From contig SVMK01000001.1 of NCBI GenBank assembly GCA_015067465.1, positions 1 through 64,000 of the forward strand: a stretch of 64,000 nucleotides of DNA. The letters run 5' to 3'. Numbering within the stretch: position 1 is the stretch's first letter; every line of letters starts with the position of its first letter. Positions 1 through 64,000 of the stretch are shown here, in pieces. Origin of the DNA: Oscillospiraceae bacterium (GTDB lineage Bacteria; Bacillota; Clostridia; Oscillospirales; Oscillospiraceae). The notes under the pieces are model-generated. The model made no database searches, was not told the DNA's origin, and worked only from the letters and a program-made list of their open reading frames with translations. The position numbers and the translations under genes are program-made.

Positions 1-1
1 G

Positions 2-1183
2 GCGGGACTGCAGCAGGCAAAGAGCATGAATCCTGTGATGGTGCTCGACGAGATCGATAAACTCGGCAGCGATTATCGCGGCGATCCGTCCGCGGCCCTG
101 CTCGAAGCGCTCGACAGCGAGCAAAACGGCAGCTTCCGTGACCACTTCCTTGAAATTCCGATCGACCTTGGCGATGTGTTCTTTATCACCACGGCCAACA
201 CAACCGATACCATTCCGAGAGCGCTGCTTGACCGCATGGAAGTGATTGAGCTTGGCAGCTACACCGATGAGGAAAAACTGCAGATTGCCAAGCGCCATCT
301 TCTGCCGAAGCAGCGGAAAAAGCACGGTCTGACCGCGGCGAAGCTCAAAGTCAGCGACGATGCCGTCCGTGAGATCGTGGCGGACTACACCCGCGAATCC
401 GGCGTTCGCGTGCTCGAGCGCGAAATTGCGGCGCTTTGCCGCAAAACCGCGCGCGCCGTTGCGGCGGGCGAGAAGAAATCCGTTTCCGTCCGCGCGGGAC
501 AGCTTGAGCAGTATCTGGGCGTTGCAAAATACCGCGAAACACGTCTTTATCCCAAAGATGAGGTCGGTCTGGTGCGCGGTTTGGCCTGGACCAGCGTGGG
601 CGGTGAAGTGCTCGACGTTGAAGCCACGGTGATGGACGGCACGGGCAAGCTGGAGCTTACGGGCAATCTGGGCGATGTGATGAAAGAATCTGCCCATGCC
701 GCCGTCAGCTACATCCGCACGCGCTGTGCCGCGCTCGGCATTGACGCGGAGTTTTATAAAACCAAGGACATTCATGTCCACTTCCCCGAGGGGGCCGTAC
801 CCAAGGACGGACCCAGCGCAGGTATCACCATCTGCATCGCGGTGATCTCCGCGCTGACGTCGCTGCCGGTGCGCCGCGACCTTGCCATGACCGGCGAGAT
901 CAGCCTGCGCGGCCGTATTATGCCGATCGGCGGACTGAAGGAGAAAACCATGGCGGCCTACCGCGCGGGAATCCGCACGGTGATTATCCCGAAGGAAAAC
1001 GAGAAGGATCTTGCAGACATTGATCCCACCGTGCGCGCAGCGCTGAACTTTGTGTCTGCCGACCATGTGGACAGAATACTGGATATTGCGCTGGTGCGCG
1101 CAGGCGCAGCCGAAGAGCTTGCTGCCGGCATCATCCCGGCGGCTGAAGCGCGAGAGCACGCGCAGCACGGGATTCGCCAGTGA
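2..1183 (+). CDS. lon: ATP-dependent Lon protease, C-terminal part (5' end outside window)
   Basis: This is the last 393 residues of a Lon (La) serine protease, the AAA+ enzyme that degrades misfolded and regulatory proteins in the cytoplasm. The reading frame is open from base 2, so the N-terminal substrate-binding domain and Walker A lie upstream of the window. The fragment begins just before Walker B (VMVLDEIDK). It then shows the AAA lid and the S16 protease domain, with the catalytic Ser in KDGPSAG (fragment residue 272) and the catalytic Lys in LKEKTMAA (residue 315). The Ser-Lys spacing of 43 residues is that of E. coli Lon. engB follows 16 nt downstream, a lon-engB order common in Firmicutes. 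Confidence 0.97.
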
Positions 1184-1199
1184 GCCGGAGAGAATCGCC

Positions 1200-1781
1200 A
1201 TGAATACTCAAAACGTTGAATTTATCAAGTCCGCGGTGTCAACTGCGGCGTTTATCCGTGACGGCAGACCCACCATTGTGTTTTCCGGCAAGAGCAATGT
1301 CGGAAAAAGCTCCGTGATCAACCGTCTGCTCAACCGCAAAAACTTTGCCCGCGTTGGCGAACAGCCCGGCAAAACCGTTCACATCAATTATTTCCTCATT
1401 GACAAAACGGCGTATTTTGTTGATCTACCCGGTTACGGCTACGCCAAAGTTGCCAAGAGCGAACGTGCGCGCTGGGGCGCGCTGATGGAGGAGTTTTTTG
1501 CGGAGGAAGGCCTGATCACGCTTGGCGTGATGATTGTTGACGCGCGCCACAAGCCCACGGCGGACGACGTGACGATGGCGGAATGGTTCAAAGCCAGCGG
1601 CTGCCCTACGGTGATCGTGGCAAACAAGCTCGACAAACTGAAAAAAAGCGAGATTGAGCCGAATATGGCGCTGATCCGCGAAACGCTCGGCATGGATGAG
1701 CGCTATCCGCTGATTCCGTTTTCTGCCGAAAAGGGAACGGGACGCGAGCTTTTGCTCGGCGAAATATTGAAATATTGCTGA
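1200..1781 (+). CDS. engB: Ribosome biogenesis GTP-binding protein EngB (YsxC/YihA)
   Basis: A 193-residue TRAFAC-class GTPase needed for late assembly of the 50S subunit. Visible G motifs are G1 GKSNVGKSS, G3 DLPGYGYA, G4 NKLDK and G5 FSAEKG; length is normal for the family. The frame is open upstream into lon, but the ATG at 1200 is preceded by GGAG and gives the usual N-terminus, so it is chosen. It lies 16 nt after lon and is probably co-transcribed with it. A strong terminator follows the stop codon. Confidence 0.96.
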   Translation: MNTQNVEFIKSAVSTAAFIRDGRPTIVFSGKSNVGKSSVINRLLNRKNFARVGEQPGKTVHINYFLIDKTAYFVDLPGYGYAKVAKSERARWGALMEEFFAEEGLITLGVMIVDARHKPTADDVTMAEWFKASGCPTVIVANKLDKLKKSEIEPNMALIRETLGMDERYPLIPFSAEKGTGRELLLGEILKYC

Positions 1782-1788
1782 ACCGAAG

Positions 1789-1825
1789 AAAAACCGGCTT
1801 GTGCCATGTGCATGAGCCGGTTTTT
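1789..1825 (+). terminator. Intrinsic terminator after lon-engB
   Basis: Stem AAACCGGCT pairs with AGCCGGTTT around a loop of about 14 nt and runs into TTTTT. It separates lon-engB from the scpA promoter. Confidence 0.8.
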
Positions 1826-1885
1826 GCCGTGCGTTTGGGTTTGCGCGGCGGTGTGCGGTTTCGGGTGATTACGGCGGTGCTGTTC

Positions 1886-1914
1886 TTGCAATTTGCAGGA
1901 AACGCTGTTATAAT
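1886..1914 (+). promoter_or_regulatory. SigA-type promoter for scpAB
   Basis: TTGCAA (-35), 17-nt spacer, perfect TATAAT (-10), ending 42 nt before the scpA ATG. Confidence 0.75.
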
Positions 1915-1956
1915 CTGAAAAAGATATTTTGATGATGAGTCAGGGCTTGTTTGCTT

Positions 1957-2763
1957 ATGGAACTGGAACCCACATACCATCTTGAGGGCATCATCCATTC
2001 CAAAGAGGAAATGGAGGACTTTGAAGGTCCGCTGAATGTAATTTTGATGCTCCTGAGCAAAAACAAAATAGAAATCCGCGACATACAGATCTCTGTGATT
2101 CTTGAGCAGTATCTCGCCTATCTCGACGAGATGAAGGCCATGGACCTGGAGATTGCCAGCGAATTTGTGCAGATGGCGTCGCATTTGCTGTATATCAAAA
2201 CGCGAACCCTGCTTGCAAGCGACGAGGAAGCCGTGGACGAACTGCAGCTGCTGATCAGTTCGCTTGAGCAGATCAAAGCGCGCGATGCTTATACCGCGGT
2301 GAAGGAAGTTTGCCCGGCGCTGCTGCGTGCTTCCGAGCAGGGCATGCTGTTTCACGCCAAGCAGCCGGAGCAGCTGCCAATGATGCGGGAATACCGCTAT
2401 CAGCATGAGCCGTGGGAACTGCTGCAGTCGATGGCGGATGTGCTGCGCCGCAGCCGCACCGCGCTCGATGAGCAAAGCGAGCAGCAAAGCGTGCGGCGCC
2501 GCATCGTGCCGAAGCGAATCGTTTACAACGTGCGCGAGAAATCCCGCGAAATTCTGCGCCGCCTGTGCGCCTGCGGACAGCTGACGCTGCGCGATTTTTA
2601 CGCGGCGAGCCGCAGCCGCAGCGAAGTGGTGGCAACTTTTGTGTCCGTGCTGGAACTTTGCAGCCTTGGACATATCCGCCTTACAAAAGCGGGCGATGAG
2701 CTGCAGGTGCGCTATGTAGGCGAAGAGAATATAGAAAAAATCATCGAGAGCATCGGTGAATAA
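1957..2763 (+). CDS. scpA: Segregation and condensation protein A
   Basis: A 268-residue ScpA kleisin that bridges SMC heads and ScpB in the bacterial condensin and acts on the nucleoid during chromosome segregation. The N-terminal part has the hallmark FEGPLNVILMLL, and the C-terminal winged helix ends near residue 268. Start: the frame also allows a TTG six bases earlier, but the ATG at 1957 gives the expected MELEP N-terminus. scpB follows after 15 nt, so the pair forms one unit from the promoter at 1886-1914. Confidence 0.95.
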   Translation: MELEPTYHLEGIIHSKEEMEDFEGPLNVILMLLSKNKIEIRDIQISVILEQYLAYLDEMKAMDLEIASEFVQMASHLLYIKTRTLLASDEEAVDELQLLISSLEQIKARDAYTAVKEVCPALLRASEQGMLFHAKQPEQLPMMREYRYQHEPWELLQSMADVLRRSRTALDEQSEQQSVRRRIVPKRIVYNVREKSREILRRLCACGQLTLRDFYAASRSRSEVVATFVSVLELCSLGHIRLTKAGDELQVRYVGEENIEKIIESIGE

Positions 2764-2778
2764 ATAAGGATAGTACTT

Positions 2779-3390
2779 ATGGGAAATAATGAGATTGCCG
2801 CAGCTGTGGAAGCAATACTGTTTGCCTCCGGCGAGCCCGTTCCGGCCGATCGCATTGCCATTGTCCTCGGTGTGGAGCTGAGCGATGTGCTGGCGGCGGC
2901 GGAAAACCTGAAAGAAGATTACATTGCACGCGAGAGCGGCATCCGGTTGCTGCGCATGGAAGATAAGCTGCAGCTTTGCTCCGCGCCGCTCTATTCCCAG
3001 ACGATCACGATGGCGCTGGAGCAGCGCAAGCCGCCGCGCCTTTCTCCCGCTGCGCTGGAGGTGCTTGCCATTGTGGCCTATTTCCAGCCGGTTACAAGGG
3101 CGTACATCGATCAGGTTCGCGGGGTGGACAGCTCCTACACTGTCGGCGTTTTGACCGAGCGCGGTTTGATTGAGCCGTGCGGCAGACTGGATGTGCCCGG
3201 ACGTCCCACGCTTTACGGCACAAGCGAAGTGTTTCTGCGAACGATGAATATTTCGTCGCTGGACCAACTGCCTGCCCTGCCTGACGTCGCCACGGATGAG
3301 GGCGTGATTGCGCTGCAGAATAAGATCGAGCAGCTGCAGTCCGGCGTTTTGGAAGGTCAGATCAGCCTTTCCGATACGGAGCAGGGCTGA
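2779..3390 (+). CDS. scpB: Segregation and condensation protein B
   Basis: A 203-residue ScpB of two winged-helix domains (about residues 5-80 and 85-165) that dimerises and binds ScpA in the SMC complex. Recognisable family segments are VEAILFASGEPV at the N-terminus and ALEVLAIVAYFQPVTRAYI followed by VDSSY in the second domain. AAGGA lies upstream of the ATG. It is coupled to scpA in the same operon and probably continues into the DUF2953 gene. Confidence 0.96.
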   Translation: MGNNEIAAAVEAILFASGEPVPADRIAIVLGVELSDVLAAAENLKEDYIARESGIRLLRMEDKLQLCSAPLYSQTITMALEQRKPPRLSPAALEVLAIVAYFQPVTRAYIDQVRGVDSSYTVGVLTERGLIEPCGRLDVPGRPTLYGTSEVFLRTMNISSLDQLPALPDVATDEGVIALQNKIEQLQSGVLEGQISLSDTEQG

Positions 3391-3429
3391 GAATATACGA
3401 AGCGCATCTGAAGAAAGGGGAGTGGGTGC

Positions 3430-4053
3430 TTGCTTGGCTGGATCATTGCAATTGTGATTGTGCTGCTGGTGCTGATTCTCCCGGTTGGCGTGAGCGCAGC
3501 GTATGATGACAACGGATTTTTGCTTCACCTGAAGCTCGGTGTGCTGAAAATCCGATTGCTTCCACGGCGGGAAAAAAGCAGGCCGAAACGCAAACGCCGC
3601 GCCAAAGAACCTGCGCAGCCGAAGGAAAAACAAAAGAAGGAAAAACAGCGGCTGCGGCTTCGCGATATCCGCGAGCTGCTGCGGATCGTACTGCGTGCGC
3701 TTCACCGTTTGCGCGTGCATCTGAGCGTGGATGTTCTGCGCCTTTATATCACGGTTGCCGGAGACGATCCTTACGACACGGTTCGGCTCTATGGCGCGGT
3801 GAACGCAGGACTTGGCATTATGCTTGCGGAACTGCACAAGGTGCTGAAAATCCGCGACGAAGATGTTGCTGCGGACCTTGATCTGGAAGCGCAGCAGCTT
3901 CAAATTACAGCGAAAATTACTGCAACGCTGCAGATTTGGGAAATACTATTGATTGGCGTCTGCACCGCAGCGGCGCTGCTTGCGTGGCACATCCGCCGCA
4001 AAAAGCAGGATAAAGCCGCGCGCGAGTGCACGAGCGGAAAGGAACAAGAATGA
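3430..4053 (+). CDS. DUF2953 membrane protein
   Basis: A 207-residue protein of the DUF2953 family found beside scpAB and gerW in spore-forming Firmicutes; molecular function unknown. There is a transmembrane helix at residues 3-24, then a very basic and charged linker (about 45-80, rich in K/R/E), a conserved core, and a second hydrophobic helix near 170-187. The TTG start at 3430 is supported by AAGGGGAG about 10 nt upstream. The stop codon overlaps the gerW start as ATGA, implying translational coupling to a sporulation gene and a probable role in sporulation or the envelope (inference). Confidence 0.8.
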   Translation: MLGWIIAIVIVLLVLILPVGVSAAYDDNGFLLHLKLGVLKIRLLPRREKSRPKRKRRAKEPAQPKEKQKKEKQRLRLRDIRELLRIVLRALHRLRVHLSVDVLRLYITVAGDDPYDTVRLYGAVNAGLGIMLAELHKVLKIRDEDVAADLDLEAQQLQITAKITATLQIWEILLIGVCTAAALLAWHIRRKKQDKAARECTSGKEQE

Positions 4054-4430
4054 TGGAGAACAACAATATCGGAAATCTGATGGATATTACAATGAGCAAA
4101 ATGCGTGAGATGGTGGATGTGGACACGGTTGTCGGCTCTCCCATCACCACGCCGGACGGCATCACGGTGATCCCCGTCAGCCGCGTCAGCTACGCTTTTG
4201 CTTCCGGCGGCAGCGATTTCCACGCAAAGGAAAAGCCCGGCTTCGGCGGCGGAAACGGCGCCGGCGTGAAGATCGAGCCGATCGGTTTTCTTGTGGTGAA
4301 AGACGGCAATGTTCGCATGATGAGCATCACGCCGCCCGCTGTGAACACTGTGGACCGCATCATTGAGAAAGCACCTGAACTGATTGATACCTTTGAGGAA
4401 TTCCTCAGCAAGCAGAAAAAGGATAAGTAA
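4050..4430 (+). CDS. gerW: GerW (YtfJ) family sporulation protein
   Basis: A 126-residue GerW/YtfJ-type protein. In Bacillus the homologue is a spore protein needed for normal germination. The N-terminal segment reads MREMVDVDTVVGSPI, followed by TPDGITVIPVSRVSYAFASG and a glycine-rich central loop, the family signature. The frame is open to an upstream ATG at 4026, but the ATG at 4050 overlaps the DUF2953 stop (ATGA) and has GGAAAGGA upstream, so it is chosen. Confidence 0.9.
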   Translation: MMENNNIGNLMDITMSKMREMVDVDTVVGSPITTPDGITVIPVSRVSYAFASGGSDFHAKEKPGFGGGNGAGVKIEPIGFLVVKDGNVRMMSITPPAVNTVDRIIEKAPELIDTFEEFLSKQKKDK

Positions 4431-4460
4431 GGCATAATTGCAGCCGCATCGGCCAATAAT

Positions 4461-4500
4461 AAGCACTACCCAAACGATCATCAGGGTGGTGCTTTATTTT
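4461..4500 (+). promoter_or_regulatory. Hairpin sequestering the dacF ribosome-binding site / possible attenuator
   Basis: AAGCACTACCC (4461-4471) pairs with GGGTGGTGCTT (4484-4494), 11 bp with one G-U, loop 12 nt, followed by TATTTT. The 3' arm contains the only Shine-Dalgarno for dacF (AGGGTGG), whose TTG start lies at 4499. It could act as a weak intrinsic terminator after gerW, a translational switch, or both. Confidence 0.5.
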
Positions 4501-5626
4501 GAAACGAACGACTACAATTTTGCTGACGCTGCTGGTGCTTATGCTCGGCGTGGTTCCGGCCTCGGCTTACGAATACAGCGCGGAAGCGATGATTTTGTAT
4601 GAGCCGCGCAGCGGCACTGTGCTGTATGAAAAGAATGCGGACGCACGCTTGCCGATTGCGAGCACGACAAAAATCATGACGGCGCTGGTTGTGCTGGAAA
4701 ACTGTGCGCCGGATGAACCGGTGAACGTAACGGCGGCGCACGCCGCGGTGGAAGGATCTTCCATGTATCTGCGTCCCGGCGGGGAATACAGCGTGGACGA
4801 TTTGCTGTATGGGCTGATGCTTGCATCAGGCAACGATGCGGCGCTGGCACTGGCTGAGCACACTGCAGGCAGCGTGGAAGCGTTTGCGGCGCTGATGAAT
4901 GAAAAATGTGCATCTCTCGGTCTGGAAAACACGCATTTCGACAATCCCCACGGGCTTGACAGCGAAACGCACTATTCTTCCGCCCGCGATATGGCGTGCA
5001 TCACTGCCTGCGCGATGGAGCGCGAGGACTTCTGCCGCTATTTCGCAACGGAGCGAAAATGTGTTCGCGGAATAACTTATGTAAACCACAATAAGCTGCT
5101 GCGCAGCTGCGATGGCTGTCTGGGCGGAAAAACCGGCTACACGCGCAGCGCGGGGCGCAGCTTGGTGTCGTGCGTGGAGCAGGACGGGATGCGCCTGATT
5201 TGCGTAACGCTGCGCGACCCGTGCGACTGGGACGACCATCAGCACTGCTACGATGCGGCTTTTGCCGATTACTATTATGTACCGATGCCGGAAGAGCGCT
5301 GGCGCAGCATTGCGGTGCTGTCCGGCGCGGACGAACAGGTTGCGCTGCGCTGCAGCGCCGGCGGCCTTGTTGTGCCGAAAGATGCGGTTGTTACGCTGGA
5401 TGTGCGGCTGCCGCGGTTTGTGTTTGCGCCGGTGTCGGCCGGAGCGGAGCTCGGCAGCGTAACGGTGGCGGTTGACGGCGAAACGGTGTATACAGCGCCG
5501 GTTTACAGCGAGCGCACTGTGGTGCTTAACGAAGGAGAATTGCTTTCGCCGTGGGAGCGGTTCGGCCGACGATGGAAAGCAATGTGCGCTGCGGGATTTG
5601 TGCAGAAAACGGTGTGGAGCGCATGA
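4499..5626 (+). CDS. dacF: D-alanyl-D-alanine carboxypeptidase, DacF-like
   Basis: A 375-residue low-molecular-weight penicillin-binding protein (peptidase S11) that trims the terminal D-Ala from peptidoglycan stem peptides outside the membrane. A signal peptide (residues 1-23, ending ASA) precedes the S11 catalytic motifs SxxK at 55-58 (STTK), SGN at 110-112 and KTG at 211-213. A C-terminal beta domain and an amphipathic tail follow. The TTG start gives MKRTTTILL, a good signal peptide. DacF homologues work in the spore cortex or forespore; neighbouring gerW supports that role. The spmA/spmB genes that often follow dacF are absent here. Confidence 0.93.
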   Translation: MKRTTTILLTLLVLMLGVVPASAYEYSAEAMILYEPRSGTVLYEKNADARLPIASTTKIMTALVVLENCAPDEPVNVTAAHAAVEGSSMYLRPGGEYSVDDLLYGLMLASGNDAALALAEHTAGSVEAFAALMNEKCASLGLENTHFDNPHGLDSETHYSSARDMACITACAMEREDFCRYFATERKCVRGITYVNHNKLLRSCDGCLGGKTGYTRSAGRSLVSCVEQDGMRLICVTLRDPCDWDDHQHCYDAAFADYYYVPMPEERWRSIAVLSGADEQVALRCSAGGLVVPKDAVVTLDVRLPRFVFAPVSAGAELGSVTVAVDGETVYTAPVYSERTVVLNEGELLSPWERFGRRWKAMCAAGFVQKTVWSA

Positions 5627-5664
5627 CGCTTCGCGCCGCCCAATCTTGAAAGGGAGATACCGCG

Positions 5665-6360
5665 ATGAAAGGACGCCTGCAAAAGATTATATCCGCAGCC
5701 GGTGCTGCATCGCGCCGCGCGGCGGAAGAGATGATTGCTGCGGGGCGTGTGCGCGTCAACGGTGCGGTGGCGGTTCCGGGGCAAAGCGCCGATACGGACA
5801 CGGATGTGATCAGCATCGACGGCGTGCCGCTGCGCCTCAGCGGCGTACATACCTACGTTATGCTGCATAAGCCGCGCGGCTTTGTGACAACGCTGCACGA
5901 CGAAAAGGGTCGGCGTACGGTTGCTGAGCTTGTGAGGATTGAGGGGCGGCGCTTGTATCCTGTCGGAAGGCTGGATATGTATTCGGAGGGGCTGCTTTTG
6001 ATGACCGATGACGGCGACTTTGCCAATGCCGTGATGCATCCGCGCGGGGAGGTTGAAAAGGTTTACCGCACGCATGTGCGCGGCGATGTGGCAGCGGCGC
6101 TTCCGATTTTGACGGCGGCGATGGAGATTGACGGCTACCGCATCCGCCCCGCGAAGGTGAACGTGCTGGGTGAAGAGCTTCTTGAAATCACCATCCATGA
6201 AGGCCGCAACCGGCAGGTGAGAAAAATGTGCGAGGCGGCAGGACTGAAAGTGGAGCGCCTTGTCCGCGTTGCGGAAGGCCCGCTGCGGCTTGGAAATCTG
6301 CCGCTGGGTAAATGGCGGCATCTGACGGAAAATGAAATCGAAATGCTGAAGCATTCGTAA
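5665..6360 (+). CDS. rluB: Pseudouridine synthase, RluB/RsuA family
   Basis: A 231-residue enzyme that isomerises uridine to pseudouridine in ribosomal RNA. An S4 RNA-binding domain (about residues 2-50, LQKIISAAGAASRRAAEEMI) precedes the catalytic domain with its conserved Asp104 in GRLDMYSEGL and the C-terminal EGRNRQVRKM motif. AAAGGGAG precedes the ATG. The family fit suggests RluB-type 23S modification, but the exact target cannot be read from sequence. It probably shares a transcript with dacF, 38 nt upstream. Confidence 0.93.
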   Translation: MKGRLQKIISAAGAASRRAAEEMIAAGRVRVNGAVAVPGQSADTDTDVISIDGVPLRLSGVHTYVMLHKPRGFVTTLHDEKGRRTVAELVRIEGRRLYPVGRLDMYSEGLLLMTDDGDFANAVMHPRGEVEKVYRTHVRGDVAAALPILTAAMEIDGYRIRPAKVNVLGEELLEITIHEGRNRQVRKMCEAAGLKVERLVRVAEGPLRLGNLPLGKWRHLTENEIEMLKHS

Positions 6361-6368
6361 TATTGCCG

Positions 6369-6400
6369 AAAACAGCGCGGATTTCCGCGCTGTTTTTCTT
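6369..6400 (+). terminator. Intrinsic terminator after rluB
   Basis: Stem AACAGCGCGG / CCGCGCTGTT with a 4-nt loop, followed by a T-run. Confidence 0.85.
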
Positions 6401-6426
6401 AAAATGAAATTTTTGTAAGAATGAAC

Positions 6427-6455
6427 TTGCATTTTTGGCGCAGTGCAGATACAAT
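6427..6455 (+). promoter_or_regulatory. SigA-type promoter for the RpiR regulator
   Basis: TTGCAT, 17-nt spacer, TACAAT, about 65 nt upstream of the regulator start. Confidence 0.65.
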
Positions 6456-6520
6456 GATGTTTGCGCTGCGTGCCACGTGACATGCGGGCGATACCGATTC
6501 AGCGAGAGGTTTGTTTGATT

Positions 6521-7381
6521 ATGGAACGGGATATTCTTGCGCTGCTGTCCAGAGGTGAGGGATTCTCCAAGGGGCAAAGGCGAATTGCGGCTTTTATACT
6601 TGAAAACTATGAGAAAGCGGCCTTTATGACCGCCGGCAAGCTCGGCCAGACAGTTGGCGTGAGCGAATCCACCGTTGTGCGTTTTGCGAGCGAACTCGGC
6701 TATGACGGGTATCCCGGTATGCGCAAGGCTTTGCAGGAGATGATCCGCTCGCGCCTCACAAGCGTGCAGCGCATTGAGGTTGCGCGCGAAACGATGGACG
6801 AGAACAATGTGCTGGAGTCCGTTTTGATGACGGATATGGAAAAGCTGCAGATTACGCTCAATGAGTGTGACCGCGAAAGCTTCAACACGGCTGTGGATTT
6901 GATCCTCAATGCCGGACATATCTACATTGTCGGCATGCGATCCTCCACATGTCTGGCGAACTTTCTCGGCTTTTATCTCAACCTTCTGCTGGAAAATGTG
7001 CACATCATTCAGGACACCGCTGTGAGCGAGGTTTATGAGCAGATTATCCGCATTCGAGAGGGCGACGTTTTTATCGGCATCAGCTATCCGCGCTATTCCA
7101 GCCGCACGGTGCGCGCCATGAAATTTGCAAAGAGCAGCGGCGCGAAGGTGATTGGCATCACGGACGGGAATTCTTCGCCCTTTGCCGAAATTGCCGATAC
7201 GCTGCTTTATGCGAAAAGCGATATGGTTTCCTTTCTGGATTCGCTTGTTGCGCCGCTGAGCCTGATCAACGCACTGATCGTTTCCGTCGGCATCCGCAGC
7301 AAGGAGAATATTTCCGATACGTTCAAGCGCCTGGAAACTATCTGGGCCGATTATGATGTCTATGAGCACGCGGAGGGTTGA
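6521..7381 (+). CDS. MurR/RpiR family transcriptional regulator
   Basis: A 286-residue regulator with an N-terminal RpiR helix-turn-helix (about residues 1-75; GQTVGVSESTVVRFASELGY is the recognition region) and a C-terminal SIS sugar-phosphate-binding domain (about 120-260; IYIVGMRSS, FIGISYPRYSSRTVRA). Such regulators sense phosphosugars or amino-sugar phosphates. The frame is open upstream to 6461, but the ATG at 6521 has AGCGAGAGG upstream and the usual MERDIL start. The gene has its own promoter. The coding end overlaps the next gene by up to 29 nt, so they are co-transcribed. The target sugar is not evident. Confidence 0.9.
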   Translation: MERDILALLSRGEGFSKGQRRIAAFILENYEKAAFMTAGKLGQTVGVSESTVVRFASELGYDGYPGMRKALQEMIRSRLTSVQRIEVARETMDENNVLESVLMTDMEKLQITLNECDRESFNTAVDLILNAGHIYIVGMRSSTCLANFLGFYLNLLLENVHIIQDTAVSEVYEQIIRIREGDVFIGISYPRYSSRTVRAMKFAKSSGAKVIGITDGNSSPFAEIADTLLYAKSDMVSFLDSLVAPLSLINALIVSVGIRSKENISDTFKRLETIWADYDVYEHAEG

Positions 7382-8594
7382 TGCGGTCGTTGTCGGCGGC
7401 GGCGCGGCGGGGCTGATGGCGGCGATTACGGCGGCGGAGCGCGGCAGAAGCGTTCTGCTGGTGGAGCATGAAAAATTTGTCGGGAAAAAGCTGAGAATCA
7501 CGGGCAAGGGACGCTGCAATGTTTTCAATATGTGCGATGTGAAAACCTTTCTGCGCAATGTGCCCGGCAATCCGAAATTTCTCTACGGTGCGCTCAACCG
7601 ATTCACGCCCGAGGACACCGCGGCTTTTTTTGAAGAGAGCGGAGTGCCACTCAAAACCGAGCGGGGCAATCGTGTGTTTCCGGTTTCGGACAATGCCCAC
7701 GATGTTGCAAATGCGCTGGAAAAGCGGCTTCGCCGCGCAGGCGCGAAGATTGCAATCGAAAACGCGGAGGAGATCCTTGTGCGGGACGGTGCGGTTGCCG
7801 GCGTGCGTACGGATGCGGGCGTGATCGAATGCGAAAGCATTCTGATTGCAACGGGCGGCATTTCTTATCCGCTGACCGGTTCCACGGGCGACGGAATCCG
7901 ATTTGCCCGCGATTTGGGCCACACAATCACGCCGCTGCGCCCTTCGCTTGTGCCGCTGGAGTCCGACGCGGACTACTGTGCGCAGATGCAGGGGTTTTCG
8001 CTGAAAAACGTGACGCTCACCGCATACGACGGCAGCGGAAAAGAAATTTTCAGCGAACTGGGTGAGATGATGTTTACCCATTTCGGCGTTACCGGGCCGC
8101 TGGTGCTTTCGGCCAGCGCGCATATGCGCGATTTTGAAACGCAGCAGTACCGCCTGGAAATTGACCTGAAGCCGGGGCTCGACGAAAAGAAACTGGATGC
8201 GCGCCTGCTGCGCGACTTTGAGAAATATAAAAACCGCGATTTTGCAAATGCGCTGTGCGACCTTGCGGGACGAACGATGATCCCGGTGCTCGTAAAGCTC
8301 TCCGGCATACCGGAGGATACCAAAGTGAATTCCGTCACGCGCGAGCAGCGCATGGAATTGCTGCACCTGTTGAAGGCGTTTCCGGTGCCGGTTCGCGGTC
8401 CGCGTCCCGTTGCGGAAGCGATTGTGACCTCCGGCGGTGTGGATGTGCGCGAGGTGGACCCGCGCAGTATGATGAGCAAGCTGGTTTCCGGTCTGTTTTT
8501 TGCAGGAGAAGTTCTGGATGTGGACGCTTACACGGGCGGCTTCAATCTGCAGATCGCGTGGTCTACGGGGCGGCTGGCAGGAAGCAATCTCTGA
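7353..8594 (+). CDS. NAD(P)/FAD-dependent oxidoreductase, HI0933/YhiN family
   Basis: A 413-residue flavoprotein of the HI0933-like family. The N-terminal Rossmann FAD-binding motif is VVVGGGAAGLMAA (about residues 12-24), followed by the family signature KKLRITGKGRCNVFN. The C-terminal motif GLFFAGEVLDVDAYTGGFNLQIAWSTG closes the FAD site. Physiological substrate is unknown across the family. The start is uncertain: ATG codons at 7353, 7356 and 7362 are all in frame, none with a clear Shine-Dalgarno, and translation probably couples to the overlapping RpiR gene. Confidence 0.9.
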   Translation: MMSMSTRRVDAVVVGGGAAGLMAAITAAERGRSVLLVEHEKFVGKKLRITGKGRCNVFNMCDVKTFLRNVPGNPKFLYGALNRFTPEDTAAFFEESGVPLKTERGNRVFPVSDNAHDVANALEKRLRRAGAKIAIENAEEILVRDGAVAGVRTDAGVIECESILIATGGISYPLTGSTGDGIRFARDLGHTITPLRPSLVPLESDADYCAQMQGFSLKNVTLTAYDGSGKEIFSELGEMMFTHFGVTGPLVLSASAHMRDFETQQYRLEIDLKPGLDEKKLDARLLRDFEKYKNRDFANALCDLAGRTMIPVLVKLSGIPEDTKVNSVTREQRMELLHLLKAFPVPVRGPRPVAEAIVTSGGVDVREVDPRSMMSKLVSGLFFAGEVLDVDAYTGGFNLQIAWSTGRLAGSNL

Positions 8595-8613
8595 TAAAAC
8601 TGGAGTTGAACGA

Positions 8614-9300
8614 TTGAATATGAGTAACTATATTTCTGTGGCAATCGACGGGCCGTCCGGCGCCGGAAAGAGCACCATCGCGCGTGCGATTGCCGAAAAA
8701 CTCGGATATATTTATGTGGACACCGGTGCGATTTACCGCACGGTGGGACTCGCAGCGCAGCATGCCGGTATCGGCTCAAAGGATGCTGCCGCGGTGGTGG
8801 CGCTGCTGCCGGAGCTTTGCATTGACATTGCTTACGACAGCGAGGGCGTGCAGCGTATGCTGCTCAACGGCCGGGATGTTTCCGCGGAAATCCGCACGCC
8901 GACCAGCTCGATTTATGCCTCCGATGTTTCCGCAATTCCGGAGGTGCGCGCGTTTTTGATGGATATGCAGCGCAATCTTGCGATCAGTCATGATGTGATT
9001 ATGGACGGGCGCGATATCGGAACGGTTGTGCTGCCGAACGCGGATGTGAAGATTTTTATGACGGCAACGGCCGAGGTGCGTGCGCAGCGCCGCTTTCTGG
9101 AGCTGAGACAAAAGGGGATGGAAACCCCTTATGAGGAGATTTTGCGCGACATTCAATACCGCGACAGCCAGGATTCCACCCGCGCCGCGGCACCGCTGAA
9201 GCCTGCGGAGGACGCCGTGCATCTGGACACCAGCGAGCTGGGCTTTGACGCGTGCGTGGACGCGGTTGCAAAGCTCATCGCGGAGCGCACCGGAAGATGA
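8614..9300 (+). CDS. cmk: Cytidylate kinase
   Basis: Phosphorylates CMP and dCMP with ATP in the cytoplasm. The P-loop IDGPSGAGKSTIARAIAEKLG is at the N-terminus, followed by YVDTGAIYR and MDGRDIGTVVLPNA, all diagnostic of Cmk. Start: GGAG at 8602-8605 sits 8 nt before a TTG at 8614 and 14 nt before an ATG at 8620, so TTG is slightly preferred; the ATG gives a protein two residues shorter (226 aa). The stop overlaps the ispH-rpsA start as ATGA; cmk followed by ispH-rpsA is a common clostridial arrangement. Confidence 0.95.
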   Translation: MNMSNYISVAIDGPSGAGKSTIARAIAEKLGYIYVDTGAIYRTVGLAAQHAGIGSKDAAAVVALLPELCIDIAYDSEGVQRMLLNGRDVSAEIRTPTSSIYASDVSAIPEVRAFLMDMQRNLAISHDVIMDGRDIGTVVLPNADVKIFMTATAEVRAQRRFLELRQKGMETPYEEILRDIQYRDSQDSTRAAAPLKPAEDAVHLDTSELGFDACVDAVAKLIAERTGR

Positions 9301-11354
9301 GAACTGTCATTGAGGCGAAAAGCGCCGGGTTTTGCGCCGGCGTGGCGCGCTCTGTGCGCATGGCGGAACAGGCGCTTGCGGAATACGGCGAAGTCTGGTG
9401 CCTTGGCGAACTGATCCACAACCGCGACGAAACGGCTCGGCTTTCCCGCATGGGACTGCGCACGGCGGAGCGGACGCAGGATGTGCCGGAGGGCGCTGTT
9501 GTGCTGCTGCGCTCCCACGGCGTTGGGCGCGATGTGTATGCGGCGCTGCAAGCGCGCGGGTGCACCGTGATCGATGCAACCTGCGGCCGGGTTTCGCATA
9601 TCCACGATCTTGCGGCGGCGGCGGAGCGCGGCGGGCGCGGTTTTGTTGTGTTCGGCGACGCGCAGCATCCCGAGGTGCAGGGCATCTGCGGCTGGTGCAG
9701 CGACAGTACAGTGGTGCAGGATGCCGAAAAACTCGAAGAGACGCTGCTGCGGCAGGGCGCTTTGCACAAAAACGCGGTCGATTTGGTGTTCCAGAGTACG
9801 GAAACAAGAAAAAATTTTGAAGAAAGCAAAAAAATTGCAAAAAGGATATGTACAAATTGCGAAGTATTTGATACAATATGTTCTGCTACGCAGATTAGAC
9901 AGTCAGAGGCATTGGATTTAGGACAAAAATGTGATGCTGTGGTGGTGATTGGCGGAAAGCACAGTGCCAACAGCCGCCACCTTGTTGAAATTTGCGCGGA
10001 GGTTTGTGATAAGGTCCTCTTCGTGGAAAACGCGGAGGAGCTGAGCATATCTCCGCTTGTGGCATTTGATACCATAGGTATCACCGCCGGGGCATCTGTT
10101 CCGAAGCGGATCATAAAGGAGGTAGTACGTAAGATGTGCGACGAAATCAAGGACACTGCAATGGAAACCGAAAAGAGCTTTGAAGAACTGCTGGAGGATT
10201 CCATCAAAACTATATATAATGGAGATGTCGTTAAGGGCATTGTGGCAGCAATCACCCCGACCGAGGTAACGCTGGATCTTGGCACCAAGCATTCCGGCTA
10301 CATTCCCGTCGAAGAGTTCGAAGACGAGAACGGCACCAAGATCGAAGACCTGATCCACATTGGCGATGAGGTTGAAGCCTCTGTTGTCCGCGTCAACGAT
10401 GTGGAAGGCACTGTGATGCTCTCCAAGAAGCGTCTGGATGCTGTTAAGAATTGGGACGACATCGAAGCAGCCTGCGAGAACGAAACTGTTGTCGAAGGCG
10501 TTGTTACCGAAGAAAACAAGGGCGGCGTTGTGGTTTCCGTCAAGGGTATCCGCGTGTTTGTTCCCGCTTCCCAGTCCGGTCTGCCCCGTGATGCAGAGAT
10601 GGCACAGCTGCTGAAGCAGAAGGTTCAGCTCCGCATTACCGAGGTCAACAAGGCCCGCAAGAGAGTTGTCGGCTCCATCCGTCTGGTCACCGCAAAGGCA
10701 CGCCGCGAGGCAGTTGCCAAGATCTGGGACGAGATCGAGATCGGCAAGCGTTACGACGGTACCGTTAAGAGCCTGACCAGCTACGGCGCATTTGTCGATA
10801 TCGGTGGCGTGGACGGCATGGTTCACATCTCCGAGCTGAGCTGGAAGCGCATTGCCAAGCCCGCAGACGTTGTTGCTGTCGGCGACGCAATCAATGTTTA
10901 TGTTATCAACTTCGACAAGGAGACCCACAAGATCTCCCTCGGTTACAAGGATCCCAACGGCAATCCCTGGGAGCAGTTCAAGGCAAAGTACAACGTCGGC
11001 GACGTTGCTTCCGTTGCTGTTGTCAAGCTGATGACCTTCGGCGCATTCGCAGAGGTCGTTCCCGGTGTTGACGGTCTGATCCACATCTCCCAGATCGCAA
11101 ATCGCCGCATCGGCAAGCCCGATGAGGTTCTGAACGTTGGCGATGTTGTCGATGTTAAGATCACTGCGATCGATGACGAGAAGCACAAGGTTTCTCTGAG
11201 CATCCGTGCGCTCAGCGAGCCGGAACCCGCACCCGCAAAGGAAGAGGCGGAAGCCGAAGAAGCATTTGCTCCCGAAGCAGACGCTCTGGTGTTTGAGGTT
11301 TCCGAAACCGGCGAAGCCACCGGTATTGCGCCCGAAGCTGAGGATGCCGAATAA
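9297..11354 (+). CDS. ispH-rpsA: Bifunctional IspH (HMBPP reductase) / ribosomal protein S1
   Basis: A 685-residue fusion. Residues 1-279 are 4-hydroxy-3-methylbut-2-enyl diphosphate reductase, the last step of the MEP isoprenoid pathway, with its 4Fe-4S ligands Cys13, Cys96 and Cys195 and active-site His at 41, 74 and 124. Residues 280-685 are ribosomal protein S1 with four S1/OB repeats (about 308-377, 394-462, 482-547, 567-636) and an acidic tail. The start overlaps cmk (ATGA). This fusion is known in clostridia. Odd features: an AT-rich, rare-codon stretch around 9805-9945; and at the junction a strong Shine-Dalgarno followed by an in-frame ATG (10134), so free S1 of 406 residues could also be made. 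Confidence 0.95.
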   Translation: MRTVIEAKSAGFCAGVARSVRMAEQALAEYGEVWCLGELIHNRDETARLSRMGLRTAERTQDVPEGAVVLLRSHGVGRDVYAALQARGCTVIDATCGRVSHIHDLAAAAERGGRGFVVFGDAQHPEVQGICGWCSDSTVVQDAEKLEETLLRQGALHKNAVDLVFQSTETRKNFEESKKIAKRICTNCEVFDTICSATQIRQSEALDLGQKCDAVVVIGGKHSANSRHLVEICAEVCDKVLFVENAEELSISPLVAFDTIGITAGASVPKRIIKEVVRKMCDEIKDTAMETEKSFEELLEDSIKTIYNGDVVKGIVAAITPTEVTLDLGTKHSGYIPVEEFEDENGTKIEDLIHIGDEVEASVVRVNDVEGTVMLSKKRLDAVKNWDDIEAACENETVVEGVVTEENKGGVVVSVKGIRVFVPASQSGLPRDAEMAQLLKQKVQLRITEVNKARKRVVGSIRLVTAKARREAVAKIWDEIEIGKRYDGTVKSLTSYGAFVDIGGVDGMVHISELSWKRIAKPADVVAVGDAINVYVINFDKETHKISLGYKDPNGNPWEQFKAKYNVGDVASVAVVKLMTFGAFAEVVPGVDGLIHISQIANRRIGKPDEVLNVGDVVDVKITAIDDEKHKVSLSIRALSEPEPAPAKEEAEAEEAFAPEADALVFEVSETGEATGIAPEAEDAE
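9849..9877 (+). promoter_or_regulatory. Candidate internal promoter within ispH for the S1 part
   Basis: TGTACA, 17-nt spacer, then TGATACAAT (extended -10), inside the AT-rich island of ispH. It would start a transcript about 250 nt before the internal S1 start codon. The -35 matches consensus at only 4 of 6 positions. Confidence 0.35.
10115..10136 (+). promoter_or_regulatory. Internal Shine-Dalgarno and start codon for free ribosomal protein S1
   Basis: AAAGGAGG (10115-10122), then 11 nt, then an ATG at 10134 in frame with the fusion. The coded residues (IIKEVV) match a common IspH C-terminal motif, so the match may in part be protein-driven. The product from this start would resemble stand-alone S1/YpfD proteins in length and domain count. 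Confidence 0.5.
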
Positions 11355-11374
11355 TCCGAACTGAGCATTCATAC

Positions 11375-11412
11375 AACCGCCCCGCTGCATCGCAGCGGGG
11401 CGGTTTTGTCTG
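11375..11412 (+). terminator. Intrinsic terminator after ispH-rpsA
   Basis: A 14-bp perfect stem (AACCGCCCCGCTGC with its complement) around a 3-nt loop, followed by a T-rich tract. Confidence 0.9.
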
Positions 11413-11450
11413 TTTTTTGCGTGCGTATGCAATTATTTTCCCTTTTTCGC

Positions 11451-11479
11451 TTGCGAACGACACGGATGAAGAGTATACT
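11451..11479 (+). promoter_or_regulatory. SigA-type promoter for the CarD-family gene
   Basis: TTGCGA, 17-nt spacer, TATACT, about 55 nt before the start codon. Confidence 0.65.
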
Positions 11480-11532
11480 TGAACACAAGAGGCAACGCAG
11501 TTCAAAAGAATTTTTGAGAGGGGCGCCGCAAG

Positions 11533-12015
11533 GTGTATATGATCGGTGACAGAGTTGCGCATCCGCTGCATGGCGCCGGAATAATCAGCGAGATTGAGCG
11601 CAAGCGAATCAACGGCTGCAGCAAGGATTACTATGTGATGTGCGTGCCGAAAGGGAATATGCGCGTGATGATCCCGGTGGATTCCTGCGACATGGTGGGA
11701 CTGCGCCCGATCATTGACAAGTGCGGTGCAGAGGCGATCCTGCAGCAGATTCCCCTGTTGGCGGTTTCGGAGGATGCGAACTGGAACAAGCGCTATCGCG
11801 AGAATATGCTGCGCATCCGCAGCGGCGATCTGATGGAGGTTGCGGCTGTGATCAAGTCGCTTGTGCAGCGCGAACACAACCGTGGCCTTTCCGCGGGCGA
11901 GCGTAAAATGCTTCATTCCGCCAAGCAGATTCTGATTTCCGAAATCGTTTTGTGTCTGGGCAGCAGCTACGGCGAAGTGGAAGAGCGTTTGAACAGCGCG
12001 TTTGCACAAAGCTGA
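11533..12015 (+). CDS. CarD-family transcriptional regulator
   Basis: A 160-residue CarD/CdnL-type protein. Residues 2-60 form the RNA-polymerase-interacting Tudor-like domain (MIGDRVAHPLHGAGIISEI), which binds the beta subunit and alters open-complex stability; the rest is a helical DNA-contacting domain. GTG start with GAGAGGGG about 9 nt upstream. It stands directly upstream of ispD-ispF, an arrangement common in clostridia, and has its own promoter. Confidence 0.88.
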   Translation: MYMIGDRVAHPLHGAGIISEIERKRINGCSKDYYVMCVPKGNMRVMIPVDSCDMVGLRPIIDKCGAEAILQQIPLLAVSEDANWNKRYRENMLRIRSGDLMEVAAVIKSLVQREHNRGLSAGERKMLHSAKQILISEIVLCLGSSYGEVEERLNSAFAQS

Positions 12016-12039
12016 GATAATAATATACATTCATTCCGT

Positions 12040-12069
12040 GGCGCACAGCAGCTGACAGCGCTGTGCGCC
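12040..12069 (+). other. Perfect hairpin between carD and ispD
   Basis: GGCGCACAGC pairs exactly with GCTGTGCGCC around a 10-nt loop. There is no T-run, so it is a weak terminator at best; it may be an mRNA processing or stability element. Confidence 0.45.
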
Positions 12070-12099
12070 CGGCTTATATTCAGAGGAGCGATCCAAACC

Positions 12100-12834
12100 A
12101 TGTCCACAATGTCGAAAATTTCCGATACAATCCGAAAAGCCCACCACAGTTTTTGCACGGTTGTGGTTGTTGCTGCGGGCAATTCCACGCGTATGGGCGA
12201 AGACAAGCTGTTTATGCCGCTGGGCGACAAATGCGTGCTTGCGCAAACGCTGCTTGCGCTCAACGCCAGCGCAACGGTTGATGAGATCATTGTTGCAACC
12301 CGCGAGGACAGACTGCAGGCGGTTGCCGAGCTGCGTGTGCGCTACGGTATCGATAAGCTGGCGAGAGTGGTGCTCGGCGGACAGACGCGCACGGAATCCG
12401 CCCTTGCCGGTGCGAGCGAGGCGAGCCGCCATGCAAAGATTATCTGCATCCACGACGGCGCGCGGCCTTTTGTAACGGACGGCGTGATTGCCGATGCGGT
12501 GCATAATGCCGTGCTCAGCCTTGCCGCAGCGCCGGCACTGCCGATGAAGGACACGCTGAAAACCGCGGTGGACGGTGTGGTAACCGGCACGCCTGACCGC
12601 AGCACGTTTTTCGCTGTGCAAACGCCGCAGGCGTTTCAGGCGGATATTATCAAAGCCGCACTCAGCAGAGCGGTTGCCTGCGGCATCAGCTATTCCGACG
12701 ATTGCGCGGCGGTGGAGGCGATGGGCGTGCCCGTGCATCTGAGCCGGGGCAGCGAAGAGAATATCAAGCTGACCACGCGCGACGATTTGCTGCTGGCGGA
12801 GATCATCCTGAAAAAGAGGGAGGCGGGGCTGTGA
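12100..12834 (+). CDS. ispD: 2-C-methyl-D-erythritol 4-phosphate cytidylyltransferase
   Basis: A 244-residue MEP-pathway enzyme that joins MEP to CTP, giving CDP-ME. The nucleotide-binding signature [17 protein letters not shown] is at residues 18-34. Later family segments include IHDGARPFV and AVQTPQAF, then [19 protein letters not shown] precedes the ATG. The end overlaps ispF (GTGA), so IspD and IspF, which act two steps apart, are translationally coupled; IspH of the same pathway lies 2 kb upstream. Confidence 0.95.
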
Positions 12835-13316
12835 GTTCGGAATTTTTCGTCGGACACGGCTACGATGTTCATCAACTGGTTGAAGGCCGAAAGCTCATTA
12901 TCGGCGGCGTGGATATTCCGTATGAAAAAGGCCTGCTCGGCCATTCCGACGCGGATGTGCTGGTTCACGCGGTGATGGATGCGCTGCTGGGCGCTGCGGC
13001 TTTGGGCGACATCGGACAGCATTTTCCCGATCACGATCCGCGCTACAGCGGGGCGGACAGCCTGAAACTGCTCGAGCACGTTTGCGCGCTGCTGCACGAG
13101 CGCGGTTTGCGCATTGGAAATATTGACTGCACCGTGGTGGCGCAGCGGCCGAAGCTTGCGCCGTATCTGGACGAAATGCGCAGCCGTATTGCAGCGGTTT
13201 GCGCGCTGCGCCCCGAGCGTGTTAACGTGAAGGCGACAACGGAAGAACATCTTGGCTTTACCGGCCGGGGTGAAGGCATCGCCGCCCATGCCGTTGCGCT
13301 GATACGCGAAGACTGA
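12831..13316 (+). CDS. ispF: 2-C-methyl-D-erythritol 2,4-cyclodiphosphate synthase
   Basis: A 161-residue MEP-pathway enzyme that cyclises CDP-ME-2-phosphate with loss of CMP. Metal ligands are in GHGYDVHQL (Asp and His) and in [20 protein letters not shown]. The C-terminal [20 protein letters not shown] completes the family pattern. The frame is open upstream within ispD, but the GTG at 12831 with GAGGGAGG upstream gives the normal length. Confidence 0.96.
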
Positions 13317-13317
13317 A

Positions 13318-13448
13318 CCGCAAACAAAACCGCCCTTTCCGCATATGATGGGGGTAGCGGAGCGATCCGCAAAAAAACTCAAAGTGTTGTTACCAAAGCA
13401 TGTTATTCCGCGAGCCCGGCTTTGCGGACTATCATGCTTTGTTTGCGG
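13318..13448 (+). ncRNA. Candidate structured RNA leader upstream of the DUF3343 gene
   Basis: Three helices can be drawn by eye. P1 is an 11-bp closing stem, CCGCAAACAAA (13318-13328) with TTTGTTTGCGG (13438-13448). P2 is a hairpin, GCGGA (13357-13361) with TCCGC (13366-13370), capped by the GNRA tetraloop GCGA. P3 is AAAGCATG (13395-13402) with CATGCTTT (13433-13440), extended inside by CCGC/GCGG. P1 and P3 share three bases, so they may compete. The element ends 14 nt before the DUF3343 ATG. I do not recognise it as a named riboswitch. Confidence 0.4.
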
Positions 13449-13462
13449 AAGGGGTTTGAACT

Positions 13463-13714
13463 ATGCATTATATACTGATGAGCCGCTCGCTCACCAATGC
13501 GCAGAAAGCGGCTCGACGGCTGCAGAATGCGGGGATTTTTGCGGTTGTTGCCAAAGCGCCGCAGAGCGCCAATCCCGGCGGCTGCACTTACGGCGTGAAG
13601 ATCGGGCTGCACAATCTTTCCGGCGCGCTTTCGCGGCTGCAGGCGGACGGTATTTCGGTTGCGAAGGTGCTGCGCGTGACGGATAACGGCGAAGTGGCCG
13701 AGGTGACGGTATGA
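13463..13714 (+). CDS. DUF3343 small protein (putative Se/S carrier-like)
   Basis: An 83-residue protein of the DUF3343 family. Family members are described as putative selenium/sulfur carriers and often sit beside cysteine desulfurase or selenium genes. It begins MHYILMSRSLTNAQKAARRL and has a single conserved-looking cysteine in NPGGCTYGVKI (about residue 43), the likely carrier thiol. Its stop overlaps the start of the aminotransferase (ATGA), strongly suggesting the two proteins work together. GGAAGGGG lies upstream of the ATG. Confidence 0.8.
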   Translation: MHYILMSRSLTNAQKAARRLQNAGIFAVVAKAPQSANPGGCTYGVKIGLHNLSGALSRLQADGISVAKVLRVTDNGEVAEVTV

Positions 13715-14832
13715 TCTACCTCGACAGTGCGGCAACGAGTTTGTATAAGCCGGAAACGGTGCAGTGCGCCGTGATGGAGGCGATCAACACCATGGCGAGT
13801 CCGGGCCGCGGCGTTCATGCGCCGGCAATGCGTGCAGCGGACTGCTGCTATGCCTGCCGTGAAAATCTCGCGGAGCTTTTTCATCTGATGAATCCGGAAA
13901 ACGTTGTGTTCACATTCAATGCCACGCATGCGCTGAATATTGCCATCCGGTCGCTTGTTCGCCGCGGCACGCGCGTTTTGATTTCCGGCTTTGAGCATAA
14001 TTCCGTGACGCGCCCGCTTCATGCGCTGGGCGCAAAAGTTCGCGTGGTGTCCGCGCCGCTGTTTTCTCCGGAAGTGTTTTTGCGTAAAGCGCGGCAGATG
14101 CTGCCGTGGGCAGAGGTTGTTGTCTGCACGCATGTTTCCAATGCGTTTGGCTATATTCTGCCGGTGGAGCGTCTGGCGCGGCTTTGTGCCGGACAGAGAA
14201 AGCCGCTGATCGTGGATGCATCCCAATCCGCCGGCGTGCTGGATATCAATTTTCCGGCGCTGGGTGCGGATTTTGTCGCCATGCCGGGGCACAAGGGGCT
14301 GCTCGGCCCCCAGGGCACGGGTGTATTATTATGTAAAAATGATGCTTTGCCGTTGCTATATGGTGGAAGCGGTTCCGCGAGCCGGGAGCAGAAAATGCCG
14401 GATTTTTTGCCGGATCGTCTGGAAGCGGGCACGCATAATGTCGCGGGCATTGCGGGATTGAACGCGGGCGTGGAGTATATTCTTGCCAAAGGCTGCGCCG
14501 AAATCCGCGAGCGGGAGTGCGAGCTTATGCGGCGCTTTGCCGATCGCGTTTCGGATGTGCGGGGCCTGCGTGTTTTCCGGGCGGGAGACGATGCGGTGCA
14601 AAGCGGCGTCTTGTCGGTGCTGCCGGAGAATATCAGCTGCGAAGCCTTTGCCGAAGCGCTCGGCGCACAGGATGTTGCCGTTCGCGCGGGATTGCATTGC
14701 GCACCCTTGGCGCACCGAAGCGCGGGAACGCTGGAGAGCGGAACGGTGCGATTCAGCTTTTCTCCGTTCAATACTGCTTCCCAGATTGACCGCGCTGCGG
14801 AAATTTGCAAAAATATTCTGGAAAAACCCTGA
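13711..14832 (+). CDS. Class V aminotransferase, cysteine desulfurase-like
   Basis: A 373-residue PLP enzyme of the NifS/SufS-like group. The N-terminal IYLDSAATSLYKPETVQ is typical. The PLP lysine is in AMPGHKGLLGPQGTG and the mobile-loop cysteine, which would take up the persulfide, is in AGLHCAPLAH. It is coupled to the DUF3343 gene by an ATGA overlap, fitting transfer of sulfur or selenium from this enzyme to that protein (inference). No iscU/sufU or selD is nearby, so the final acceptor is unknown. Confidence 0.88.
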   Translation: MIYLDSAATSLYKPETVQCAVMEAINTMASPGRGVHAPAMRAADCCYACRENLAELFHLMNPENVVFTFNATHALNIAIRSLVRRGTRVLISGFEHNSVTRPLHALGAKVRVVSAPLFSPEVFLRKARQMLPWAEVVVCTHVSNAFGYILPVERLARLCAGQRKPLIVDASQSAGVLDINFPALGADFVAMPGHKGLLGPQGTGVLLCKNDALPLLYGGSGSASREQKMPDFLPDRLEAGTHNVAGIAGLNAGVEYILAKGCAEIRERECELMRRFADRVSDVRGLRVFRAGDDAVQSGVLSVLPENISCEAFAEALGAQDVAVRAGLHCAPLAHRSAGTLESGTVRFSFSPFNTASQIDRAAEICKNILEKP

Positions 14833-14849
14833 TTTTCGGCAATCTTTAT

Positions 14850-14878
14850 TTGCCATAACAGGTAAAAAGATGTATAAT
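14850..14878 (+). promoter_or_regulatory. SigA-type promoter for cdaA-cdaR
   Basis: TTGCCA, 17-nt spacer, perfect TATAAT, about 70 nt before the cdaA ATG. Confidence 0.75.
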
Positions 14879-14946
14879 ATACTGTCCGGCCTGCGTGGTC
14901 GGAAAATGCCCGCAACTACGAAACAAAATCGCCGAAGAGGAACGCT

Positions 14947-15804
14947 ATGAATACCTTTACAGATACCCTGCTTAACTCTTTCAAATACATCAAAACCATT
15001 GGCATCGCTGATGCGCTGGACATTCTGCTTGTTGCTTTTATCATCTATCAGGTTGTCCTTCTGATTCAGCGCAGCAACACCGGCCGACTTGCCGGCGGCA
15101 TCATTGTGATACTGTTTGCGCTGTGGCTGTCCGGAATTCTGCGCTTTACGATGATCAACTTCCTGCTGCGCAAGGCGGTTGAACTGGGACTGATTGCCAT
15201 CGTGATCATATTCCAGCCGGAACTTCGCCGGTTTTTGGAAAAGGTCGGCAGCGGACGGCTCACTGCGATTTTCGGCACCGGCGTGCACGCACGCCATACC
15301 GACGGCGCCATCACCCAAACCGTTTTGGCCTGCGCGGATCTTTCCCGCAGCCGTACCGGTGCGCTGATTATCTTCGAACGTGACAATCAGCTGTCCGAAC
15401 CCATCAGCACGGGAACGCTGATCGACGCCCAGATTACGGCGGAACTGCTGAAGAATATTTTCTTCGTAAAAGCTCCGCTGCACGACGGCGCGGTGATCGT
15501 CAAAAACGGACGGCTTGCGGCGGCAGGCTGCATGCTCCCGCTGTCCACCAACATGAATCTGAGCAAAGAACTCGGTATGCGCCATCGCGCCGGTATCGGC
15601 ATGAGCGAGCGCTCCGACGCCGTGGTTGTGATCGTTTCGGAAGAAACCGGCTCCATTTCCGTTGCGGTGGACGGCATGCTCAAGCGCCATCTCTCGCCGG
15701 AAACCGTGGAAAGATTGCTGCGCAAGGAGCTTACATCGGAAACGGAGGAACTTTCGCACCGAAAGAACCCGCTTGACCTGATCAGGGGTAAGAAACATGA
15801 ATGA
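14947..15804 (+). CDS. cdaA: Diadenylate cyclase CdaA
   Basis: A 285-residue membrane diadenylate cyclase that makes c-di-AMP from two ATP. Three transmembrane helices (about residues 20-100) precede the DAC domain with its DGA motif (residues 180-182, LHDGAVIV) and RHR motif (212-214, MRHRAGIG). GAGGAAC precedes the ATG. The end overlaps cdaR by 8 nt. c-di-AMP controls potassium/osmolyte transport and wall homeostasis in Firmicutes. Confidence 0.96.
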   Translation: MNTFTDTLLNSFKYIKTIGIADALDILLVAFIIYQVVLLIQRSNTGRLAGGIIVILFALWLSGILRFTMINFLLRKAVELGLIAIVIIFQPELRRFLEKVGSGRLTAIFGTGVHARHTDGAITQTVLACADLSRSRTGALIIFERDNQLSEPISTGTLIDAQITAELLKNIFFVKAPLHDGAVIVKNGRLAAAGCMLPLSTNMNLSKELGMRHRAGIGMSERSDAVVVIVSEETGSISVAVDGMLKRHLSPETVERLLRKELTSETEELSHRKNPLDLIRGKKHE

Positions 15805-17068
15805 AAAAAAGACAAAAGTGAATGATTCCATTGCCACCAAGCTTCCGTGGATCATATTTTCCCTTGTGTGCGCGCTGCTGCTTTGGGTGTATGTCACGGA
15901 CACGGAGGGCGATGAGGTTACGCTCGATTATCCCGGCGTAAAAGTTGTGTTTGAAGGCGAGAGCGCGCTGCGCGACAATAAGGGACTCGTGATTTCCGAC
16001 ACGGAGACAAACTCCGTGAAAGTGAGCCTTACCGGAAGCCGCCGCACGCTTTCCGCGATCGATTCCGCCGATCTGAGCGTTGTGATCGACCTCAACGGCA
16101 TCACCAAAACCGGCACATATTCTCTTGCGCCGAAGGTGATTTACCCGTCGCGCGTGGATAACAACACGATTACCCATGCAGCAACCAACCCGGGCAACAT
16201 CGGTTTCTACGTTGATAAGATCAGCAAGAAGAGCGTCGATGTTGAGGGCGTTCTCAACGGCAGCCCGGCCGAGGGCTTCAGCGCAGATCCGATGGAGTTT
16301 AACCCCTCTACGGTGATTGTTTCCGGCCCGGAAAAGATGCTCTCCCAGATCGACCACGCCTATGTGGAGATTGACCGCGAGGATGTTGACAAAACACTGA
16401 GCTTTGACAGCACGTTCACCCTCATTGATGTGGACGGCAATCCGTTTGTGAACGAAAATGTCACCTGCGACACCGACACGGTTGGCGTAACGCTGCCGAT
16501 CAATGCGGTGAAGGAAGTGAATCTCACCCTTTCGTTCACAGAAGGCGGCGGCGCCACGGAGAAGAATGTGGCATGGACGCTTGAGCCGAGCAGCATCATC
16601 CTCTCGGGTGACTCCGAAACCCTTGCGGGCGTGAACAACATCACGGTTGCAAAGATTGATCTTTCCAAGGTTGACGAGGTTTTGACCGAGCGCTGCAAGA
16701 TCGTGATTCCGAATGACACGGTGAACATGAGCGGCGAGCGTGAAGCGGTTTTGACGCTGAGCATCGAAGGGCTTTACAAGCGGAACTTCACCATTCCCAA
16801 GAACAACATTTCCTGCATCAATGTCAGCGAGGGCTTTGAAGCCGAGATTATGAACAGCTTCCTGGAAGGTGTTGTGATCCGCGGCCATGAGCAGGTTGTG
16901 AAGTCCATCTCCGATGTGAATATCCGCGCAGTGGCCGACCTTACGGATTACGGCACGGCGACGGGCATCATCTCCGTTCCCGTTCGCATCAGCATCGATG
17001 GAACCACGGGCGCGGGCGCCGTTGGCGAATATAAGGTTTATATCAACATTACAAAAGCAGAAAGCTGA
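15797..17068 (+). CDS. cdaR: YbbR-domain regulator of CdaA
   Basis: A 423-residue membrane-anchored protein with one N-terminal transmembrane helix (about residues 16-36, WIIFSLVCALLLWVYVTDTE) and an extracellular part of repeated YbbR domains of roughly 80-90 residues each. Each carries a phrase like SKKSVDVEG...VIVSGPEKMLSQI. CdaR binds CdaA and tunes c-di-AMP synthesis from outside the membrane. The usual third gene, glmM, is not adjacent here; yicC follows instead. Confidence 0.92.
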   Translation: MNEKKTKVNDSIATKLPWIIFSLVCALLLWVYVTDTEGDEVTLDYPGVKVVFEGESALRDNKGLVISDTETNSVKVSLTGSRRTLSAIDSADLSVVIDLNGITKTGTYSLAPKVIYPSRVDNNTITHAATNPGNIGFYVDKISKKSVDVEGVLNGSPAEGFSADPMEFNPSTVIVSGPEKMLSQIDHAYVEIDREDVDKTLSFDSTFTLIDVDGNPFVNENVTCDTDTVGVTLPINAVKEVNLTLSFTEGGGATEKNVAWTLEPSSIILSGDSETLAGVNNITVAKIDLSKVDEVLTERCKIVIPNDTVNMSGEREAVLTLSIEGLYKRNFTIPKNNISCINVSEGFEAEIMNSFLEGVVIRGHEQVVKSISDVNIRAVADLTDYGTATGIISVPVRISIDGTTGAGAVGEYKVYINITKAES

Positions 17069-17088
17069 CAGGAAGCAGGATACAAGAT

Positions 17089-17967
17089 ATGATTAAGAGC
17101 ATGACCGGCTACGGCGGCGCGAAAGGCGTCTGCGACGGATTGGAGATCAGCGTTGAACTCAAGAGCGTAAACAACCGCTATCTGGATTGCTCCGTGCGCA
17201 TGCCGCGCAATCTGCTGTTTGCGGAAGAGGCAATCAAATCATGTGTGCAGGAGCATATCTCCCGCGGAAAAGTGGATGTGTTTGTTTCGGTGGACAGCAG
17301 TGCGGCGGATGCGGTGGTTGTTTCCGTCAATGAGAGTCTGGCCGCCGGCTATATTGCCGCAATCGGCGAAATTTCGGAGAAATTCGGTCTGGACGGCGAT
17401 TTGAGCGCGCTGAGTGTGAGCCGGATGCCCGACGTTCTCTCCGTGAAGAAAAAGGACGCCGACGCCGATGCGCTGTCCGCCGCCATTGCAGCTATCACCG
17501 GGCAGGCGCTCAGCGAATTTGATCAGATGCGAGAGCGCGAGGGCCAAAAGCTTGCGGACGATATTTCTGCCCGACTTGCCACCATTGAGGACTATGTTTC
17601 CGTGGTGGAGCGCCGCTCTCCCGAAACCGTCGGGGAATACCGCGAGCGTCTTTACAAAAAAATGTGCGATGTGCTGCAGAGCACCACGGTGGACGAGCAG
17701 CGCATCCTGCTGGAGGCCGGCATTTTTGCGGACAAGGTTGCCGTGGACGAGGAAACCGTTCGCCTGCGCAGCCATATCGGTCAAATGCGCGCCATGCTGC
17801 AAACCGGATCGCCGATCGGCAGAAAGATGGACTTCCTTGTGCAGGAATTCAACCGCGAGAGCAACACCATCGGCTCGAAATGCAACGACAGCGAGATTAC
17901 CAAGATCGTGATTGAACTGAAAAGCGAGATTGAAAAGATCCGCGAGCAGATTCAGAACATCGAATAA
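17089..17967 (+). CDS. yicC: YicC family endoribonuclease
   Basis: A 292-residue YicC-family protein, now regarded as an endoribonuclease linked to RNA turnover under stress. It begins with the signature MIKSMTGYGGAKG and continues with SVNNRYLDCSVRMPR. The C-terminus has the conserved GRKMDFLVQEFNRESNTIGSK. AGGAAGCAGG lies upstream. It begins the yicC-remA-gmk-rpoZ order that is classical in Firmicutes. Confidence 0.94.
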   Translation: MIKSMTGYGGAKGVCDGLEISVELKSVNNRYLDCSVRMPRNLLFAEEAIKSCVQEHISRGKVDVFVSVDSSAADAVVVSVNESLAAGYIAAIGEISEKFGLDGDLSALSVSRMPDVLSVKKKDADADALSAAIAAITGQALSEFDQMREREGQKLADDISARLATIEDYVSVVERRSPETVGEYRERLYKKMCDVLQSTTVDEQRILLEAGIFADKVAVDEETVRLRSHIGQMRAMLQTGSPIGRKMDFLVQEFNRESNTIGSKCNDSEITKIVIELKSEIEKIREQIQNIE

Positions 17968-17979
17968 GGGGGCGGCGGA

Positions 17980-18249
17980 GTGAAGCTGATCAACATCGGA
18001 TTTGGCAACATGGTTTCCGCGTCCCGCGTGCTGGCAATCGTCAGCCCGGAAAGCGCGCCCATCAAGCGCATCATCAGCGATGTTCGTGAACGCGGCCAGC
18101 TGGTTGACGCAACCTACGGGCGCCGCACCAGAGCCGTTATCATTATGGACAGTGGACATGTGATTTTATCTGCGCTCCAGCCGGAAACGGTTGCGGGACG
18201 CGCGGGCAAGGCCGAGAGTTTGAGCGGAGGTGACGAGGACAATGAATGA
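17980..18249 (+). CDS. remA: RemA-family (DUF370) DNA-binding regulator
   Basis: An 89-residue RemA protein. In Bacillus it assembles into ring-like oligomers that bind DNA and activate biofilm-matrix and osmoprotection genes. Family motifs are [19 protein letters not shown] and [26 protein letters not shown] start with GGGCGGCGGA upstream, 12 nt after yicC. The C-terminal tail overlaps the gmk start by 8 nt. Confidence 0.93.
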
Positions 18250-18820
18250 GCGTGGCGTGCTGATTATTGTTTCCGCCCCGTCCGGTTGCGGTAAAAGCAC
18301 CATTCTTCACCGGCTGATGCAGCGGCGCGACAAACTGTGCTTTTCCGTTTCCGCAACAACCAGGAAACCGCGCGCCGGCGAGGTTGACGGTGTGGACTAT
18401 TTCTTTATCGACCGTGAGAAATTCGACCGCATGGTTGAAAACAATGAGTTTCTTGAGCATGCCGAATATGTGGGCAATTGCTACGGAACGCCGAAAGCGG
18501 CGGTGGATGCCCGGCTCGACGCGGGGTATGACGTTTATCTGGACATCGAAGTGCAGGGCGCGATGCAGATTAAGCGCCAGCGTCCGGAAACGCTGATGAT
18601 CTTCGTCATGCCGCCCAGCCTGGAAGAACTGGAGCGCCGCCTGATCGCCCGCGGAACGGACAGCGCAGAAGTGATTCGCGGCCGCATGGAGCAGGCAAAA
18701 TGCGAATTTGAGCAGAGCAAGTATTTCGACTATGTTGTGACCAACGATGTGGTTGAACGTGCGGCGGACGAGATTTCCGAAATCATCGACCGCTACAAAC
18801 ATGAGCAGAACAAAAATTAA
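18242..18820 (+). CDS. gmk: Guanylate kinase
   Basis: A 192-residue enzyme that phosphorylates GMP and dGMP. The P-loop [11 protein letters not shown] is near residue 12; [20 protein letters not shown] is the GMP-binding region. Start: an ATG 12 bases upstream is in frame, but the ATG at 18242 follows GCGGAGGTGACGAGG and gives a normal N-terminus. It overlaps remA and is followed by rpoZ, a conserved order. Confidence 0.96.
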
Positions 18821-18852
18821 AATAAAAAATATATTTCCGAGGTGTAATCATT

Positions 18853-19098
18853 ATGATGCTTTATCCCCCCGTAGCCGAACTTGTCGATAAAGTCGGCAGC
18901 AGATACCAGCTTGTCAATGTTGTTGCTCAGCGCGCGAGAGCCATCTCCGCTGAATGGGACGAAAGCGGCGAGTCTCTCGACGACAAGCCCGTTTCCATCG
19001 CAATCAACGAGGTTTATGCCGGCAAGCTTACCGTGAATCCTGCGGCACCTGCAGCCGCCGAGGAAGAGGCAGCCGTTGAAGAAGCGGAAGAAATCTGA
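18853..19098 (+). CDS. rpoZ: RNA polymerase omega subunit
   Basis: An 81-residue omega subunit that aids folding and assembly of the beta-prime subunit. The core SRYQLVNVVAQRARAI and the KPVSIAINEVYAGKL segment match the family. The C-terminal tail is acidic and alanine-rich. GAGGTG precedes the ATG. It sits between gmk and priA as in most Firmicutes. Confidence 0.95.
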   Translation: MMLYPPVAELVDKVGSRYQLVNVVAQRARAISAEWDESGESLDDKPVSIAINEVYAGKLTVNPAAPAAAEEEAAVEEAEEI

Positions 19099-19143
19099 AC
19101 AGCTGCACAACAAATAAAAAACTGACATAGGGGAGGGACACCG

Positions 19144-21396
19144 TTGGCTGTGAAATATGCAAAAGTTGCTGTTTCGGAAGTTACCTTCTGGGTGGATCGC
19201 CCCTATAGCTATGCCGTCCCGGAGTCTATGGCCGATGCCGTACGCCCGGGCGTGCGTGTTACGGTGCCGTTTTCCCGCAGCAACCGAAAGGCGGAGGGCG
19301 TCGTGCTGGATGTTGCCGATGAGGGCGATTATGACGCGCCGAAGGCGATTATCTCCGTTTTGGACGAGGAACCCGTTTTAACAGACGAGCAGCTTCGGCT
19401 TGCTTTCTGGATGCGTGAGCGCTTTTTCTGCACGGTGTTTGAAGCGGTGAAGGCGATGCTGCCTGCGGGACTGTGGTTTCGCGGCGACGGCTCGCGCAAG
19501 GTTTCGGACAAACTGTGCGAGTGGGCGCGTTTGGAAATCAGCGGCGAGGAGGCTGCGGCGTTTGCCGCGCAGAAAGCCGCGCGAGCGAAGGCGCAAGCTG
19601 CGGTGCTGCGGCTGCTGTCCGCTGTCGGCGAAGCTTCGGTGAGCGATATCCGTGCGATGACGGGAGCGAGCCGCGCGAGCATTGCCGCACTGGAAGAGCA
19701 GGGCTATATCGGCTTTTTCCGCAAAGAAACCTTTCGAAGGCCGGCTTACCGCTGCGGCAGCGCGCTGGAAACGCTTCCGGAACTGACGCAGGAACAGAAA
19801 ATTGCGTTTGACGGTCTGCGCGAACTGGTGCAGCGTCGGGAGGCGGGCGGTGCCCTGCTTTACGGCGTGACAGGCAGCGGAAAAACGGCTGTGTATATCC
19901 ACCTGATCACCAATGTGCTTGCAGGTGGAAGAACGGCGCTGCTGCTTGTGCCGGAAATTGCCCTGACACCGCAGATGCTGGAGACGTTTTCTTCCTATTT
20001 CGGCGATAATATTGCTGTGCTCCATTCCTCGCTTTCCGCTGCGGAACGCTACGACGAATGGAAGCGCGTTCGCGCAGGCAAGGCAAAGCTTGTGATCGGA
20101 ACGCGCAGCGCGGTGTTTGCGCCGGCGGAGAATATCGGTCTGATTATCATCGACGAGGAACAGGAAACAACTTACAAGTCCGAAAATTCGCCGCGATATC
20201 ACGCGAAGGATGTTGCAAAATTCCGCTGCGCCGCTTCGGGGGCGCTGCTTGTTCTCGGTTCCGCCACGCCGGAAGTGTCCACACGCTATCTTGCCGAAAC
20301 AGGGCGCTATGCCATGTTTTCGCTGCCGACGCGCTACAACCGCATGGCGCTGCCGGAGGTTCGGATTGTGGACATGAAGCGGGAACTGCGCGCCGGAAAC
20401 GGCGGCAGCATCAGCGCATTTTTGCGCGATGAGCTGCAGAAGAATATCGACAGCGGCGAGCAGAGCATACTGTTTCTCAACCGACGCGGCACGGCGAAAC
20501 TGATCACCTGCGTTGACTGCGGCTACACGTTCAAATGCCCCAATTGTAGCGTGAATCTGACATATCATGCAGGAAACGGACGGCTTATGTGCCATGCCTG
20601 CGGCTATTCCAGCCGCCCTGCGAGCAGTTGTCCGGATTGCAGCGGAGAACTGAAATACACCGGCGACGGAACGGAAAAAATCGAATCGCAGCTCAGCGAA
20701 CTGTTTCCCGATGTTCCGGTTCTGCGCGTGGACACTGACACAGTGTCCGCTGCGGGCGGACACGATGCGCTTTTTTCCCGCTTCCGCTCGGAGCATATTC
20801 CCATCATGATCGGAACGCAAATGGTCACGAAGGGACTCAATTTTGAAAATGTGACGCTCGTTGGCGTGCTGCTTGCAGACCAGAGTCTGTACGCGGGCGA
20901 TTACCGTGCTGCGGAAAACTGTTTCTCGCTCATCACGCAGGTGATTGGGCGCAGCGGCAGACAAAAGCGGGCGGGACGCGCCGTGATCCAGACCTTCACA
21001 CCCGAAAATCAGGTGATACGCTTTGCTGCGCAGCAGGACTATGATGCGTTTTATCGGCGCGAGATCGAACTGCGCAGACTGCAGCACTGCCCGCCCTTTG
21101 TGCAGCTCATCACGCTGACGGTTGTAGGAACGGACGAATATCAGGTTTTGAAAAGCTGCGGACGCATCAAGCAGCTGCTTGAGCATGGCGTGCGCGATTT
21201 GCCGGGCACGGATGTGCTGGGACCTGCGCCTTATCCCACGGTGAAAATCGCGGGCCGCTACCGCTATAAGCTGACGCTGCGCAGCGCATCCGACGGCGCA
21301 GCGCGCGAACTGGTGGCGAAAACATTGATTTATTGCAACAAAGAACGGGAATTTCGCGGCGTATCCGTTTATGCCGACAGAAATCCGCTGGAATAA
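19144..21396 (+). CDS. priA: Primosomal protein N', replication restart helicase PriA
   Basis: A 750-residue superfamily 2 helicase that reloads the replisome at stalled forks. The N-terminal DNA-binding region is followed by Walker A GVTGSGKTAVYI (about residue 240), the DEEQ Walker B box (about residue 335; DEAH/DEEH is more usual) and a zinc-binding module of eight cysteines (about residues 456-500: CVDCGYTFKCPNC, CHACG, CPDC). TTG start with GGGAGGGAC upstream. priA-def-fmt-rsmB is a conserved block. Confidence 0.95.
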   Translation: MAVKYAKVAVSEVTFWVDRPYSYAVPESMADAVRPGVRVTVPFSRSNRKAEGVVLDVADEGDYDAPKAIISVLDEEPVLTDEQLRLAFWMRERFFCTVFEAVKAMLPAGLWFRGDGSRKVSDKLCEWARLEISGEEAAAFAAQKAARAKAQAAVLRLLSAVGEASVSDIRAMTGASRASIAALEEQGYIGFFRKETFRRPAYRCGSALETLPELTQEQKIAFDGLRELVQRREAGGALLYGVTGSGKTAVYIHLITNVLAGGRTALLLVPEIALTPQMLETFSSYFGDNIAVLHSSLSAAERYDEWKRVRAGKAKLVIGTRSAVFAPAENIGLIIIDEEQETTYKSENSPRYHAKDVAKFRCAASGALLVLGSATPEVSTRYLAETGRYAMFSLPTRYNRMALPEVRIVDMKRELRAGNGGSISAFLRDELQKNIDSGEQSILFLNRRGTAKLITCVDCGYTFKCPNCSVNLTYHAGNGRLMCHACGYSSRPASSCPDCSGELKYTGDGTEKIESQLSELFPDVPVLRVDTDTVSAAGGHDALFSRFRSEHIPIMIGTQMVTKGLNFENVTLVGVLLADQSLYAGDYRAAENCFSLITQVIGRSGRQKRAGRAVIQTFTPENQVIRFAAQQDYDAFYRREIELRRLQHCPPFVQLITLTVVGTDEYQVLKSCGRIKQLLEHGVRDLPGTDVLGPAPYPTVKIAGRYRYKLTLRSASDGAARELVAKTLIYCNKEREFRGVSVYADRNPLE

Positions 21397-21415
21397 CGAA
21401 TGAGAGGTTAAGACT

Positions 21416-21934
21416 ATGGCACTCAGGAACATTATGGAAAAGGGCGAAGCCTGCCTTGCAAAGCACTGCCGTCCTGTTACGGAATTTAACGACAAACTGC
21501 ACACGCTGCTCAACGATATGGCCGAAACGCTGGACAAGGCAAACGGCGTGGGCCTTGCTGCGCCGCAGGTAGGCATTCTGCGCCGCGCGGTGCTTGTGCT
21601 GGAAACCAATGTTCCCGAGGGCGAAGAGGAATATATCATTGAGCTGATCAACCCTGAGATTATTTCCGCCGACGGCGAGCAGGAAGGCCCGGAAGGCTGC
21701 CTGAGCGTGCCCGGTGTGTTTGGCTGGGTAAAGCGTCCGGAGCGTGTGAAAGTGCGCGCACAAAACCGCTACGGTGAAACCTTTGAGGTTGAAGGCGAGG
21801 GCCTGACCGCCCGTGCATTCTGCCATGAGATCGACCATCTTGAGGGTGTTTTGTTTACGGAACAGGCCGATCATATTATGAGTGAGGAAGAACTGAACGA
21901 GTATTACGGATTTGATGGCGGTGACGAGGAATAA
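21416..21934 (+). CDS. def: Peptide deformylase
   Basis: A 172-residue metalloenzyme that removes the formyl group from nascent proteins. All three motifs are present: GVGLAAPQVG (44-53), EGCLSVP with metal ligand Cys95, and HEIDH with ligands His137 and His141 and catalytic Glu138. GAGAGG precedes the ATG. The stop codon overlaps the fmt start (TAATG), coupling formylation and deformylation genes. Confidence 0.96.
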   Translation: MALRNIMEKGEACLAKHCRPVTEFNDKLHTLLNDMAETLDKANGVGLAAPQVGILRRAVLVLETNVPEGEEEYIIELINPEIISADGEQEGPEGCLSVPGVFGWVKRPERVKVRAQNRYGETFEVEGEGLTARAFCHEIDHLEGVLFTEQADHIMSEEELNEYYGFDGGDEE

Positions 21935-22854
21935 TGCGCATTGTTTTTATGGGCACGCCCGATTTTGCGGCGGCCTCGCTTCAAAAGCTGATTGATGAAA
22001 ACTACAACATCGTCGGCGTTTTCACTCAGCCGGACAAGCCGCGCGGACGCGGGATGGACATGGCGTTTTCCGAAGTGAAAACTCTGGCGCTGGAAAACGG
22101 ACTGACCGTTTATCAGCCGACCACGCTGCGCGACGGTGCGGCGCTTGCGCAGCTCAAAGCGCTGCAGCCGGATTTGATTGTTGTAGTGGCTTACGGAAAA
22201 ATTCTGCCTGCGGAGATTCTCAACCTGCCTCCGCTCGGCTGCATCAACGTTCACGGTTCGCTTTTGCCGAAATATCGCGGCAGTGCGCCGATCCAGTGGG
22301 CGGTTTTGAACGGCGACCGCACAACCGGCGTTTCCACCATGTATCTGGCCGAACGAATGGATGCGGGCGACGTGATTTTCAGTGCGGAAACCGAAATCGG
22401 CGAAAGGGAAACGAGCGGCGAGCTTTTTGACCGACTGATGGATATGGGCGCGCAGCTCCTACACAAAACGCTTTGTGCCATTGCCGAAGGCAGCGCACCG
22501 CGCACGCCGCAAAACGAGGCTGAGGCAACCTACACCACCATGCTCGATAAGAGTATGTGCCCCATTGATTGGACAAAATCCCCCCGTGAGATCGGAAAAT
22601 GGGTTTGCGGATTGCAGCCCTGGCCGGTGGCAACGGCGGAGATCGCCGGCGACACGTTCCGCATTTTCGAAGTGGAAGCAACCGAAAATCGCACCGGGCG
22701 CGCGCCGGGCAGCGTTGTTTCTGCCGGAAAAGCGGGCATTGAGATCGCCTGCGGCACCGGAGAAACCGTTTTGATCACGCAGCTGCAGGCTGCGGGAAAA
22801 AAGCGTATGCGCGCGGCGGATTATCTGCTCGGTCATCCGATCAGGGTGGACTGA
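21934..22854 (+). CDS. fmt: Methionyl-tRNA formyltransferase
   Basis: A 306-residue enzyme that formylates initiator Met-tRNA with 10-formyl-THF. It starts MRIVFMGTPDFAAASL, and the catalytic region reads INVHGSLLPKYRGSAPIQWAV with the conserved His. DAGDVI appears as in other Fmt proteins, and a C-terminal OB-like domain follows. It overlaps def by one base and lies 1 nt from rsmB. Confidence 0.96.
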   Translation: MRIVFMGTPDFAAASLQKLIDENYNIVGVFTQPDKPRGRGMDMAFSEVKTLALENGLTVYQPTTLRDGAALAQLKALQPDLIVVVAYGKILPAEILNLPPLGCINVHGSLLPKYRGSAPIQWAVLNGDRTTGVSTMYLAERMDAGDVIFSAETEIGERETSGELFDRLMDMGAQLLHKTLCAIAEGSAPRTPQNEAEATYTTMLDKSMCPIDWTKSPREIGKWVCGLQPWPVATAEIAGDTFRIFEVEATENRTGRAPGSVVSAGKAGIEIACGTGETVLITQLQAAGKKRMRAADYLLGHPIRVD

Positions 22855-22855
22855 G

Positions 22856-24175
22856 ATGGGAAGTGCAAGACTTGCTGCGCTGACGGCGCTGGAGAAATGT
22901 CGGCGTGCCGCAGCGTGGTCGGATGCGGTGCTCGGCAGCGTGATGGACGAGGCCGAACTTTCCGCGCGCGACCGTGGTTTGGCGGCGGCGCTGTGCTACG
23001 GTGTGCTGCAAAACCGGTTGCTTCTGGACCATGTTATCGGGCGTTTTTCCACCATGAAGCCGGCAAAGGTTGAGCCGAAGGTGCTCGATATTTTGCGCAT
23101 CTCCGCGTATCAGCTGGTATTTATGAATAAAATTCCGGCGTCCGCTGCGGTGAACGAGGCGGTTGCCCTTTGCAAAAAGCTGGGCTATGCGCGTGCGGCC
23201 GGCTTCGTTAACGCTGTGCTGCGCAAGATTGCATCCTGCGGTGATGCCCTTGAGATTGCGGCGCAGGATGCTGTGCAGCGCCTTTCGCTGCGCTGGAGCC
23301 ATCCGCAGGCGCTGGTTGAATATTTCATCGACCGTCTCGGCGAGGCGGAAACCGGGCAGCTTTTGCGCTGCCACAACGAAAGCGTGCCAATCACCGTGCA
23401 GGTGAACACCCTGAAAACCGACGCCGCGGCGCTGCGCGCCCGGCTTGCGGAAGAAGGGGTGGAAACGGGGGTGCACCCTTGCGTTCCGAATTGCCTGACG
23501 CTGCACGCCGCCGGCAACATTGCCGCGCTGAAAAGTTTTCGGGAAGGCCTGTTTTATGTGCAGGATGCCGCGGCGAAAATGTCGGTCCTGGCGGCGAAAC
23601 CGCAGGTGGGCGCGCGTGTGCTTGATTGCTGCGCTGCCCCCGGCGGCAAAAGCTTTGCCGCAGCGATCCTGACGCAAAACGGCGAAATTTTATCCTGCGA
23701 TCTGCATGAAAACAAGCTCAAGCGCATTCGGGAGAGCGCTGCCCGTCTGGGACTTGACGGAATCACCACCCGCGCGATGGATGCGCGCAGCTTTGACCCC
23801 GCGCTGGAGGCGCGCTTCGACTGCGTGATTGCCGATGTGCCCTGCAGCGGACTTGGCGTGATTCGCAAAAAGCCTGACATCCGCTATAAAAATATGGACG
23901 AATTTTCGGCGCTGCCGGAAATTCAGAGCGCCATTATTGAAAATGTCAGCCGCTATGTTGCACCCGGCGGTACGCTGCTGTATTCCACCTGCACGGTGCG
24001 CAGGGAGGAAAACGAGGACGTTGTAAGCCGCTTTCTTGCCGTGCACGGCGAATTTGCCGCAGAAGATTTTGCACCGGCAGCGGGGATTGCAAGCGAGGGC
24101 GGCATGCTGCAGCTTTGGCCGCACCGCCACGGCACGGACGGATTTTTTATCGCAAAGATGAGGAAAACCAAGTGA
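22856..24175 (+). CDS. rsmB: 16S rRNA (cytosine-967-C5)-methyltransferase RsmB
   Basis: A 439-residue RNA m5C methyltransferase. The N-terminal NusB-like RNA-binding domain (about residues 1-140) precedes the Rossmann methyltransferase, with SAM motif DCCAAPGGKS, catalytic cysteine in DVPCSGLGVIRKKPD, and the second cysteine in YSTCTV. It starts 1 nt after fmt, and its stop overlaps the rlmN GTG start. Confidence 0.95.
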   Translation: MGSARLAALTALEKCRRAAAWSDAVLGSVMDEAELSARDRGLAAALCYGVLQNRLLLDHVIGRFSTMKPAKVEPKVLDILRISAYQLVFMNKIPASAAVNEAVALCKKLGYARAAGFVNAVLRKIASCGDALEIAAQDAVQRLSLRWSHPQALVEYFIDRLGEAETGQLLRCHNESVPITVQVNTLKTDAAALRARLAEEGVETGVHPCVPNCLTLHAAGNIAALKSFREGLFYVQDAAAKMSVLAAKPQVGARVLDCCAAPGGKSFAAAILTQNGEILSCDLHENKLKRIRESAARLGLDGITTRAMDARSFDPALEARFDCVIADVPCSGLGVIRKKPDIRYKNMDEFSALPEIQSAIIENVSRYVAPGGTLLYSTCTVRREENEDVVSRFLAVHGEFAAEDFAPAAGIASEGGMLQLWPHRHGTDGFFIAKMRKTK

Positions 24176-25206
24176 TTGAACTCAAATCCATGTTCCCCGA
24201 AGAACTGGAAGCTTTTCTTGTTTCTCTCGGTGAACCGAAATTTCGGGCAAAACAGATATTCTCGTGGATGACCAAAGGCGCTGTGGGCTTTGGGGAGATG
24301 CGCAATATTCCCCAGGCGCTGCGCGATAAGCTTGCGCAGACGGCAACGGTGAATTCGCTCAAGCTGCTCAAAAAGCAGACAAGCGCAAGCGACGGAACGA
24401 CCAAGTATCTTTGGGAACTGCGCGACGGCAACGCGGTGGAAACGGTTGTGATGCGCTACGATCACGGAATGACCGTTTGCATTTCGTCGCAGGTAGGCTG
24501 CCGGCAGGGCTGCGCATTTTGTGCGTCCACCATCGGCGGCCTTGTAAGAAACCTGACTGCGGCGGAAATGCTCGACGAGGTGCTGTTTTCCCAGCTGGAT
24601 CAGGGCGGAAAGATCTCCAATATCGTCATTATGGGCATTGGTGAGCCGCTGGATAATTACGACGAGGTTCTGCGGTTTTTGCGCCTTGTCAACCTGCCGG
24701 AGGGGCTGAACATCGGCATGCGCCATATTGCGCTGTCCACCTGCGGCCTGACAGAGGGGATCGAGAAACTGGCGCGCGAAAATCTGCAGATTACGCTGGC
24801 GCTTTCGCTGCACGCCCCCGATGACGAAACACGCACGCGTCTCATGCCGGCCAACCGCGGCCGCGGCATTGCAGAGGTAATCCGTGCCTGCGAGAGCTAT
24901 TTTGCGGCAACCGGACGGCGCATTACCTTTGAATACGCCATGATTAACGGCGTAAACGATTCCCCCGCGCAGGCGGAGAAACTGGCGGAGCTTGCACGGC
25001 GGGTGAAAGCACACATCAATCTGATTCCGCTGAATCATGTTGAAGAACGGGAATTCGCCCCGTCTGCGCCGGAGCGCATGCGGGCATTTTGTAAGATCTT
25101 AACGGACCGGGGCGCCAACTTTACCATTCGCCGCTCGCTTGGCGGTGATGTGGACGCCTCCTGCGGCCAGCTTCGCAGAAAGCGTGAGCTGGAGAAGAGT
25201 GAGTGA
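24172..25206 (+). CDS. rlmN: Dual-specificity rRNA/tRNA adenine-C2 methyltransferase RlmN
   Basis: A 344-residue radical-SAM enzyme that methylates C2 of A2503 in 23S rRNA and A37 in some tRNAs. The 4Fe-4S motif CxxxCxxC is in VGCRQGCAFCAST (about residues 110-117). MGIGEPLDNYDEV and the C-terminal DVDASCGQLR with the methyl-carrying cysteine are present. The frame is open upstream, but the GTG at 24172 overlapping the rsmB stop, with GAGGAAA upstream, is the natural start. Confidence 0.95.
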   Translation: MIELKSMFPEELEAFLVSLGEPKFRAKQIFSWMTKGAVGFGEMRNIPQALRDKLAQTATVNSLKLLKKQTSASDGTTKYLWELRDGNAVETVVMRYDHGMTVCISSQVGCRQGCAFCASTIGGLVRNLTAAEMLDEVLFSQLDQGGKISNIVIMGIGEPLDNYDEVLRFLRLVNLPEGLNIGMRHIALSTCGLTEGIEKLARENLQITLALSLHAPDDETRTRLMPANRGRGIAEVIRACESYFAATGRRITFEYAMINGVNDSPAQAEKLAELARRVKAHINLIPLNHVEEREFAPSAPERMRAFCKILTDRGANFTIRRSLGGDVDASCGQLRRKRELEKSE

Positions 25207-25213
25207 GAATCGT

Positions 25214-25948
25214 ATGAAGTGTTTTGGAATTACCCACCGCGGTGCGGTCAGACAGGAAAATCAGGATATGTTCCGCGTTTTTGCGCCGGAAGGGCGCGAA
25301 ATCCTTGCCGCTGTGCTGTGCGACGGCATGGGTGGCGAGAAAGCGGGCAGCACGGCCAGCACCATCGCTGCGGACACGTTTATGTCCCATGCGGCAAACT
25401 CGCTCGACGAGCGTTCCAAGCCGGCTGATATGCACATGATTCTGACAGAAGCGGCGAACTATGCCAACATCAAAGTGTATGACCGTGCTTTTTCGGATTT
25501 TTCCTGCATGGGCATGGGTTCCACGCTTGTCGGTTTGCTGGTCAACGGCAAAAAGGCCTGCGTAGTTAACGTTGGCGACAGCCGCGCTTATTTGCTTACC
25601 AAGCGCAGCGTGGAGCAGATCACGCGCGACCATTCTCTTGTGGAGGATATGGTCAGCCGCGGAAAGATTACCCGCGCGGAAGCGCAGAACCACCCAAAGA
25701 AGAATATTATCACAAGAGCTGTGGGCGTGGAGGCCTCTGTGACATCCGATCTGTTTGATGTGCGATTCACACCGGGCAGCCGCATTATTCTCTGCTCGGA
25801 CGGACTGAGCAATCTGGTGTCCGGAGAAGAGATGCTCATTGTGTCCAATAATCATGCGGACGTACAGGAAGTCTGCGAGGCGCTGCTGGAGCTTGCGCTC
25901 AAGCGCGGCGCGCCCGACAATGTGACAGCCTTCATTGCGGAGCGCTGA
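25214..25948 (+). CDS. stp: PP2C-type protein phosphatase (Stp/PrpC)
   Basis: A 244-residue metal-dependent Ser/Thr phosphatase, partner of the PASTA kinase encoded next. Motifs: RGAVRQENQDMF (metal Asp), CDGMGGEKAG (metal Asp), VGDSRAYL, and CSDGLSN near the C-terminus. The ATG at 25214 begins MKCFGITHRG as in homologues; an open frame runs further upstream inside rlmN but is not coding. The stop lies 13 nt before the kinase start. Confidence 0.95.
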   Translation: MKCFGITHRGAVRQENQDMFRVFAPEGREILAAVLCDGMGGEKAGSTASTIAADTFMSHAANSLDERSKPADMHMILTEAANYANIKVYDRAFSDFSCMGMGSTLVGLLVNGKKACVVNVGDSRAYLLTKRSVEQITRDHSLVEDMVSRGKITRAEAQNHPKKNIITRAVGVEASVTSDLFDVRFTPGSRIILCSDGLSNLVSGEEMLIVSNNHADVQEVCEALLELALKRGAPDNVTAFIAER

Positions 25949-25961
25949 AAGGAGGCGGACT

Positions 25962-27791
25962 ATGGAACAACACAGTATGGACAGATATCTCGGTCAGATG
26001 CTCGACGGACGCTATGAGATCCTTGAAACCATCGGCGTTGGCGGCATGGCAGTTGTTTACAAAGCGCGCTGCCACCTTCTGAACCGTTATGTGGCAATCA
26101 AAATCCTGCGCGATGATATGGCTGCGGATGAAGAATTCCGTGCCCATTTTCAGAAAGAGGCGCAGGCTGTTGCCATGCTTTCCCACACAAATATCGTTTC
26201 TGTTTACGATGTAAGCCGCAGCCCGGAACTGAACTATATCGTTATGGAGCTGATTGAGGGCGTTACCCTCAAGCTGTATATGAAATCGCGCGGCAGACTC
26301 AAGATCAAAGAGGGCGTTCATTTCGCCGTTCAGATTGCGAGAGCGCTGTCGCATGCGCACAGCAAGGGCATCGTCCACCGCGACATCAAGCCCCAGAACA
26401 TGATGCTTTGCATGGACGGCTCAATCAAGGTTGCGGACTTTGGAATTGCGTATCTGGAATCAACGCAGGCCGTCGAACGCAGCACTGCCGTTGGCAGCGT
26501 GCATTATATTTCGCCCGAACAGGCGCGCGGTCAGGTTGTGGATGCCAGAACGGACATCTACTCTCTCGGCGTTGTGATGTATGAGATGTTCACGGGACGC
26601 TTGCCCTATGTGGGCGACAGCGCCGAAGCCGTTGCACTGCAGCATGTCAGCGCCGCGCCCGTGTCGCCCGATGTGGTGAATCCGGAACTGCCCGCGGAAC
26701 TGGCGCGTATCACGCTCAAGGCGATGAATGCGGACATTGACCAGCGCTATCAGAGCGTGGATGAGCTGCTGAAGGACCTGGAGGAATACCGCCTTTCGGC
26801 AACGGAGTCCATTGCAGCCGTGAAGCCTGCGCGTGCGCCTGAAAAGCCCGAACGCACCGCGCCGGCGGAGGGAGATGTGATGCCCATCAGCCGTTCGGGC
26901 GAACTGAGCAAGGAAAAATATATTCGTCGCCACCGCCGTGCAAACAAAGTGAGCCTGCTGACCGGCTTTGTGCTGGTGTTTGTGTTTGCAATCTGCGTTT
27001 TTATCACGCTTTGGAACTATTTCCTCAAGGATATTTTCGCCGACACCGTTCGCATCAATGTGCCGAATTTTGTTGGCAGCAATCGTGAGGACATCATCAA
27101 CAACAGGGAATTCCAGTCGATCTACAACTTCACCGTTGTTTACACGGTGGACCCCGAAACACCTGCGGACGTGATCATTTCGCAAACGCCGGCAAGCGGA
27201 CGCAGCGTGATGAAAGATGCTGCGGGAATTGATGTGGAGCTGAAAGTCAGCACCGGTATCCAGATGCTGCAGATTCCCAACGTGGTCAACAAGGAATTCC
27301 GCGATGCGCAGATGATGCTGCAGAAAGCCGGCTTCCTGGTGGAACTGGATTACAAGACTTCCGAAACGGTTACGCGTGACTATGTTATCGCAACAAATCC
27401 CGAAGCGGGCGACAGCATCCCGGCCGGAGCTACCGTGTATATGACGGTTTCCGGCGGCCCGAACATCGCCACGGTGGAAATGCCGAGCCTTGTGGGTCTG
27501 ACCCGCGCCGTTGCGGTGTCCCGCATTGAAAGCGCAAATCTTTCGCTGGGCACCATCACGTATGTGGACAGTGATGTTCCGGAAGGAACTGTTATCTGGC
27601 AGAGCACAAAGGCGTACACCGTTGTTGATGAGCATACCAAGATCTATCTTCAGGTTTCCTCCGGTCCGAAGGAAACCGAGCCGCCCGAGGAAAGCGCGGT
27701 GCCGGAAGAGGGCGACGCTGAGCCTGTTGCGCCTGACGTGCCGAGCGCAAATTCGCAGGTTGGCGAAGCCGATGCACCTGCGCAGGAATGA
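25962..27791 (+). CDS. prkC: PASTA-domain Ser/Thr protein kinase (PrkC/Stk)
   Basis: A 609-residue membrane kinase sensing muropeptides or lipid II. The cytoplasmic kinase domain (about residues 16-270) has the glycine loop GVGGMAVVYKA, VAIKIL lysine, HRDIKPQN catalytic loop and DFGIA. A basic juxtamembrane linker and a transmembrane helix (about 330-352) follow. Three extracellular PASTA repeats then run from about 365 to 570, and the tail is acidic and proline-rich. AAAGGAGG precedes the ATG. With the PP2C phosphatase upstream it controls wall growth, and in spore formers germination. Confidence 0.96.
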   Translation: MEQHSMDRYLGQMLDGRYEILETIGVGGMAVVYKARCHLLNRYVAIKILRDDMAADEEFRAHFQKEAQAVAMLSHTNIVSVYDVSRSPELNYIVMELIEGVTLKLYMKSRGRLKIKEGVHFAVQIARALSHAHSKGIVHRDIKPQNMMLCMDGSIKVADFGIAYLESTQAVERSTAVGSVHYISPEQARGQVVDARTDIYSLGVVMYEMFTGRLPYVGDSAEAVALQHVSAAPVSPDVVNPELPAELARITLKAMNADIDQRYQSVDELLKDLEEYRLSATESIAAVKPARAPEKPERTAPAEGDVMPISRSGELSKEKYIRRHRRANKVSLLTGFVLVFVFAICVFITLWNYFLKDIFADTVRINVPNFVGSNREDIINNREFQSIYNFTVVYTVDPETPADVIISQTPASGRSVMKDAAGIDVELKVSTGIQMLQIPNVVNKEFRDAQMMLQKAGFLVELDYKTSETVTRDYVIATNPEAGDSIPAGATVYMTVSGGPNIATVEMPSLVGLTRAVAVSRIESANLSLGTITYVDSDVPEGTVIWQSTKAYTVVDEHTKIYLQVSSGPKETEPPEESAVPEEGDAEPVAPDVPSANSQVGEADAPAQE

Positions 27792-27810
27792 AACGAAACG
27801 GAGAATTTGA

Positions 27811-28704
27811 ATGCCATCCGGAAAGATTATGAAGGCGCTGAGCGGATTTTACTATGTGGAATCCGCTCAGGGCACGATTGCCTGCCGCGCAAGAGGCAAA
27901 TTTCGCCGAGACGGTGTTTGCCCGATGGTGGGCGATGAGGTGAATTATGAGCCGGCGGGCAAGGACCAGGGCTATATTCTCGACATTCTCCCGCGGAAAA
28001 ACTATTTTATCCGCCCGATGGTTGCGAATGTGGATTACCTTGTGATCCTGACCGCAAACGTGAATCCGGTGACAGAGCCGTTTCTTGCCGACCGCGTTGC
28101 CGTGATTGCCGAGCATATGCACTGCGGTGTGATCATCTGCATCAACAAATGCGATCTGGACCGCGGCGATGCGCTGTATGCGGCTTTTTCCCGCGAAACG
28201 GGCTACCCCGTGCTCCGAACAAGCGCGGTGACGGGCGAGGGCATTGCGGAGCTGGTTTCGCTCATACGCGGAAAAACGGTTGCGTTTACCGGAAATTCCG
28301 GCGTGGGAAAATCCAGCCTGCTCAATGCCATTCGGCCCGAACTCGGCCTTGCCGTCGGCGAGGTGAGCGAGCGGCTCGGCCGTGGCAGACACACGACAAG
28401 ACATATTGAATTATTTGATATCGGCGGAACGCTGATTGCGGACACGCCGGGTTTTTCCTCATTTGATCTTACGCAGATGCAGCCGATCAAAAAGGAAGAA
28501 CTGCAGCACGATTTTCCGGAGTTTCGGCCTTACATCGGGCGCTGCCGCTTTGACGACTGCACCCACCAGAAAGAACCGGGCTGCGCGGTTACGCAGGCGC
28601 TGGGGGAAGGGCGCATTGCCCCTACCCGATATGAAAGCTACAAAAAGCTTTTTGAAATTTCCGCCCAGTATAAGCAATGGGAACATAAAGATACAGAATG
28701 GTAA
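27811..28704 (+). CDS. rsgA: Ribosome small-subunit biogenesis GTPase RsgA
   Basis: A 297-residue circularly permuted GTPase that matures the 30S subunit. An N-terminal OB fold precedes G4 (INKCDLD), G1 (GNSGVGKSSLLN) and G3 (DTPGFSSF) in permuted order, and a zinc knuckle closes the protein (CRFDDCTHQKEPGCAV). ACGGAG precedes the ATG. It follows prkC as in most Firmicutes; the next gene is a PfkB-type kinase rather than rpe. Confidence 0.95.
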   Translation: MPSGKIMKALSGFYYVESAQGTIACRARGKFRRDGVCPMVGDEVNYEPAGKDQGYILDILPRKNYFIRPMVANVDYLVILTANVNPVTEPFLADRVAVIAEHMHCGVIICINKCDLDRGDALYAAFSRETGYPVLRTSAVTGEGIAELVSLIRGKTVAFTGNSGVGKSSLLNAIRPELGLAVGEVSERLGRGRHTTRHIELFDIGGTLIADTPGFSSFDLTQMQPIKKEELQHDFPEFRPYIGRCRFDDCTHQKEPGCAVTQALGEGRIAPTRYESYKKLFEISAQYKQWEHKDTEW

Positions 28705-28719
28705 AAGGGTGTGGACAAG

Positions 28720-29658
28720 ATGGCAAACACGGTTGTAATCGGTGTTGCGTTTGTGGATGTGAAAGGTTTTCCGAAAGGGGAATATATCCCGGAGGGGCGC
28801 AACCTCGGCTCGGTGAAGATCGTGCATGGCGGCGTGAGCAGAAATGTTGTTGAAAATTTTGCGAACGTGGGAATGCCGGTGTCGTTTGTCAGCCCGATGG
28901 AGGATTCTGCGATCGGCAGAGATGTGGAGCGAAGGCTGCTCAATGCCGGAGCCGACCTCAGCCACGCGGTTCCTGTGGATGACGACGGGCTGGGTATGTG
29001 GCTTGTGATTCTGGATGAAAACGGCGATCTTGCCGGCTCCATCTCCCGCATGCCGGATATCTCCGTTCTGGAAAACTATATTGCCATCCACGGCGAGGAC
29101 ATTGTTGCCGAGGCGGAAAACATCGTTTTGGAAATTGACCTCAACGAGCGCATCGCAGAGCGGATGCTGGACCTTGCCGAGCACTACGGCAAAAAGGTTT
29201 ATTCTCTGGTAGGCAACATGAGCGTGATATTGCAGCGCAAGGACCTGCTCAGCCGCACCGCTTGCTTCATCTGCAACGAGGTTGAGGCCGAAAAGCTTTT
29301 TGAAGAACCGCTGAGCAACCTGACGCCCGAGCAGATGTGCGATCGTCTGCCCACGCTGGCTGACGGCGCGGGACTCTCCGCCGTTGTTGTTACAATGGGA
29401 GCGGACGGCTCTGCGTATTACGACAGCGAAACCGGTTCGCGCGGCGTTTGTCCGGTGTATCCCACCGAAGTTGTGGATACCAGCGGTGCGGGAGATGCGT
29501 TTTTTTCCGGCACCATTATGGGGCTGACGCGTCGGTTGCCGCTGAGCGAAGCGGTGCGCTACGGCGCCCGACTTGCGGCGATGACCATCGCGAGCGACGA
29601 AAGCGCCTGCCCGGTTTGTCCTGATTTCTTCAACGAGCAGCTGTCGCTCTTTTCCTGA
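28720..29658 (+). CDS. PfkB-family carbohydrate/nucleoside kinase
   Basis: A 312-residue ribokinase-fold sugar kinase. The C-terminal PfkB signature VVDTSGAGDAFFSGTIMG contains the catalytic Asp, and GGVSRNVVENFANVG forms the substrate region. It resembles PfkB-type pseudouridine/sugar kinases, but the substrate cannot be assigned. A GTG at 28711 lies directly on the AAAAGGG ribosome site, so the ATG at 28720, about 10 nt from it, is chosen. It probably sits in the rsgA operon (15 nt gap). Confidence 0.85.
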   Translation: MANTVVIGVAFVDVKGFPKGEYIPEGRNLGSVKIVHGGVSRNVVENFANVGMPVSFVSPMEDSAIGRDVERRLLNAGADLSHAVPVDDDGLGMWLVILDENGDLAGSISRMPDISVLENYIAIHGEDIVAEAENIVLEIDLNERIAERMLDLAEHYGKKVYSLVGNMSVILQRKDLLSRTACFICNEVEAEKLFEEPLSNLTPEQMCDRLPTLADGAGLSAVVVTMGADGSAYYDSETGSRGVCPVYPTEVVDTSGAGDAFFSGTIMGLTRRLPLSEAVRYGARLAAMTIASDESACPVCPDFFNEQLSLFS

Positions 29659-29704
29659 CGAAAACAATGCGAATATGTCAAACTGCCGTTCTCCGGAGCA
29701 TAGT

Positions 29705-29899
29705 ATGGAATACTATGACGCTGGGGACGGTGGTTTTTTTATGCGCAGGCGAGGACCGCTTTGCGGCTTGATTGGCTGCTTAATGATTGTTTTGGGTGTG
29801 CTCATTGTGTTTGCGATGGTGCTGCCGCCGGGGTTCTGGTGGTTTATTATCGGGGTGGCGCTGATCGCGGTTGGGTTTTGCTGCGCAAACCGGCGATGA
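29705..29899 (+). CDS. Small membrane protein of unknown function
   Basis: A 64-residue protein: an acidic, glycine-containing N-terminus, then RRRG and two hydrophobic helices (about residues 17-38 and 41-57) separated by a PPGFWW turn, ending in CCANRR. The ATG at 29705 has GGAG 6 nt upstream; an in-frame ATG at 29675 would add ten residues but has no clear site. No function recognised. It lies between a PfkB kinase and a sporulation-type gene; similar short hydrophobic proteins occur in other clostridia. Confidence 0.6.
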   Translation: MEYYDAGDGGFFMRRRGPLCGLIGCLMIVLGVLIVFAMVLPPGFWWFIIGVALIAVGFCCANRR

Positions 29900-29909
29900 A
29901 TGTGCTTGC

Positions 29910-29936
29910 ATATGAACAGAGTTGTCCGCATAGGCT
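29910..29936 (+). promoter_or_regulatory. Candidate sigma-E-type sporulation promoter for the SPOCS/LysM gene
   Basis: ATA, 16-nt spacer, CATAGGCT, fitting the mother-cell pattern ATA-N16-CATAnnnT. It lies 34 nt before the gene start. Short motifs like this occur by chance. Confidence 0.35.
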
Positions 29937-29969
29937 GTATTACATTATTCTGCAAGGAGAGATGCACCT

Positions 29970-31484
29970 ATGGAAGCAAATCTGAAAACAAACGGCGTTT
30001 CCTGCTGCTTTTGCGTTTACAGCCAGACGCTCCACAGAGAGGAATCGCAGGATTGCGTTGTGCCGGAAGCGCTGCCGGATATTCGTGAGATTATAAACAC
30101 CTGTGGCATGCCGCTGATTCGCAGCAAAGACGTTGGCACAGGGCGGGTCCGGGTGGAGGCGAACGTGCCGGTTAAGGTGGCTTTTACCCCCGAGGAGGGA
30201 ACGGGGGTTGCGTGTTTGGAACTGAATATTCCGTTTTTTGTCAGTGTGGAGGACGAGGCCATCACGGATGAGTGCACCTGCGCGGTGCAGCTGCACATGA
30301 CGGCGCTGGAAACGCGCGTGCTCAATCCGCGCAAGATTTCCGTGCGCGCAGAACTGGCGGTTGGGCTGGAGTGCAGAAAGCGCGGGGAACTGAGCCTTTG
30401 CACAGCCCCTGAGGAGTGCGGCGCGGGAATTCACGCGCTGGAGCGAAGCGTTGAGGTTTCGCCCGTTTGCTGTGTTACGGAAAAAACCTTTGTTTTGACC
30501 GATGAGCTGCTCCTGCCGCAGGGCAAAGCGCCTGCTGATGAAGTGATCGGACGCAGCGTTTCGCTGCTGACAGACGATGTGAAAGCGGTGGGGACAAAGC
30601 TGATCGTGAAAGGCTGCGCGGTGAGCGCGCTGCTTTACAAAACGGTGGATGGCGGCGTGGATATGGCGGAGTTTTCAACGCCGTTTTCCCAGATCATCGA
30701 CACCGACTGCGAAACAGAGGAGGGGCATGCGTGCGTAACGCTGCTGCTCAGCGGCGTTTATTACGATGTTCCGCCGGTCGGCGACGGGAAAACGATCAAT
30801 GCCGAGATGCACCTTGTGGCGCAGGTAAGTGTTCGTAAAAACGCGCAGCTGACGTATTTGTGCGATGCCTACAGCAACGCCTACGCGCTGGAATTGCGCC
30901 GCGAGGAGCGAAAAATGTATGCCCTGCGCAGAGAAGTGATGCTGCGCGAAACGCTGCGAGTTCAGGCGGACACAGCGCAAACGGCGGTGGAGGTGCTGGG
31001 GTGCACGGTGAGCGTTTTGGATGTGAGTTCGTGCGACGACGGTGCTGCTGTGCGGCTTTGGGCGAAAGTGTTTTGCCGCAGCGGCGACGGAGGGATGTTT
31101 ACAGTGGAAAAGCTTTGCAGCGCGCAGCTGCGCGCGGAATTGCGCGACGCGGAAACGCTTGTAGGCAACACGGCCTGCGTGCGTGAGGCGTATGCCGCGC
31201 CGGCAGCCGGCGGAGTTGAACTTCGTCTGCCGGTTGAAGTGCGCGGGTTCGCGGCGCAGTTTGAGGAGAGAATGTGCGTGAGCGGCATCAGCTATGACGA
31301 AAATGCCTGCCGCGACCTCAGCGCCCTGCCGACGCTGACGCTGATGCGATTTGGCAGCGATGCCGATCTTTGGACAATCGCGAGGGAGAATTGTTCCACC
31401 GTGGAAGCCATCCGCGAGGCAAATGCGCTCGATTCCGCCGGGGAAAGCTGGGAAAAGCTGCTGCTGATTCCCAAAACGGTGTAG
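29970..31484 (+). CDS. SPOCS (DUF3794) and LysM domain protein
   Basis: A 504-residue protein with SPOCS/DUF3794 domains (for example SVSLLTDDVKAVGTKLIVKG about residues 190-210) and a C-terminal LysM module (about 450-500, GSDADLWTIARENCSTVEAIREANAL) that binds peptidoglycan. In clostridia this architecture belongs to spore coat or cortex morphogenesis proteins. There is no obvious signal peptide, consistent with deposition from the mother-cell cytoplasm. AAGGAGAG precedes the ATG. A possible sigma-E promoter lies just upstream. Confidence 0.85.
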   Translation: MEANLKTNGVSCCFCVYSQTLHREESQDCVVPEALPDIREIINTCGMPLIRSKDVGTGRVRVEANVPVKVAFTPEEGTGVACLELNIPFFVSVEDEAITDECTCAVQLHMTALETRVLNPRKISVRAELAVGLECRKRGELSLCTAPEECGAGIHALERSVEVSPVCCVTEKTFVLTDELLLPQGKAPADEVIGRSVSLLTDDVKAVGTKLIVKGCAVSALLYKTVDGGVDMAEFSTPFSQIIDTDCETEEGHACVTLLLSGVYYDVPPVGDGKTINAEMHLVAQVSVRKNAQLTYLCDAYSNAYALELRREERKMYALRREVMLRETLRVQADTAQTAVEVLGCTVSVLDVSSCDDGAAVRLWAKVFCRSGDGGMFTVEKLCSAQLRAELRDAETLVGNTACVREAYAAPAAGGVELRLPVEVRGFAAQFEERMCVSGISYDENACRDLSALPTLTLMRFGSDADLWTIARENCSTVEAIREANALDSAGESWEKLLLIPKTV

Positions 31485-31524
31485 AAATTCAGGTGCCCTT
31501 GCGTGCTTTTTTCAGCGCCCTCTA

Positions 31525-31553
31525 TTGCCAAGATACTGCGTTTGTGCTACAAT
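31525..31553 (+). promoter_or_regulatory. SigA-type promoter for yebC
   Basis: TTGCCA, 17-nt spacer, TGCTACAAT (extended -10), 35 nt before the ATG. Confidence 0.75.
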
Positions 31554-31587
31554 ACTTGAGAAAATACACACAAGGGGCTGAAACTCT

Positions 31588-32328
31588 ATGTCTGGACATT
31601 CCAAATGGCACAACATACAGAAAACCAAAGGTGCCGCCGATGCCAAGCGCGCACAGGCATTCACTAAAATTGCGCGTGAAATGATCGTTGCCGTGAAAGA
31701 AGGCGGCAGCGGCGATCCCAACAACAACTCCCGCCTTGCCACCGTTATCGCTAAGGCCAAGGCTGCCAATATGCCGAACGACAACATCAAGCGCACCATC
31801 GACAAGGCGCTTGGTTCCGGCAACAACGAAAACTATGAGCGTGTCACCTACGAAGGCTACGGTCCTTCCGGCGTTGCCGTGATCGTGGAAGCAATGACCG
31901 ACAACCGCAACCGCACCGCCTCCGAGGTTCGCCACTTCTTCGACAAGTATGGCGGAAACCTTGGCGCATCCGGCTGCGTTTCCTGGAGCTTTGACCGCAA
32001 GGGCGTTATTGTCATTGACAACGAGGACGAAGAGCTGGATGAAGACAACACCATGATGGATGCGCTTGATTGTGGCGCAAGCGATTTTGAGGCAGAGGGC
32101 GAAACCTTCACCGTTTACACGCCGACGGAGTCTGTTGCAACCGTTGCGGAAGCGCTGAGCGCAAAGGGCTATAAGCTGCTTTCCGCACAGGAAGAAATGC
32201 TGCCCCAGCAGGGCTACATCAAGCTCACCGACGAGGGCGACATTAAAAACATGCAGAAGATGCTCGACAACTTCGAAGACAACGATGACGTTCAGAACGT
32301 CTGGCACAACTGGGAAGACGCCGAATAA
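31588..32328 (+). CDS. yebC: YebC/PmpR family protein
   Basis: A 246-residue YebC-family protein, long called a transcriptional regulator and more recently linked to translation of difficult sequences such as proline runs. The N-terminus MSGHSKWHNIQKTKGAADAKRAQAF is diagnostic, and YEGYGPSGVAVIVEAMTDNRNR follows. AAGGGG lies upstream. The gene is single-copy in its own unit, between a strong promoter and a strong terminator. Confidence 0.95.
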   Translation: MSGHSKWHNIQKTKGAADAKRAQAFTKIAREMIVAVKEGGSGDPNNNSRLATVIAKAKAANMPNDNIKRTIDKALGSGNNENYERVTYEGYGPSGVAVIVEAMTDNRNRTASEVRHFFDKYGGNLGASGCVSWSFDRKGVIVIDNEDEELDEDNTMMDALDCGASDFEAEGETFTVYTPTESVATVAEALSAKGYKLLSAQEEMLPQQGYIKLTDEGDIKNMQKMLDNFEDNDDVQNVWHNWEDAE

Positions 32329-32340
32329 CAATACTGCGTC

Positions 32341-32377
32341 AACAAGGACCGGAGAACATCTCCGGTCCTTGTTTCGT
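32341..32377 (+). terminator. Intrinsic terminator after yebC
   Basis: A 15-bp perfect stem (AACAAGGACCGGAGA with its complement), 3-nt loop, then TTT. Confidence 0.85.
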
Positions 32378-32393
32378 TCGGCGATAGGAATAT

Positions 32394-32431
32394 TATAAAA
32401 AAGAGAGCGCATCATAGATACGCTCTCTTTT
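32394..32431 (-). terminator. Intrinsic terminator after the SASP gene
   Basis: On the minus strand, AAAAGAGAGCG and CGCTCTCTTTT form an 11-bp stem around an 11-nt loop, followed by a run of T. It faces the yebC terminator. Confidence 0.8.
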
Positions 32432-32454
32432 CGTATATCCTTGCGGACTGGCTT

Positions 32455-32652
32455 TTACTTCAGACCGTTTTCGTAGGCCTCGATCATCTTGCGGACCATC
32501 TGGCCGCCGATGGAACCTGCCTGCTTGCTGGTCAGATCGCCGTTGTAGCCCTGCTTCAGATTGACGCCGACCTGAGAGGCAGCCTCCATCTTGAAACGGT
32601 CCATTGCTTCACGTGCGTTGGGGTTCACGAGATTGTTGGAACTCTTTGCCAT
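32455..32652 (-). CDS. Alpha/beta-type small acid-soluble spore protein
   Basis: A 65-residue alpha/beta SASP, which coats spore DNA and protects it from UV and heat. The germination-protease site is recognisable as KMEAASQVGV, and the C-terminal GSIGGQMVRKMIEAYE is the conserved DNA-binding helix. AAGGAG precedes the start on the minus strand. This is direct evidence that the organism makes, or recently made, endospores. No convincing sigma-G promoter was found by eye. Confidence 0.95.
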   Translation of the reverse strand: MAKSSNNLVNPNAREAMDRFKMEAASQVGVNLKQGYNGDLTSKQAGSIGGQMVRKMIEAYENGLK

Positions 32653-32765
32653 TTTGGATTACATCTCCTTCTTGTAAAAGTGTTGGGTTTTTCATTTCCC
32701 GACAGTATTTTTTACAATGCGGCGCGATATATTCCGAATTTGATATGGAAACTTCAGGTATTGCA

Positions 32766-32804
32766 GCAAAAAAAATAAACCCGAAGCAAAAATACTTCGG
32801 GCTT
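32766..32804 (-). terminator. Intrinsic terminator after bcd-etfB-etfA
   Basis: On the minus strand CCCGAAG pairs with CTTCGGG and is followed by a TTTATTTTTTTT tract. Confidence 0.8.
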
Positions 32805-32827
32805 ATTTTTATAAATGTGAGCAGGAA

Positions 32828-33931
32828 TTACTTCTTAGCTTCCTTCGCTGCGTCGATCATCATGGGCAGCAGAGTGAACAGGTCGCCGACGATGCCGTAA
32901 GTTGCAACTTCGAAGATGGGAGCTTCGGCGTTCTTGTTGATAGCGATGATGTTTTCGCTGTCCTGCATACCGGCCTTGTGCTGGATTGCACCGGAGATGC
33001 CGAGCGCAATGTACAGCTTGGGGTGAACGGTCTTGCCGGTCTGACCGACCTGATGGTCAGCGGTGACCCAACCGGAGTCAACAACAGCGCGGGATGCGCC
33101 CAGAACGCCGCCGAGAGTGTCAGCCAGTTCCTGAGCCAGGCGGACGCCTTCTTCGGGATTGGAGCTGATGCCCTGGCCGACAGCAACGATAACGTCAGCG
33201 CCGATCAGGTCAACCATCTTCTTGGCTTCCTTGACAACTTCCAGAACCTTGGTCTTGAGCTCGGCATCGTCAAGAACGACGTTGAACTTTTCAACCTTAA
33301 CAGCAGCAGCCTTTGCCTCGTCGAACTCGGCCTTCTTCATAACGCCGGGGCGAACGGTGGACATCTGGGGACGGAAACGGGGGCAGATGATGGTAGCCAT
33401 CAGGTGGCCGCCGAATGCGGGACGGGTCATCTTCAGGCCCTTGTCTTCGAAGTCCCACTTGCCCTTGGTGAGATCCATGGTGGAGTTCTCACGCAGGAAG
33501 TCCATGTACTTGCCCATGTCAACGTTCAGGCTGGTGCAGTCTGCGGTCAGACCGGTGTGCAGGCGAGCTGCGCAGCGGGGAGCCAGATCGCGGCCGATGT
33601 TGGTAGCGCCGATGAGGATGATCTCGGGCTTGTACTCATAAACGACGTTGCAGATAACCTGAGTGTAAGCGTCGGTGGTGTAGTCCTTCAGGCGAGCGTC
33701 TTCGCAGACGATAACCTTGTCGGCACCGTAGCCGGCCAGCTCGTGGGGCATGCCGGTGCAGTCGTCACCGAGAACAAGTGCGATAACCTCGGTGTTGTTG
33801 CCAAGGTCGTTGGCGAGCTTGCGTGCCTCGGAAACCAGTTCGAAGTCGGTGGGCATCAGCTTGCCCTGACGCTGCTCGCAGAAAACCATAACGCCATGGA
33901 AAGCGGCGGTATCTCTAAAATCGTAAGACAT
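32828..33931 (-). CDS. etfA: Electron transfer flavoprotein alpha subunit
   Basis: A 367-residue EtfA, partner of EtfB and butyryl-CoA dehydrogenase. The C-terminal FAD-binding domain is clear: [45 protein letters not shown]. In clostridia the Bcd-EtfAB complex couples crotonyl-CoA reduction by NADH to ferredoxin reduction. It is last in the minus-strand operon bcd-etfB-etfA, 19 nt after etfB. Codon use is skewed to AAG, ATC, GTC and CTG, suggesting high expression. Confidence 0.96.
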
Positions 33932-33950
33932 TATTTTAGCTCTCCTTTCA

Positions 33951-34754
33951 TCAGATGATGTGCTTGTGAGTCATAATACCGAAGAGCTCGTCAACGGTTT
34001 CCTTGCCGGAGCCGTCCAGCATCTTGCAGGCACCCTTCTGAGGAGGCGTAAAGGACTTGAACACGTTGGTGGGGGAGCCCTTCAGACCAATGGTGTCGGC
34101 CTCGATCAGGGGATCGTCCTTCAGGTCGTTGTAGCCAAGCACGGTGTAGGGCTTGGTGTCAAACTCCATGATGCCCTTGACGGACATGTAACGCGGGGTG
34201 TTCAGTTCCTTGATGCAGGTGAGCAGGCAGGGAGTCTGAACCTGAACGGTCATGTAGCCATCCTCAAGCATGCGCTTGCAGGTGACGGTGTTGCCTTCGA
34301 GCTTGATGTCGGCAACATAGGAAATCTGGGGCAGATGCAGCTTCTCGCCGATCTGGGGGCCGACCTGTGCGGTGTCGCCGTCGATAGCCTGACGGCCGCA
34401 GAACACCAGATCGCCTTCCTCGACGCCGATGTGGTTGATGCCGGCAGCGATGATCTGAGAGGTTGCAAAGGTGTCGGAACCACCGAACTCACGGCCGGAG
34501 ATCAGAACTGCCTCGTCAGCGCCCATTGCAAGGCACTCGTGCAGCATGCCGGCTGCGGTGAAGGGGCCCATGGAAACGACGATGACCTTGATCTCGGGGT
34601 TCTGGTCCTTGAGAGCCAGAGCTGCTTCGAGCGCGTTCATATCGTCGGGGTTGGTGATGGTTGCCATGGAGGCACGATCCAGAGTGCCGTCATCTTTCAC
34701 AGCGACCTTTCCCGAAGTGTCGGGAACCTGCTTAACGCAAACAATGATCTTCAT
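33951..34754 (-). CDS. etfB: Electron transfer flavoprotein beta subunit
   Basis: A 267-residue EtfB. It begins MKIIVCVKQVPDTSGKVAV and holds the nucleotide-binding segment GRQAIDGDTAQVGPQIGEKLHLPQ typical of bifurcating EtfB. It binds the bifurcating FAD and NADH with EtfA. It lies between bcd and etfA on the minus strand, 15 nt after bcd. Confidence 0.96.
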   Translation of the reverse strand: MKIIVCVKQVPDTSGKVAVKDDGTLDRASMATITNPDDMNALEAALALKDQNPEIKVIVVSMGPFTAAGMLHECLAMGADEAVLISGREFGGSDTFATSQIIAAGINHIGVEEGDLVFCGRQAIDGDTAQVGPQIGEKLHLPQISYVADIKLEGNTVTCKRMLEDGYMTVQVQTPCLLTCIKELNTPRYMSVKGIMEFDTKPYTVLGYNDLKDDPLIEADTIGLKGSPTNVFKSFTPPQKGACKMLDGSGKETVDELFGIMTHKHII

Positions 34755-34769
34755 TAGATTCGTTCCTCC

Positions 34770-35915
34770 TTACTTACCCAGCAGTGCGCCGGAGATGACC
34801 ATCTGCTGAACCTGAGAGGTGCCTTCGTAGATGGTGGTAATACGGGCGTCACGATAGTAGCGCTCGACAGCGTACTCCTTGATGTAGCCGTAGCCGCCGT
34901 GGATCTGAACGGCCTTGTAGGCGCAGCGGTTTGCCATTTCGCCGGCGTAGAGCTTTGCCATTGCGCAGAGCTTGGAACTCTCGGGGGAGTTGGCATCCTT
35001 GGCAGCTGCAGCGTGGTAGATCAGCTGACGTGCGCACTCGATTTCGGTTGCCATGTCGGCGATCATGAAGCTGATGCCCTGGTTCTTGCAGATGGGCTTG
35101 CCAAACTGCTTACGCTCCTTGGAGTAGGAGATGGACTCCTCAAGGCAGCGCTGGCCAATGCCGAGTGCCTGAGCAGCCATGCCGAGACGGCCGCCGTCGA
35201 GAGTGACCATGGCTGCTGCGAAGCCCTTGTGCAGAGGTCCGAGCAGGTCGCTCTTGTGAACGCGAACGTTCTCCATGATAACGTCGCTGGTGGGGTAGCC
35301 GCAGATACCCATCTTGCTCTCGTGCTTGCCGCAGGAGACGCCGGGGAGCTTCATGTCCATGATGAACATGGAGATGCCTCTGGAACCCTTCATAGTGGGA
35401 TCGGTCTTGGCGTAAACGATGCAGTAGTCTGCAAAGGGTGCGCCGGAGATGAAGGTCTTACGGCCGTTGAGGACCCAGTAGTCGCCGTCCTGAACAGCGG
35501 TGGTGGTCGTGCCGCCTGCGTCGGAGCCGGCGCCGGGCTCGGTCAGACCGAAAGCAACAATCTTCTCGCCCTTGGCGCAGGGAGTCAGGTACTTCTGCTT
35601 CTGCTCTTCGGTGCCGAAGTACAGCAGAGGGCCGCCGCCGAGGGAGTTGGAAGTGTTGGCGTAGATGGAGAGAACGACGCTTCTGCGTGCGAGCTCCTCA
35701 ACCATCAGTGCATAGGCGAGGTAGTCGCCGCCCTGTCCGCCGTAAGCGACAGGAATTTTTACGCCGGTCAGTCCAGCCTTGGCCATCTTGTCAAAGATTT
35801 CCTTGTTGAACTCACCAGTTTCGTCCAGTTCGTCCAGCAGCTCAGAGTTGAATTCTGTCTCTGCAAACTGACGGAAGAACTTTCGCATCATCTCATGCTT
35901 TTCGTCAAGAATCAT
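34770..35915 (-). CDS. bcd: Acyl-CoA (butyryl-CoA) dehydrogenase
   Basis: A 381-residue FAD-dependent acyl-CoA dehydrogenase, usual length. FAD-binding segments include AFGLTEPGAGSDAGG and FISGAPFADY. The C-terminus carries the catalytic glutamate in TTIYEGTSQVQQM. With etfB-etfA in the same operon it is most likely butyryl-CoA dehydrogenase of the butyrate pathway. GGAGG precedes the start. The other pathway genes (thl, hbd, crt) are not in this window. Confidence 0.93.
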   Translation of the reverse strand: MILDEKHEMMRKFFRQFAETEFNSELLDELDETGEFNKEIFDKMAKAGLTGVKIPVAYGGQGGDYLAYALMVEELARRSVVLSIYANTSNSLGGGPLLYFGTEEQKQKYLTPCAKGEKIVAFGLTEPGAGSDAGGTTTTAVQDGDYWVLNGRKTFISGAPFADYCIVYAKTDPTMKGSRGISMFIMDMKLPGVSCGKHESKMGICGYPTSDVIMENVRVHKSDLLGPLHKGFAAAMVTLDGGRLGMAAQALGIGQRCLEESISYSKERKQFGKPICKNQGISFMIADMATEIECARQLIYHAAAAKDANSPESSKLCAMAKLYAGEMANRCAYKAVQIHGGYGYIKEYAVERYYRDARITTIYEGTSQVQQMVISGALLGK

Positions 35916-36064
35916 TGCTTTTCCTCCATGTGATATTTTTTCGTACGTTTGTACTTGCCAAACCGTCCATGTGTGCTCACAAAGATTGTCTGGCGTGAGT
36001 ACATGAATTCCGGCAAGGAAGCCAGTCCTGGCCGCAAATTCATTACGAACCAGTTCAATTTACA

Positions 36065-36093
36065 ATATTAAACGATTTTCTAACCGAAGTCAA
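36065..36093 (-). promoter_or_regulatory. SigA-type promoter for bcd-etfBA
   Basis: On the minus strand TTGACT, 17-nt spacer, TAATAT. It gives an untranslated leader of about 140 nt before bcd, with short inverted repeats but no structure I can name. Confidence 0.65.
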
Positions 36094-36134
36094 TAAGAAT
36101 TCAAGGTGTTATGCGGCATTCTTTTGCTGTTTGA

Positions 36135-36170
36135 CGAAAAAAGGCGCCGCAGTTTTTTTGCTGCGGCGCC
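36135..36170 (-). terminator. Intrinsic terminator after the phosphoketolase gene
   Basis: On the minus strand GGCGCCGCAG and CTGCGGCGCC form a 10-bp stem with an 8-nt loop, followed by TTTTTT. Confidence 0.88.
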
Positions 36171-36198
36171 CGGACATATGCGGGACGGGACAGGAACC

Positions 36199-38544
36199 TC
36201 AGAGATCCCATTTCCAGTTTTCAACTTCGGGGAGGTCAACGCCGTAAGCGTTGATGTGCTGCTTGTGCTCAACGAGCTTGTCGTTCATGCGCTGCACCAG
36301 ACCGGCGCCGCGGTTGCCGAGCGATTCGATCAGCTTGATTGCGTCGGCGACGAGGTGGAAGCGGTCAAGCTTGTTCTGAACGCGCATATCGAAAGGCGTT
36401 GTGATCGTGCCTTCCTCATTGTAGCCGCGAACATGCAGGTTCTTGTTGTGACGGCGATAGGTCAGTTCATGGATGAGGGACGGATAGCCGTGATAGGCAA
36501 ACAGAATGGGCTTATCTTTGGTGAAAAGCATGTCGTAATCATCCTGCTTCATGCCGTGAGGGTGCTGGGTGCTGTCCTGCAGACGCATCAGATCCACCAC
36601 ATTGATTACGCGTATTTTCAGCTCGGGCAGATTTTTTCGCAGGATGGACACGGCAGCCAGCGTTTCCAGCGTGGGGGCGTCGCCGCAGCAGGCCATGACG
36701 ATGTCCGGCTCCGTGCCGGTGTCGTTCGAGGCCCATTCCCAGATGCCGATACCCTGCGTGCAGTGCTTCACGGCCTGCTCCATTGTGAGCCACTGGGGGC
36801 GCGGATGCTTGCTTGCAACCATGACGTTGATATAGTTGCGGCTGCGGATGCAGTGGTCAAAGCAGCTCAGCAGGCAGTTGGCGTCGGGCGGGAGATACAC
36901 GCGGGTGATGTCCGCTTTCTTGTTGACAAGATGGTCGATGAAGCCGGGGTCCTGATGCGTATAGCCGTTGTGGTCCTGCTGCCAAACGTTGGAGGCCAGA
37001 ATATAGTTCAGCGAAGCGATTTTGGCGCGCCAGGGCAGCTGACTGGTCACTTTCAGCCATTTTGCGTGCTGCGATGCCATGGAGTCCACAATGCGGATAA
37101 ACGCCTCGTAGCAGTTGAAAAAGCCGTGACGTCCGGTGAGGAGATACCCTTCCAGCCAGCCCTCGCAGCAGTGCTCGGAGAGCATGGAGTCCATAACGCG
37201 GCCGTCCGGTGTGAGGTATTCGTCGTTTTCCACGGGCTCGCCGCTCCAGACGCGGCCGGTGGCTTCAAACACTTTGTTCAGCCGGTTGGACATGGTTTCG
37301 TCCGGTCCGAAGATGCGGAACGTTTCCGGATTCATCTTCACAATGTCGCGCACAAAGCCGCCAAGTTCCAGCATATCCTGCGCCTTCACGGCACCGGGCT
37401 GCGGAACGTCCACAGCGTAATTTCTGAAGTCGGGCAGCTTCAGGTCGCGCAGGAGCAAACCGCCGTTTGCGTGGGGGTTCATGCCCATGCGGCGGTTTCC
37501 GACGGGGGCGAGTTCCTTCAGGTCGTCCGTCAGCGTGCCGTCGGGGTGAAACAGCTCCTCTGGACGGTAGCTGCGCAGCCATGCTTCCAGCATTTCGATG
37601 TGGTTGTCCCCGGACATGTCAATGGGGACCTGATGGGCACGGAAGGTTCCCTCAATCACCTTGCCGTCCACCTCTTTCGGACCGGTCCAGCCCTTGGGTG
37701 TGCGAAGAATGATCATGGGCCACTTTTTGCCGGAGGGTTTGCCCTCGCGCGCAGCGTGCTGAATGGCGCGGATTTCGCCGTAGCATTCGTCCAGCGCGGC
37801 GGCCATTGCCGTGTGCATCGGCATCGGCTCGCTGCCTTCCACAAAGCGCGGCGCCCAGCCCATTCCTTCGAAAAACTTCTGCAGATCTTCGTTGCAGGTG
37901 CGGGCGAGCACGGTCGGGTTTGCGATCTTGTAGCCGTTGAGGTGCAAAATGGGCAAAACCGCGCCGTCGATGGCGGGGTTGATGAACTTGATGCTCTGCC
38001 AGGATGTTGCGAGGGGACCGGTTTCGGCTTCGCCGTCGCCGACAACACAGGCGGCGATCAGCTCGGGGTTGTCGAGTATGGCGCCGAAAGCGTGAACCAG
38101 AGAGTAGCCGAGCTCACCGCCTTCGTGGATGCTGCCGGGGGTTTCGGGAGCAACATGGCTGGACACGCCGCCGGGGAAGGAAAACTGCTTGAACAGGCGC
38201 TGCATGCCCGTGATGTCCTGCGCGATGTTGGGATAAATCTCGCTGTAGCTTCCGTCGAGCCAGTCCTGCGCCACCATGGCGTTGCCGCCGTGACCGGGAC
38301 CGGAAAGATAGATCATGTCAACGTCGAATTTTCGGATCAGGCGGTTGAGATGCGTGTAGATGAAATTCTGCCCGGGAACCGTGCCCCAGTGGCCGACGAT
38401 TTTGTGCTTGATCTGCTCGCGTTTGAGCGGTTGCTGCAGCAGGGGATTGTCGAGAAGATAGAGCTGGCAGGCGGAGAGATAGTTTGCCGCGCGCCACCAT
38501 TTGTCAAGCTTTGCGGCTTCTGCGGTGCTGATAATTTCAGCCAT
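36199..38544 (-). CDS. xfp: Xylulose-5-phosphate/fructose-6-phosphate phosphoketolase
   Basis: A 781-residue thiamine-diphosphate enzyme that splits xylulose-5-P (or fructose-6-P) with phosphate into acetyl-phosphate and an aldose phosphate. Signatures are [19 protein letters not shown] near the N-terminus, [26 protein letters not shown] (ThDP/Mg site) and [13 protein letters not shown]. The ATG at 38544 has GGAGGTG upstream; an open frame extends further but lacks a start signal. Single-gene unit with its own promoter and terminator. Confidence 0.95.
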
Positions 38545-38607
38545 GAATTGACACCTCCGTAATGATTTGGTTTGTTGTATAACCATATTTTACCTTGCTC
38601 ATAAAAC

Positions 38608-38636
38608 ATTATACTTCGCGCAGGCCGGAAAAACAA
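38608..38636 (-). promoter_or_regulatory. Promoter for the phosphoketolase gene
   Basis: On the minus strand TTGTTT, 17-nt spacer, perfect TATAAT, about 64 nt before the start codon. Confidence 0.6.
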
Positions 38637-38756
38637 TTCGCACATTGACGAAAAAGTAACAATTGCGCGAAACGCGCTGTTTTGTAGCAGATTCGGGCGT
38701 TTTGCAATTTTCGGGCAGCCAAATCATAGTATGTAGTAAAAAACGGAGGTGCCGCT

Positions 38757-39524
38757 ATGATGGCAAAGCTTGCTAAACACAAAAATATTCTCTGCGGATT
38801 CAGCTTTTTGCTGGTGGTTGTTCTGATCTTCCTTGTGTCGGGGTCGCCCGCCATTGTCAGCACATCGCTGGCTGCGAAGAAGCTGCCCGTATACTGCGTT
38901 CAGCGCGATGACAAGTATGCATCGCTGACCTTTGACGCAGCCTGGGGAAATGAGGATACGCAGATGCTCATCGACATCCTCGGCTCCTACGGCGTGAAAG
39001 CGACGTTTTTCGTTGTCGGCAGCTGGGTGGACAAATATCCCGAGTCGGTAAAAGCGTTGTCCGACGCCGGGCATGAGGTGATGACGCATTCCGACGACCA
39101 TGCGCATTTTTCGAAACTCAGTGCGCAGGAAATCCGGGAAAATATCACTGCAAGCTGCGATAAAATCGAGGCGGTCACCGGCGTGCGGCCGACGCTGTTT
39201 CGCTGCCCTTACGGCGAATATGACGACCACGTGATCGAAACGCTGACGGAAATGAACATGAAAACGATCCAGTGGGACGTTGACAGCCTGGACTGGAAAG
39301 ATCTTACCGCCGCCGAAATCACAAAACGCGTGACAAACGGCGTGAAAAGCGGCAGCATCGTGCTGTTTCACAACGCAGCGAAGCACACGCCGGAGGCGCT
39401 GCCGCAGATCATTGAGCAGCTGCAGAGCAACGGCTGCACGCTGGTGCCTGTTTCGGAACTTTTGCTGGACGGAGATTATGAGATGGACCATACGGGACGT
39501 ATGTGCCGTCCGGGAACGGCATGA
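38757..39524 (+). CDS. Polysaccharide deacetylase, PdaB/spore-type
   Basis: A 255-residue NodB-domain protein. An N-terminal membrane helix or uncleaved signal (residues 10-32) precedes the catalytic domain. Motif 1 is TFDAAWG rather than TFDDG, as in PdaB-like spore deacetylases; motif 2 is MTHSDDHAHF; later motifs are FRCPYGEYD and VLFHNAAKHT. PdaB-like proteins keep spores intact during late sporulation. GGAGGTG precedes the ATG. A CATAGTAT box at 38725 resembles a mother-cell -10, but no matching -35 is visible. Confidence 0.88.
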   Translation: MMAKLAKHKNILCGFSFLLVVVLIFLVSGSPAIVSTSLAAKKLPVYCVQRDDKYASLTFDAAWGNEDTQMLIDILGSYGVKATFFVVGSWVDKYPESVKALSDAGHEVMTHSDDHAHFSKLSAQEIRENITASCDKIEAVTGVRPTLFRCPYGEYDDHVIETLTEMNMKTIQWDVDSLDWKDLTAAEITKRVTNGVKSGSIVLFHNAAKHTPEALPQIIEQLQSNGCTLVPVSELLLDGDYEMDHTGRMCRPGTA

Positions 39525-39554
39525 AAAGCAGCCGATGCGAGGGCTTGAATACGC

Positions 39555-39598
39555 AAAAAGTGCAGACGCTCCGGGGAGGAGACGTCTGCGCTTTTTTT
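39555..39598. terminator. Bidirectional intrinsic terminator
   Basis: GCAGACG and CGTCTGC flanked by AAAAAG and CTTTTTTT give a T-tracted hairpin readable from both strands. It lies between the convergent deacetylase and CPA2 antiporter genes. Confidence 0.82.
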
Positions 39599-39606
39599 AG
39601 ACGCAG

Positions 39607-40896
39607 TTATTTTGTTTTTGCCGCGAGGGTGTTGTGGCGGCGATATTTCACATCGTCGCTCATGGGCTTGATATCGCCCGCGCGGGTGAGGGCAATTTTG
39701 GTGAGCGTGGGGCCGACGAGTTCGTAAATCAAAACGCTGAACAGCGTGATGCTGCGGATTACGCTGCCGTCTGCGCCGAACTGCGATGCTGCGGTGAGGG
39801 ACATGCCGAGGGCCACGCCGGCCTGGGGCAGAAGCGTTATGCCGAGATATTTCACAACCGTGGGGTCGCATTTTGCTGCCTGCGCGCTCCAGCGCGAGCC
39901 GAAGTATTTTCCGAGGGAGCGGAAGAGAATATACACAATGCCGACGACAACCATGACGGGGTCGGAGAAAACATCCAGCTTCAGTGCAGCGCCGCTGAGG
40001 ACGAAAAACAGGCAGTAAAGCGGAGCGGTCCAGCGGTCCTCGCGTGCCATCAGATCTTCCGCCATCGGGCAGAGATTGCAGAAAACGGTGCCGAGCATCA
40101 TGCAAACAAGCAGGGGAGAGAAACTCAGCGCGGCGGGGCCGAGCGGGAGTTCAAGCGACGAGAGCGCAACGGTGAGCGTGACCATGCTGATGATCAGCGT
40201 CAGACGGTTGCGGTTGGAATGATAAAGCTTTTCCACCTGCGTCAGAATCCAGCCGAGCAGAGAGCCGAGCGCGAGCGAGCCGACAATTTCCAGCAGGGGA
40301 TTGACAACAAGGCCGAAGATATCCACCGCGCCGCCCTGCAGCGCCTTTGCGATGCCGGTTGCAACTGCGAAGCAGACAAGGCCCACCGCGTCGTCGAGCG
40401 CGACAACGGGGAGCAGAATGTCCGAAACGGCGCCTTTGGCCTTATACTGACGGATGACCATGAGCGTTGCTGCGGGCGCGGTTGCGCTGGCAATGGCGCC
40501 GAGCGCGATTGCCACAGGCAGACTGAGCTTATCGGGGAATACAAAGTGGCACACGATGAGCGCACCGGTAACGAACACCACCGCCATAAGCGCCTGCACG
40601 ATGGCGATAATCACGGCCTGGCGGCCGGTGCTTCTGAGTTTGGGCAGGGTGAACTCCGCGCCGATGGCAAAGGCGATGAAGCCCAGCGCGAGGTTGGAGA
40701 GAATGTCAAGGCTGCCCAGCTCTTCGTAGCTGAGAAAGCCGAGGCCGGGGATGCCGAGCCGGCCCAGAACAAACGGGCCGATGAGGATGCCGGCGACGAG
40801 ATATGCCGTTACGTCCGGCATTTTGAAAAGGTTGAATGCGCGCGTCATGAGCAGTCCTGCCGCCATGGCAACGGCGATGGAAATAAGTACAGTCAT
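39607..40896 (-). CDS. Cation:proton antiporter, CPA2/KefB-like
   Basis: A 429-residue integral membrane protein with about 12 helices. It starts MTVLISIAVAMAAGLLMTRAF and shows the family segments MPDVTAYLVAGILIGPFVLG and VVALDDAVGL (the paired Asp of the ion site). The C-terminus lacks a TrkA/RCK domain, so it is a short, transport-only form. Start: AGGAGG abuts an ATG at 40905 with no spacing but is 9 nt before the ATG at 40896, which is chosen. Ion specificity (K+ or Na+) is not evident. Confidence 0.88.
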   Translation of the reverse strand: MTVLISIAVAMAAGLLMTRAFNLFKMPDVTAYLVAGILIGPFVLGRLGIPGLGFLSYEELGSLDILSNLALGFIAFAIGAEFTLPKLRSTGRQAVIIAIVQALMAVVFVTGALIVCHFVFPDKLSLPVAIALGAIASATAPAATLMVIRQYKAKGAVSDILLPVVALDDAVGLVCFAVATGIAKALQGGAVDIFGLVVNPLLEIVGSLALGSLLGWILTQVEKLYHSNRNRLTLIISMVTLTVALSSLELPLGPAALSFSPLLVCMMLGTVFCNLCPMAEDLMAREDRWTAPLYCLFFVLSGAALKLDVFSDPVMVVVGIVYILFRSLGKYFGSRWSAQAAKCDPTVVKYLGITLLPQAGVALGMSLTAASQFGADGSVIRSITLFSVLIYELVGPTLTKIALTRAGDIKPMSDDVKYRRHNTLAAKTK

Positions 40897-40926
40897 ATGC
40901 TTCATCCTCCTATCAAACAAGTGCCA

Positions 40927-40955
40927 ATAATACAGCGCTCTATCCAAATATTCAA
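40927..40955 (-). promoter_or_regulatory. SigA-type promoter for the antiporter
   Basis: On the minus strand TTGAAT, 17-nt spacer, TATTAT, about 30 nt before the start codon. Confidence 0.65.
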
Positions 40956-40978
40956 GATGAAAATTATACAAAAAGACC

Positions 40979-41020
40979 GAAAAAAATTGCGGGCAGTGGG
41001 TGAAAATTGCCCGCTGCCCG
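40979..41020 (-). terminator. Intrinsic terminator after the ABC-F gene
   Basis: On the minus strand an 11-bp stem (CGGGCAGCGGG with CCCACTGCCCG, one G-U) is followed by a T-run of seven. Confidence 0.8.
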
Positions 41021-41036
41021 TGTGGATTTGTGTGAA

Positions 41037-42638
41037 TCAGCTTTCGCTGTCCGCGCTGTAGAGCTGCATGTAGTCGTCGTAGCTCATCATGCGGTCAACA
41101 AAGCCGTCCGGCGTGATGTCGATGATGCGGTTTGCAACCGTCTGCGTCAGCTGGTGGTCATGGCTGGTGAAGATGATGTTGAAGGGGAATGCGTCCATGC
41201 CGTTGTTAAGCGCCTGAACGGATTCCAGATCGAGATGGTTCGTCGGCTGGTCAAACAGCAGAACGCTGCGGCCTTCCAGCATCATTTTGCTGAGCATGCA
41301 GCGAACCTTTTCACCGCCGGAGAGCACCTTGACGCTCTTGTATACCTCGTCGCCGGAGAAGAGCATGCGGCCGAGGAAGGTTCGCAGGTAGCTCTCGCGC
41401 TTATCCGTGGAAAACTGACGCATCCAGTCAATCAGATTCTCGTCGTGGCCGGCAAAGAAATGCTCGTGGTTTTTGGGGAAGTAGGACTGGGTGGTGGAAA
41501 CGCCCCACTTGACGGTGCCCTCGTCCGGCTCAAGCTCGCCGGCAAGGATCTGAAACAGGGTGGTGACGGCAATTTCGTTCGCGCCGACAACGGCGATCTT
41601 GTCATCCTTGCCCATGATGAAGCTGATGTTGTTGAGCACCTTTACGCCGTCCACGGTTTTGCTTACGCCCTCAACAAACAGACGGTCCTTGCCCGGTTCG
41701 CGCTCGGCCTTGAAGCCGACCCAGGGATAGCGGCGGGAGGAAGCGGGAAGTTCTTCAACCGTGAGCTTGTCGATCAGCTTGCGGCGGGAAGTTGCCTGAC
41801 GGGATTTGGACTTGTTGGCGGAAAAGCGCTGGATGAAGTTTTGCAGTTCTTCAATCTTCTGCTGCGCTTTTTTGTTCTGGTCCTTGATGAGCTTCTGCAC
41901 CAGCTGGCTGGATTCATACCAGAAGTCGTAGTTGCCGACATACATCTTGATCTTGCCGTAGTCGATATCGACAATGTGGGTGCACACGTTGTTGAGGAAG
42001 TAGCGGTCATGGCTGACGACGAGCACGGTGCCGTCATAGTCCATGAGGAAATCCTCCAGCCACACAACGGAGGCAAGGTCGAGGTTGTTGGTGGGCTCGT
42101 CGAGCAGAATGATGTCGGGATTGCCAAACAGTGCCTGCGCCAGCAGAACCTTGACCTTCTGGCGGGGATCCATCGCGCTCATGAGCGTTTCGTGATACTC
42201 CACGGGGATGCCGAGGCCCTGCAGGAGCCTGGATGCGTCGGACTCCGCCTCCCAGCCGCCGAGTTCGGCAAACTGCTCTTCCAGCTCTGCTGCGCGCAGG
42301 CCGTCCTCATCGGAGAAGTCTTCCTTTTCGTAGATGGCGTCTTTTTCCTTGCCGCAGTTATACAGCGCCATGTTGCCCATGATCACGGTTTCCAGAACGG
42401 GATATTCGTCATACATCGTCTGGTTCTGCTTCAGAACAGACATTCTGGCTTTGGGATCGATGAAGATATGACCGGAAGTGGGCTCTTCGTCGCCTGCGAT
42501 CAAACGCAGCAGCGTGGATTTTCCGGCGCCGTTTGCGCCGATGATGCCGTAGCAGTTGCCGCGGGTGAACTGCAGGTCGGCGTGGGAATACAGCACCTGA
42601 CCGCCGTATTGCAGGGAAAGATTTTCAACTGTGATCAT
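41037..42638 (-). CDS. ABC-F ATPase, YkpA/YbiT-like
   Basis: A 533-residue soluble protein with two ABC domains and no membrane segment, of the ABC-F class that acts on ribosomes. Domain 1 has a full Walker A (GANGAGKSTLL) and Walker B (ILLDEPTNNLDL). Domain 2 has a degenerate Walker A (GANEIAVTTLF, no Lys) and LFDQPTNHLDL with Gln in place of the catalytic Glu, a variation known in the YkpA group. The second signature LSGGEKVR is intact. The ATG at 42638 is preferred over one six bases upstream on homology and GGAG spacing. Confidence 0.92.
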   Translation of the reverse strand: MITVENLSLQYGGQVLYSHADLQFTRGNCYGIIGANGAGKSTLLRLIAGDEEPTSGHIFIDPKARMSVLKQNQTMYDEYPVLETVIMGNMALYNCGKEKDAIYEKEDFSDEDGLRAAELEEQFAELGGWEAESDASRLLQGLGIPVEYHETLMSAMDPRQKVKVLLAQALFGNPDIILLDEPTNNLDLASVVWLEDFLMDYDGTVLVVSHDRYFLNNVCTHIVDIDYGKIKMYVGNYDFWYESSQLVQKLIKDQNKKAQQKIEELQNFIQRFSANKSKSRQATSRRKLIDKLTVEELPASSRRYPWVGFKAEREPGKDRLFVEGVSKTVDGVKVLNNISFIMGKDDKIAVVGANEIAVTTLFQILAGELEPDEGTVKWGVSTTQSYFPKNHEHFFAGHDENLIDWMRQFSTDKRESYLRTFLGRMLFSGDEVYKSVKVLSGGEKVRCMLSKMMLEGRSVLLFDQPTNHLDLESVQALNNGMDAFPFNIIFTSHDHQLTQTVANRIIDITPDGFVDRMMSYDDYMQLYSADSES

Positions 42639-42696
42639 ATGCATATTTCTCCATTATATATTTTTCCCGAATATTCTATCATATATTTTGTCCTTG

Positions 42697-42705
42697 TGGT
42701 ATAAT
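42697..42705 (+). promoter_or_regulatory. Extended -10 promoter for the MFS gene cluster
   Basis: TGGTATAAT (TGn plus perfect TATAAT) 30 nt before the start, with no good -35. A TGATAGAAT on the opposite strand nearby could serve the ABC-F gene. Confidence 0.5.
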
Positions 42706-42734
42706 GTTTTTCACCAAATTGAAAGGAACGGAAC

Positions 42735-43742
42735 ATGGTCTTACTGGTCAATTCCATTGCACATTTCCTTGTGGATGCCATTTGCGTGACCACGCTGTTT
42801 GCTGCCGGCGCTGACGGCGGGCTGCTCCCGGCTGCCGTTGCGCTTTACAATACGTTGGCGTTTTCGACGCAGTGTCTGGTCGGCCTGGCGGTGGACAGGC
42901 TGCCCGGCGGGTACTATATGACGGAAGATGTTGCCGCAATGGCGCTTGTTGTCCTCGGCTGTATTTTGCCGCTGCCGTATCTTGTGCGGGTTTGCCTTGT
43001 GGGGGTGGGCAACAGTCTTTTCCACGTTGCCGCAGGTGCCATGACGCTGACAAAAAGCCGCGGCAGGGCATGGCAGCTGGGCGTTTTTGTGGCGCCGGGG
43101 GCGTTTGGCGTTACGCTCGGCACCTGCTTTCCGCGCTTCGGGTATTTGCTGTGCGTGCTGCTGGCGCTGTGCGCCGCAGCGGTGCTGTATTACTGGCCGC
43201 GTACGCCGCAGACGCTGGAACTGCATCATCTGCATACAGCGGACGCAAAGCTGCCATGGGGCACGGCGGTGCTTTTAACGGCGGCGGTTGCTGTGCGGGC
43301 CTTTGGAGGAGCGGCGGTCAGCTTCCCGTGGAAAACCGGCGCGGGCGCCGCATTTGCGATGACGGGCTTTGTTTTTGCGGGCAAGGCACTCGGCGGCTTC
43401 GCGTGTGACAGGTTCGGCGCGAAGCGGACGGCATGGATTTCACTGCTGCCGGCAGCGGTGTGCATTGCGTTTATGTCTGCGTTTGCCGGGCCGTCGCTGG
43501 TCGGTCAGTTTTTGCTCAATCTGACTATGCCGGTGACGCTCTGGCTGCTTTACCGTGCCATGCCCGCAGAGCCGGGATTTGCCTTCGGCCTTGCCGCCGC
43601 GGCGCTCTGGCCGGGAACGGTTGCCGGTATGCTGTGTGCACGGGAAGTGCCGCTGATGCGTCTTTGCGTGGCGGCCTGCTTTGCGTTTGGTATTGCTGCG
43701 ATTTTGTATGCGGCGAACAGATTGGAAGAGGAAAGGACTTGA
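42735..43742 (+). CDS. MFS-like membrane transporter
   Basis: A 335-residue very hydrophobic protein of about 10-11 helices with major-facilitator features: a GLAVDRLPGG loop between helices 2 and 3 and the matching GKALGGFACDRFGAKR loop in the second half. It is shorter than the usual 390-420 residues. GAAAGGAAC precedes the start codon. Substrate unknown. It is followed, with overlapping stop-start codons, by two small membrane proteins. Confidence 0.75.
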   Translation: MVLLVNSIAHFLVDAICVTTLFAAGADGGLLPAAVALYNTLAFSTQCLVGLAVDRLPGGYYMTEDVAAMALVVLGCILPLPYLVRVCLVGVGNSLFHVAAGAMTLTKSRGRAWQLGVFVAPGAFGVTLGTCFPRFGYLLCVLLALCAAAVLYYWPRTPQTLELHHLHTADAKLPWGTAVLLTAAVAVRAFGGAAVSFPWKTGAGAAFAMTGFVFAGKALGGFACDRFGAKRTAWISLLPAAVCIAFMSAFAGPSLVGQFLLNLTMPVTLWLLYRAMPAEPGFAFGLAAAALWPGTVAGMLCAREVPLMRLCVAACFAFGIAAILYAANRLEEERT

Positions 43743-43945
43743 TTGTTTTGAAGCTTTTGAAAACAGGCTTTGTCGCGCTGTGCGCGCTGGCGCTTTTGCC
43801 CACGTTTGCGTCTGCGGATGTTGCGGGCGGCGGCGTGATTGTTGCGGTTGCGCTTTTGCCCGTGGTGCTGGTGATCGCCGTGGTGGCGATTGCCGCTGCG
43901 CTTCTGGTTCGGGTAATCGGTCGTCGGGGGAAAGACGGGGAATGA
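43739..43945 (+). CDS. Small membrane/secreted protein of unknown function
   Basis: A 68-residue protein with a signal-like N-terminus (KLLKTGFVALCALALLPTFASA) and a second hydrophobic helix (GVIVAVALLPVVLVIAVVAIAAALLV), ending RRGKDGE. The TTG at 43739 overlaps the MFS stop (TTGA) with GAGG 7 nt upstream; a TTG at 43748 would give MKLLKTGF, also plausible. It overlaps the next gene (ATGA). No homologue recognised; the coupling suggests it works with the MFS protein or the next protein. Confidence 0.55.
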   Translation: MIVLKLLKTGFVALCALALLPTFASADVAGGGVIVAVALLPVVLVIAVVAIAAALLVRVIGRRGKDGE

Positions 43946-44250
43946 TCGCGCTTGCCTGTGTGCTCACCGTGGCGATTGAGGTGCCGTTTCTCGCGCTGCT
44001 GGGTTACCGCGACCGCGACGCGCTGACGGTGACGGTTTGTGCGAACGTGATCACAAATCTGCTGCTCAATCTGACGCTGGCACTGGCGTTTCCGCACGGC
44101 GCCGGCGGCTGGATCTATGCGCTGGAAGCGATTGTGGTTGCGGCGGAATACGGCATCTATGCCGCGGCTTTCGGAAAATCATGGCGCGTTTTTGCGCTCA
44201 CGCTTGCAGCAAACTGCCTTTCCTACGGCTTTGGGCTGCTGATTTTCTGA
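43942..44250 (+). CDS. Small polytopic membrane protein of unknown function
   Basis: A 102-residue hydrophobic protein of about three helices (residues 1-20, 32-52, 58-75) and a hydrophobic C-terminus (NCLSYGFGLLIF). The ATG overlaps the previous stop (ATGA) and GGGGGAAAG lies upstream. No family recognised. Last gene of the MFS cluster, followed by a strong terminator. Confidence 0.6.
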   Translation: MIALACVLTVAIEVPFLALLGYRDRDALTVTVCANVITNLLLNLTLALAFPHGAGGWIYALEAIVVAAEYGIYAAAFGKSWRVFALTLAANCLSYGFGLLIF

Positions 44251-44287
44251 ACACGGCTTTCACAGCGCGAACATCGGATACAAATAT

Positions 44288-44327
44288 AATTCATCCCCGG
44301 CACGGAAAAGCCGGGGATGAATTTTTG
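44288..44327. terminator. Bidirectional intrinsic terminator
   Basis: A 14-bp perfect stem (AATTCATCCCCGGC with its complement), 8-nt loop, then TTTT on the plus strand. It lies between convergent units and may also end the DHHW gene on the minus strand. Confidence 0.82.
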
Positions 44328-44331
44328 TCTG

Positions 44332-45450
44332 TCAGTATGCCGCGAGGAAGATATTGCCGTCCTCGGCGAAGTTTTTCACATTGTAGCAAACCAGCACGCT
44401 GTCGATGCCGTTGGCGTCGATATAGGCTTTGATGCTGGTTTTGTAGTAGCGCAGGTCGATGATATGGATCTCGGAGTAGTGCGGGAAGAGGAAGGGGCTG
44501 AGAGAATCCATGTAGGAGTCGCGCAGGATGAGCAGAGCGGGCGCATCCTCGTTGCCGGTGCGGATGGTAAGCAGCGGGGTGTTGCCGCCGTAGAAGTAGG
44601 AGTATTTATCCTTCTTCGCGAGATAACTCTCGTCATACAGCGCGCCGGGTTTGGGAGCGCCTTCGGGATAATTCGTGATTTCGGCGCTGCCCTGCTCCAC
44701 ATAGGTGGTGATGGAGTCCGGCGCAACCCAGGAAAAACCGGAGCTGGAATAGGTCGTGCCGTAGAAGCTCTCGCTCACAACGGTGGGGGTATAGTTCGAA
44801 AGCGGCAGCGGCTCAAAGCCAAGCGCGGGGGCCAGCGCGGTGTAGCCGTAATAAGCGCCGAGCGTGGTCCAGTGGTGGTCGGTGCGGTAGTAGATGGGCT
44901 CGTCCCGGTGGGCGTTGAGCACGGAATAAATATCCGCAGTGGCGGCACCGGTGGCGGCGTAGGCGTAGTCAATTGTGGCTTTCTGGCTGTCGTTGGGCGC
45001 GCCGGCGGGGAGTTTGTCGCCCCAGATTCCGCCGGGAGAGGGGACCAGCGCGAAGCATACGGGAACGCCGGCGTTTTCCGAGAGGGTGTTGATTGCGTTC
45101 AGACTGAAATCAAGCGAAGAATTCTCGGGTGCGGTGTAGGGCTCGATGAGCGTTTCGTTTTCGCAGAGGAAAACGCCGTTGTTCTCATCCTTGCCGCAAA
45201 GCAGTTCGCTGCGGGCTTTCAGCGCCGTCCACTTGTCGCGGAAAGCAAACTGGTCGGTGACGTAGTCTTCGAAAGCGGTGGTGAATTTTCCGGAAAACAG
45301 CGACTGGAAGGAAAACTTCGGCGCGGTTTGGAGATAGCGGTTTTCCTGCTGGGAAAAGTCCTTGTCCGGAATGGCGAGATTCAGGGAAAAAAACAGCGCG
45401 ATGAACACAAGAAACACCAGAATCTGGGCGAGATGTGCTTTTTTATTCAT
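44332..45450 (-). CDS. DHHW-family protein, AlgJ/AlgX-like
   Basis: A 372-residue extracytoplasmic protein with one N-terminal membrane anchor (about residues 8-28). The name-giving RTDHHWTTLGAYYGY motif is present, as is a possible SGNH-type serine region (LLILRDSYMDSL). Partners of this kind transfer acyl groups from AlgI-type MBOAT proteins onto exported polysaccharides. It lies 17 nt after the MBOAT gene in the same minus-strand operon. Confidence 0.87.
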   Translation of the reverse strand: MNKKAHLAQILVFLVFIALFFSLNLAIPDKDFSQQENRYLQTAPKFSFQSLFSGKFTTAFEDYVTDQFAFRDKWTALKARSELLCGKDENNGVFLCENETLIEPYTAPENSSLDFSLNAINTLSENAGVPVCFALVPSPGGIWGDKLPAGAPNDSQKATIDYAYAATGAATADIYSVLNAHRDEPIYYRTDHHWTTLGAYYGYTALAPALGFEPLPLSNYTPTVVSESFYGTTYSSSGFSWVAPDSITTYVEQGSAEITNYPEGAPKPGALYDESYLAKKDKYSYFYGGNTPLLTIRTGNEDAPALLILRDSYMDSLSPFLFPHYSEIHIIDLRYYKTSIKAYIDANGIDSVLVCYNVKNFAEDGNIFLAAY

Positions 45451-45467
45451 TTTTCAACACACCTCCC

Positions 45468-46865
45468 TCAGAAACGGAAATACAGGAACGGATTGTAGGT
45501 TGCGTCCACCAGATACGCTGTGGAGAGCACCAGCACGGCGAGGATCATCACCGGCGTGGCAACCGCCTTCACGCGCGCGGGGAGACGGTCGTAAAGCGAC
45601 TTGCCGAGCGGCAGCGCGGCCACGGCCGCGACGATGAACATCAGCGCGAAACTGCGCAGATGGTAAAGGTCGGCGGCGGAGCACAGTCCCGCACCGGAAA
45701 AGCCGAACATGGCTTTATAGTATGCCAGTGCGCCGCCGAGCGTGGGCAGGTCAAACAGTACCCAGCCGCAAACGGCGACGAGCAGCGCATACACTGTTGC
45801 CGGAACGGGCGCTTTTTTCAAATGCCTGAGCAGAAACGCCTTTTCGATCATGAGAAACAGCGCGTAGTAAAGCCCCCAGCAAAGGAACGTCCAGTTTGCC
45901 CCGTGCCAGAAGCCGGTGAGCGCCCAGACGACCAGCAGATTGAAAAACTGCCGCCCGCGTCCGCAGCGGTTGCCGCCGAGGGGAATGTAGACATAGTCGC
46001 GGAACCATGTGCCGAGGCTGATATGCCAGCGCCGCCAGAATTCCGTGACGGATTTGGAGATATACGGGTAGTTGAAGTTTTCGAGAAATTCAAAGCCCAG
46101 CAGGCGTCCGAGGCCAATGGCCATGTCGGAGTAGCCGGAGAAATCGAAATAAATCTGCAGAGTGAAAGCGAGAATGCCGAGCCAGGCACCCAGAACGGTG
46201 AGACTGCCCGGGGCGACGTTTTTGTAAACGTCCCAGAGCAGGCCGATGTTGTTGGCGATCAGAACTTTTTTGCCGAGACCGACGATAAAGCGGCGAACGC
46301 CGGAGGAAAACTGCTCCAAACTGCCGGCGCGGAAGTTGAGCTGGTCGGCAACGTCTTTGTAGCGGACGATGGGACCGGCGATCAACTGAGGGAACAGGGC
46401 GACGAACGTGCCGAAAGAAACCGGATTGCGCTCTGCCTTTGCGTCGCCGCGGTAAACGTCGATGGGATAGCTCATGGTCTGGAAGGTGTAGAAAGAGATG
46501 CCGATGGGCAGCTCCAGACCGAGCGACGGAATCCTGACACCGGGGAGCATGCTGAGCGTTTCCGCAAAGAGATCGAAATATTTGAAAAAGCCGAGCAGCA
46601 GCAGGTTGACAACGATGTCGATGACAAGAATACGCTTTGCGCGCCGCTTGTCGGTTTCGGCGTATTTTTCAACAAAAATGCCGGTGAAGTAGTTGATGCA
46701 GATGGAAAAGAGCATCAGCAGAATGTAAACCGGTTCGCCCCAGCCGTAGAAGACCAGATTGACGATCAGAAGCCAGAGGTTGCGCCAGCGGCGCGGAACG
46801 AAATAGTAAACTGCCAGAACAACGGGCAGATAGATGAACATGAACAGCAGGCTGGAAAATACCAT
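45468..46865 (-). CDS. MBOAT O-acyltransferase, AlgI-like
   Basis: A 465-residue membrane-bound O-acyltransferase with about 10-11 helices. Family features are YFDFSGYSDMAIGLGRLLGF, EFWRRWHISLGTWFRDYVYIPLGGN and the catalytic His in TGFWHGANW. It passes acetyl (or other acyl) groups across the membrane to a DHHW/AlgX-type partner. AAAGGAG lies 11 nt before the ATG at 46865; the frame is open further upstream without a start site. The acceptor polymer is not encoded nearby. Confidence 0.92.
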   Translation of the reverse strand: MVFSSLLFMFIYLPVVLAVYYFVPRRWRNLWLLIVNLVFYGWGEPVYILLMLFSICINYFTGIFVEKYAETDKRRAKRILVIDIVVNLLLLGFFKYFDLFAETLSMLPGVRIPSLGLELPIGISFYTFQTMSYPIDVYRGDAKAERNPVSFGTFVALFPQLIAGPIVRYKDVADQLNFRAGSLEQFSSGVRRFIVGLGKKVLIANNIGLLWDVYKNVAPGSLTVLGAWLGILAFTLQIYFDFSGYSDMAIGLGRLLGFEFLENFNYPYISKSVTEFWRRWHISLGTWFRDYVYIPLGGNRCGRGRQFFNLLVVWALTGFWHGANWTFLCWGLYYALFLMIEKAFLLRHLKKAPVPATVYALLVAVCGWVLFDLPTLGGALAYYKAMFGFSGAGLCSAADLYHLRSFALMFIVAAVAALPLGKSLYDRLPARVKAVATPVMILAVLVLSTAYLVDATYNPFLYFRF

Positions 46866-46965
46866 GTGAGCAAAAACTCCTTTGCGGGTTGTTTTCGTAC
46901 GGTTATGAAAAGCGCGTGCGCGCAGAACCATAAAATCGACGGATTGCACCGAATTCCGAAACAAT

Positions 46966-46994
46966 ATTTTAACAGAGAAACAAATTTTTGTAAA
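46966..46994 (-). promoter_or_regulatory. SigA-type promoter for the AlgI/DHHW operon
   Basis: On the minus strand TTTACA, 17-nt spacer, TAAAAT, about 100 nt before the start codon. Confidence 0.65.
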
Positions 46995-47028
46995 ATATTA
47001 TCTTTTATATGTTTGTGCACATTTTGAC

Positions 47029-47057
47029 TTGCGCTGAATGACGAATTGTGGCATAAT
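47029..47057 (+). promoter_or_regulatory. Candidate promoter for the phosphorelay cluster
   Basis: TTGCGC, 17-nt spacer, TGGCATAAT (extended -10), about 85 nt before the first gene. Confidence 0.5.
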
Positions 47058-47141
47058 TAACTAAATTACGGATTTGTGTCAAAGCGGCGCGAACGGTGCG
47101 CCGCACCGCCGCGCGGCGGCGGACGAATCGCGAGGTACGAT

Positions 47142-47786
47142 ATGACAAACCATACCACGGATCTGAATCCCGGCATGCCTGCGGAAAGCGGCGTGTGCGC
47201 GTGCATTTGCAGTGCGGCGGATGAGCTGACAACGGCGGCGAACGCCGTTGCCTCGTTTGCCGGGATGGCAAAAAAATATATCGACGATAAAGACCGGCTG
47301 CTCAAATGTCTGGATAAGCTGGAATCTTATGCCCTGCCGCTGAAAGAGCGGATCGGCGAGCTTGTGTCCGCCGCGGAATGTGAATGCGGCGCGGTGCAGT
47401 CCCGACCGGGAACAAGACGGATTCTGCTTGTGGAAGACAATGAGCTCAACCGCGAGATAGCAAAGGAGATTCTGGAGGAAAACGGCTTTGCGGTTGACGA
47501 AGCGGAGGATGGCTGTGCCGCGGTGCGCATGGTTTCCGCCGCACCGCCGACGCACTATGTCTGCGTTTTGATGGATATCAGCATGCCCGGAATGGACGGA
47601 CTGAGCGCAGCGCGGGAGATTCGCGCGCTGCAAACAGAAGATTACCGCGCGCTGCCCATCATCGCCATGACCGCGAACGAAGAACAGGAGGACATTCAGA
47701 AAACCTTTGCGGCAGGAATGAATGCGCATCTGAGCAAGCCCGTTCGGGTGGAAGTTCTGATGCGCACGCTGGAACAGTTTCTCTGA
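47142..47786 (+). CDS. Response-regulator protein with decayed HisKA-like N-terminal domain
   Basis: A 214-residue protein. Residues 92-214 are an intact REC domain (VEDNELNRE, phospho-acceptor Asp145 in LMDISMPGMDG, Lys in LSKP). Residues about 24-83 resemble the HisKA dimerisation helices of the hybrid kinase encoded 2.4 kb downstream: NAVASFAGMAKKYIDDK against NAIKGFSEMARKYIGEP, 13 of 26 core residues identical by eye. The phospho-accepting His is replaced by Asp27 (ADELTTAAN for SHDIRTPLN), and no ATPase domain is present. The REC domains are also closely alike, so the gene is probably a shrunken copy of such a kinase. GAGG precedes the ATG. Confidence 0.85.
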   Translation: MTNHTTDLNPGMPAESGVCACICSAADELTTAANAVASFAGMAKKYIDDKDRLLKCLDKLESYALPLKERIGELVSAAECECGAVQSRPGTRRILLVEDNELNREIAKEILEENGFAVDEAEDGCAAVRMVSAAPPTHYVCVLMDISMPGMDGLSAAREIRALQTEDYRALPIIAMTANEEQEDIQKTFAAGMNAHLSKPVRVEVLMRTLEQFL

Positions 47787-47831
47787 TGTGTGCAGGGCAC
47801 GGGGGAAACCGGTGTGTAGTAAGAGGTGGGT

Positions 47832-48920
47832 ATGAAAAACATTATTCTGGTAGTTGACGATGTGGAGCTGAACCGCGAAATTCTGGTGGAAATGCTGGAA
47901 GACGAATTTCGCGTTCTGGAAGCTGCAAACGGCGACGAGGCGCTGGCCCTTTTGCAGCAGCACTACAACGAAATCGAGGTAGTTCTGCTTGACCTTGTGA
48001 TGCCGAAGCTGGACGGAATTTCCGTTTTGAAATACATGAACGACCGCGGCTGGAACAAGAAGATCCCCGTTTTGATTATCAGCGGGGAAAACTCACAGAT
48101 TGTGGAAGCGGCCTGCTTTGAAGACGGAATTTACGACTTTATCCATAAGCCGTTTGAGCGAATGTATGTCAAGCGCCGCGTGATGAACGCCGCGGAACTT
48201 TATCGCTATAAAAACAGCCTTGAGGAAAAGGTTGCCGAACAGACGGAAGCGCTGCGCGCGCAAAATCAGCGTTTGGAGGAACTCAACAGCGACATTATCG
48301 AAAGTCTCAGCAACGTTGTGGAAGCGCGCAACCTTGAAAGCGGCCTGCATATCCGCCGCGTGAAGGGATTTACGAAAATTCTGACAGAGCGCGTAATGCG
48401 CGACTGGCCGGAATACGGCATAGACGAGGCGCGAAAAGAACTGATCGTGTCGGCCAGTGCGCTGCACGATATCGGCAAAATCATGATTCGCGACATCGTG
48501 CTGCTCAAGCCCGGCAGGCTGACAAAGGAAGAATTTGACGAAATCAAAACCCATACAACAAAAGGCTGCGAGATTATCCGCAATATGATGAAGGTGTGGG
48601 ATTCGGAGTATTTCAACTGCAGCTACAACATCTGCCGCCATCACCATGAGCGTTACGACGGCAAAGGCTACCCGGACGGACTGGCGGGGGATGCCATTCC
48701 CATTTCCGCGCAGATTGTTTCGCTTGCCGATGTTTACGATGCGCTTACCTCGGAGCGCATTTACAAGAAGGCCTATTCGTGCGACCGGGCCTACAACATG
48801 GTTGTGAACGGGGAATGCGGCGCATTTTCGCCGAAGTTGCTGTCGTGCTTTGCTGCCTGCAAAACGCAGATGGCCGACCTTGCAAAGCGACTGGCGGGAC
48901 AGCGGCCGTATCACGGCTGA
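47832..48920 (+). CDS. Response regulator with HD-GYP domain
   Basis: A 362-residue REC-coiled coil-HD-GYP protein. The REC domain (about residues 3-120) has the acidic pair VVDDVELNRE, acceptor Asp in LLDLVMPKLDG and HKP lysine. A coiled coil (about 130-160) leads to the HD-GYP domain, with HDIGKI and a complete HHERYDGKGYPDGL signature, so it is probably an active cyclic-di-GMP phosphodiesterase. No GGDEF cyclase gene lies in the window. It starts 45 nt after the preceding REC gene; ATG at 47832 chosen over an in-frame GTG six bases upstream. Confidence 0.92.
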   Translation: MKNIILVVDDVELNREILVEMLEDEFRVLEAANGDEALALLQQHYNEIEVVLLDLVMPKLDGISVLKYMNDRGWNKKIPVLIISGENSQIVEAACFEDGIYDFIHKPFERMYVKRRVMNAAELYRYKNSLEEKVAEQTEALRAQNQRLEELNSDIIESLSNVVEARNLESGLHIRRVKGFTKILTERVMRDWPEYGIDEARKELIVSASALHDIGKIMIRDIVLLKPGRLTKEEFDEIKTHTTKGCEIIRNMMKVWDSEYFNCSYNICRHHHERYDGKGYPDGLAGDAIPISAQIVSLADVYDALTSERIYKKAYSCDRAYNMVVNGECGAFSPKLLSCFAACKTQMADLAKRLAGQRPYHG

Positions 48921-48956
48921 TGCCCGAAACTGATTTTTCTTTACGGAGGACTTGTT

Positions 48957-49316
48957 ATGACTGTTCGTGATTTTTACGCCAATATCGGCGGCGACTATGA
49001 AGGAACGCTTGCCAATCTGCTTTCCGAGGATCGCATGAAGAAGTATATCCTCAAATTCGCTGATGCAAACGACTATACCAATTTGCTCGCCGCGCTCGAT
49101 GAGCAGCGCTATGAAGATGCGTTCAGATTTGCCCATAATATCAAGGGCGTTTGCCTCAATCTCGGCTTTTCCGTTCTGGCTGCGTCCGGCAGCGACCTGT
49201 GCGAAGCCCTGCGCGGCGGTGTGCCGACCGACGAGGTTCCCGCTTTGCTGGATAAGGTGACGGCTCATTACCGTCAACTGACGGCCGAACTGACACGTTT
49301 TCGCGACGAACTCTAA
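48957..49316 (+). CDS. Histidine phosphotransfer (Hpt) protein
   Basis: A 119-residue stand-alone Hpt domain. The phospho-accepting His60 lies in FRFAHNIKGVCLNLGF, followed by the helix with LAASGSDLCEALR. Such proteins shuttle phosphate between the REC of a hybrid kinase and free REC proteins. GGAGG lies 8 nt before the ATG. Placed between the two REC genes and the hybrid kinase, it completes a multi-step relay. Confidence 0.92.
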   Translation: MTVRDFYANIGGDYEGTLANLLSEDRMKKYILKFADANDYTNLLAALDEQRYEDAFRFAHNIKGVCLNLGFSVLAASGSDLCEALRGGVPTDEVPALLDKVTAHYRQLTAELTRFRDEL

Positions 49317-49340
49317 ACCCGAAGTCCGGGTTGTGCAGCA

Positions 49341-49395
49341 GCGCCGCGCTCCCGCATGTTATTTCCGCGTGTGGGGGTGCGGCGCCGTTTTTTTT
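49341..49395 (+). terminator. Intrinsic terminator after the Hpt gene
   Basis: GCGCCGC/GCGGCGC extended by about 10 further pairs including G-U, then eight T. It makes the hybrid kinase a separate transcription unit. Confidence 0.78.
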
Positions 49396-49438
49396 CAAAA
49401 AGCGAACCAAACGGTTTGCATATGCGCGGGTGCGGTGC

Positions 49439-49468
49439 TTGCGCACGGTGGGAAAGGCATGCTAAAAT
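49439..49468 (+). promoter_or_regulatory. Candidate promoter for the hybrid kinase gene
   Basis: TTGCGC, 18-nt spacer, TAAAAT, about 70 nt before the start codon. Confidence 0.5.
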
Positions 49469-49538
49469 TATGGCTTAGGCAAATCATCGCATTAGTGCGA
49501 TGAACAAAACCTGTATTCTCGATTTCGGAGGGGCACGA

Positions 49539-51965
49539 ATGGCATTGCTGCAGAAATCCGATTTTACCGACAAAATCCTTGGACAGGCAAATATCGGCTT
49601 ATGGGCGATCGAACTGGAAGACGGCAGGGCATCGAGAATGTTTGCCGACGACACCATGCTCCGTCTGCTTGGCATTGACGAAGCGATGTCGCCCGAGGAT
49701 ACGTATGCCTTCTGGATCGACAGAATCGACCCGGATTACTGCACCTATGTGCAGGATGTGGTGGCCCGTGAAATCCGCGGAGAAAATGCCGAGGCGCACT
49801 ATTTCTGGAATCACCCGAAACGCGGCGCGATATATGTCCGCTGCGGCGGAATGCGCAACCCGGAGTACACGGAGTTTATCCGTCTGGAGGGCAGCCATCA
49901 GGATATTACGCCGATGCTGGCGCTTCAGGAGCGTCTGAAGCAGCAGGAGGAAAGCCTGCTTCGTTCCAAGCGCTTCTCGGATTACTTTCTGGACAGCTTT
50001 CTTTCTGCATATTATGTCAACCTTGAGGACGGAACGTTTCAGGTCATCCGTAAGAGCGGCGGCAACTTGGAGCGCTACGGTCATGAAAATTTTCAGGAAT
50101 TTATCAAAAACAAGGCGATTGACTGCATATCGGAAGATGAACGCGTGGGCATTCTGCGCCAGGTGACGCCGGAGAACATCCGCAAGCGCCTGCAGAAGGG
50201 CAACGAATTTTCCTTTGTGTTCCGCGATATTTTCTGCGGCGAAACCCGCCATGTGAAAATGCGCATTATCCGCGGCGCGGACGATGACCATGTTGCAGTC
50301 GGCTTTGAGGATGTGGAATCGCTGATGCGCGAGCGTCAGGTGCTGCGCGACAACCGCGCGAAGCTGCGTGAAGCATCGCTGATTGCTTCGCTGGCGGATG
50401 ACTACGAATTTATCGGCGTGGTGAACACCGAAAAAAACGAGATGACCGCTTACCGCATGGTGCCGAAGATTGCGGAACAGGTGAGCGATCTGGGCGAGGA
50501 CGCCACGGATATGGAGCGCTGGATGGCGTTTTGCGACCGCAGCGTTGTTCCGTCGGAGGCCGAGCATTTTTATTCGCATGTTGCCAAAGAGCGCGTTGAG
50601 GCGGAGCTGCAGAGCAAGCCGGTGTATATCTTCCAGACGAAGATGACCGTTGGCGGACGCGAGGGATACTACCGCTTCAAGTTTGCGCAGGATAAGAGCA
50701 ACAAAGCCCGCGTGATTGTGGGATTCCGTAATGTTGACCAGCAGGTGCTCAACGAGCGCAAAATGGTTGAGATGGAGAAAAAGCTGGAATACAGCAAGGA
50801 ACTGGAACGTGCGCTTGCCAAAGCCGAGGAGGCCAACCGGGCGAAGAGCACATTTCTGTTCAACATGAGCCATGATATCCGCACGCCGCTCAATGCGATC
50901 AAGGGTTTTTCCGAGATGGCGAGAAAATATATCGGCGAGCCGGAGCGGGCCGTGTCATGTCTGGACAAGGTGCTGGAGTCGGAGAAGTATCTGCTGTGTC
51001 TGATCGACGATGTGCTTGATTTGGCGCGCATTGAAAGCGGCAATATCCGGATTGAGTCCGCGCCGTTCAGCCTGAAGGCGCAGGGACAGTATTTCGACGT
51101 GCTGTTTGCGCAGGAAGCCGCGGCGAAACATATCGACTATTTCCATGAATATGTTGCGGTGCAAACCGACGCGGTGTGCGGCGATAAGCTCCACATCGAG
51201 CAGGTTTTGATCAATATTCTGAACAATGCGGTGAAATTTACGCCGGGTGGCGGCCAAATTGTGCTGACCACGCAGCAGCTTGATGATCTGCCGGACGGAC
51301 GTCACTGCTTCTGCTTTACCGTGCGCGACACCGGCATCGGCATGAGTCCGAAATTCCGCGAACACATTTTTGAGCAATTTGCCCGTGAACGCTCCTCCAC
51401 GGAAAGCGGCGTGCAGGGCACGGGGCTCGGTATGGCGATCACAAAGCATCTTGTTGAGCTGATGGACGGCAAAATCGAGATTGAAAGCGAAGTCGGCTGC
51501 GGCACAACGGTGCGTGTGTATCTGCCGCTTGCCCGCTGCGATGCCCTTGCCGCGGAGGAACCGGACGATGCACCGGCGGACGATTCGCTCGCCGGCAGGC
51601 GCGTTTTGGTTGTGGAGGACAACGAACTCAACTGCGAGATTGCGGTGGATATTCTGCAGGACGCTGGGCTGGTTGTGGAAACCGCGGAAAACGGCGTAAT
51701 CGCCGTGGAGCGGCTGCGTCTGCGCGGGCCGGGTTGGTATGACTTTGTTTTGATGGACATTCAGATGCCGGTGATGGATGGCTATGAGGCCACCAGAAGA
51801 ATCCGCCGGATGCCCGACGGCGGGGAGACGCTGCCGATTATCGCGCTGTCCGCCAATGCGTTTGAGGAGGACCGACAGCGCTCGGCGGAGGCGGGCATGA
51901 ACGGCCATGTGGCAAAGCCCATTAATGTTTCCGAACTGTTTGCGGTGCTGCGGTCGTTTCTGTAA
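49539..51965 (+). CDS. Hybrid sensor histidine kinase/response regulator
   Basis: An 808-residue cytoplasmic hybrid kinase with no transmembrane segment. A PAS-type domain (about 5-125) and further sensor regions (about 140-270 and 290-410) lead by a coiled coil to HisKA with His445 (MSHDIRTPLNAIKGF). HATPase_c follows (NILNNAVKFTPGGG; DTGIGM; GTGLGMAITKHLVELM), then a C-terminal REC domain (VEDNELN; acceptor Asp740; KPI). It would pass phosphate His445 to Asp740 to the Hpt His and on to the free REC proteins. ATG 49539 has GGAGGGG 6 nt upstream; an in-frame ATG at 49500 lacks one. Confidence 0.94.
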   Translation: MALLQKSDFTDKILGQANIGLWAIELEDGRASRMFADDTMLRLLGIDEAMSPEDTYAFWIDRIDPDYCTYVQDVVAREIRGENAEAHYFWNHPKRGAIYVRCGGMRNPEYTEFIRLEGSHQDITPMLALQERLKQQEESLLRSKRFSDYFLDSFLSAYYVNLEDGTFQVIRKSGGNLERYGHENFQEFIKNKAIDCISEDERVGILRQVTPENIRKRLQKGNEFSFVFRDIFCGETRHVKMRIIRGADDDHVAVGFEDVESLMRERQVLRDNRAKLREASLIASLADDYEFIGVVNTEKNEMTAYRMVPKIAEQVSDLGEDATDMERWMAFCDRSVVPSEAEHFYSHVAKERVEAELQSKPVYIFQTKMTVGGREGYYRFKFAQDKSNKARVIVGFRNVDQQVLNERKMVEMEKKLEYSKELERALAKAEEANRAKSTFLFNMSHDIRTPLNAIKGFSEMARKYIGEPERAVSCLDKVLESEKYLLCLIDDVLDLARIESGNIRIESAPFSLKAQGQYFDVLFAQEAAAKHIDYFHEYVAVQTDAVCGDKLHIEQVLINILNNAVKFTPGGGQIVLTTQQLDDLPDGRHCFCFTVRDTGIGMSPKFREHIFEQFARERSSTESGVQGTGLGMAITKHLVELMDGKIEIESEVGCGTTVRVYLPLARCDALAAEEPDDAPADDSLAGRRVLVVEDNELNCEIAVDILQDAGLVVETAENGVIAVERLRLRGPGWYDFVLMDIQMPVMDGYEATRRIRRMPDGGETLPIIALSANAFEEDRQRSAEAGMNGHVAKPINVSELFAVLRSFL

Positions 51966-52005
51966 ATGCCGACGGCGTGGCTGAAAAACGAATCACCGAC
52001 GCACA

Positions 52006-52045
52006 AAAAGACCCGCGCACCGGTTTCCGGTGCGCGGGCTTTTTT
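52006..52045. terminator. Bidirectional intrinsic terminator
   Basis: A 12-bp perfect stem (CCCGCGCACCGG with its complement), loop TTT, flanked by AAAAAGA and CTTTTTT. It ends both the hybrid kinase and the convergent recombinase genes. Confidence 0.88.
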
Positions 52046-52065
52046 ATGTGAGCGAGTGTCGCGTG

Positions 52066-53070
52066 TCAGCTGTTTCCGTCGGGGGAGAAGTCGCCGAGCG
52101 GGTTTGACGATGCGGCGGTGCGAAGTGCGGTGTTGTCCACATGGGTGTAGATCTGTGTGGTGTTGAGATGCTCATGGCCGAGCAGTTCCTGCAGCGTTCG
52201 AACGTCCACGCCGTTTTGCAGCATGAGTGTCGCCGCGGTGTGGCGCAGCTTGTGGGAGGAATATTTGTCGGCATCCAGTCCCGCGCGCAGCAGATTTTTC
52301 TTCACCATGCTGTGCACTGCCTCGCGGCTGACGCGGGTGCGCCGCGCGGAAAGAAACAGGGCGCTTCTGTCCACGGTATCGAGGGTTTTGCGCACGGCGA
52401 GATAGTCGTTGATGGCGGCGGCGGTGGCATCGTTGAGATAAACGATGCGCTCTTTGCTGCCCTTGCCGCGCACGCGCAGACTGTCGGCCCGGATGTCGGA
52501 AAGATTCAGCCCGACAATCTCGGAGATACGCAGTCCGCAGTTGAGAAAAATGCAGATGATGGCATAGTCCCGCGCGCGGTGACGTCCGTCAATGGCGTTG
52601 AGCAGCGCCTTGCTCTCGGCGAGGGTGAGGTAGCGGGGGAGCGATTTGGGGATTTTCGGGGAGTCGAGGTCCTGCACGGGATTGTCCTGCAGCAGCTTCG
52701 CCTTGACGGTGAGGTATTTGTAAAAACTCTTGATTGCGGCGATCTTGCGCGCACGCGAAGCCGCGCTGAGACCGTATTCGGTTTCGCGGCTGCGCTGGTT
52801 GCGCACGCGGTCGCGGCTGAGGAAGGAGAGATATTCGTAAACTTCCGTGAGCGTAACGCGGCGGACAAAATCCAGATCCACATCCGAAACGGAGATGTCC
52901 TCCGGCTCGGCGGTGCGGGGCACAAGGCCGCGGTGGAGCTTGAGAAAGCGGAAGAATGTGCGCAGATCGAGAAAGTATTCGTCCACGGTGTTTTTGGAAT
53001 GGCCCCGGATGGTTTCGTGATAAGCCAGAAAATCGCGCAGAATGGGCGGCGCATCGCTTCTGTAATCCAT
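52066..53070 (-). CDS. Tyrosine recombinase, XerC/XerD-like
   Basis: A 334-residue site-specific recombinase. The N-terminal core-binding SAM-like domain spans about 5-140. The catalytic domain carries the full R-K-H-R-H-Y set: GLRISE, GKGSKER, HKLRHTAATLM, LGHEHLNTTQIYTHV. Length is slightly over the 300 usual for Xer. No phage or integron genes surround it and it is in a single-gene unit, so a housekeeping Xer role in chromosome-dimer resolution is likeliest (inference). The Shine-Dalgarno (AAAAGG) is weak and distant. Confidence 0.9.
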   Translation of the reverse strand: MDYRSDAPPILRDFLAYHETIRGHSKNTVDEYFLDLRTFFRFLKLHRGLVPRTAEPEDISVSDVDLDFVRRVTLTEVYEYLSFLSRDRVRNQRSRETEYGLSAASRARKIAAIKSFYKYLTVKAKLLQDNPVQDLDSPKIPKSLPRYLTLAESKALLNAIDGRHRARDYAIICIFLNCGLRISEIVGLNLSDIRADSLRVRGKGSKERIVYLNDATAAAINDYLAVRKTLDTVDRSALFLSARRTRVSREAVHSMVKKNLLRAGLDADKYSSHKLRHTAATLMLQNGVDVRTLQELLGHEHLNTTQIYTHVDNTALRTAASSNPLGDFSPDGNS

Positions 53071-53201
53071 ATACAGCTACGACCTTTTCAAATAATTTTG
53101 TTTAATTTTAACCGATTTTTTCCGCAGCGTCAACAAAGGGAACGGTGAATTGACGGAATTGCGGGATGAACGCATTTTATAGTGGATTTTTTTTCGGGAT
53201 A

Positions 53202-53210
53202 TGATATAGT
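53202..53210 (+). promoter_or_regulatory. Possible extended -10 promoter for the aminotransferase
   Basis: TGATATAGT 40 nt before the start; no good -35 is visible. Confidence 0.35.
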
Positions 53211-53249
53211 AATTAATGTTATAAAAACTCAGATTTGGGAGGCATATAT

Positions 53250-54467
53250 ATGAGCGAAATCAAAATGGCAGGACGTATGGACCATGTTCATTCCGATATC
53301 CGCGGTCCCATTTTTGTGGAAGCCAACCGCATGGCGGCGCAGGGCATCAATGTCCTCAAGCTCAACACCGGAAACCCCGCTACGTTTGGATTCCCCATGC
53401 CGGACAGCGTGCGTGAGTCTCTGATCAAAAATGCAGACCGCGCGGTTGCCTACTGCGACCTGAAGGGCATGCCGGAGGCCAGAGAGGCCATCTGCGCTTA
53501 TCATAAATCCAAGGGCATTCAGGGCATCACGCCGGACTGCATCTTCATTGGCAACGGCGTCAGCGAAATCGCATCCATGACTGCTACGGCGCTGTTTGAC
53601 TACGACGATGAAATCCTCATTCCCGCGCCCAGCTATTCCCTCTGGACAAACGCAACATATATTGCCGGAGCAAAGCCTGTGCTTTACCTCTGCGATGAGA
53701 AGAGCGACTGGTATCCCGACATTGCGGATATCCGCAGCAAGATCACCGCCAAGACCAAGGCGTTGCTGCTGATCAACCCCAATAACCCCACCGGCGCGGT
53801 TTACCCCGAAGAGATTCTGCTCAAGCTTATCGACATTGCCCGCGAGCACAATCTTGTGCTGCTGTCCGACGAGATCTACGACCGCCTGCTGATGGACGGC
53901 TACACCCATACCTCCACCGCCGCGCTGGCACCCGATGTGCCCGTGATCACCTTCAACGGTTTGTCCAAGAGCCATATCATCTGCGGCTTCCGCTGCGGCT
54001 GGATGTGCATCTCCGGCCCGGACAGCTTCGTGAAAACCATGGTGGAAACGGTGCAGAAGCTTGCAGCCATGCGCCTTTGCGGCAACGCGCTCAGCCAGCT
54101 TGTCATTCCCGCCGCACTGGAAGACTTTGAAAGCACCCGCGCTATGATGGTGCCCGGCGGCCGCCTTTATGAGCAGCGCGAAGCCGTTTGCCGCGAACTC
54201 GATAAGATTCCCGGTATCACCTATGTGAAAAACCACGCTGCGTTCTATCTTTTCCCCAAAATCGACACCGAGCGCTTCAATATTACCAGCGACAAAACCT
54301 TTGCCATGGATGTGCTCCACGGCACAAACGTTCTGTTTATCCCCGGCAGCGGCTTTGACTGGGCAGAGCCTGACCATTTCCGTCTTGTCATGCTGCCCGA
54401 GCCCGACGTGATTGCCGATGCGATTCAGCGTATAGGCAAGTTCCTGGAAACCTACCGTCAGGCCTGA
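53250..54467 (+). CDS. Class I/II aminotransferase, alanine aminotransferase-like
   Basis: A 405-residue PLP-dependent aminotransferase resembling AlaA-type alanine-synthesising enzymes (pyruvate-glutamate transfer). PLP contacts are NNPTGAVYP, SDEIYDRL and the Schiff-base lysine in FNGLSKSHIICGFRCGW; the C-terminal FRLVMLPEP holds the carboxylate-binding Arg. GGGAGG precedes the ATG at 53250. It stands alone before a strong terminator. The amino acid specificity is inferred from family resemblance only. Confidence 0.9.
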   Translation: MSEIKMAGRMDHVHSDIRGPIFVEANRMAAQGINVLKLNTGNPATFGFPMPDSVRESLIKNADRAVAYCDLKGMPEAREAICAYHKSKGIQGITPDCIFIGNGVSEIASMTATALFDYDDEILIPAPSYSLWTNATYIAGAKPVLYLCDEKSDWYPDIADIRSKITAKTKALLLINPNNPTGAVYPEEILLKLIDIAREHNLVLLSDEIYDRLLMDGYTHTSTAALAPDVPVITFNGLSKSHIICGFRCGWMCISGPDSFVKTMVETVQKLAAMRLCGNALSQLVIPAALEDFESTRAMMVPGGRLYEQREAVCRELDKIPGITYVKNHAAFYLFPKIDTERFNITSDKTFAMDVLHGTNVLFIPGSGFDWAEPDHFRLVMLPEPDVIADAIQRIGKFLETYRQA

Positions 54468-54477
54468 TGAACCCATC

Positions 54478-54513
54478 GAGCACGCTGCCGCAATTCCGGC
54501 AGCGTGCTTTTTG
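54478..54513 (+). terminator. Intrinsic terminator after the aminotransferase gene
   Basis: An 11-bp perfect stem (GCACGCTGCCG with its complement), 6-nt loop, then TTTTT. Confidence 0.88.
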
Positions 54514-54579
54514 CGTTGCGATTGTGAAGCTTTCGCGCGGAACGGTGCGATATGATCATACATGAAATGAGGTGCAACA

Positions 54580-55317
54580 TTGGAATTTTATGTAAACCAT
54601 CCGGTCCTGTTTGTGCTTGCCGGTGCGCTGATTGCCGTGGTGTTTGCGCAGTCGGTGTTTTTCCTTGTGAAGGCGTGGCGACGCGGCATTGAGATCGGTC
54701 TTGGCCGGGAGCGGCTGAAGAAAGTTGCGCTGACGGCGGCGGTGTTTACCGTTGCCCCGGCGGTTGCCATTGTGATCAGTGTGATCACGCTGGCGAAGGA
54801 TCTGGGCGTTGCGCTGCCGTGGCTGCGGCTGAGCGTGATCGGTTCGCTGTCTTACGAAACCATTGCCGCAACCAATGCGGAAAGCGCCATGGGGCTCACG
54901 TTCGGACGGGTGGAAAGCCTGACGGCTTCGCAGTATGTTACCATTGCGAGCGTGATGACCGTCAGCATCATGGTGGGCATCTGGCTGGTGCCGGTGATCG
55001 GAAAGAAGCTGCAGTCCGGGCTGATTTCGCTGGAAAACCGCGATAAACGCTGGAGCGACATTCTCTCCGCGTCCATGTTTATCGGGATGATTTCGGCGTT
55101 TGTTGGTTTTGTGTTCTGCGATTTTGCGGCGGTTTTCAGCGGCGATACGCGTGGCTTGATTCCCGTGCTGGTGATGCTGGTTTCCGCGGGCGTGATGTGC
55201 GTTTCCGGCGTGCTGGTGAAGAAGCTGAAGTGGGCCTGGATTGCCGATTATGCGCTGCCGATCAGCCTGATTGCGGGAATGGCGAGCGCCATTCCCATCA
55301 CGGGCTGGCTGGGCTGA
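54580..55317 (+). CDS. DUF5058 family membrane protein
   Basis: A 245-residue integral membrane protein of about six helices, with features of the DUF5058 family (MEFYVNHPVLFVLAGALIA at the N-terminus). Family function is not established; members sit next to a second membrane protein and a peptidase, suggesting a two-subunit transporter. TTG start with GAGGTG upstream. It is followed after 13 nt by its membrane partner. Confidence 0.75.
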   Translation: MEFYVNHPVLFVLAGALIAVVFAQSVFFLVKAWRRGIEIGLGRERLKKVALTAAVFTVAPAVAIVISVITLAKDLGVALPWLRLSVIGSLSYETIAATNAESAMGLTFGRVESLTASQYVTIASVMTVSIMVGIWLVPVIGKKLQSGLISLENRDKRWSDILSASMFIGMISAFVGFVFCDFAAVFSGDTRGLIPVLVMLVSAGVMCVSGVLVKKLKWAWIADYALPISLIAGMASAIPITGWLG

Positions 55318-55330
55318 AAGGAGACGCAAA

Positions 55331-55999
55331 ATGAAACAGAACCCGACATATCTTGACAGCGTCCACCGCTGCGGACGAATCTGGAACATCTCTGTGATGA
55401 TCTGCATGTTTATGTTTCCTGTTGCGGTGGGACTCATTTTCCGCGCCGCACCGGATCTGCACGGATTTTTGTTCGGACTGCTTGCCACCGCACCGATGTA
55501 CTGGGCGGTCGGAACGATCGAAACGTTTACGTTTGTTCCGATGCTGGGCGCGGGCGGTTCCTACCTTTCGTTTGTCACCGGCAATATTTCCAATCTGAAG
55601 CTGCCGGTGGCGCTCAATGCGCTTGAGCAGGCGGGGGTGAAAGTAAGCTCCGAGGAGGGCGAGATCATCTCCACGGTTGCGATCGCCGTTTCCAGCATTG
55701 TGACAACGCTGATCATTCTCCTTGGCGTGATCCTCATCACGCCGCTTACCCCGATTCTGGAAGCGCCGGTGCTTGCGCCTGCGTTTGCCCAGATTCTTCC
55801 GGCGCTGTTTGGCGGACTCGGTGTGGTTTTTATCTCCAAAAACTGGAAGATTGCCGTGGCGCCGATTGCGCTGATGCTGATTCTGTTTATCTTTGTTCCC
55901 GCGCTGAATGCGGGAACCGTCGGCATCATGGTGCCCATGGGCGTGGTGTTCACGCTCTGTGTTTCCCGCATTATGTATAAGAAGCATATGCTTGACTGA
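55331..55999 (+). CDS. Membrane protein, partner of DUF5058
   Basis: A 222-residue polytopic protein of about six helices (for example VMICMFMFPVAVGLIF and a long alanine/isoleucine-rich pair near 125-165) with a GAGGSYLSFVTGNISNLKLPVA segment that looks like a conserved re-entrant or substrate loop. AAAGGAG lies 7 nt before the ATG. It is paired with DUF5058 upstream and the M20 peptidase 13 nt downstream, so it is likely the second subunit of a transporter of unknown substrate (inference). Confidence 0.65.
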   Translation: MKQNPTYLDSVHRCGRIWNISVMICMFMFPVAVGLIFRAAPDLHGFLFGLLATAPMYWAVGTIETFTFVPMLGAGGSYLSFVTGNISNLKLPVALNALEQAGVKVSSEEGEIISTVAIAVSSIVTTLIILLGVILITPLTPILEAPVLAPAFAQILPALFGGLGVVFISKNWKIAVAPIALMLILFIFVPALNAGTVGIMVPMGVVFTLCVSRIMYKKHMLD

Positions 56000-56012
56000 G
56001 GAGGACGGGGGT

Positions 56013-57449
56013 ATGATTTGGCTTGGTATTTGCGCAGCCCTGATTCTTTTGTTCCTTGCTGTGGTGCTGGTGCGAACGCTGCGCTTTCGTCCCGGCGAAC
56101 AAACGGCATCTGCAGCCGAAGCGGTGGAATTCGACCGCGACGGCGCGGTGCGCACGCTGGCGGCGCTGGTGCGCTGCCGGACGGTTTCGTACTGCGAGCG
56201 GGCGCTGGAGGACGATGCGGAATTTGACAAATTGACCGATATGCTGCCGCAGCTGTTTCCCCATGTGGCGCAAAGCTGCGATCTGACAAGGCTGCCCGGC
56301 AGGGCGCTGCTGTTTCGCTGGGCGGGAAAGGCACCCGGTGAGCCGGCGGTTTTCATGGCGCACTACGATGTGGTTCCCGCGGCGGAGGAAGGCTGGAGCC
56401 GTCCGCCGTTTGCCGCGGTGATTGAGGACGGCGCGCTGTGGGGGCGCGGAACGCTGGACACGAAAGTGACGCTCAACGGCATTCTGGCTGCGGCGGACCA
56501 TCTGATTGCGCAGGGGTTTGTTCCGGAGTATGACGTTTATTTTGCCTTTTCCGGCGGCGAAGAAATCAGCGGGCCGGGTGCGGCGAATATCGTGGACTAT
56601 TTCGCCGGGCGGGGCATCACGCCGGCGCTTGTTTTGGATGAGGGCGGCGCGGTTGTGCAGGGGGTATTCCCGGGCGTGAGCGAAGCGTGCGCGATCATCG
56701 GCATTGCGGAAAAGGGCATGATGAACGTGGAATTTTCCGTTCAGTCCAACGGCGGTCACGCATCTGCGCCGCTGCCGCAAACGCCGATTGGCCGTCTGGC
56801 GGCAGCCTGCACCCGCGTGGAAGCGCACCCGTTCCGTGCCCATTTGTCCGAGCCTGCGCGCATGATGTTTGACACGCTGGGCAGACACTCCGGATTTGCA
56901 TATCGCATGATTTTTGCGAATTTGTGGTGCTTCGGCGGCGTTTTAAATGCAATTTGCAGGAAAAAGGGCGGGGAATTGAATGCGCTGATGCGCACCACGG
57001 TGGCGTTTACGCAGATGCAGGGCAGCGAGGCTGCGAATGTTTTGCCCTCTTCCGCGCGCATGGTGGCGAACATCCGCCTCAATCCCATGGACAGCGTGGC
57101 CTCCGCAACGGAGCATCTTCGGCGCGCTGCGGCCGATGACGGCATTGCGCTGCGTGCCACGCTTTCCGAAGAGCCGAGCCGCATATCCCGTACGGACTGC
57201 GCTGCGTGGGAGCATGTTTGCGCTGCCGTGCGCGATACTTGGCCGGGGAGCATTGTTGCGCCGTATCTGATGGTGCAATGCTCCGACAGCCGTCACTACG
57301 GACGCATTTCCGACAGGGTTTACCGCTTCTCCGCGATGGATCTTACGGAGGAAGAGCGCCGCTCCATTCACGGCGTTGATGAGCACATCCGCCTTGAAAC
57401 GATCGGGCGTTCGGTAGAGTTTTTTATCCGCCTGATGAAACGGTGCTGA
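56013..57449 (+). CDS. Membrane-anchored M20 family metallopeptidase
   Basis: A 478-residue M20/M28-fold enzyme with one N-terminal transmembrane helix (residues 2-20). Zinc ligands and catalytic residues are visible: His in FMAHYDVVPA, Asp in RGTLDTK, the Glu pair in SGGEEISG, Asp in VLDEGGA, and His in SIHGVDEH. It resembles PM20D1-type carboxypeptidases that cleave N-acyl or dipeptide bonds. GAGGAGG precedes the ATG. Third gene of the DUF5058 operon, it probably processes what that transporter moves. Confidence 0.85.
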   Translation: MIWLGICAALILLFLAVVLVRTLRFRPGEQTASAAEAVEFDRDGAVRTLAALVRCRTVSYCERALEDDAEFDKLTDMLPQLFPHVAQSCDLTRLPGRALLFRWAGKAPGEPAVFMAHYDVVPAAEEGWSRPPFAAVIEDGALWGRGTLDTKVTLNGILAAADHLIAQGFVPEYDVYFAFSGGEEISGPGAANIVDYFAGRGITPALVLDEGGAVVQGVFPGVSEACAIIGIAEKGMMNVEFSVQSNGGHASAPLPQTPIGRLAAACTRVEAHPFRAHLSEPARMMFDTLGRHSGFAYRMIFANLWCFGGVLNAICRKKGGELNALMRTTVAFTQMQGSEAANVLPSSARMVANIRLNPMDSVASATEHLRRAAADDGIALRATLSEEPSRISRTDCAAWEHVCAAVRDTWPGSIVAPYLMVQCSDSRHYGRISDRVYRFSAMDLTEEERRSIHGVDEHIRLETIGRSVEFFIRLMKRC

Positions 57450-57465
57450 GCGCTGCCGACTGCGC

Positions 57466-57501
57466 TGCAAAGCCGCAGCAGGAACATGCTGCGGCTTTGC
57501 A
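57466..57501 (+). other. Perfect hairpin after the M20 gene (no T-run)
   Basis: TGCAAAGCCGCAGCA pairs exactly over 15 bp with its complement, loop 6 nt. The run after it is AAAAGG, so it is not a classical terminator; it may protect the 3' end of the mRNA. Confidence 0.5.
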
Positions 57502-57520
57502 AAAGGTCGAAAATTCATCG

Positions 57521-57549
57521 TTGACAAGTCGGGGCTGTTATGCTAATAT
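57521..57549 (+). promoter_or_regulatory. Strong promoter for tRNA-Ser(GCU)
   Basis: Perfect TTGACA, 17-nt spacer, TGCTAATAT (extended -10). Confidence 0.8.
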
Positions 57550-57586
57550 AATCGGGCAACTGAAAAGCGCATGATGCTTTCGACCT

Positions 57587-57678
57587 GGAGAAGTACCCAA
57601 GAGGCCGAAGGGGCTCCCCTGCTAAGGGAGTAGGGCGTGTTGAGCGCCGCTCGGGTTCAAATCCCGACTTCTCCGCCA
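57587..57678 (+). tRNA. tRNA-Ser (anticodon GCU)
   Basis: Acceptor arm GGAGAAG pairs with CTTCTCC, discriminator G, encoded CCA. The anticodon loop reads CTGCTAA (GCT). A long variable arm, as in all Ser tRNAs, precedes the T arm with GGTTCAAATCC. It reads AGC/AGU codons. Confidence 0.97.
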
Positions 57679-57679
57679 C

Positions 57680-57722
57680 AAAACAATGACAGTTTTCGAA
57701 AGAAAGCTGTCATTGTTTTTTT
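57680..57722 (+). terminator. Intrinsic terminator after tRNA-Ser(GCU)
   Basis: A 13-bp perfect stem (AAAACAATGACAG with its complement) followed by TTTTTTT. Confidence 0.88.
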
Positions 57723-57779
57723 CTCTGCCAAACGCAGGCAAGCGCGGTGCGGGACGCGGCCGGATTCGCCAAAAAACGC

Positions 57780-57808
57780 TTGCCATTGCGTGGGGATAGT
57801 GGTATAAA
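57780..57808 (+). promoter_or_regulatory. Promoter for tRNA-Ser(UGA)
   Basis: TTGCCA, 17-nt spacer, TATAAA, about 65 nt before the tRNA. Confidence 0.6.
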
Positions 57809-57874
57809 ATATCTGACGGTTTTCCGTGGGCGGCATGCTGCGGGAAAGCTGCGTTTTTTTCAAATTGAATATAC

Positions 57875-57963
57875 GGAGAGTTACCGAAGTGGTCATAACG
57901 GGGCGGTCTTGAAAACCGTTAGGGCGCAAGTCCACGCGGGTTCGAATCCTGCACTCTCCGCCA
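57875..57963 (+). tRNA. tRNA-Ser (anticodon UGA)
   Basis: Acceptor GGAGAGT pairs with ACTCTCC, discriminator G, encoded CCA. Anticodon loop CTTGAAA (TGA), long variable arm, T arm GGTTCGAATCC. It reads UCN codons, mainly UCA/UCG. Confidence 0.96.
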
Positions 57964-57964
57964 C

Positions 57965-58001
57965 GTCGTCGCAAGCTTTGTATCGCTTGCGACGACTTTT
58001 T
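57965..58001 (+). terminator. Intrinsic terminator after tRNA-Ser(UGA)
   Basis: A 12-bp perfect stem (GTCGTCGCAAGC with its complement), 8-nt loop, then TTTTT. A near copy occurs at 58123-58161. Confidence 0.85.
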
Positions 58002-58051
58002 ATGCTTCGCATCAAAAGCCATCTCGTGCTCACGCCGCTGCTCCTCCTTTC

Positions 58052-58088
58052 CAAATCGAACCCGCTGCGCTGGGCTTCGATTTGGCTT
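58052..58088 (+). other. Hairpin in the gene-free stretch after the tRNAs
   Basis: CCAAATCGAA pairs with TTCGATTTGG and three further G-C pairs inside. It lies between the two copies of the tRNA terminator. The surrounding 58004-58122 has no gene I can support. Confidence 0.4.
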
Positions 58089-58122
58089 TCAGGCGCGGCT
58101 CAATAGTGTTGGGATTACACAT

Positions 58123-58161
58123 GCTGTCGCAAGCTTTGCATCGCTTGCGACGGCTTTTTTT
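58123..58161 (+). repeat. Second copy of the tRNA terminator hairpin
   Basis: GCTGTCGCAAGC with GCTTGCGACGGC (one G-U), loop TTTGCATC, then seven T. It repeats the terminator at 57965-58001 almost base for base, but no tRNA precedes it. Confidence 0.7.
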
Positions 58162-58290
58162 ATGTCGTGTACGGCAGGGCGGGCGCTGCCTTCGGGGAGC
58201 AGACGGCGCTATGTGGGAATTATTACCGAAAAACGCAGCTCGTTTTGTATGCCGGTGCATTATTTTGCGTATTATGCACAAAAAAATCCG

Positions 58291-58319
58291 TTGTGTTTCC
58301 GCCCGGAATCAGATAATAT
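58291..58319 (+). promoter_or_regulatory. Promoter for cellobiose phosphorylase
   Basis: TTGTGT, 17-nt spacer, TAATAT. The -10 overlaps a 22-bp palindrome. Bases 58162-58290 upstream hold only weak inverted repeats, including GTGCAT/ATGCAC at 58255-58279. Confidence 0.5.
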
Positions 58320-58337
58320 TTTAATATATTAAAATAT
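58316..58337 (+). promoter_or_regulatory. 22-bp perfect palindrome, candidate operator
   Basis: An AT-only perfect palindrome with half-site ATATTTTAATA, overlapping the 3' end of the -10 and the expected transcription start of the cellobiose phosphorylase gene, 28 nt before its ATG. The position fits a repressor operator. The binding protein is not evident. Confidence 0.5.
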
Positions 58338-58364
58338 AACGTGAGCCGAAAGGAAACAAGTTGC

Positions 58365-60800
58365 ATGAAATTCGGACATTTTGATGACGCAGCGAAAGAA
58401 TATGTGATCGAAACTCCCGTAACCCCGCTGCCCTGGATTAACTATCTCGGCAGCGAGAGCTTCTTTACGCTTGTTTCCAACACCGCAGGCGGATACAGCT
58501 TTTACAAGGATGCGCGCCTGCGCCGACTTACCAGATACCGCTACAATGCCGCTCCGCTCGACAGTGACGGCTTCCGCTTTTACATCAAAGACGGCGACAC
58601 CGTATGGAATCCCGGCTGGCAGCCCGTTCAGACCGAACTGGACAGCTACACCTGCCGCCACGGCCTCGGCTACACGGTGATTGAGGGCGTCAAAAACGGC
58701 GTTTGCGTCCGTCAGACCATGTTTGTCCCCTTTGGCGACAACTGCGTTCTTGTGAAGCTGACCGTTCGAAACGACAGCGCGGAAACGAAAAAAATCAGCA
58801 CGTTCGGCTATATCGAATTTTGCCTCTGGGATGCGATGGACGATCTTTCCAATTTCCAGCGCAACTATTCCATCGGTGAGGTTGAGGTATCTCCCCGCGC
58901 GATTTACCACAAAACCGAATACCGCGAGCGCCGCAACCATTACGCGCATCTGTTTGCCAACCGCGACTTCACCGCGTTTGACACCGCGCGCGACGCTTTC
59001 CTCGGCGTTTACGGAAGTCCTGCGAAGCCACAGGCCGTGTTTGGCGGCGGCTGCACAGGCTCTGTTGCCCACGGCTGGGCGCCGGTCGGTGCGGTGCAGT
59101 TTGACATGACACTCGCCCCCGGCGAGAGCGACAGCGTGATTCTCGGCCTTGGTTATATCGAAAACGAGCAGGACGAGAAATGGGAAGCGCCCGGTGTGGT
59201 GAACAAAACGCGGGCGATCGCCATGCAGCAGCGCTATGAAACGCTCCGCCAGTTTGATGATGCGCTCAGCGCGCTTGCGCAGCACTGGAACAGACTGCTT
59301 TCCGCCTACAGCGTGGAGTGCGGCGACGAAAAGCTCAGCCGCATGGTGAACATCTGGAACCAGTATCAGTGCATGGTTACGTTCAATATGAGCCGTTCCG
59401 CGAGCTACTTCGAAAGCGGCATGGGCCGCGGCATGGGCTTCCGCGATTCCTGCCAGGACCTGCTCGGCTTTGTTCACATGATTCCGGAACGCGCCCGCGA
59501 GAGAATTCTCGACATTGCCGCAACCCAGTTTGAAGACGGCAGCGCCTACCACCAGTATCAGCCCCTTACGAAGAAAGGCAACCTTGCCGTCGGCTCCGGC
59601 TTCAATGACGATCCGCTCTGGCTGATCGCGGGAACCGACGCTTATCTGCGCGAAACGGGCGATTTTTCCATTCTCGACGAAATGGTGGCGTTTGACTGCA
59701 ACATGGATGTGGCCCAGCCGCTGATGGAGCATCTGCGCCGCAGCTTCAACTATACCAGAACCCATCTCGGTCCCCACGGCCTGCCCCTGATCGGCCGTGC
59801 CGACTGGAATGACTGCCTGAACCTCAACTGCTTCTCTGCCAATCCCGGCGAGAGCTTCCAGACCACCGGTCCCAACGACGGCCCCGTGGCGGAGAGCGTT
59901 TTTATCGCGGGCATGTTCGTCAAATACGGCCGCGCCTATGCGGACATTTGCCGCCACATCGGCCTTGCCGACGAAGCGGCGGACGCGGAGGCGAGCGTTG
60001 CACGGATGGAAAAAAACGTGCTCGACTCCGGCTGGGACGGCGCATGGTTCCGCCGCGCATACGATGCTTTCGGCAAGCCTGTCGGCAGCAGCGAATGCGA
60101 CGAAGGGCAAATTTTTATCGAGCCGCAGGGCATGTGTGTCATGGCGGGCATCGGCAAGGAGAGCGGGGAAGCGGCAAAAGCGCTTGAGAGCGTGAAAGAA
60201 CGGCTGGACACCAAGTACGGCATCGTGCTGCAGCAGCCGGCTTATACAAGCTACCGCCTCAATCTCGGCGAAATCAGCTCCTATCCTCCCGGCTATAAGG
60301 AAAATGCGGGTATTTTCTGCCACAACAATCCCTGGATTGTCTGCGCGGAATCCGTGCTGGGCCACGGTAACCGTGCCTTTGAGGTTTACTGCCGCACGGC
60401 GCCGGCCTACATTGAAGACATCAGCGAGATTCACCGCACGGAGCCGTATGTGTATTCCCAGATGATTGCGGGAAAGGATGCGCCGAGCTTCGGCGAGGCG
60501 AAAAACAGCTGGCTCACCGGAACCGCGGCATGGACCTTCCTGTCCGTTTCGCAGGCGATTCTCGGCGTTGTGCCCACGCTGGACGGCCTGAAGATCGATC
60601 CCTGCGTGCCGGATACGATGAAATCGTTCCGCATTACGCGAAAATTCCGCGGTGCGGAGTATGATATCATGGTGGAAAACCCCAACGGTGTGCAGTACGG
60701 CGTTCGCAGCATGACGGTGAACGGCACGGCGATGGAAGGCTGCGTTGTGCCCGCAGCACCGCAGGGTGAACGCGTGAGCGTCAGCATCGTGATGGGCTGA
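58365..60800 (+). CDS. Cellobiose phosphorylase (GH94)
   Basis: An 811-residue GH94 enzyme, the length of well-known cellobiose phosphorylases, that converts cellobiose and phosphate into glucose-1-phosphate and glucose, saving ATP. The N-terminal beta-sandwich (about 1-280) carries [23 protein letters not shown]. The (alpha/alpha)6 barrel carries [10 protein letters not shown] and the general-acid Asp in [13 protein letters not shown]. No signal peptide, so it works on imported sugar. AAAGGA precedes the ATG at 58365. Confidence 0.94.
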
Positions 60801-60826
60801 GCCCGCCGCAGGCACCGGAGATGCGC

Positions 60827-60840
60827 GCGGAATATTCCGC
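60827..60840 (+). other. 14-bp perfect palindrome after the phosphorylase gene
   Basis: GCGGAATATTCCGC, 26 nt after the stop codon. It may be a protein-binding site or chance. Confidence 0.3.
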
Positions 60841-60876
60841 CGCTGCCGGCATATGGATTTATTAAATTGTAACCTC

Positions 60877-61024
60877 GTCCGGAACGGACAAAAAAATACA
60901 GTTCCCGCAGCTCTCCATAACTTAGCTGCGGGTTACGAAGAAAAAGGAGGAGTTATTCCCCATGACTCGGGGTGCGGCAGTGTGGAGACCTGTCGTAAAA
61001 GGCGCGCGGCAATGCCGGCGCTGA
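60877..61024 (+). promoter_or_regulatory. Possible leader region with short ORF upstream of the ABC ATPase
   Basis: In order: an inverted repeat GTCCG-GAA-CGGAC (60877-60889); a hairpin CCCGCAGCT/AGCTGCGGG (60904-60932); a strong AAAGGAGG (60943-60950); and a 20-codon ORF (60962-61024) coding MTRGAAVWRPVVKGARQCRR, rich in Arg. It ends 40 nt before the ATPase gene. This could be a translated leader, or the ribosome site may be coincidental. No clear promoter or riboswitch class was recognised. Confidence 0.35.
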
Positions 61025-61064
61025 GGACGCGTATGCGGAGGCTGCGCGTTCGGAGTCGGAAAAT

Positions 61065-62246
61065 ATGGCAACTGTTCAGCTGAAGAATGTTAAGAAGATC
61101 TATCCTGTCTCTGGAGGAACCAAAAAGCTGCGCAAAAACCGCGGCGATGAGGACGAAGAGCGCAAGGTGAACCTGCAGATCACCGACAAGGGTGTGGTTG
61201 CGGTTCAGGAATTCAATCTCGACATTGAAGACAAGGAATTCATCGTGCTTGTCGGCCCGTCCGGCTGCGGCAAATCCACCACCCTGCGCATGGTTGCGGG
61301 TCTGGAAGAGATCACCGAGGGCGAACTCTACATTGACGGCGAACTGATGAACGATGTTGCGCCGAAAGACCGTGACATCGCGATGGTTTTCCAGAACTAT
61401 GCACTTTATCCCCACATGACCGTGTATGAAAACATGGCGTTTTCCCTGAAGCTGCGCAAGGTCAGCAAGGACGAAATCGACAGAAAGGTGCGCGAAGCTG
61501 CCGAGATTCTGGATATTACCCAGTATCTCAACCGCAAGCCCAAGGCACTTTCCGGCGGTCAGCGTCAGCGCGTGGCCATCGGACGTGCGATTGTTCGCGA
61601 TCCCGCCGTGTTCCTGATGGATGAGCCGCTGAGCAACCTTGATGCGAAGCTGCGCAACCAGATGCGTGCGGAGATTCTGAAGCTGCGCGAGCGCATCAAC
61701 ACCACCTTTATCTATGTTACCCATGACCAGACCGAAGCTATGACGCTCGGCGACCGTATTGTGATCATGCGCGACGGTTATATTCAGCAGATCGGCACGC
61801 CCCAGGATGTGTTCAACCATCCCCACAATCTGTTCGTTGCCGGCTTCATCGGCACACCGCAGATGAACTTCTTTGATGCGCAGCTGCTGTGCGAGGGTGA
61901 CCGCTACTTCGTGGAAGTCGGCGGCATCAAGGTGGAATTGAGCGAGGATAAGCAGGTACGCCTGAAGGCCAACGATGTGCAGAGCCAGGCTGTCACGCTG
62001 GGCGTTCGCCCCGAGCACACCGACCTGACCGACAGCGGCGTTCCCGCCAAGATCGACGTTTACGAAATGATGGGCTCTTCCGTCCATCTGCACGTCAATG
62101 CCGAGGGAAAAGACGTTGTTATCATCGTTCCGACCGGCGATATGGCTGTTGAAAACTACAAAATGGGCCAGGATGTGCATTTCAGCTTCCGCGGCAGCAT
62201 TGCGCACGTTTTCTCCAAGGAAACCGAGCGCAACCTTGAATGGTAA
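61065..62246 (+). CDS. ABC transporter ATP-binding protein, MsmK/UgpC-type
   Basis: A 393-residue CUT1-family sugar-ABC ATPase. Motifs: Walker [14 protein letters not shown]-loop VFQNYALYPHMTVYENM, signature LSGGQRQRVAIGRAI, Walker B FLMDEPLSNLDA, H-loop YVTHDQTEAMTLGDR, and a C-terminal TOBE/OB regulatory region. Between the first strand and Walker A there is an insertion of roughly 28 mostly charged residues (about 14-42). No permease or binding protein is adjacent, so it is likely a shared ATPase powering several sugar importers. GGAG lies 9 nt before the ATG. Confidence 0.92.
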   Translation: MATVQLKNVKKIYPVSGGTKKLRKNRGDEDEERKVNLQITDKGVVAVQEFNLDIEDKEFIVLVGPSGCGKSTTLRMVAGLEEITEGELYIDGELMNDVAPKDRDIAMVFQNYALYPHMTVYENMAFSLKLRKVSKDEIDRKVREAAEILDITQYLNRKPKALSGGQRQRVAIGRAIVRDPAVFLMDEPLSNLDAKLRNQMRAEILKLRERINTTFIYVTHDQTEAMTLGDRIVIMRDGYIQQIGTPQDVFNHPHNLFVAGFIGTPQMNFFDAQLLCEGDRYFVEVGGIKVELSEDKQVRLKANDVQSQAVTLGVRPEHTDLTDSGVPAKIDVYEMMGSSVHLHVNAEGKDVVIIVPTGDMAVENYKMGQDVHFSFRGSIAHVFSKETERNLEW

Positions 62247-62268
62247 TCTGATTACGGCATAAAAATGA

Positions 62269-62307
62269 CAAACGGCAGGAACGCAGACGATTCTTGCCGT
62301 TTTGTTT
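62269..62307 (+). terminator. Intrinsic terminator after the ABC ATPase gene
   Basis: CAAACGGCAGGAA pairs with TTCTTGCCGTTTTG (one G-U), 8-nt loop, T-rich tail. Confidence 0.7.
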
Positions 62308-62358
62308 CAAACCGGAACGCAATCCGATAAATAATTACGGGTGAAAGGCGAAAATACG

Positions 62359-64000
62359 ATGAAAAAACAGGATCTCGCGCAGAAACAGGCGGAAGCGATT
62401 GTTGCCCGGATGACGCTGGAAGAGGCCGCTTCTCAGCTGAATTTTGAATCTCCCGCCATTGAACGGCTGAATATTCCCGCTTACAACTGGTGGAACGAAG
62501 GGCTTCACGGTGTTGCCCGCGCCGGAACGGCAACCATGTTCCCGCAGGCGATTGCGATGGCCTCCATGTTTGACGAGGCGCTGCTTGAGCGCGTTGCCGG
62601 CGTTATCGCAACGGAAGCGCGTGCAAAGTATAACGAAACCTCCCGTCTCGGCGACCGCGACATTTACAAGGGACTTACCCTCTGGTCGCCCAATATCAAT
62701 ATTTTCCGCGATCCACGCTGGGGCCGCGGCCACGAAACCTACGGCGAGGATCCGTACCTGACGTCCCGCCTCGGCGTGGCGTTTGTCAAGGGGCTGCAGG
62801 GCGACGGCGAGTATATGTGCGCTGCTGCGTGTGCCAAGCATTTTGCTGTGCACAGCGGTCCGGAAAATATCCGCCACAGCTTCGATGCCCGCTGCAACAT
62901 GAAGGACATGTACGAAACCTATCTCCCCGCGTTTGAAGCACTGGTTCGCGAGGCGAAAGTGGAAGGCGTTATGGGCGCTTACAACCGCGTGAACGGCGAG
63001 GGCGCCTGCGCCAGCGAATTTTTGATGGCGCGCCTGAAAGAATGGGGCTTTGACGGCTATTTTGTTTCCGACGCATGGGCGCTGCGTGACTTCTTCAACG
63101 GACACGAACTGGTGGATACGATTGAGCAGGCGGCGGCGCTTGCCCTGTCCCGTGGCTGCGACTGCAACTGCGGAAACACCTATCCCGCGCTCATGGATGC
63201 CTATCGGGCCGGACTTGTTACCGAACAGCAGATTCGAACGGCCTGCGTGCACCTGTTCAGAACGCGCTGCCGTCTCGGTATGTTCGATGAAGACAACGGC
63301 TTCGCTGCGCTCGGACTGGACGACATCGCAACAAAAGAAAACTGGGCGCTTTCGCTCGAATGCGCAAAAAAAGGCATGGTTCTGCTGAAAAACGACGGAA
63401 TTTTGCCGCTGGACAAGAGCAAGATCAAGTCCATCGCCGTGATCGGACCGAATGCAGACAGCATTGACGCGCTGCGCGGCAACTATTACGGAACTTCTCA
63501 GAACAGCGTGACCTTCCTGGAGGGGATCCGCGCCGAAGTGGGCGACGATGTGCGCATCTATTTCTCCGAGGGCGCACACCTGTTCAAAAACCGCGTGGAG
63601 CATCTGGCGCAGGAAGACGATCGCCTCGCCGAGGCGGAAGCCATGATCCGCCGCGCGGATGTCACCGTGCTGTGCGTTGGCATGGACGCCACGATTGAAG
63701 GCGAAGAAGGCGATGAAGGCAATGCCTTCGCCGGCGGCGACAAACTCTCGCTCGAACTGCCCGAAGGCCAGCGCAGACTGGTGAAGATGGCAATGGAATA
63801 CGGCAAGAAAGTGATCGTTGTGCTCTCGGCGGGAAGCTCCGTGAACGTTCACACCGAAAAGGCGGCGGCACTGCTTCAGGCGTGGTATCCCGGCGAGGCC
63901 GGCGGCGCTGCCCTGGCCGATATTCTCTTTGGAAAAACCTCGCCCTCCGGCAAGCTGCCCGTGACATTCTACATCAATGCCGACGCGCTGCCCGAGTTCA
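62359..64000 (+). CDS. GH3 family glycoside hydrolase, N-terminal part (3' end outside window)
   Basis: The first 547 residues of a family 3 glycosidase that runs off the window. The N-terminal barrel has NWWNEGLHGVARAGTATMFPQ, DPRWGRGHETYGEDPYL, KHFAVHSGPENIRH and the catalytic Asp in GYFVSDAWALRDFF. The second domain begins near residue 330 (GMVLLKNDGILPLDKSKI). The RGHETYGEDPYL and GNYYGT features resemble beta-xylosidase/beta-glucosidase enzymes; substrate cannot be fixed. No signal peptide, so it probably acts on imported oligosaccharides. AAAGG precedes the ATG. No stop codon is reached. Confidence 0.92.
   Translation, partial: MKKQDLAQKQAEAIVARMTLEEAASQLNFESPAIERLNIPAYNWWNEGLHGVARAGTATMFPQAIAMASMFDEALLERVAGVIATEARAKYNETSRLGDRDIYKGLTLWSPNINIFRDPRWGRGHETYGEDPYLTSRLGVAFVKGLQGDGEYMCAAACAKHFAVHSGPENIRHSFDARCNMKDMYETYLPAFEALVREAKVEGVMGAYNRVNGEGACASEFLMARLKEWGFDGYFVSDAWALRDFFNGHELVDTIEQAAALALSRGCDCNCGNTYPALMDAYRAGLVTEQQIRTACVHLFRTRCRLGMFDEDNGFAALGLDDIATKENWALSLECAKKGMVLLKNDGILPLDKSKIKSIAVIGPNADSIDALRGNYYGTSQNSVTFLEGIRAEVGDDVRIYFSEGAHLFKNRVEHLAQEDDRLAEAEAMIRRADVTVLCVGMDATIEGEEGDEGNAFAGGDKLSLELPEGQRRLVKMAMEYGKKVIVVLSAGSSVNVHTEKAAALLQAWYPGEAGGAALADILFGKTSPSGKLPVTFYINADALPEF

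Follow-up and report, generated by a model that had tools for sequence, protein, structure and literature searches.

A small signalling protein (214 residues) of a gut bacterium, a member of the Oscillospiraceae, is, by its sequence, a hybrid histidine kinase reduced to the DHp hairpin and the receiver, with the sensor region and the ATPase domain gone. Its gene occupies positions 47142..47786 of the forward strand in a stretch of 64,000 nucleotides (hereafter the window; positions 1-64,000 of the forward strand of contig SVMK01000001.1, assembly GCA_015067465.1, numbered from the first letter). The open reading frame starts with an ATG at 47142, just downstream of a GAGG Shine-Dalgarno motif, and from about residue 41 onwards its codon-position GC pattern resembles that of adjacent genes, residues 1-40 being less clear. 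The encoded protein, which we term pseudo-DHp-REC, consists of a degenerate HisKA/DHp helical hairpin (residues 17-83; 47190..47390, plus strand) and an intact receiver (REC) of the HHK, or intermediary, type (residues 92-214; 47415..47783, plus strand). Because the ATP-binding part and the phospho-accepting histidine are lost, whereas the hairpin and the receiver are kept, the protein probably works in a relay not as a kinase but as a brake or a buffer for phosphate.

Domain content and kinase origin of the hairpin

Pfam recognized a single domain in the protein, Response_reg (1e-26), bearing out the preliminary description of a protein without an ATPase domain. HATPase_c, or the CA domain, was likewise missing from an alignment (A2) of the protein with 29 kinase fragments, which sets it apart from hybrid histidine kinases; about 205 residues, corresponding to the ATPase domain, are absent between Gly83 and Ala84. 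Having no CA domain of any kind, it also differs from pseudo-histidine kinases of the DivL and RocA type, which combine a DHp with a degenerate CA domain, and the DHp-derived hairpin at its N-terminus distinguishes it from single-domain response regulators composed of REC only.

The DHp origin of the hairpin is argued from a resemblance that escapes curated profiles, since Pfam sees the receiver and neither HisKA nor HATPase_c. A profile search for HisKA over the N-terminus thus gave a divided answer. Residues 1-90 did not match Pfam HisKA (PF00512), failing the curated cut-off and not even reaching an E value of 1, a PF00512 search of the bacterium's own genome did not retrieve the protein, and a PDB sequence search with residues 1-90 returned a chance match only. 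A local profile built from 139 DHp domains, with the pseudo-DHp-REC protein left out, scored it at 15-18 bits, as compared to 5.7 for the best of 2000 shuffles, and ranked it just above every non-kinase among 6946 ORFs. When used alone as query against 5228 ORFs of the fetched loci, residues 15-91 aligned gaplessly to hybrid-kinase DHp domains and to nothing else (best E 4e-8; window kinase 1e-5), and the window kinase's DHp, taken as query in turn, recovered the protein at 9e-6. Over residues 33-60, 13 of 28 core positions are identical to the window kinase and 16 of 28 to a Ruminococcus kinase, MAKKYIDD being exactly common to both proteins in the latter comparison. Furthermore, a spliced DHp+REC consensus, made from kinases with the pseudo-DHp-REC protein not included, matched it as a single piece over consensus residues 12-204 (E 5e-52). 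At the level of sequence, the searches confirmed that the hairpin is DHp-derived and its likeness beyond chance, and the gapless alignment of residues 24-83 to the neighbouring HisKA domain, on which the preliminary description had relied, was reproduced in both search directions.

Structure prediction agreed with this assignment. Given the A2 alignment, AF2 predicted helices at residues 17-45 and 50-81 together with a confident REC (mean pLDDT 88); over residues 21-80 the pLDDT was about 78-97, in a monomer model whose DHp alignment rows come from kinases. Run on the sequence without an alignment, AF2 yielded nearly the same helices (17-43 and 50-82) at a useless confidence (pLDDT 38). Homology and the AF2 monomer together point to the antiparallel two-helix hairpin of HisKA domains, supporting the earlier suggestions that the N-terminus folds as such a hairpin and that the protein is a hybrid kinase stripped to dimerisation domain plus receiver.

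The active site of the receiver is complete, as in PF00072 members, with E98/D99, the phospho-acceptor D145, T177 and K199 (A2), and fold searches, informative for the receiver and not for the hairpin, returned REC matches throughout, the nearest structures being hybrid-kinase and CheY-type receivers. Its identity to Oscillospiraceae hybrid kinases ranges from 43 to 59%. The REC had been described as intact and very like that of the neighbouring kinase; it is intact, but it stands nearer to a kinase on the same contig of the own genome (C48:83095-86142, 59%) than to the neighbour (47%). This kinase is one of three hybrid histidine kinases close together at C48:83095-96489 (L227/L228).

Residues lost and kept in the hairpin

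The two domains have diverged to different extents. Identity of the REC to kinases (50%) equals that of kinases among themselves (50%), corresponding to the family rate, whereas for the DHp the respective values are 25% and 57%. Column 27 of A2, the phospho-His position, holds His in 22 of 22 clostridial kinases and Asp27 in the pseudo-DHp-REC protein (codon 47220..47222, plus strand), a replacement claimed at the outset and seen again in profile and multiple alignments, so that the H-box lacks the phospho-accepting His of HisKA members. The DIRTPL segment, likewise reported as lost, is indeed erased save for Thr31 (codon 47232..47234, plus strand), which occupies H+4, an invariant column in A2 and the phosphatase-determining position of HisKA proteins. 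Thr or Asn at H+4, as provided here by Thr31, is the one residue strictly needed for HisKA phosphatase activity, the His being dispensable (PMC3510030). The H+5 Pro of the kinases is replaced by Ala32, and loss of this Pro strongly hurt phosphatase activity in CrdS (PMC3510030).

Among the near-invariant columns, eight of nine are lost in the catalytic H-box half, only Thr31 being kept, as compared to five of seven kept in the lower half and loop and four of eight in the X region. Consensus residues are retained at 14 of 26 positions over residues 34-59, and 19 of 22 hydrophobic core columns are still hydrophobic (11.6 in shuffles, p 5e-5). Since the core is kept beyond shuffles and the decay is selective, the hairpin fold seems to be under continued selection. 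These numbers bear on the possible, though hardly probable, alternative that the protein is a plain accessory single-domain response regulator, all function residing in the REC and the DHp remnant doing no more than mediate dimerisation or persist passively. An intact REC diverging at the family rate beside a strongly diverged DHp would fit such a protein; the retention of core and lower-half residues beyond chance would not, nor would the persistence of Thr31 while other near-invariant H-box residues changed.

The hairpin also carries two cysteine clusters, CxCxC (Cys19, 21 and 23; window 47196-47210) atop helix 1 and CxC (Cys80 and 82; 47379-47387) ending helix 2, positions at which the kinases mostly have Ser/Phe and Ile/Ser. 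At the open ends of the two helices, which adjoin in a hairpin, the clusters are a possible metal or disulfide site.

Gene neighbourhood and relatives

The pseudo-DHp-REC gene is the first of an apparent operon on the plus strand. After a gap of 45 bases it is followed by the gene of a REC-HD-GYP response regulator, the probable co-transcribed partner (47832..48920), and then by that of an Hpt phosphotransfer protein (48957..49316; Pfam Hpt 3e-7), which is probably co-transcribed as well. A strong intrinsic terminator appears to end this three-gene unit (49341..49393, plus strand; 19-bp GC-rich stem and T8, fold -40.5 kcal/mol, z -5.8); an Rfam search of the operon region gave no match. Downstream, in an apparently separate transcription unit, lies the gene of a hybrid histidine kinase with intact DHp (SHDIRTPLNA), ATPase and REC (49500..51965, plus strand). 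Because the very strong terminator stands between the Hpt gene and the kinase, the four signalling genes do not form one simple operon, and this, together with a REC nearer to another kinase, weakens the initial idea of a damping or docking subunit reserved for the neighbouring kinase. The pairing with the adjacent Hpt is itself a guess from gene order, as the genome contains 15 HisKA and five Hpt matches.

The apparently separate transcription unit of the kinase also counts against mixed dimers, in which the pseudo-DHp would join the DHp of a hybrid kinase, whether the neighbour or another one, and block or bias the autophosphorylation of that kinase. With whole-hairpin identity to own-genome kinases of only 26-30%, we consider such pairing unlikely, even though the lower bundle is the best-kept part of the hairpin (residues 33-60 and 34-59, see above) and the pseudokinase RocA interacts with CovS (PMC7028121).

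In its own genome the protein has no full-length match but itself, and orthologs were found in none of 60 relatives, 300 family, 394 order and 245 class genomes, the larger searches scoring only part of the first-look candidates per genome, so that weak relatives may be missed. Taken over about 1970 genome searches, the protein occurs in one genome only, and it is absent from the two congeners examined. In 245 Clostridia genomes, the spliced query yielded no other match over both domains at the E 5e-52 level. At 20 HD-GYP loci of the family, which mostly include an Hpt gene and often a hybrid kinase, no DHp-REC protein was present, and the same REC form beside Hpt/HD-GYP genes was thus not seen again at these loci. 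A 1373-residue HD-GYP open frame at L195:7727-11845 (G102) begins with a REC-HD-GYP unit close to that of the window.

Restriction to one genome would be expected of a functionless gene, decaying or newly formed, that arose from a duplicated hybrid kinase by internal deletion. This explanation is very improbable in light of the open frame with its Shine-Dalgarno motif, the leading position in the operon, the intact REC active site and the selective retention of residues; moreover, the genome holds no near-identical parent (best REC 59%), from which it follows that the gene is old. Scarcely credible is a hairpin of other descent resembling DHp by convergence, since, despite the failure of Pfam HisKA to reach the E 1 level, the gapless two-way matches are to DHp only, 0 of 2000 shuffles attained the score, the alignment extends across the loop as far as the E-x-G end, and the hairpin is fused to an HHK-type REC.

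The spliced query revealed, among the 300 family genomes, a second pseudo-DHp-REC protein in a genome of another genus (G178; L246:8458-9519, minus strand, and also L253:1501-2562, minus strand). This protein of about 293 residues has the architecture HTH-pseudoDHp-REC, is encoded divergently from an adjacent Hpt gene and reads KDLRTELNSAVGYTEL where kinases have HDIRTPMNAIIGFTEL, the His being replaced by Lys and the Thr kept. Pfam placed HTH_26 and the receiver above cut-off and HisKA below threshold (0.009), while the local DHp profile gave 18 bits, a score that no shuffle approached; the protein is a singleton in its genus (29 genomes). A Blautia contig (CAMNGN010000026.1; L083:1-771) encodes a probable HTH-DHp-REC protein without ATPase, cut at its 5' side by the contig end, with an intact SHDIRTPL motif (Pfam HisKA 1e-8; HTH judged by eye), and a query of this type found no match at E 1e-33 in 391 class genomes. 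Short frames at L247-L251, considered as further cases, were ruled out as split or truncated kinases. In a tree of 128 receivers, a common origin of the window, G178 and Blautia proteins was neither favoured nor rejected (AU p 0.45), the REC being short.

Given these related forms, the pseudo-DHp-REC protein of the window is not unique: DHp-REC proteins without ATPase recur, and position 27 is not conserved among them, with Lys in G178 and His in Blautia. A functional Asp27 therefore finds no support in an ortholog, in the independent G178 analogue or in the Blautia protein. The initial remark that no described family of this form was known has to be qualified by the related forms and by the kinase-inhibiting single-domain receivers already described (PMC9430884).

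Proposed role and comparison with known systems

Domain origin, residues lost and retained, gene order and the terminator-like hairpin are the observations from which we derive a functional proposal. The pseudo-DHp-REC protein may well be a catalytically dead accessory regulator of the Hpt-HD-GYP relay, acting as phosphate buffer or sink, phosphatase or damper. Histidine kinases without CA domain and His do not autophosphorylate; as the ATPase (CA) domain is gone and the phospho-His is Asp, the pseudo-DHp-REC protein should be unable to do so. In HisKA kinases the lower bundle sets dimerisation and REC docking, and HHK receivers are intermediary by nature. Dimerisation of the DHp hairpin has probably been preserved, and the hairpin would continue to present, beneath the former active site, a surface on which a REC can dock; the receiver would pass phosphate to and from an Hpt, with that of the operon as the likeliest partner. 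In this manner, the protein could compete for and drain the phosphate supply of the HD-GYP regulator, possibly helped by residual HisKA-type phosphatase chemistry via Thr31, by which the hairpin may dephosphorylate docked receivers. The expected outcome would be damped c-di-GMP breakdown by the HD-GYP protein. By likeness, the proposal gains support from the G178 protein, which also adjoins an Hpt gene. A dead, probably dimeric accessory damper is favoured by several precedents, namely the H+4-dependent phosphatase activity of HisKA proteins (PMC3510030), the CA-less HK853 that dephosphorylates its regulator (as reported in PMC7005713), kinase inhibition by the single-domain receivers Osp and FixT, acting on CckA and FixL, respectively (PMC9430884), and the Rec-only MrrA, which shuttles phosphate (PMC9981736).

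Kinase-inhibiting receivers and pseudokinases are known already; the variant here is a CA-less pseudo-DHp fused to an intact REC, with a function that we infer. If the proposal holds, a hybrid kinase has become, through excision of its ATPase, an element devoted to negative control, and the kinase role of a DHp has been separated in nature from its phosphatase and docking roles, as has been done by laboratory mutagenesis. Tentatively, CA-less pseudo-DHp-REC proteins might even constitute a recurrent, unrecognized class of relay brakes in gut Clostridia. On this view, hybrid kinases would time and again have been pared down to a receiver and a hairpin for docking and phosphatase action (with the His lost and Thr retained at H+4), in association with Hpt genes. 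The two cysteine clusters of the window protein (Cys19/21/23 and Cys80/82) might provide a further input, through metal or redox. Such a class would be easily overlooked, since curated profiles label proteins of this kind plain response regulators.

Compared to the Oscillospiraceae hybrid kinases (HisKA-HATPase_c-REC), DHp hairpin, linker and REC of the window protein are collinear and homologous, whereas sensor and ATPase are missing, His is changed to Asp and the H-box is erased but for Thr31. In relays of the RpfC/RpfG type, a hybrid kinase and an Hpt feed an HD-GYP regulator. The window similarly brings together genes for a hybrid kinase, an Hpt and a REC-HD-GYP protein; it differs in having the Hpt as a protein of its own and in possessing an additional, dead DHp-REC protein. 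DivL is not known as a DHp-REC protein. As pseudokinases, DivL and RocA (PMC9430884, PMC7028121) share with the window protein the descent from kinases and the lack of kinase activity, and RocA is CA-independent when overexpressed, a version truncated before the CA domain complementing a rocA mutant (PMC7028121); unlike the window protein, RocA is built with a membrane sensor part and a degenerate CA domain and lacks a REC. Like Osp and FixT (PMC9430884), the window protein carries a receiver without a kinase and would be expected to influence a kinase relay, but these receivers have no DHp, and Osp lacks some REC active-site residues that are intact here. Further counterparts are the G178 and Blautia proteins, which differ by an upstream HTH and by Lys or a kept His, respectively, at the phospho-His position, and in which, as in the window protein, a DHp with Thr at H+4 is joined to an HHK-type REC without an intervening ATPase.
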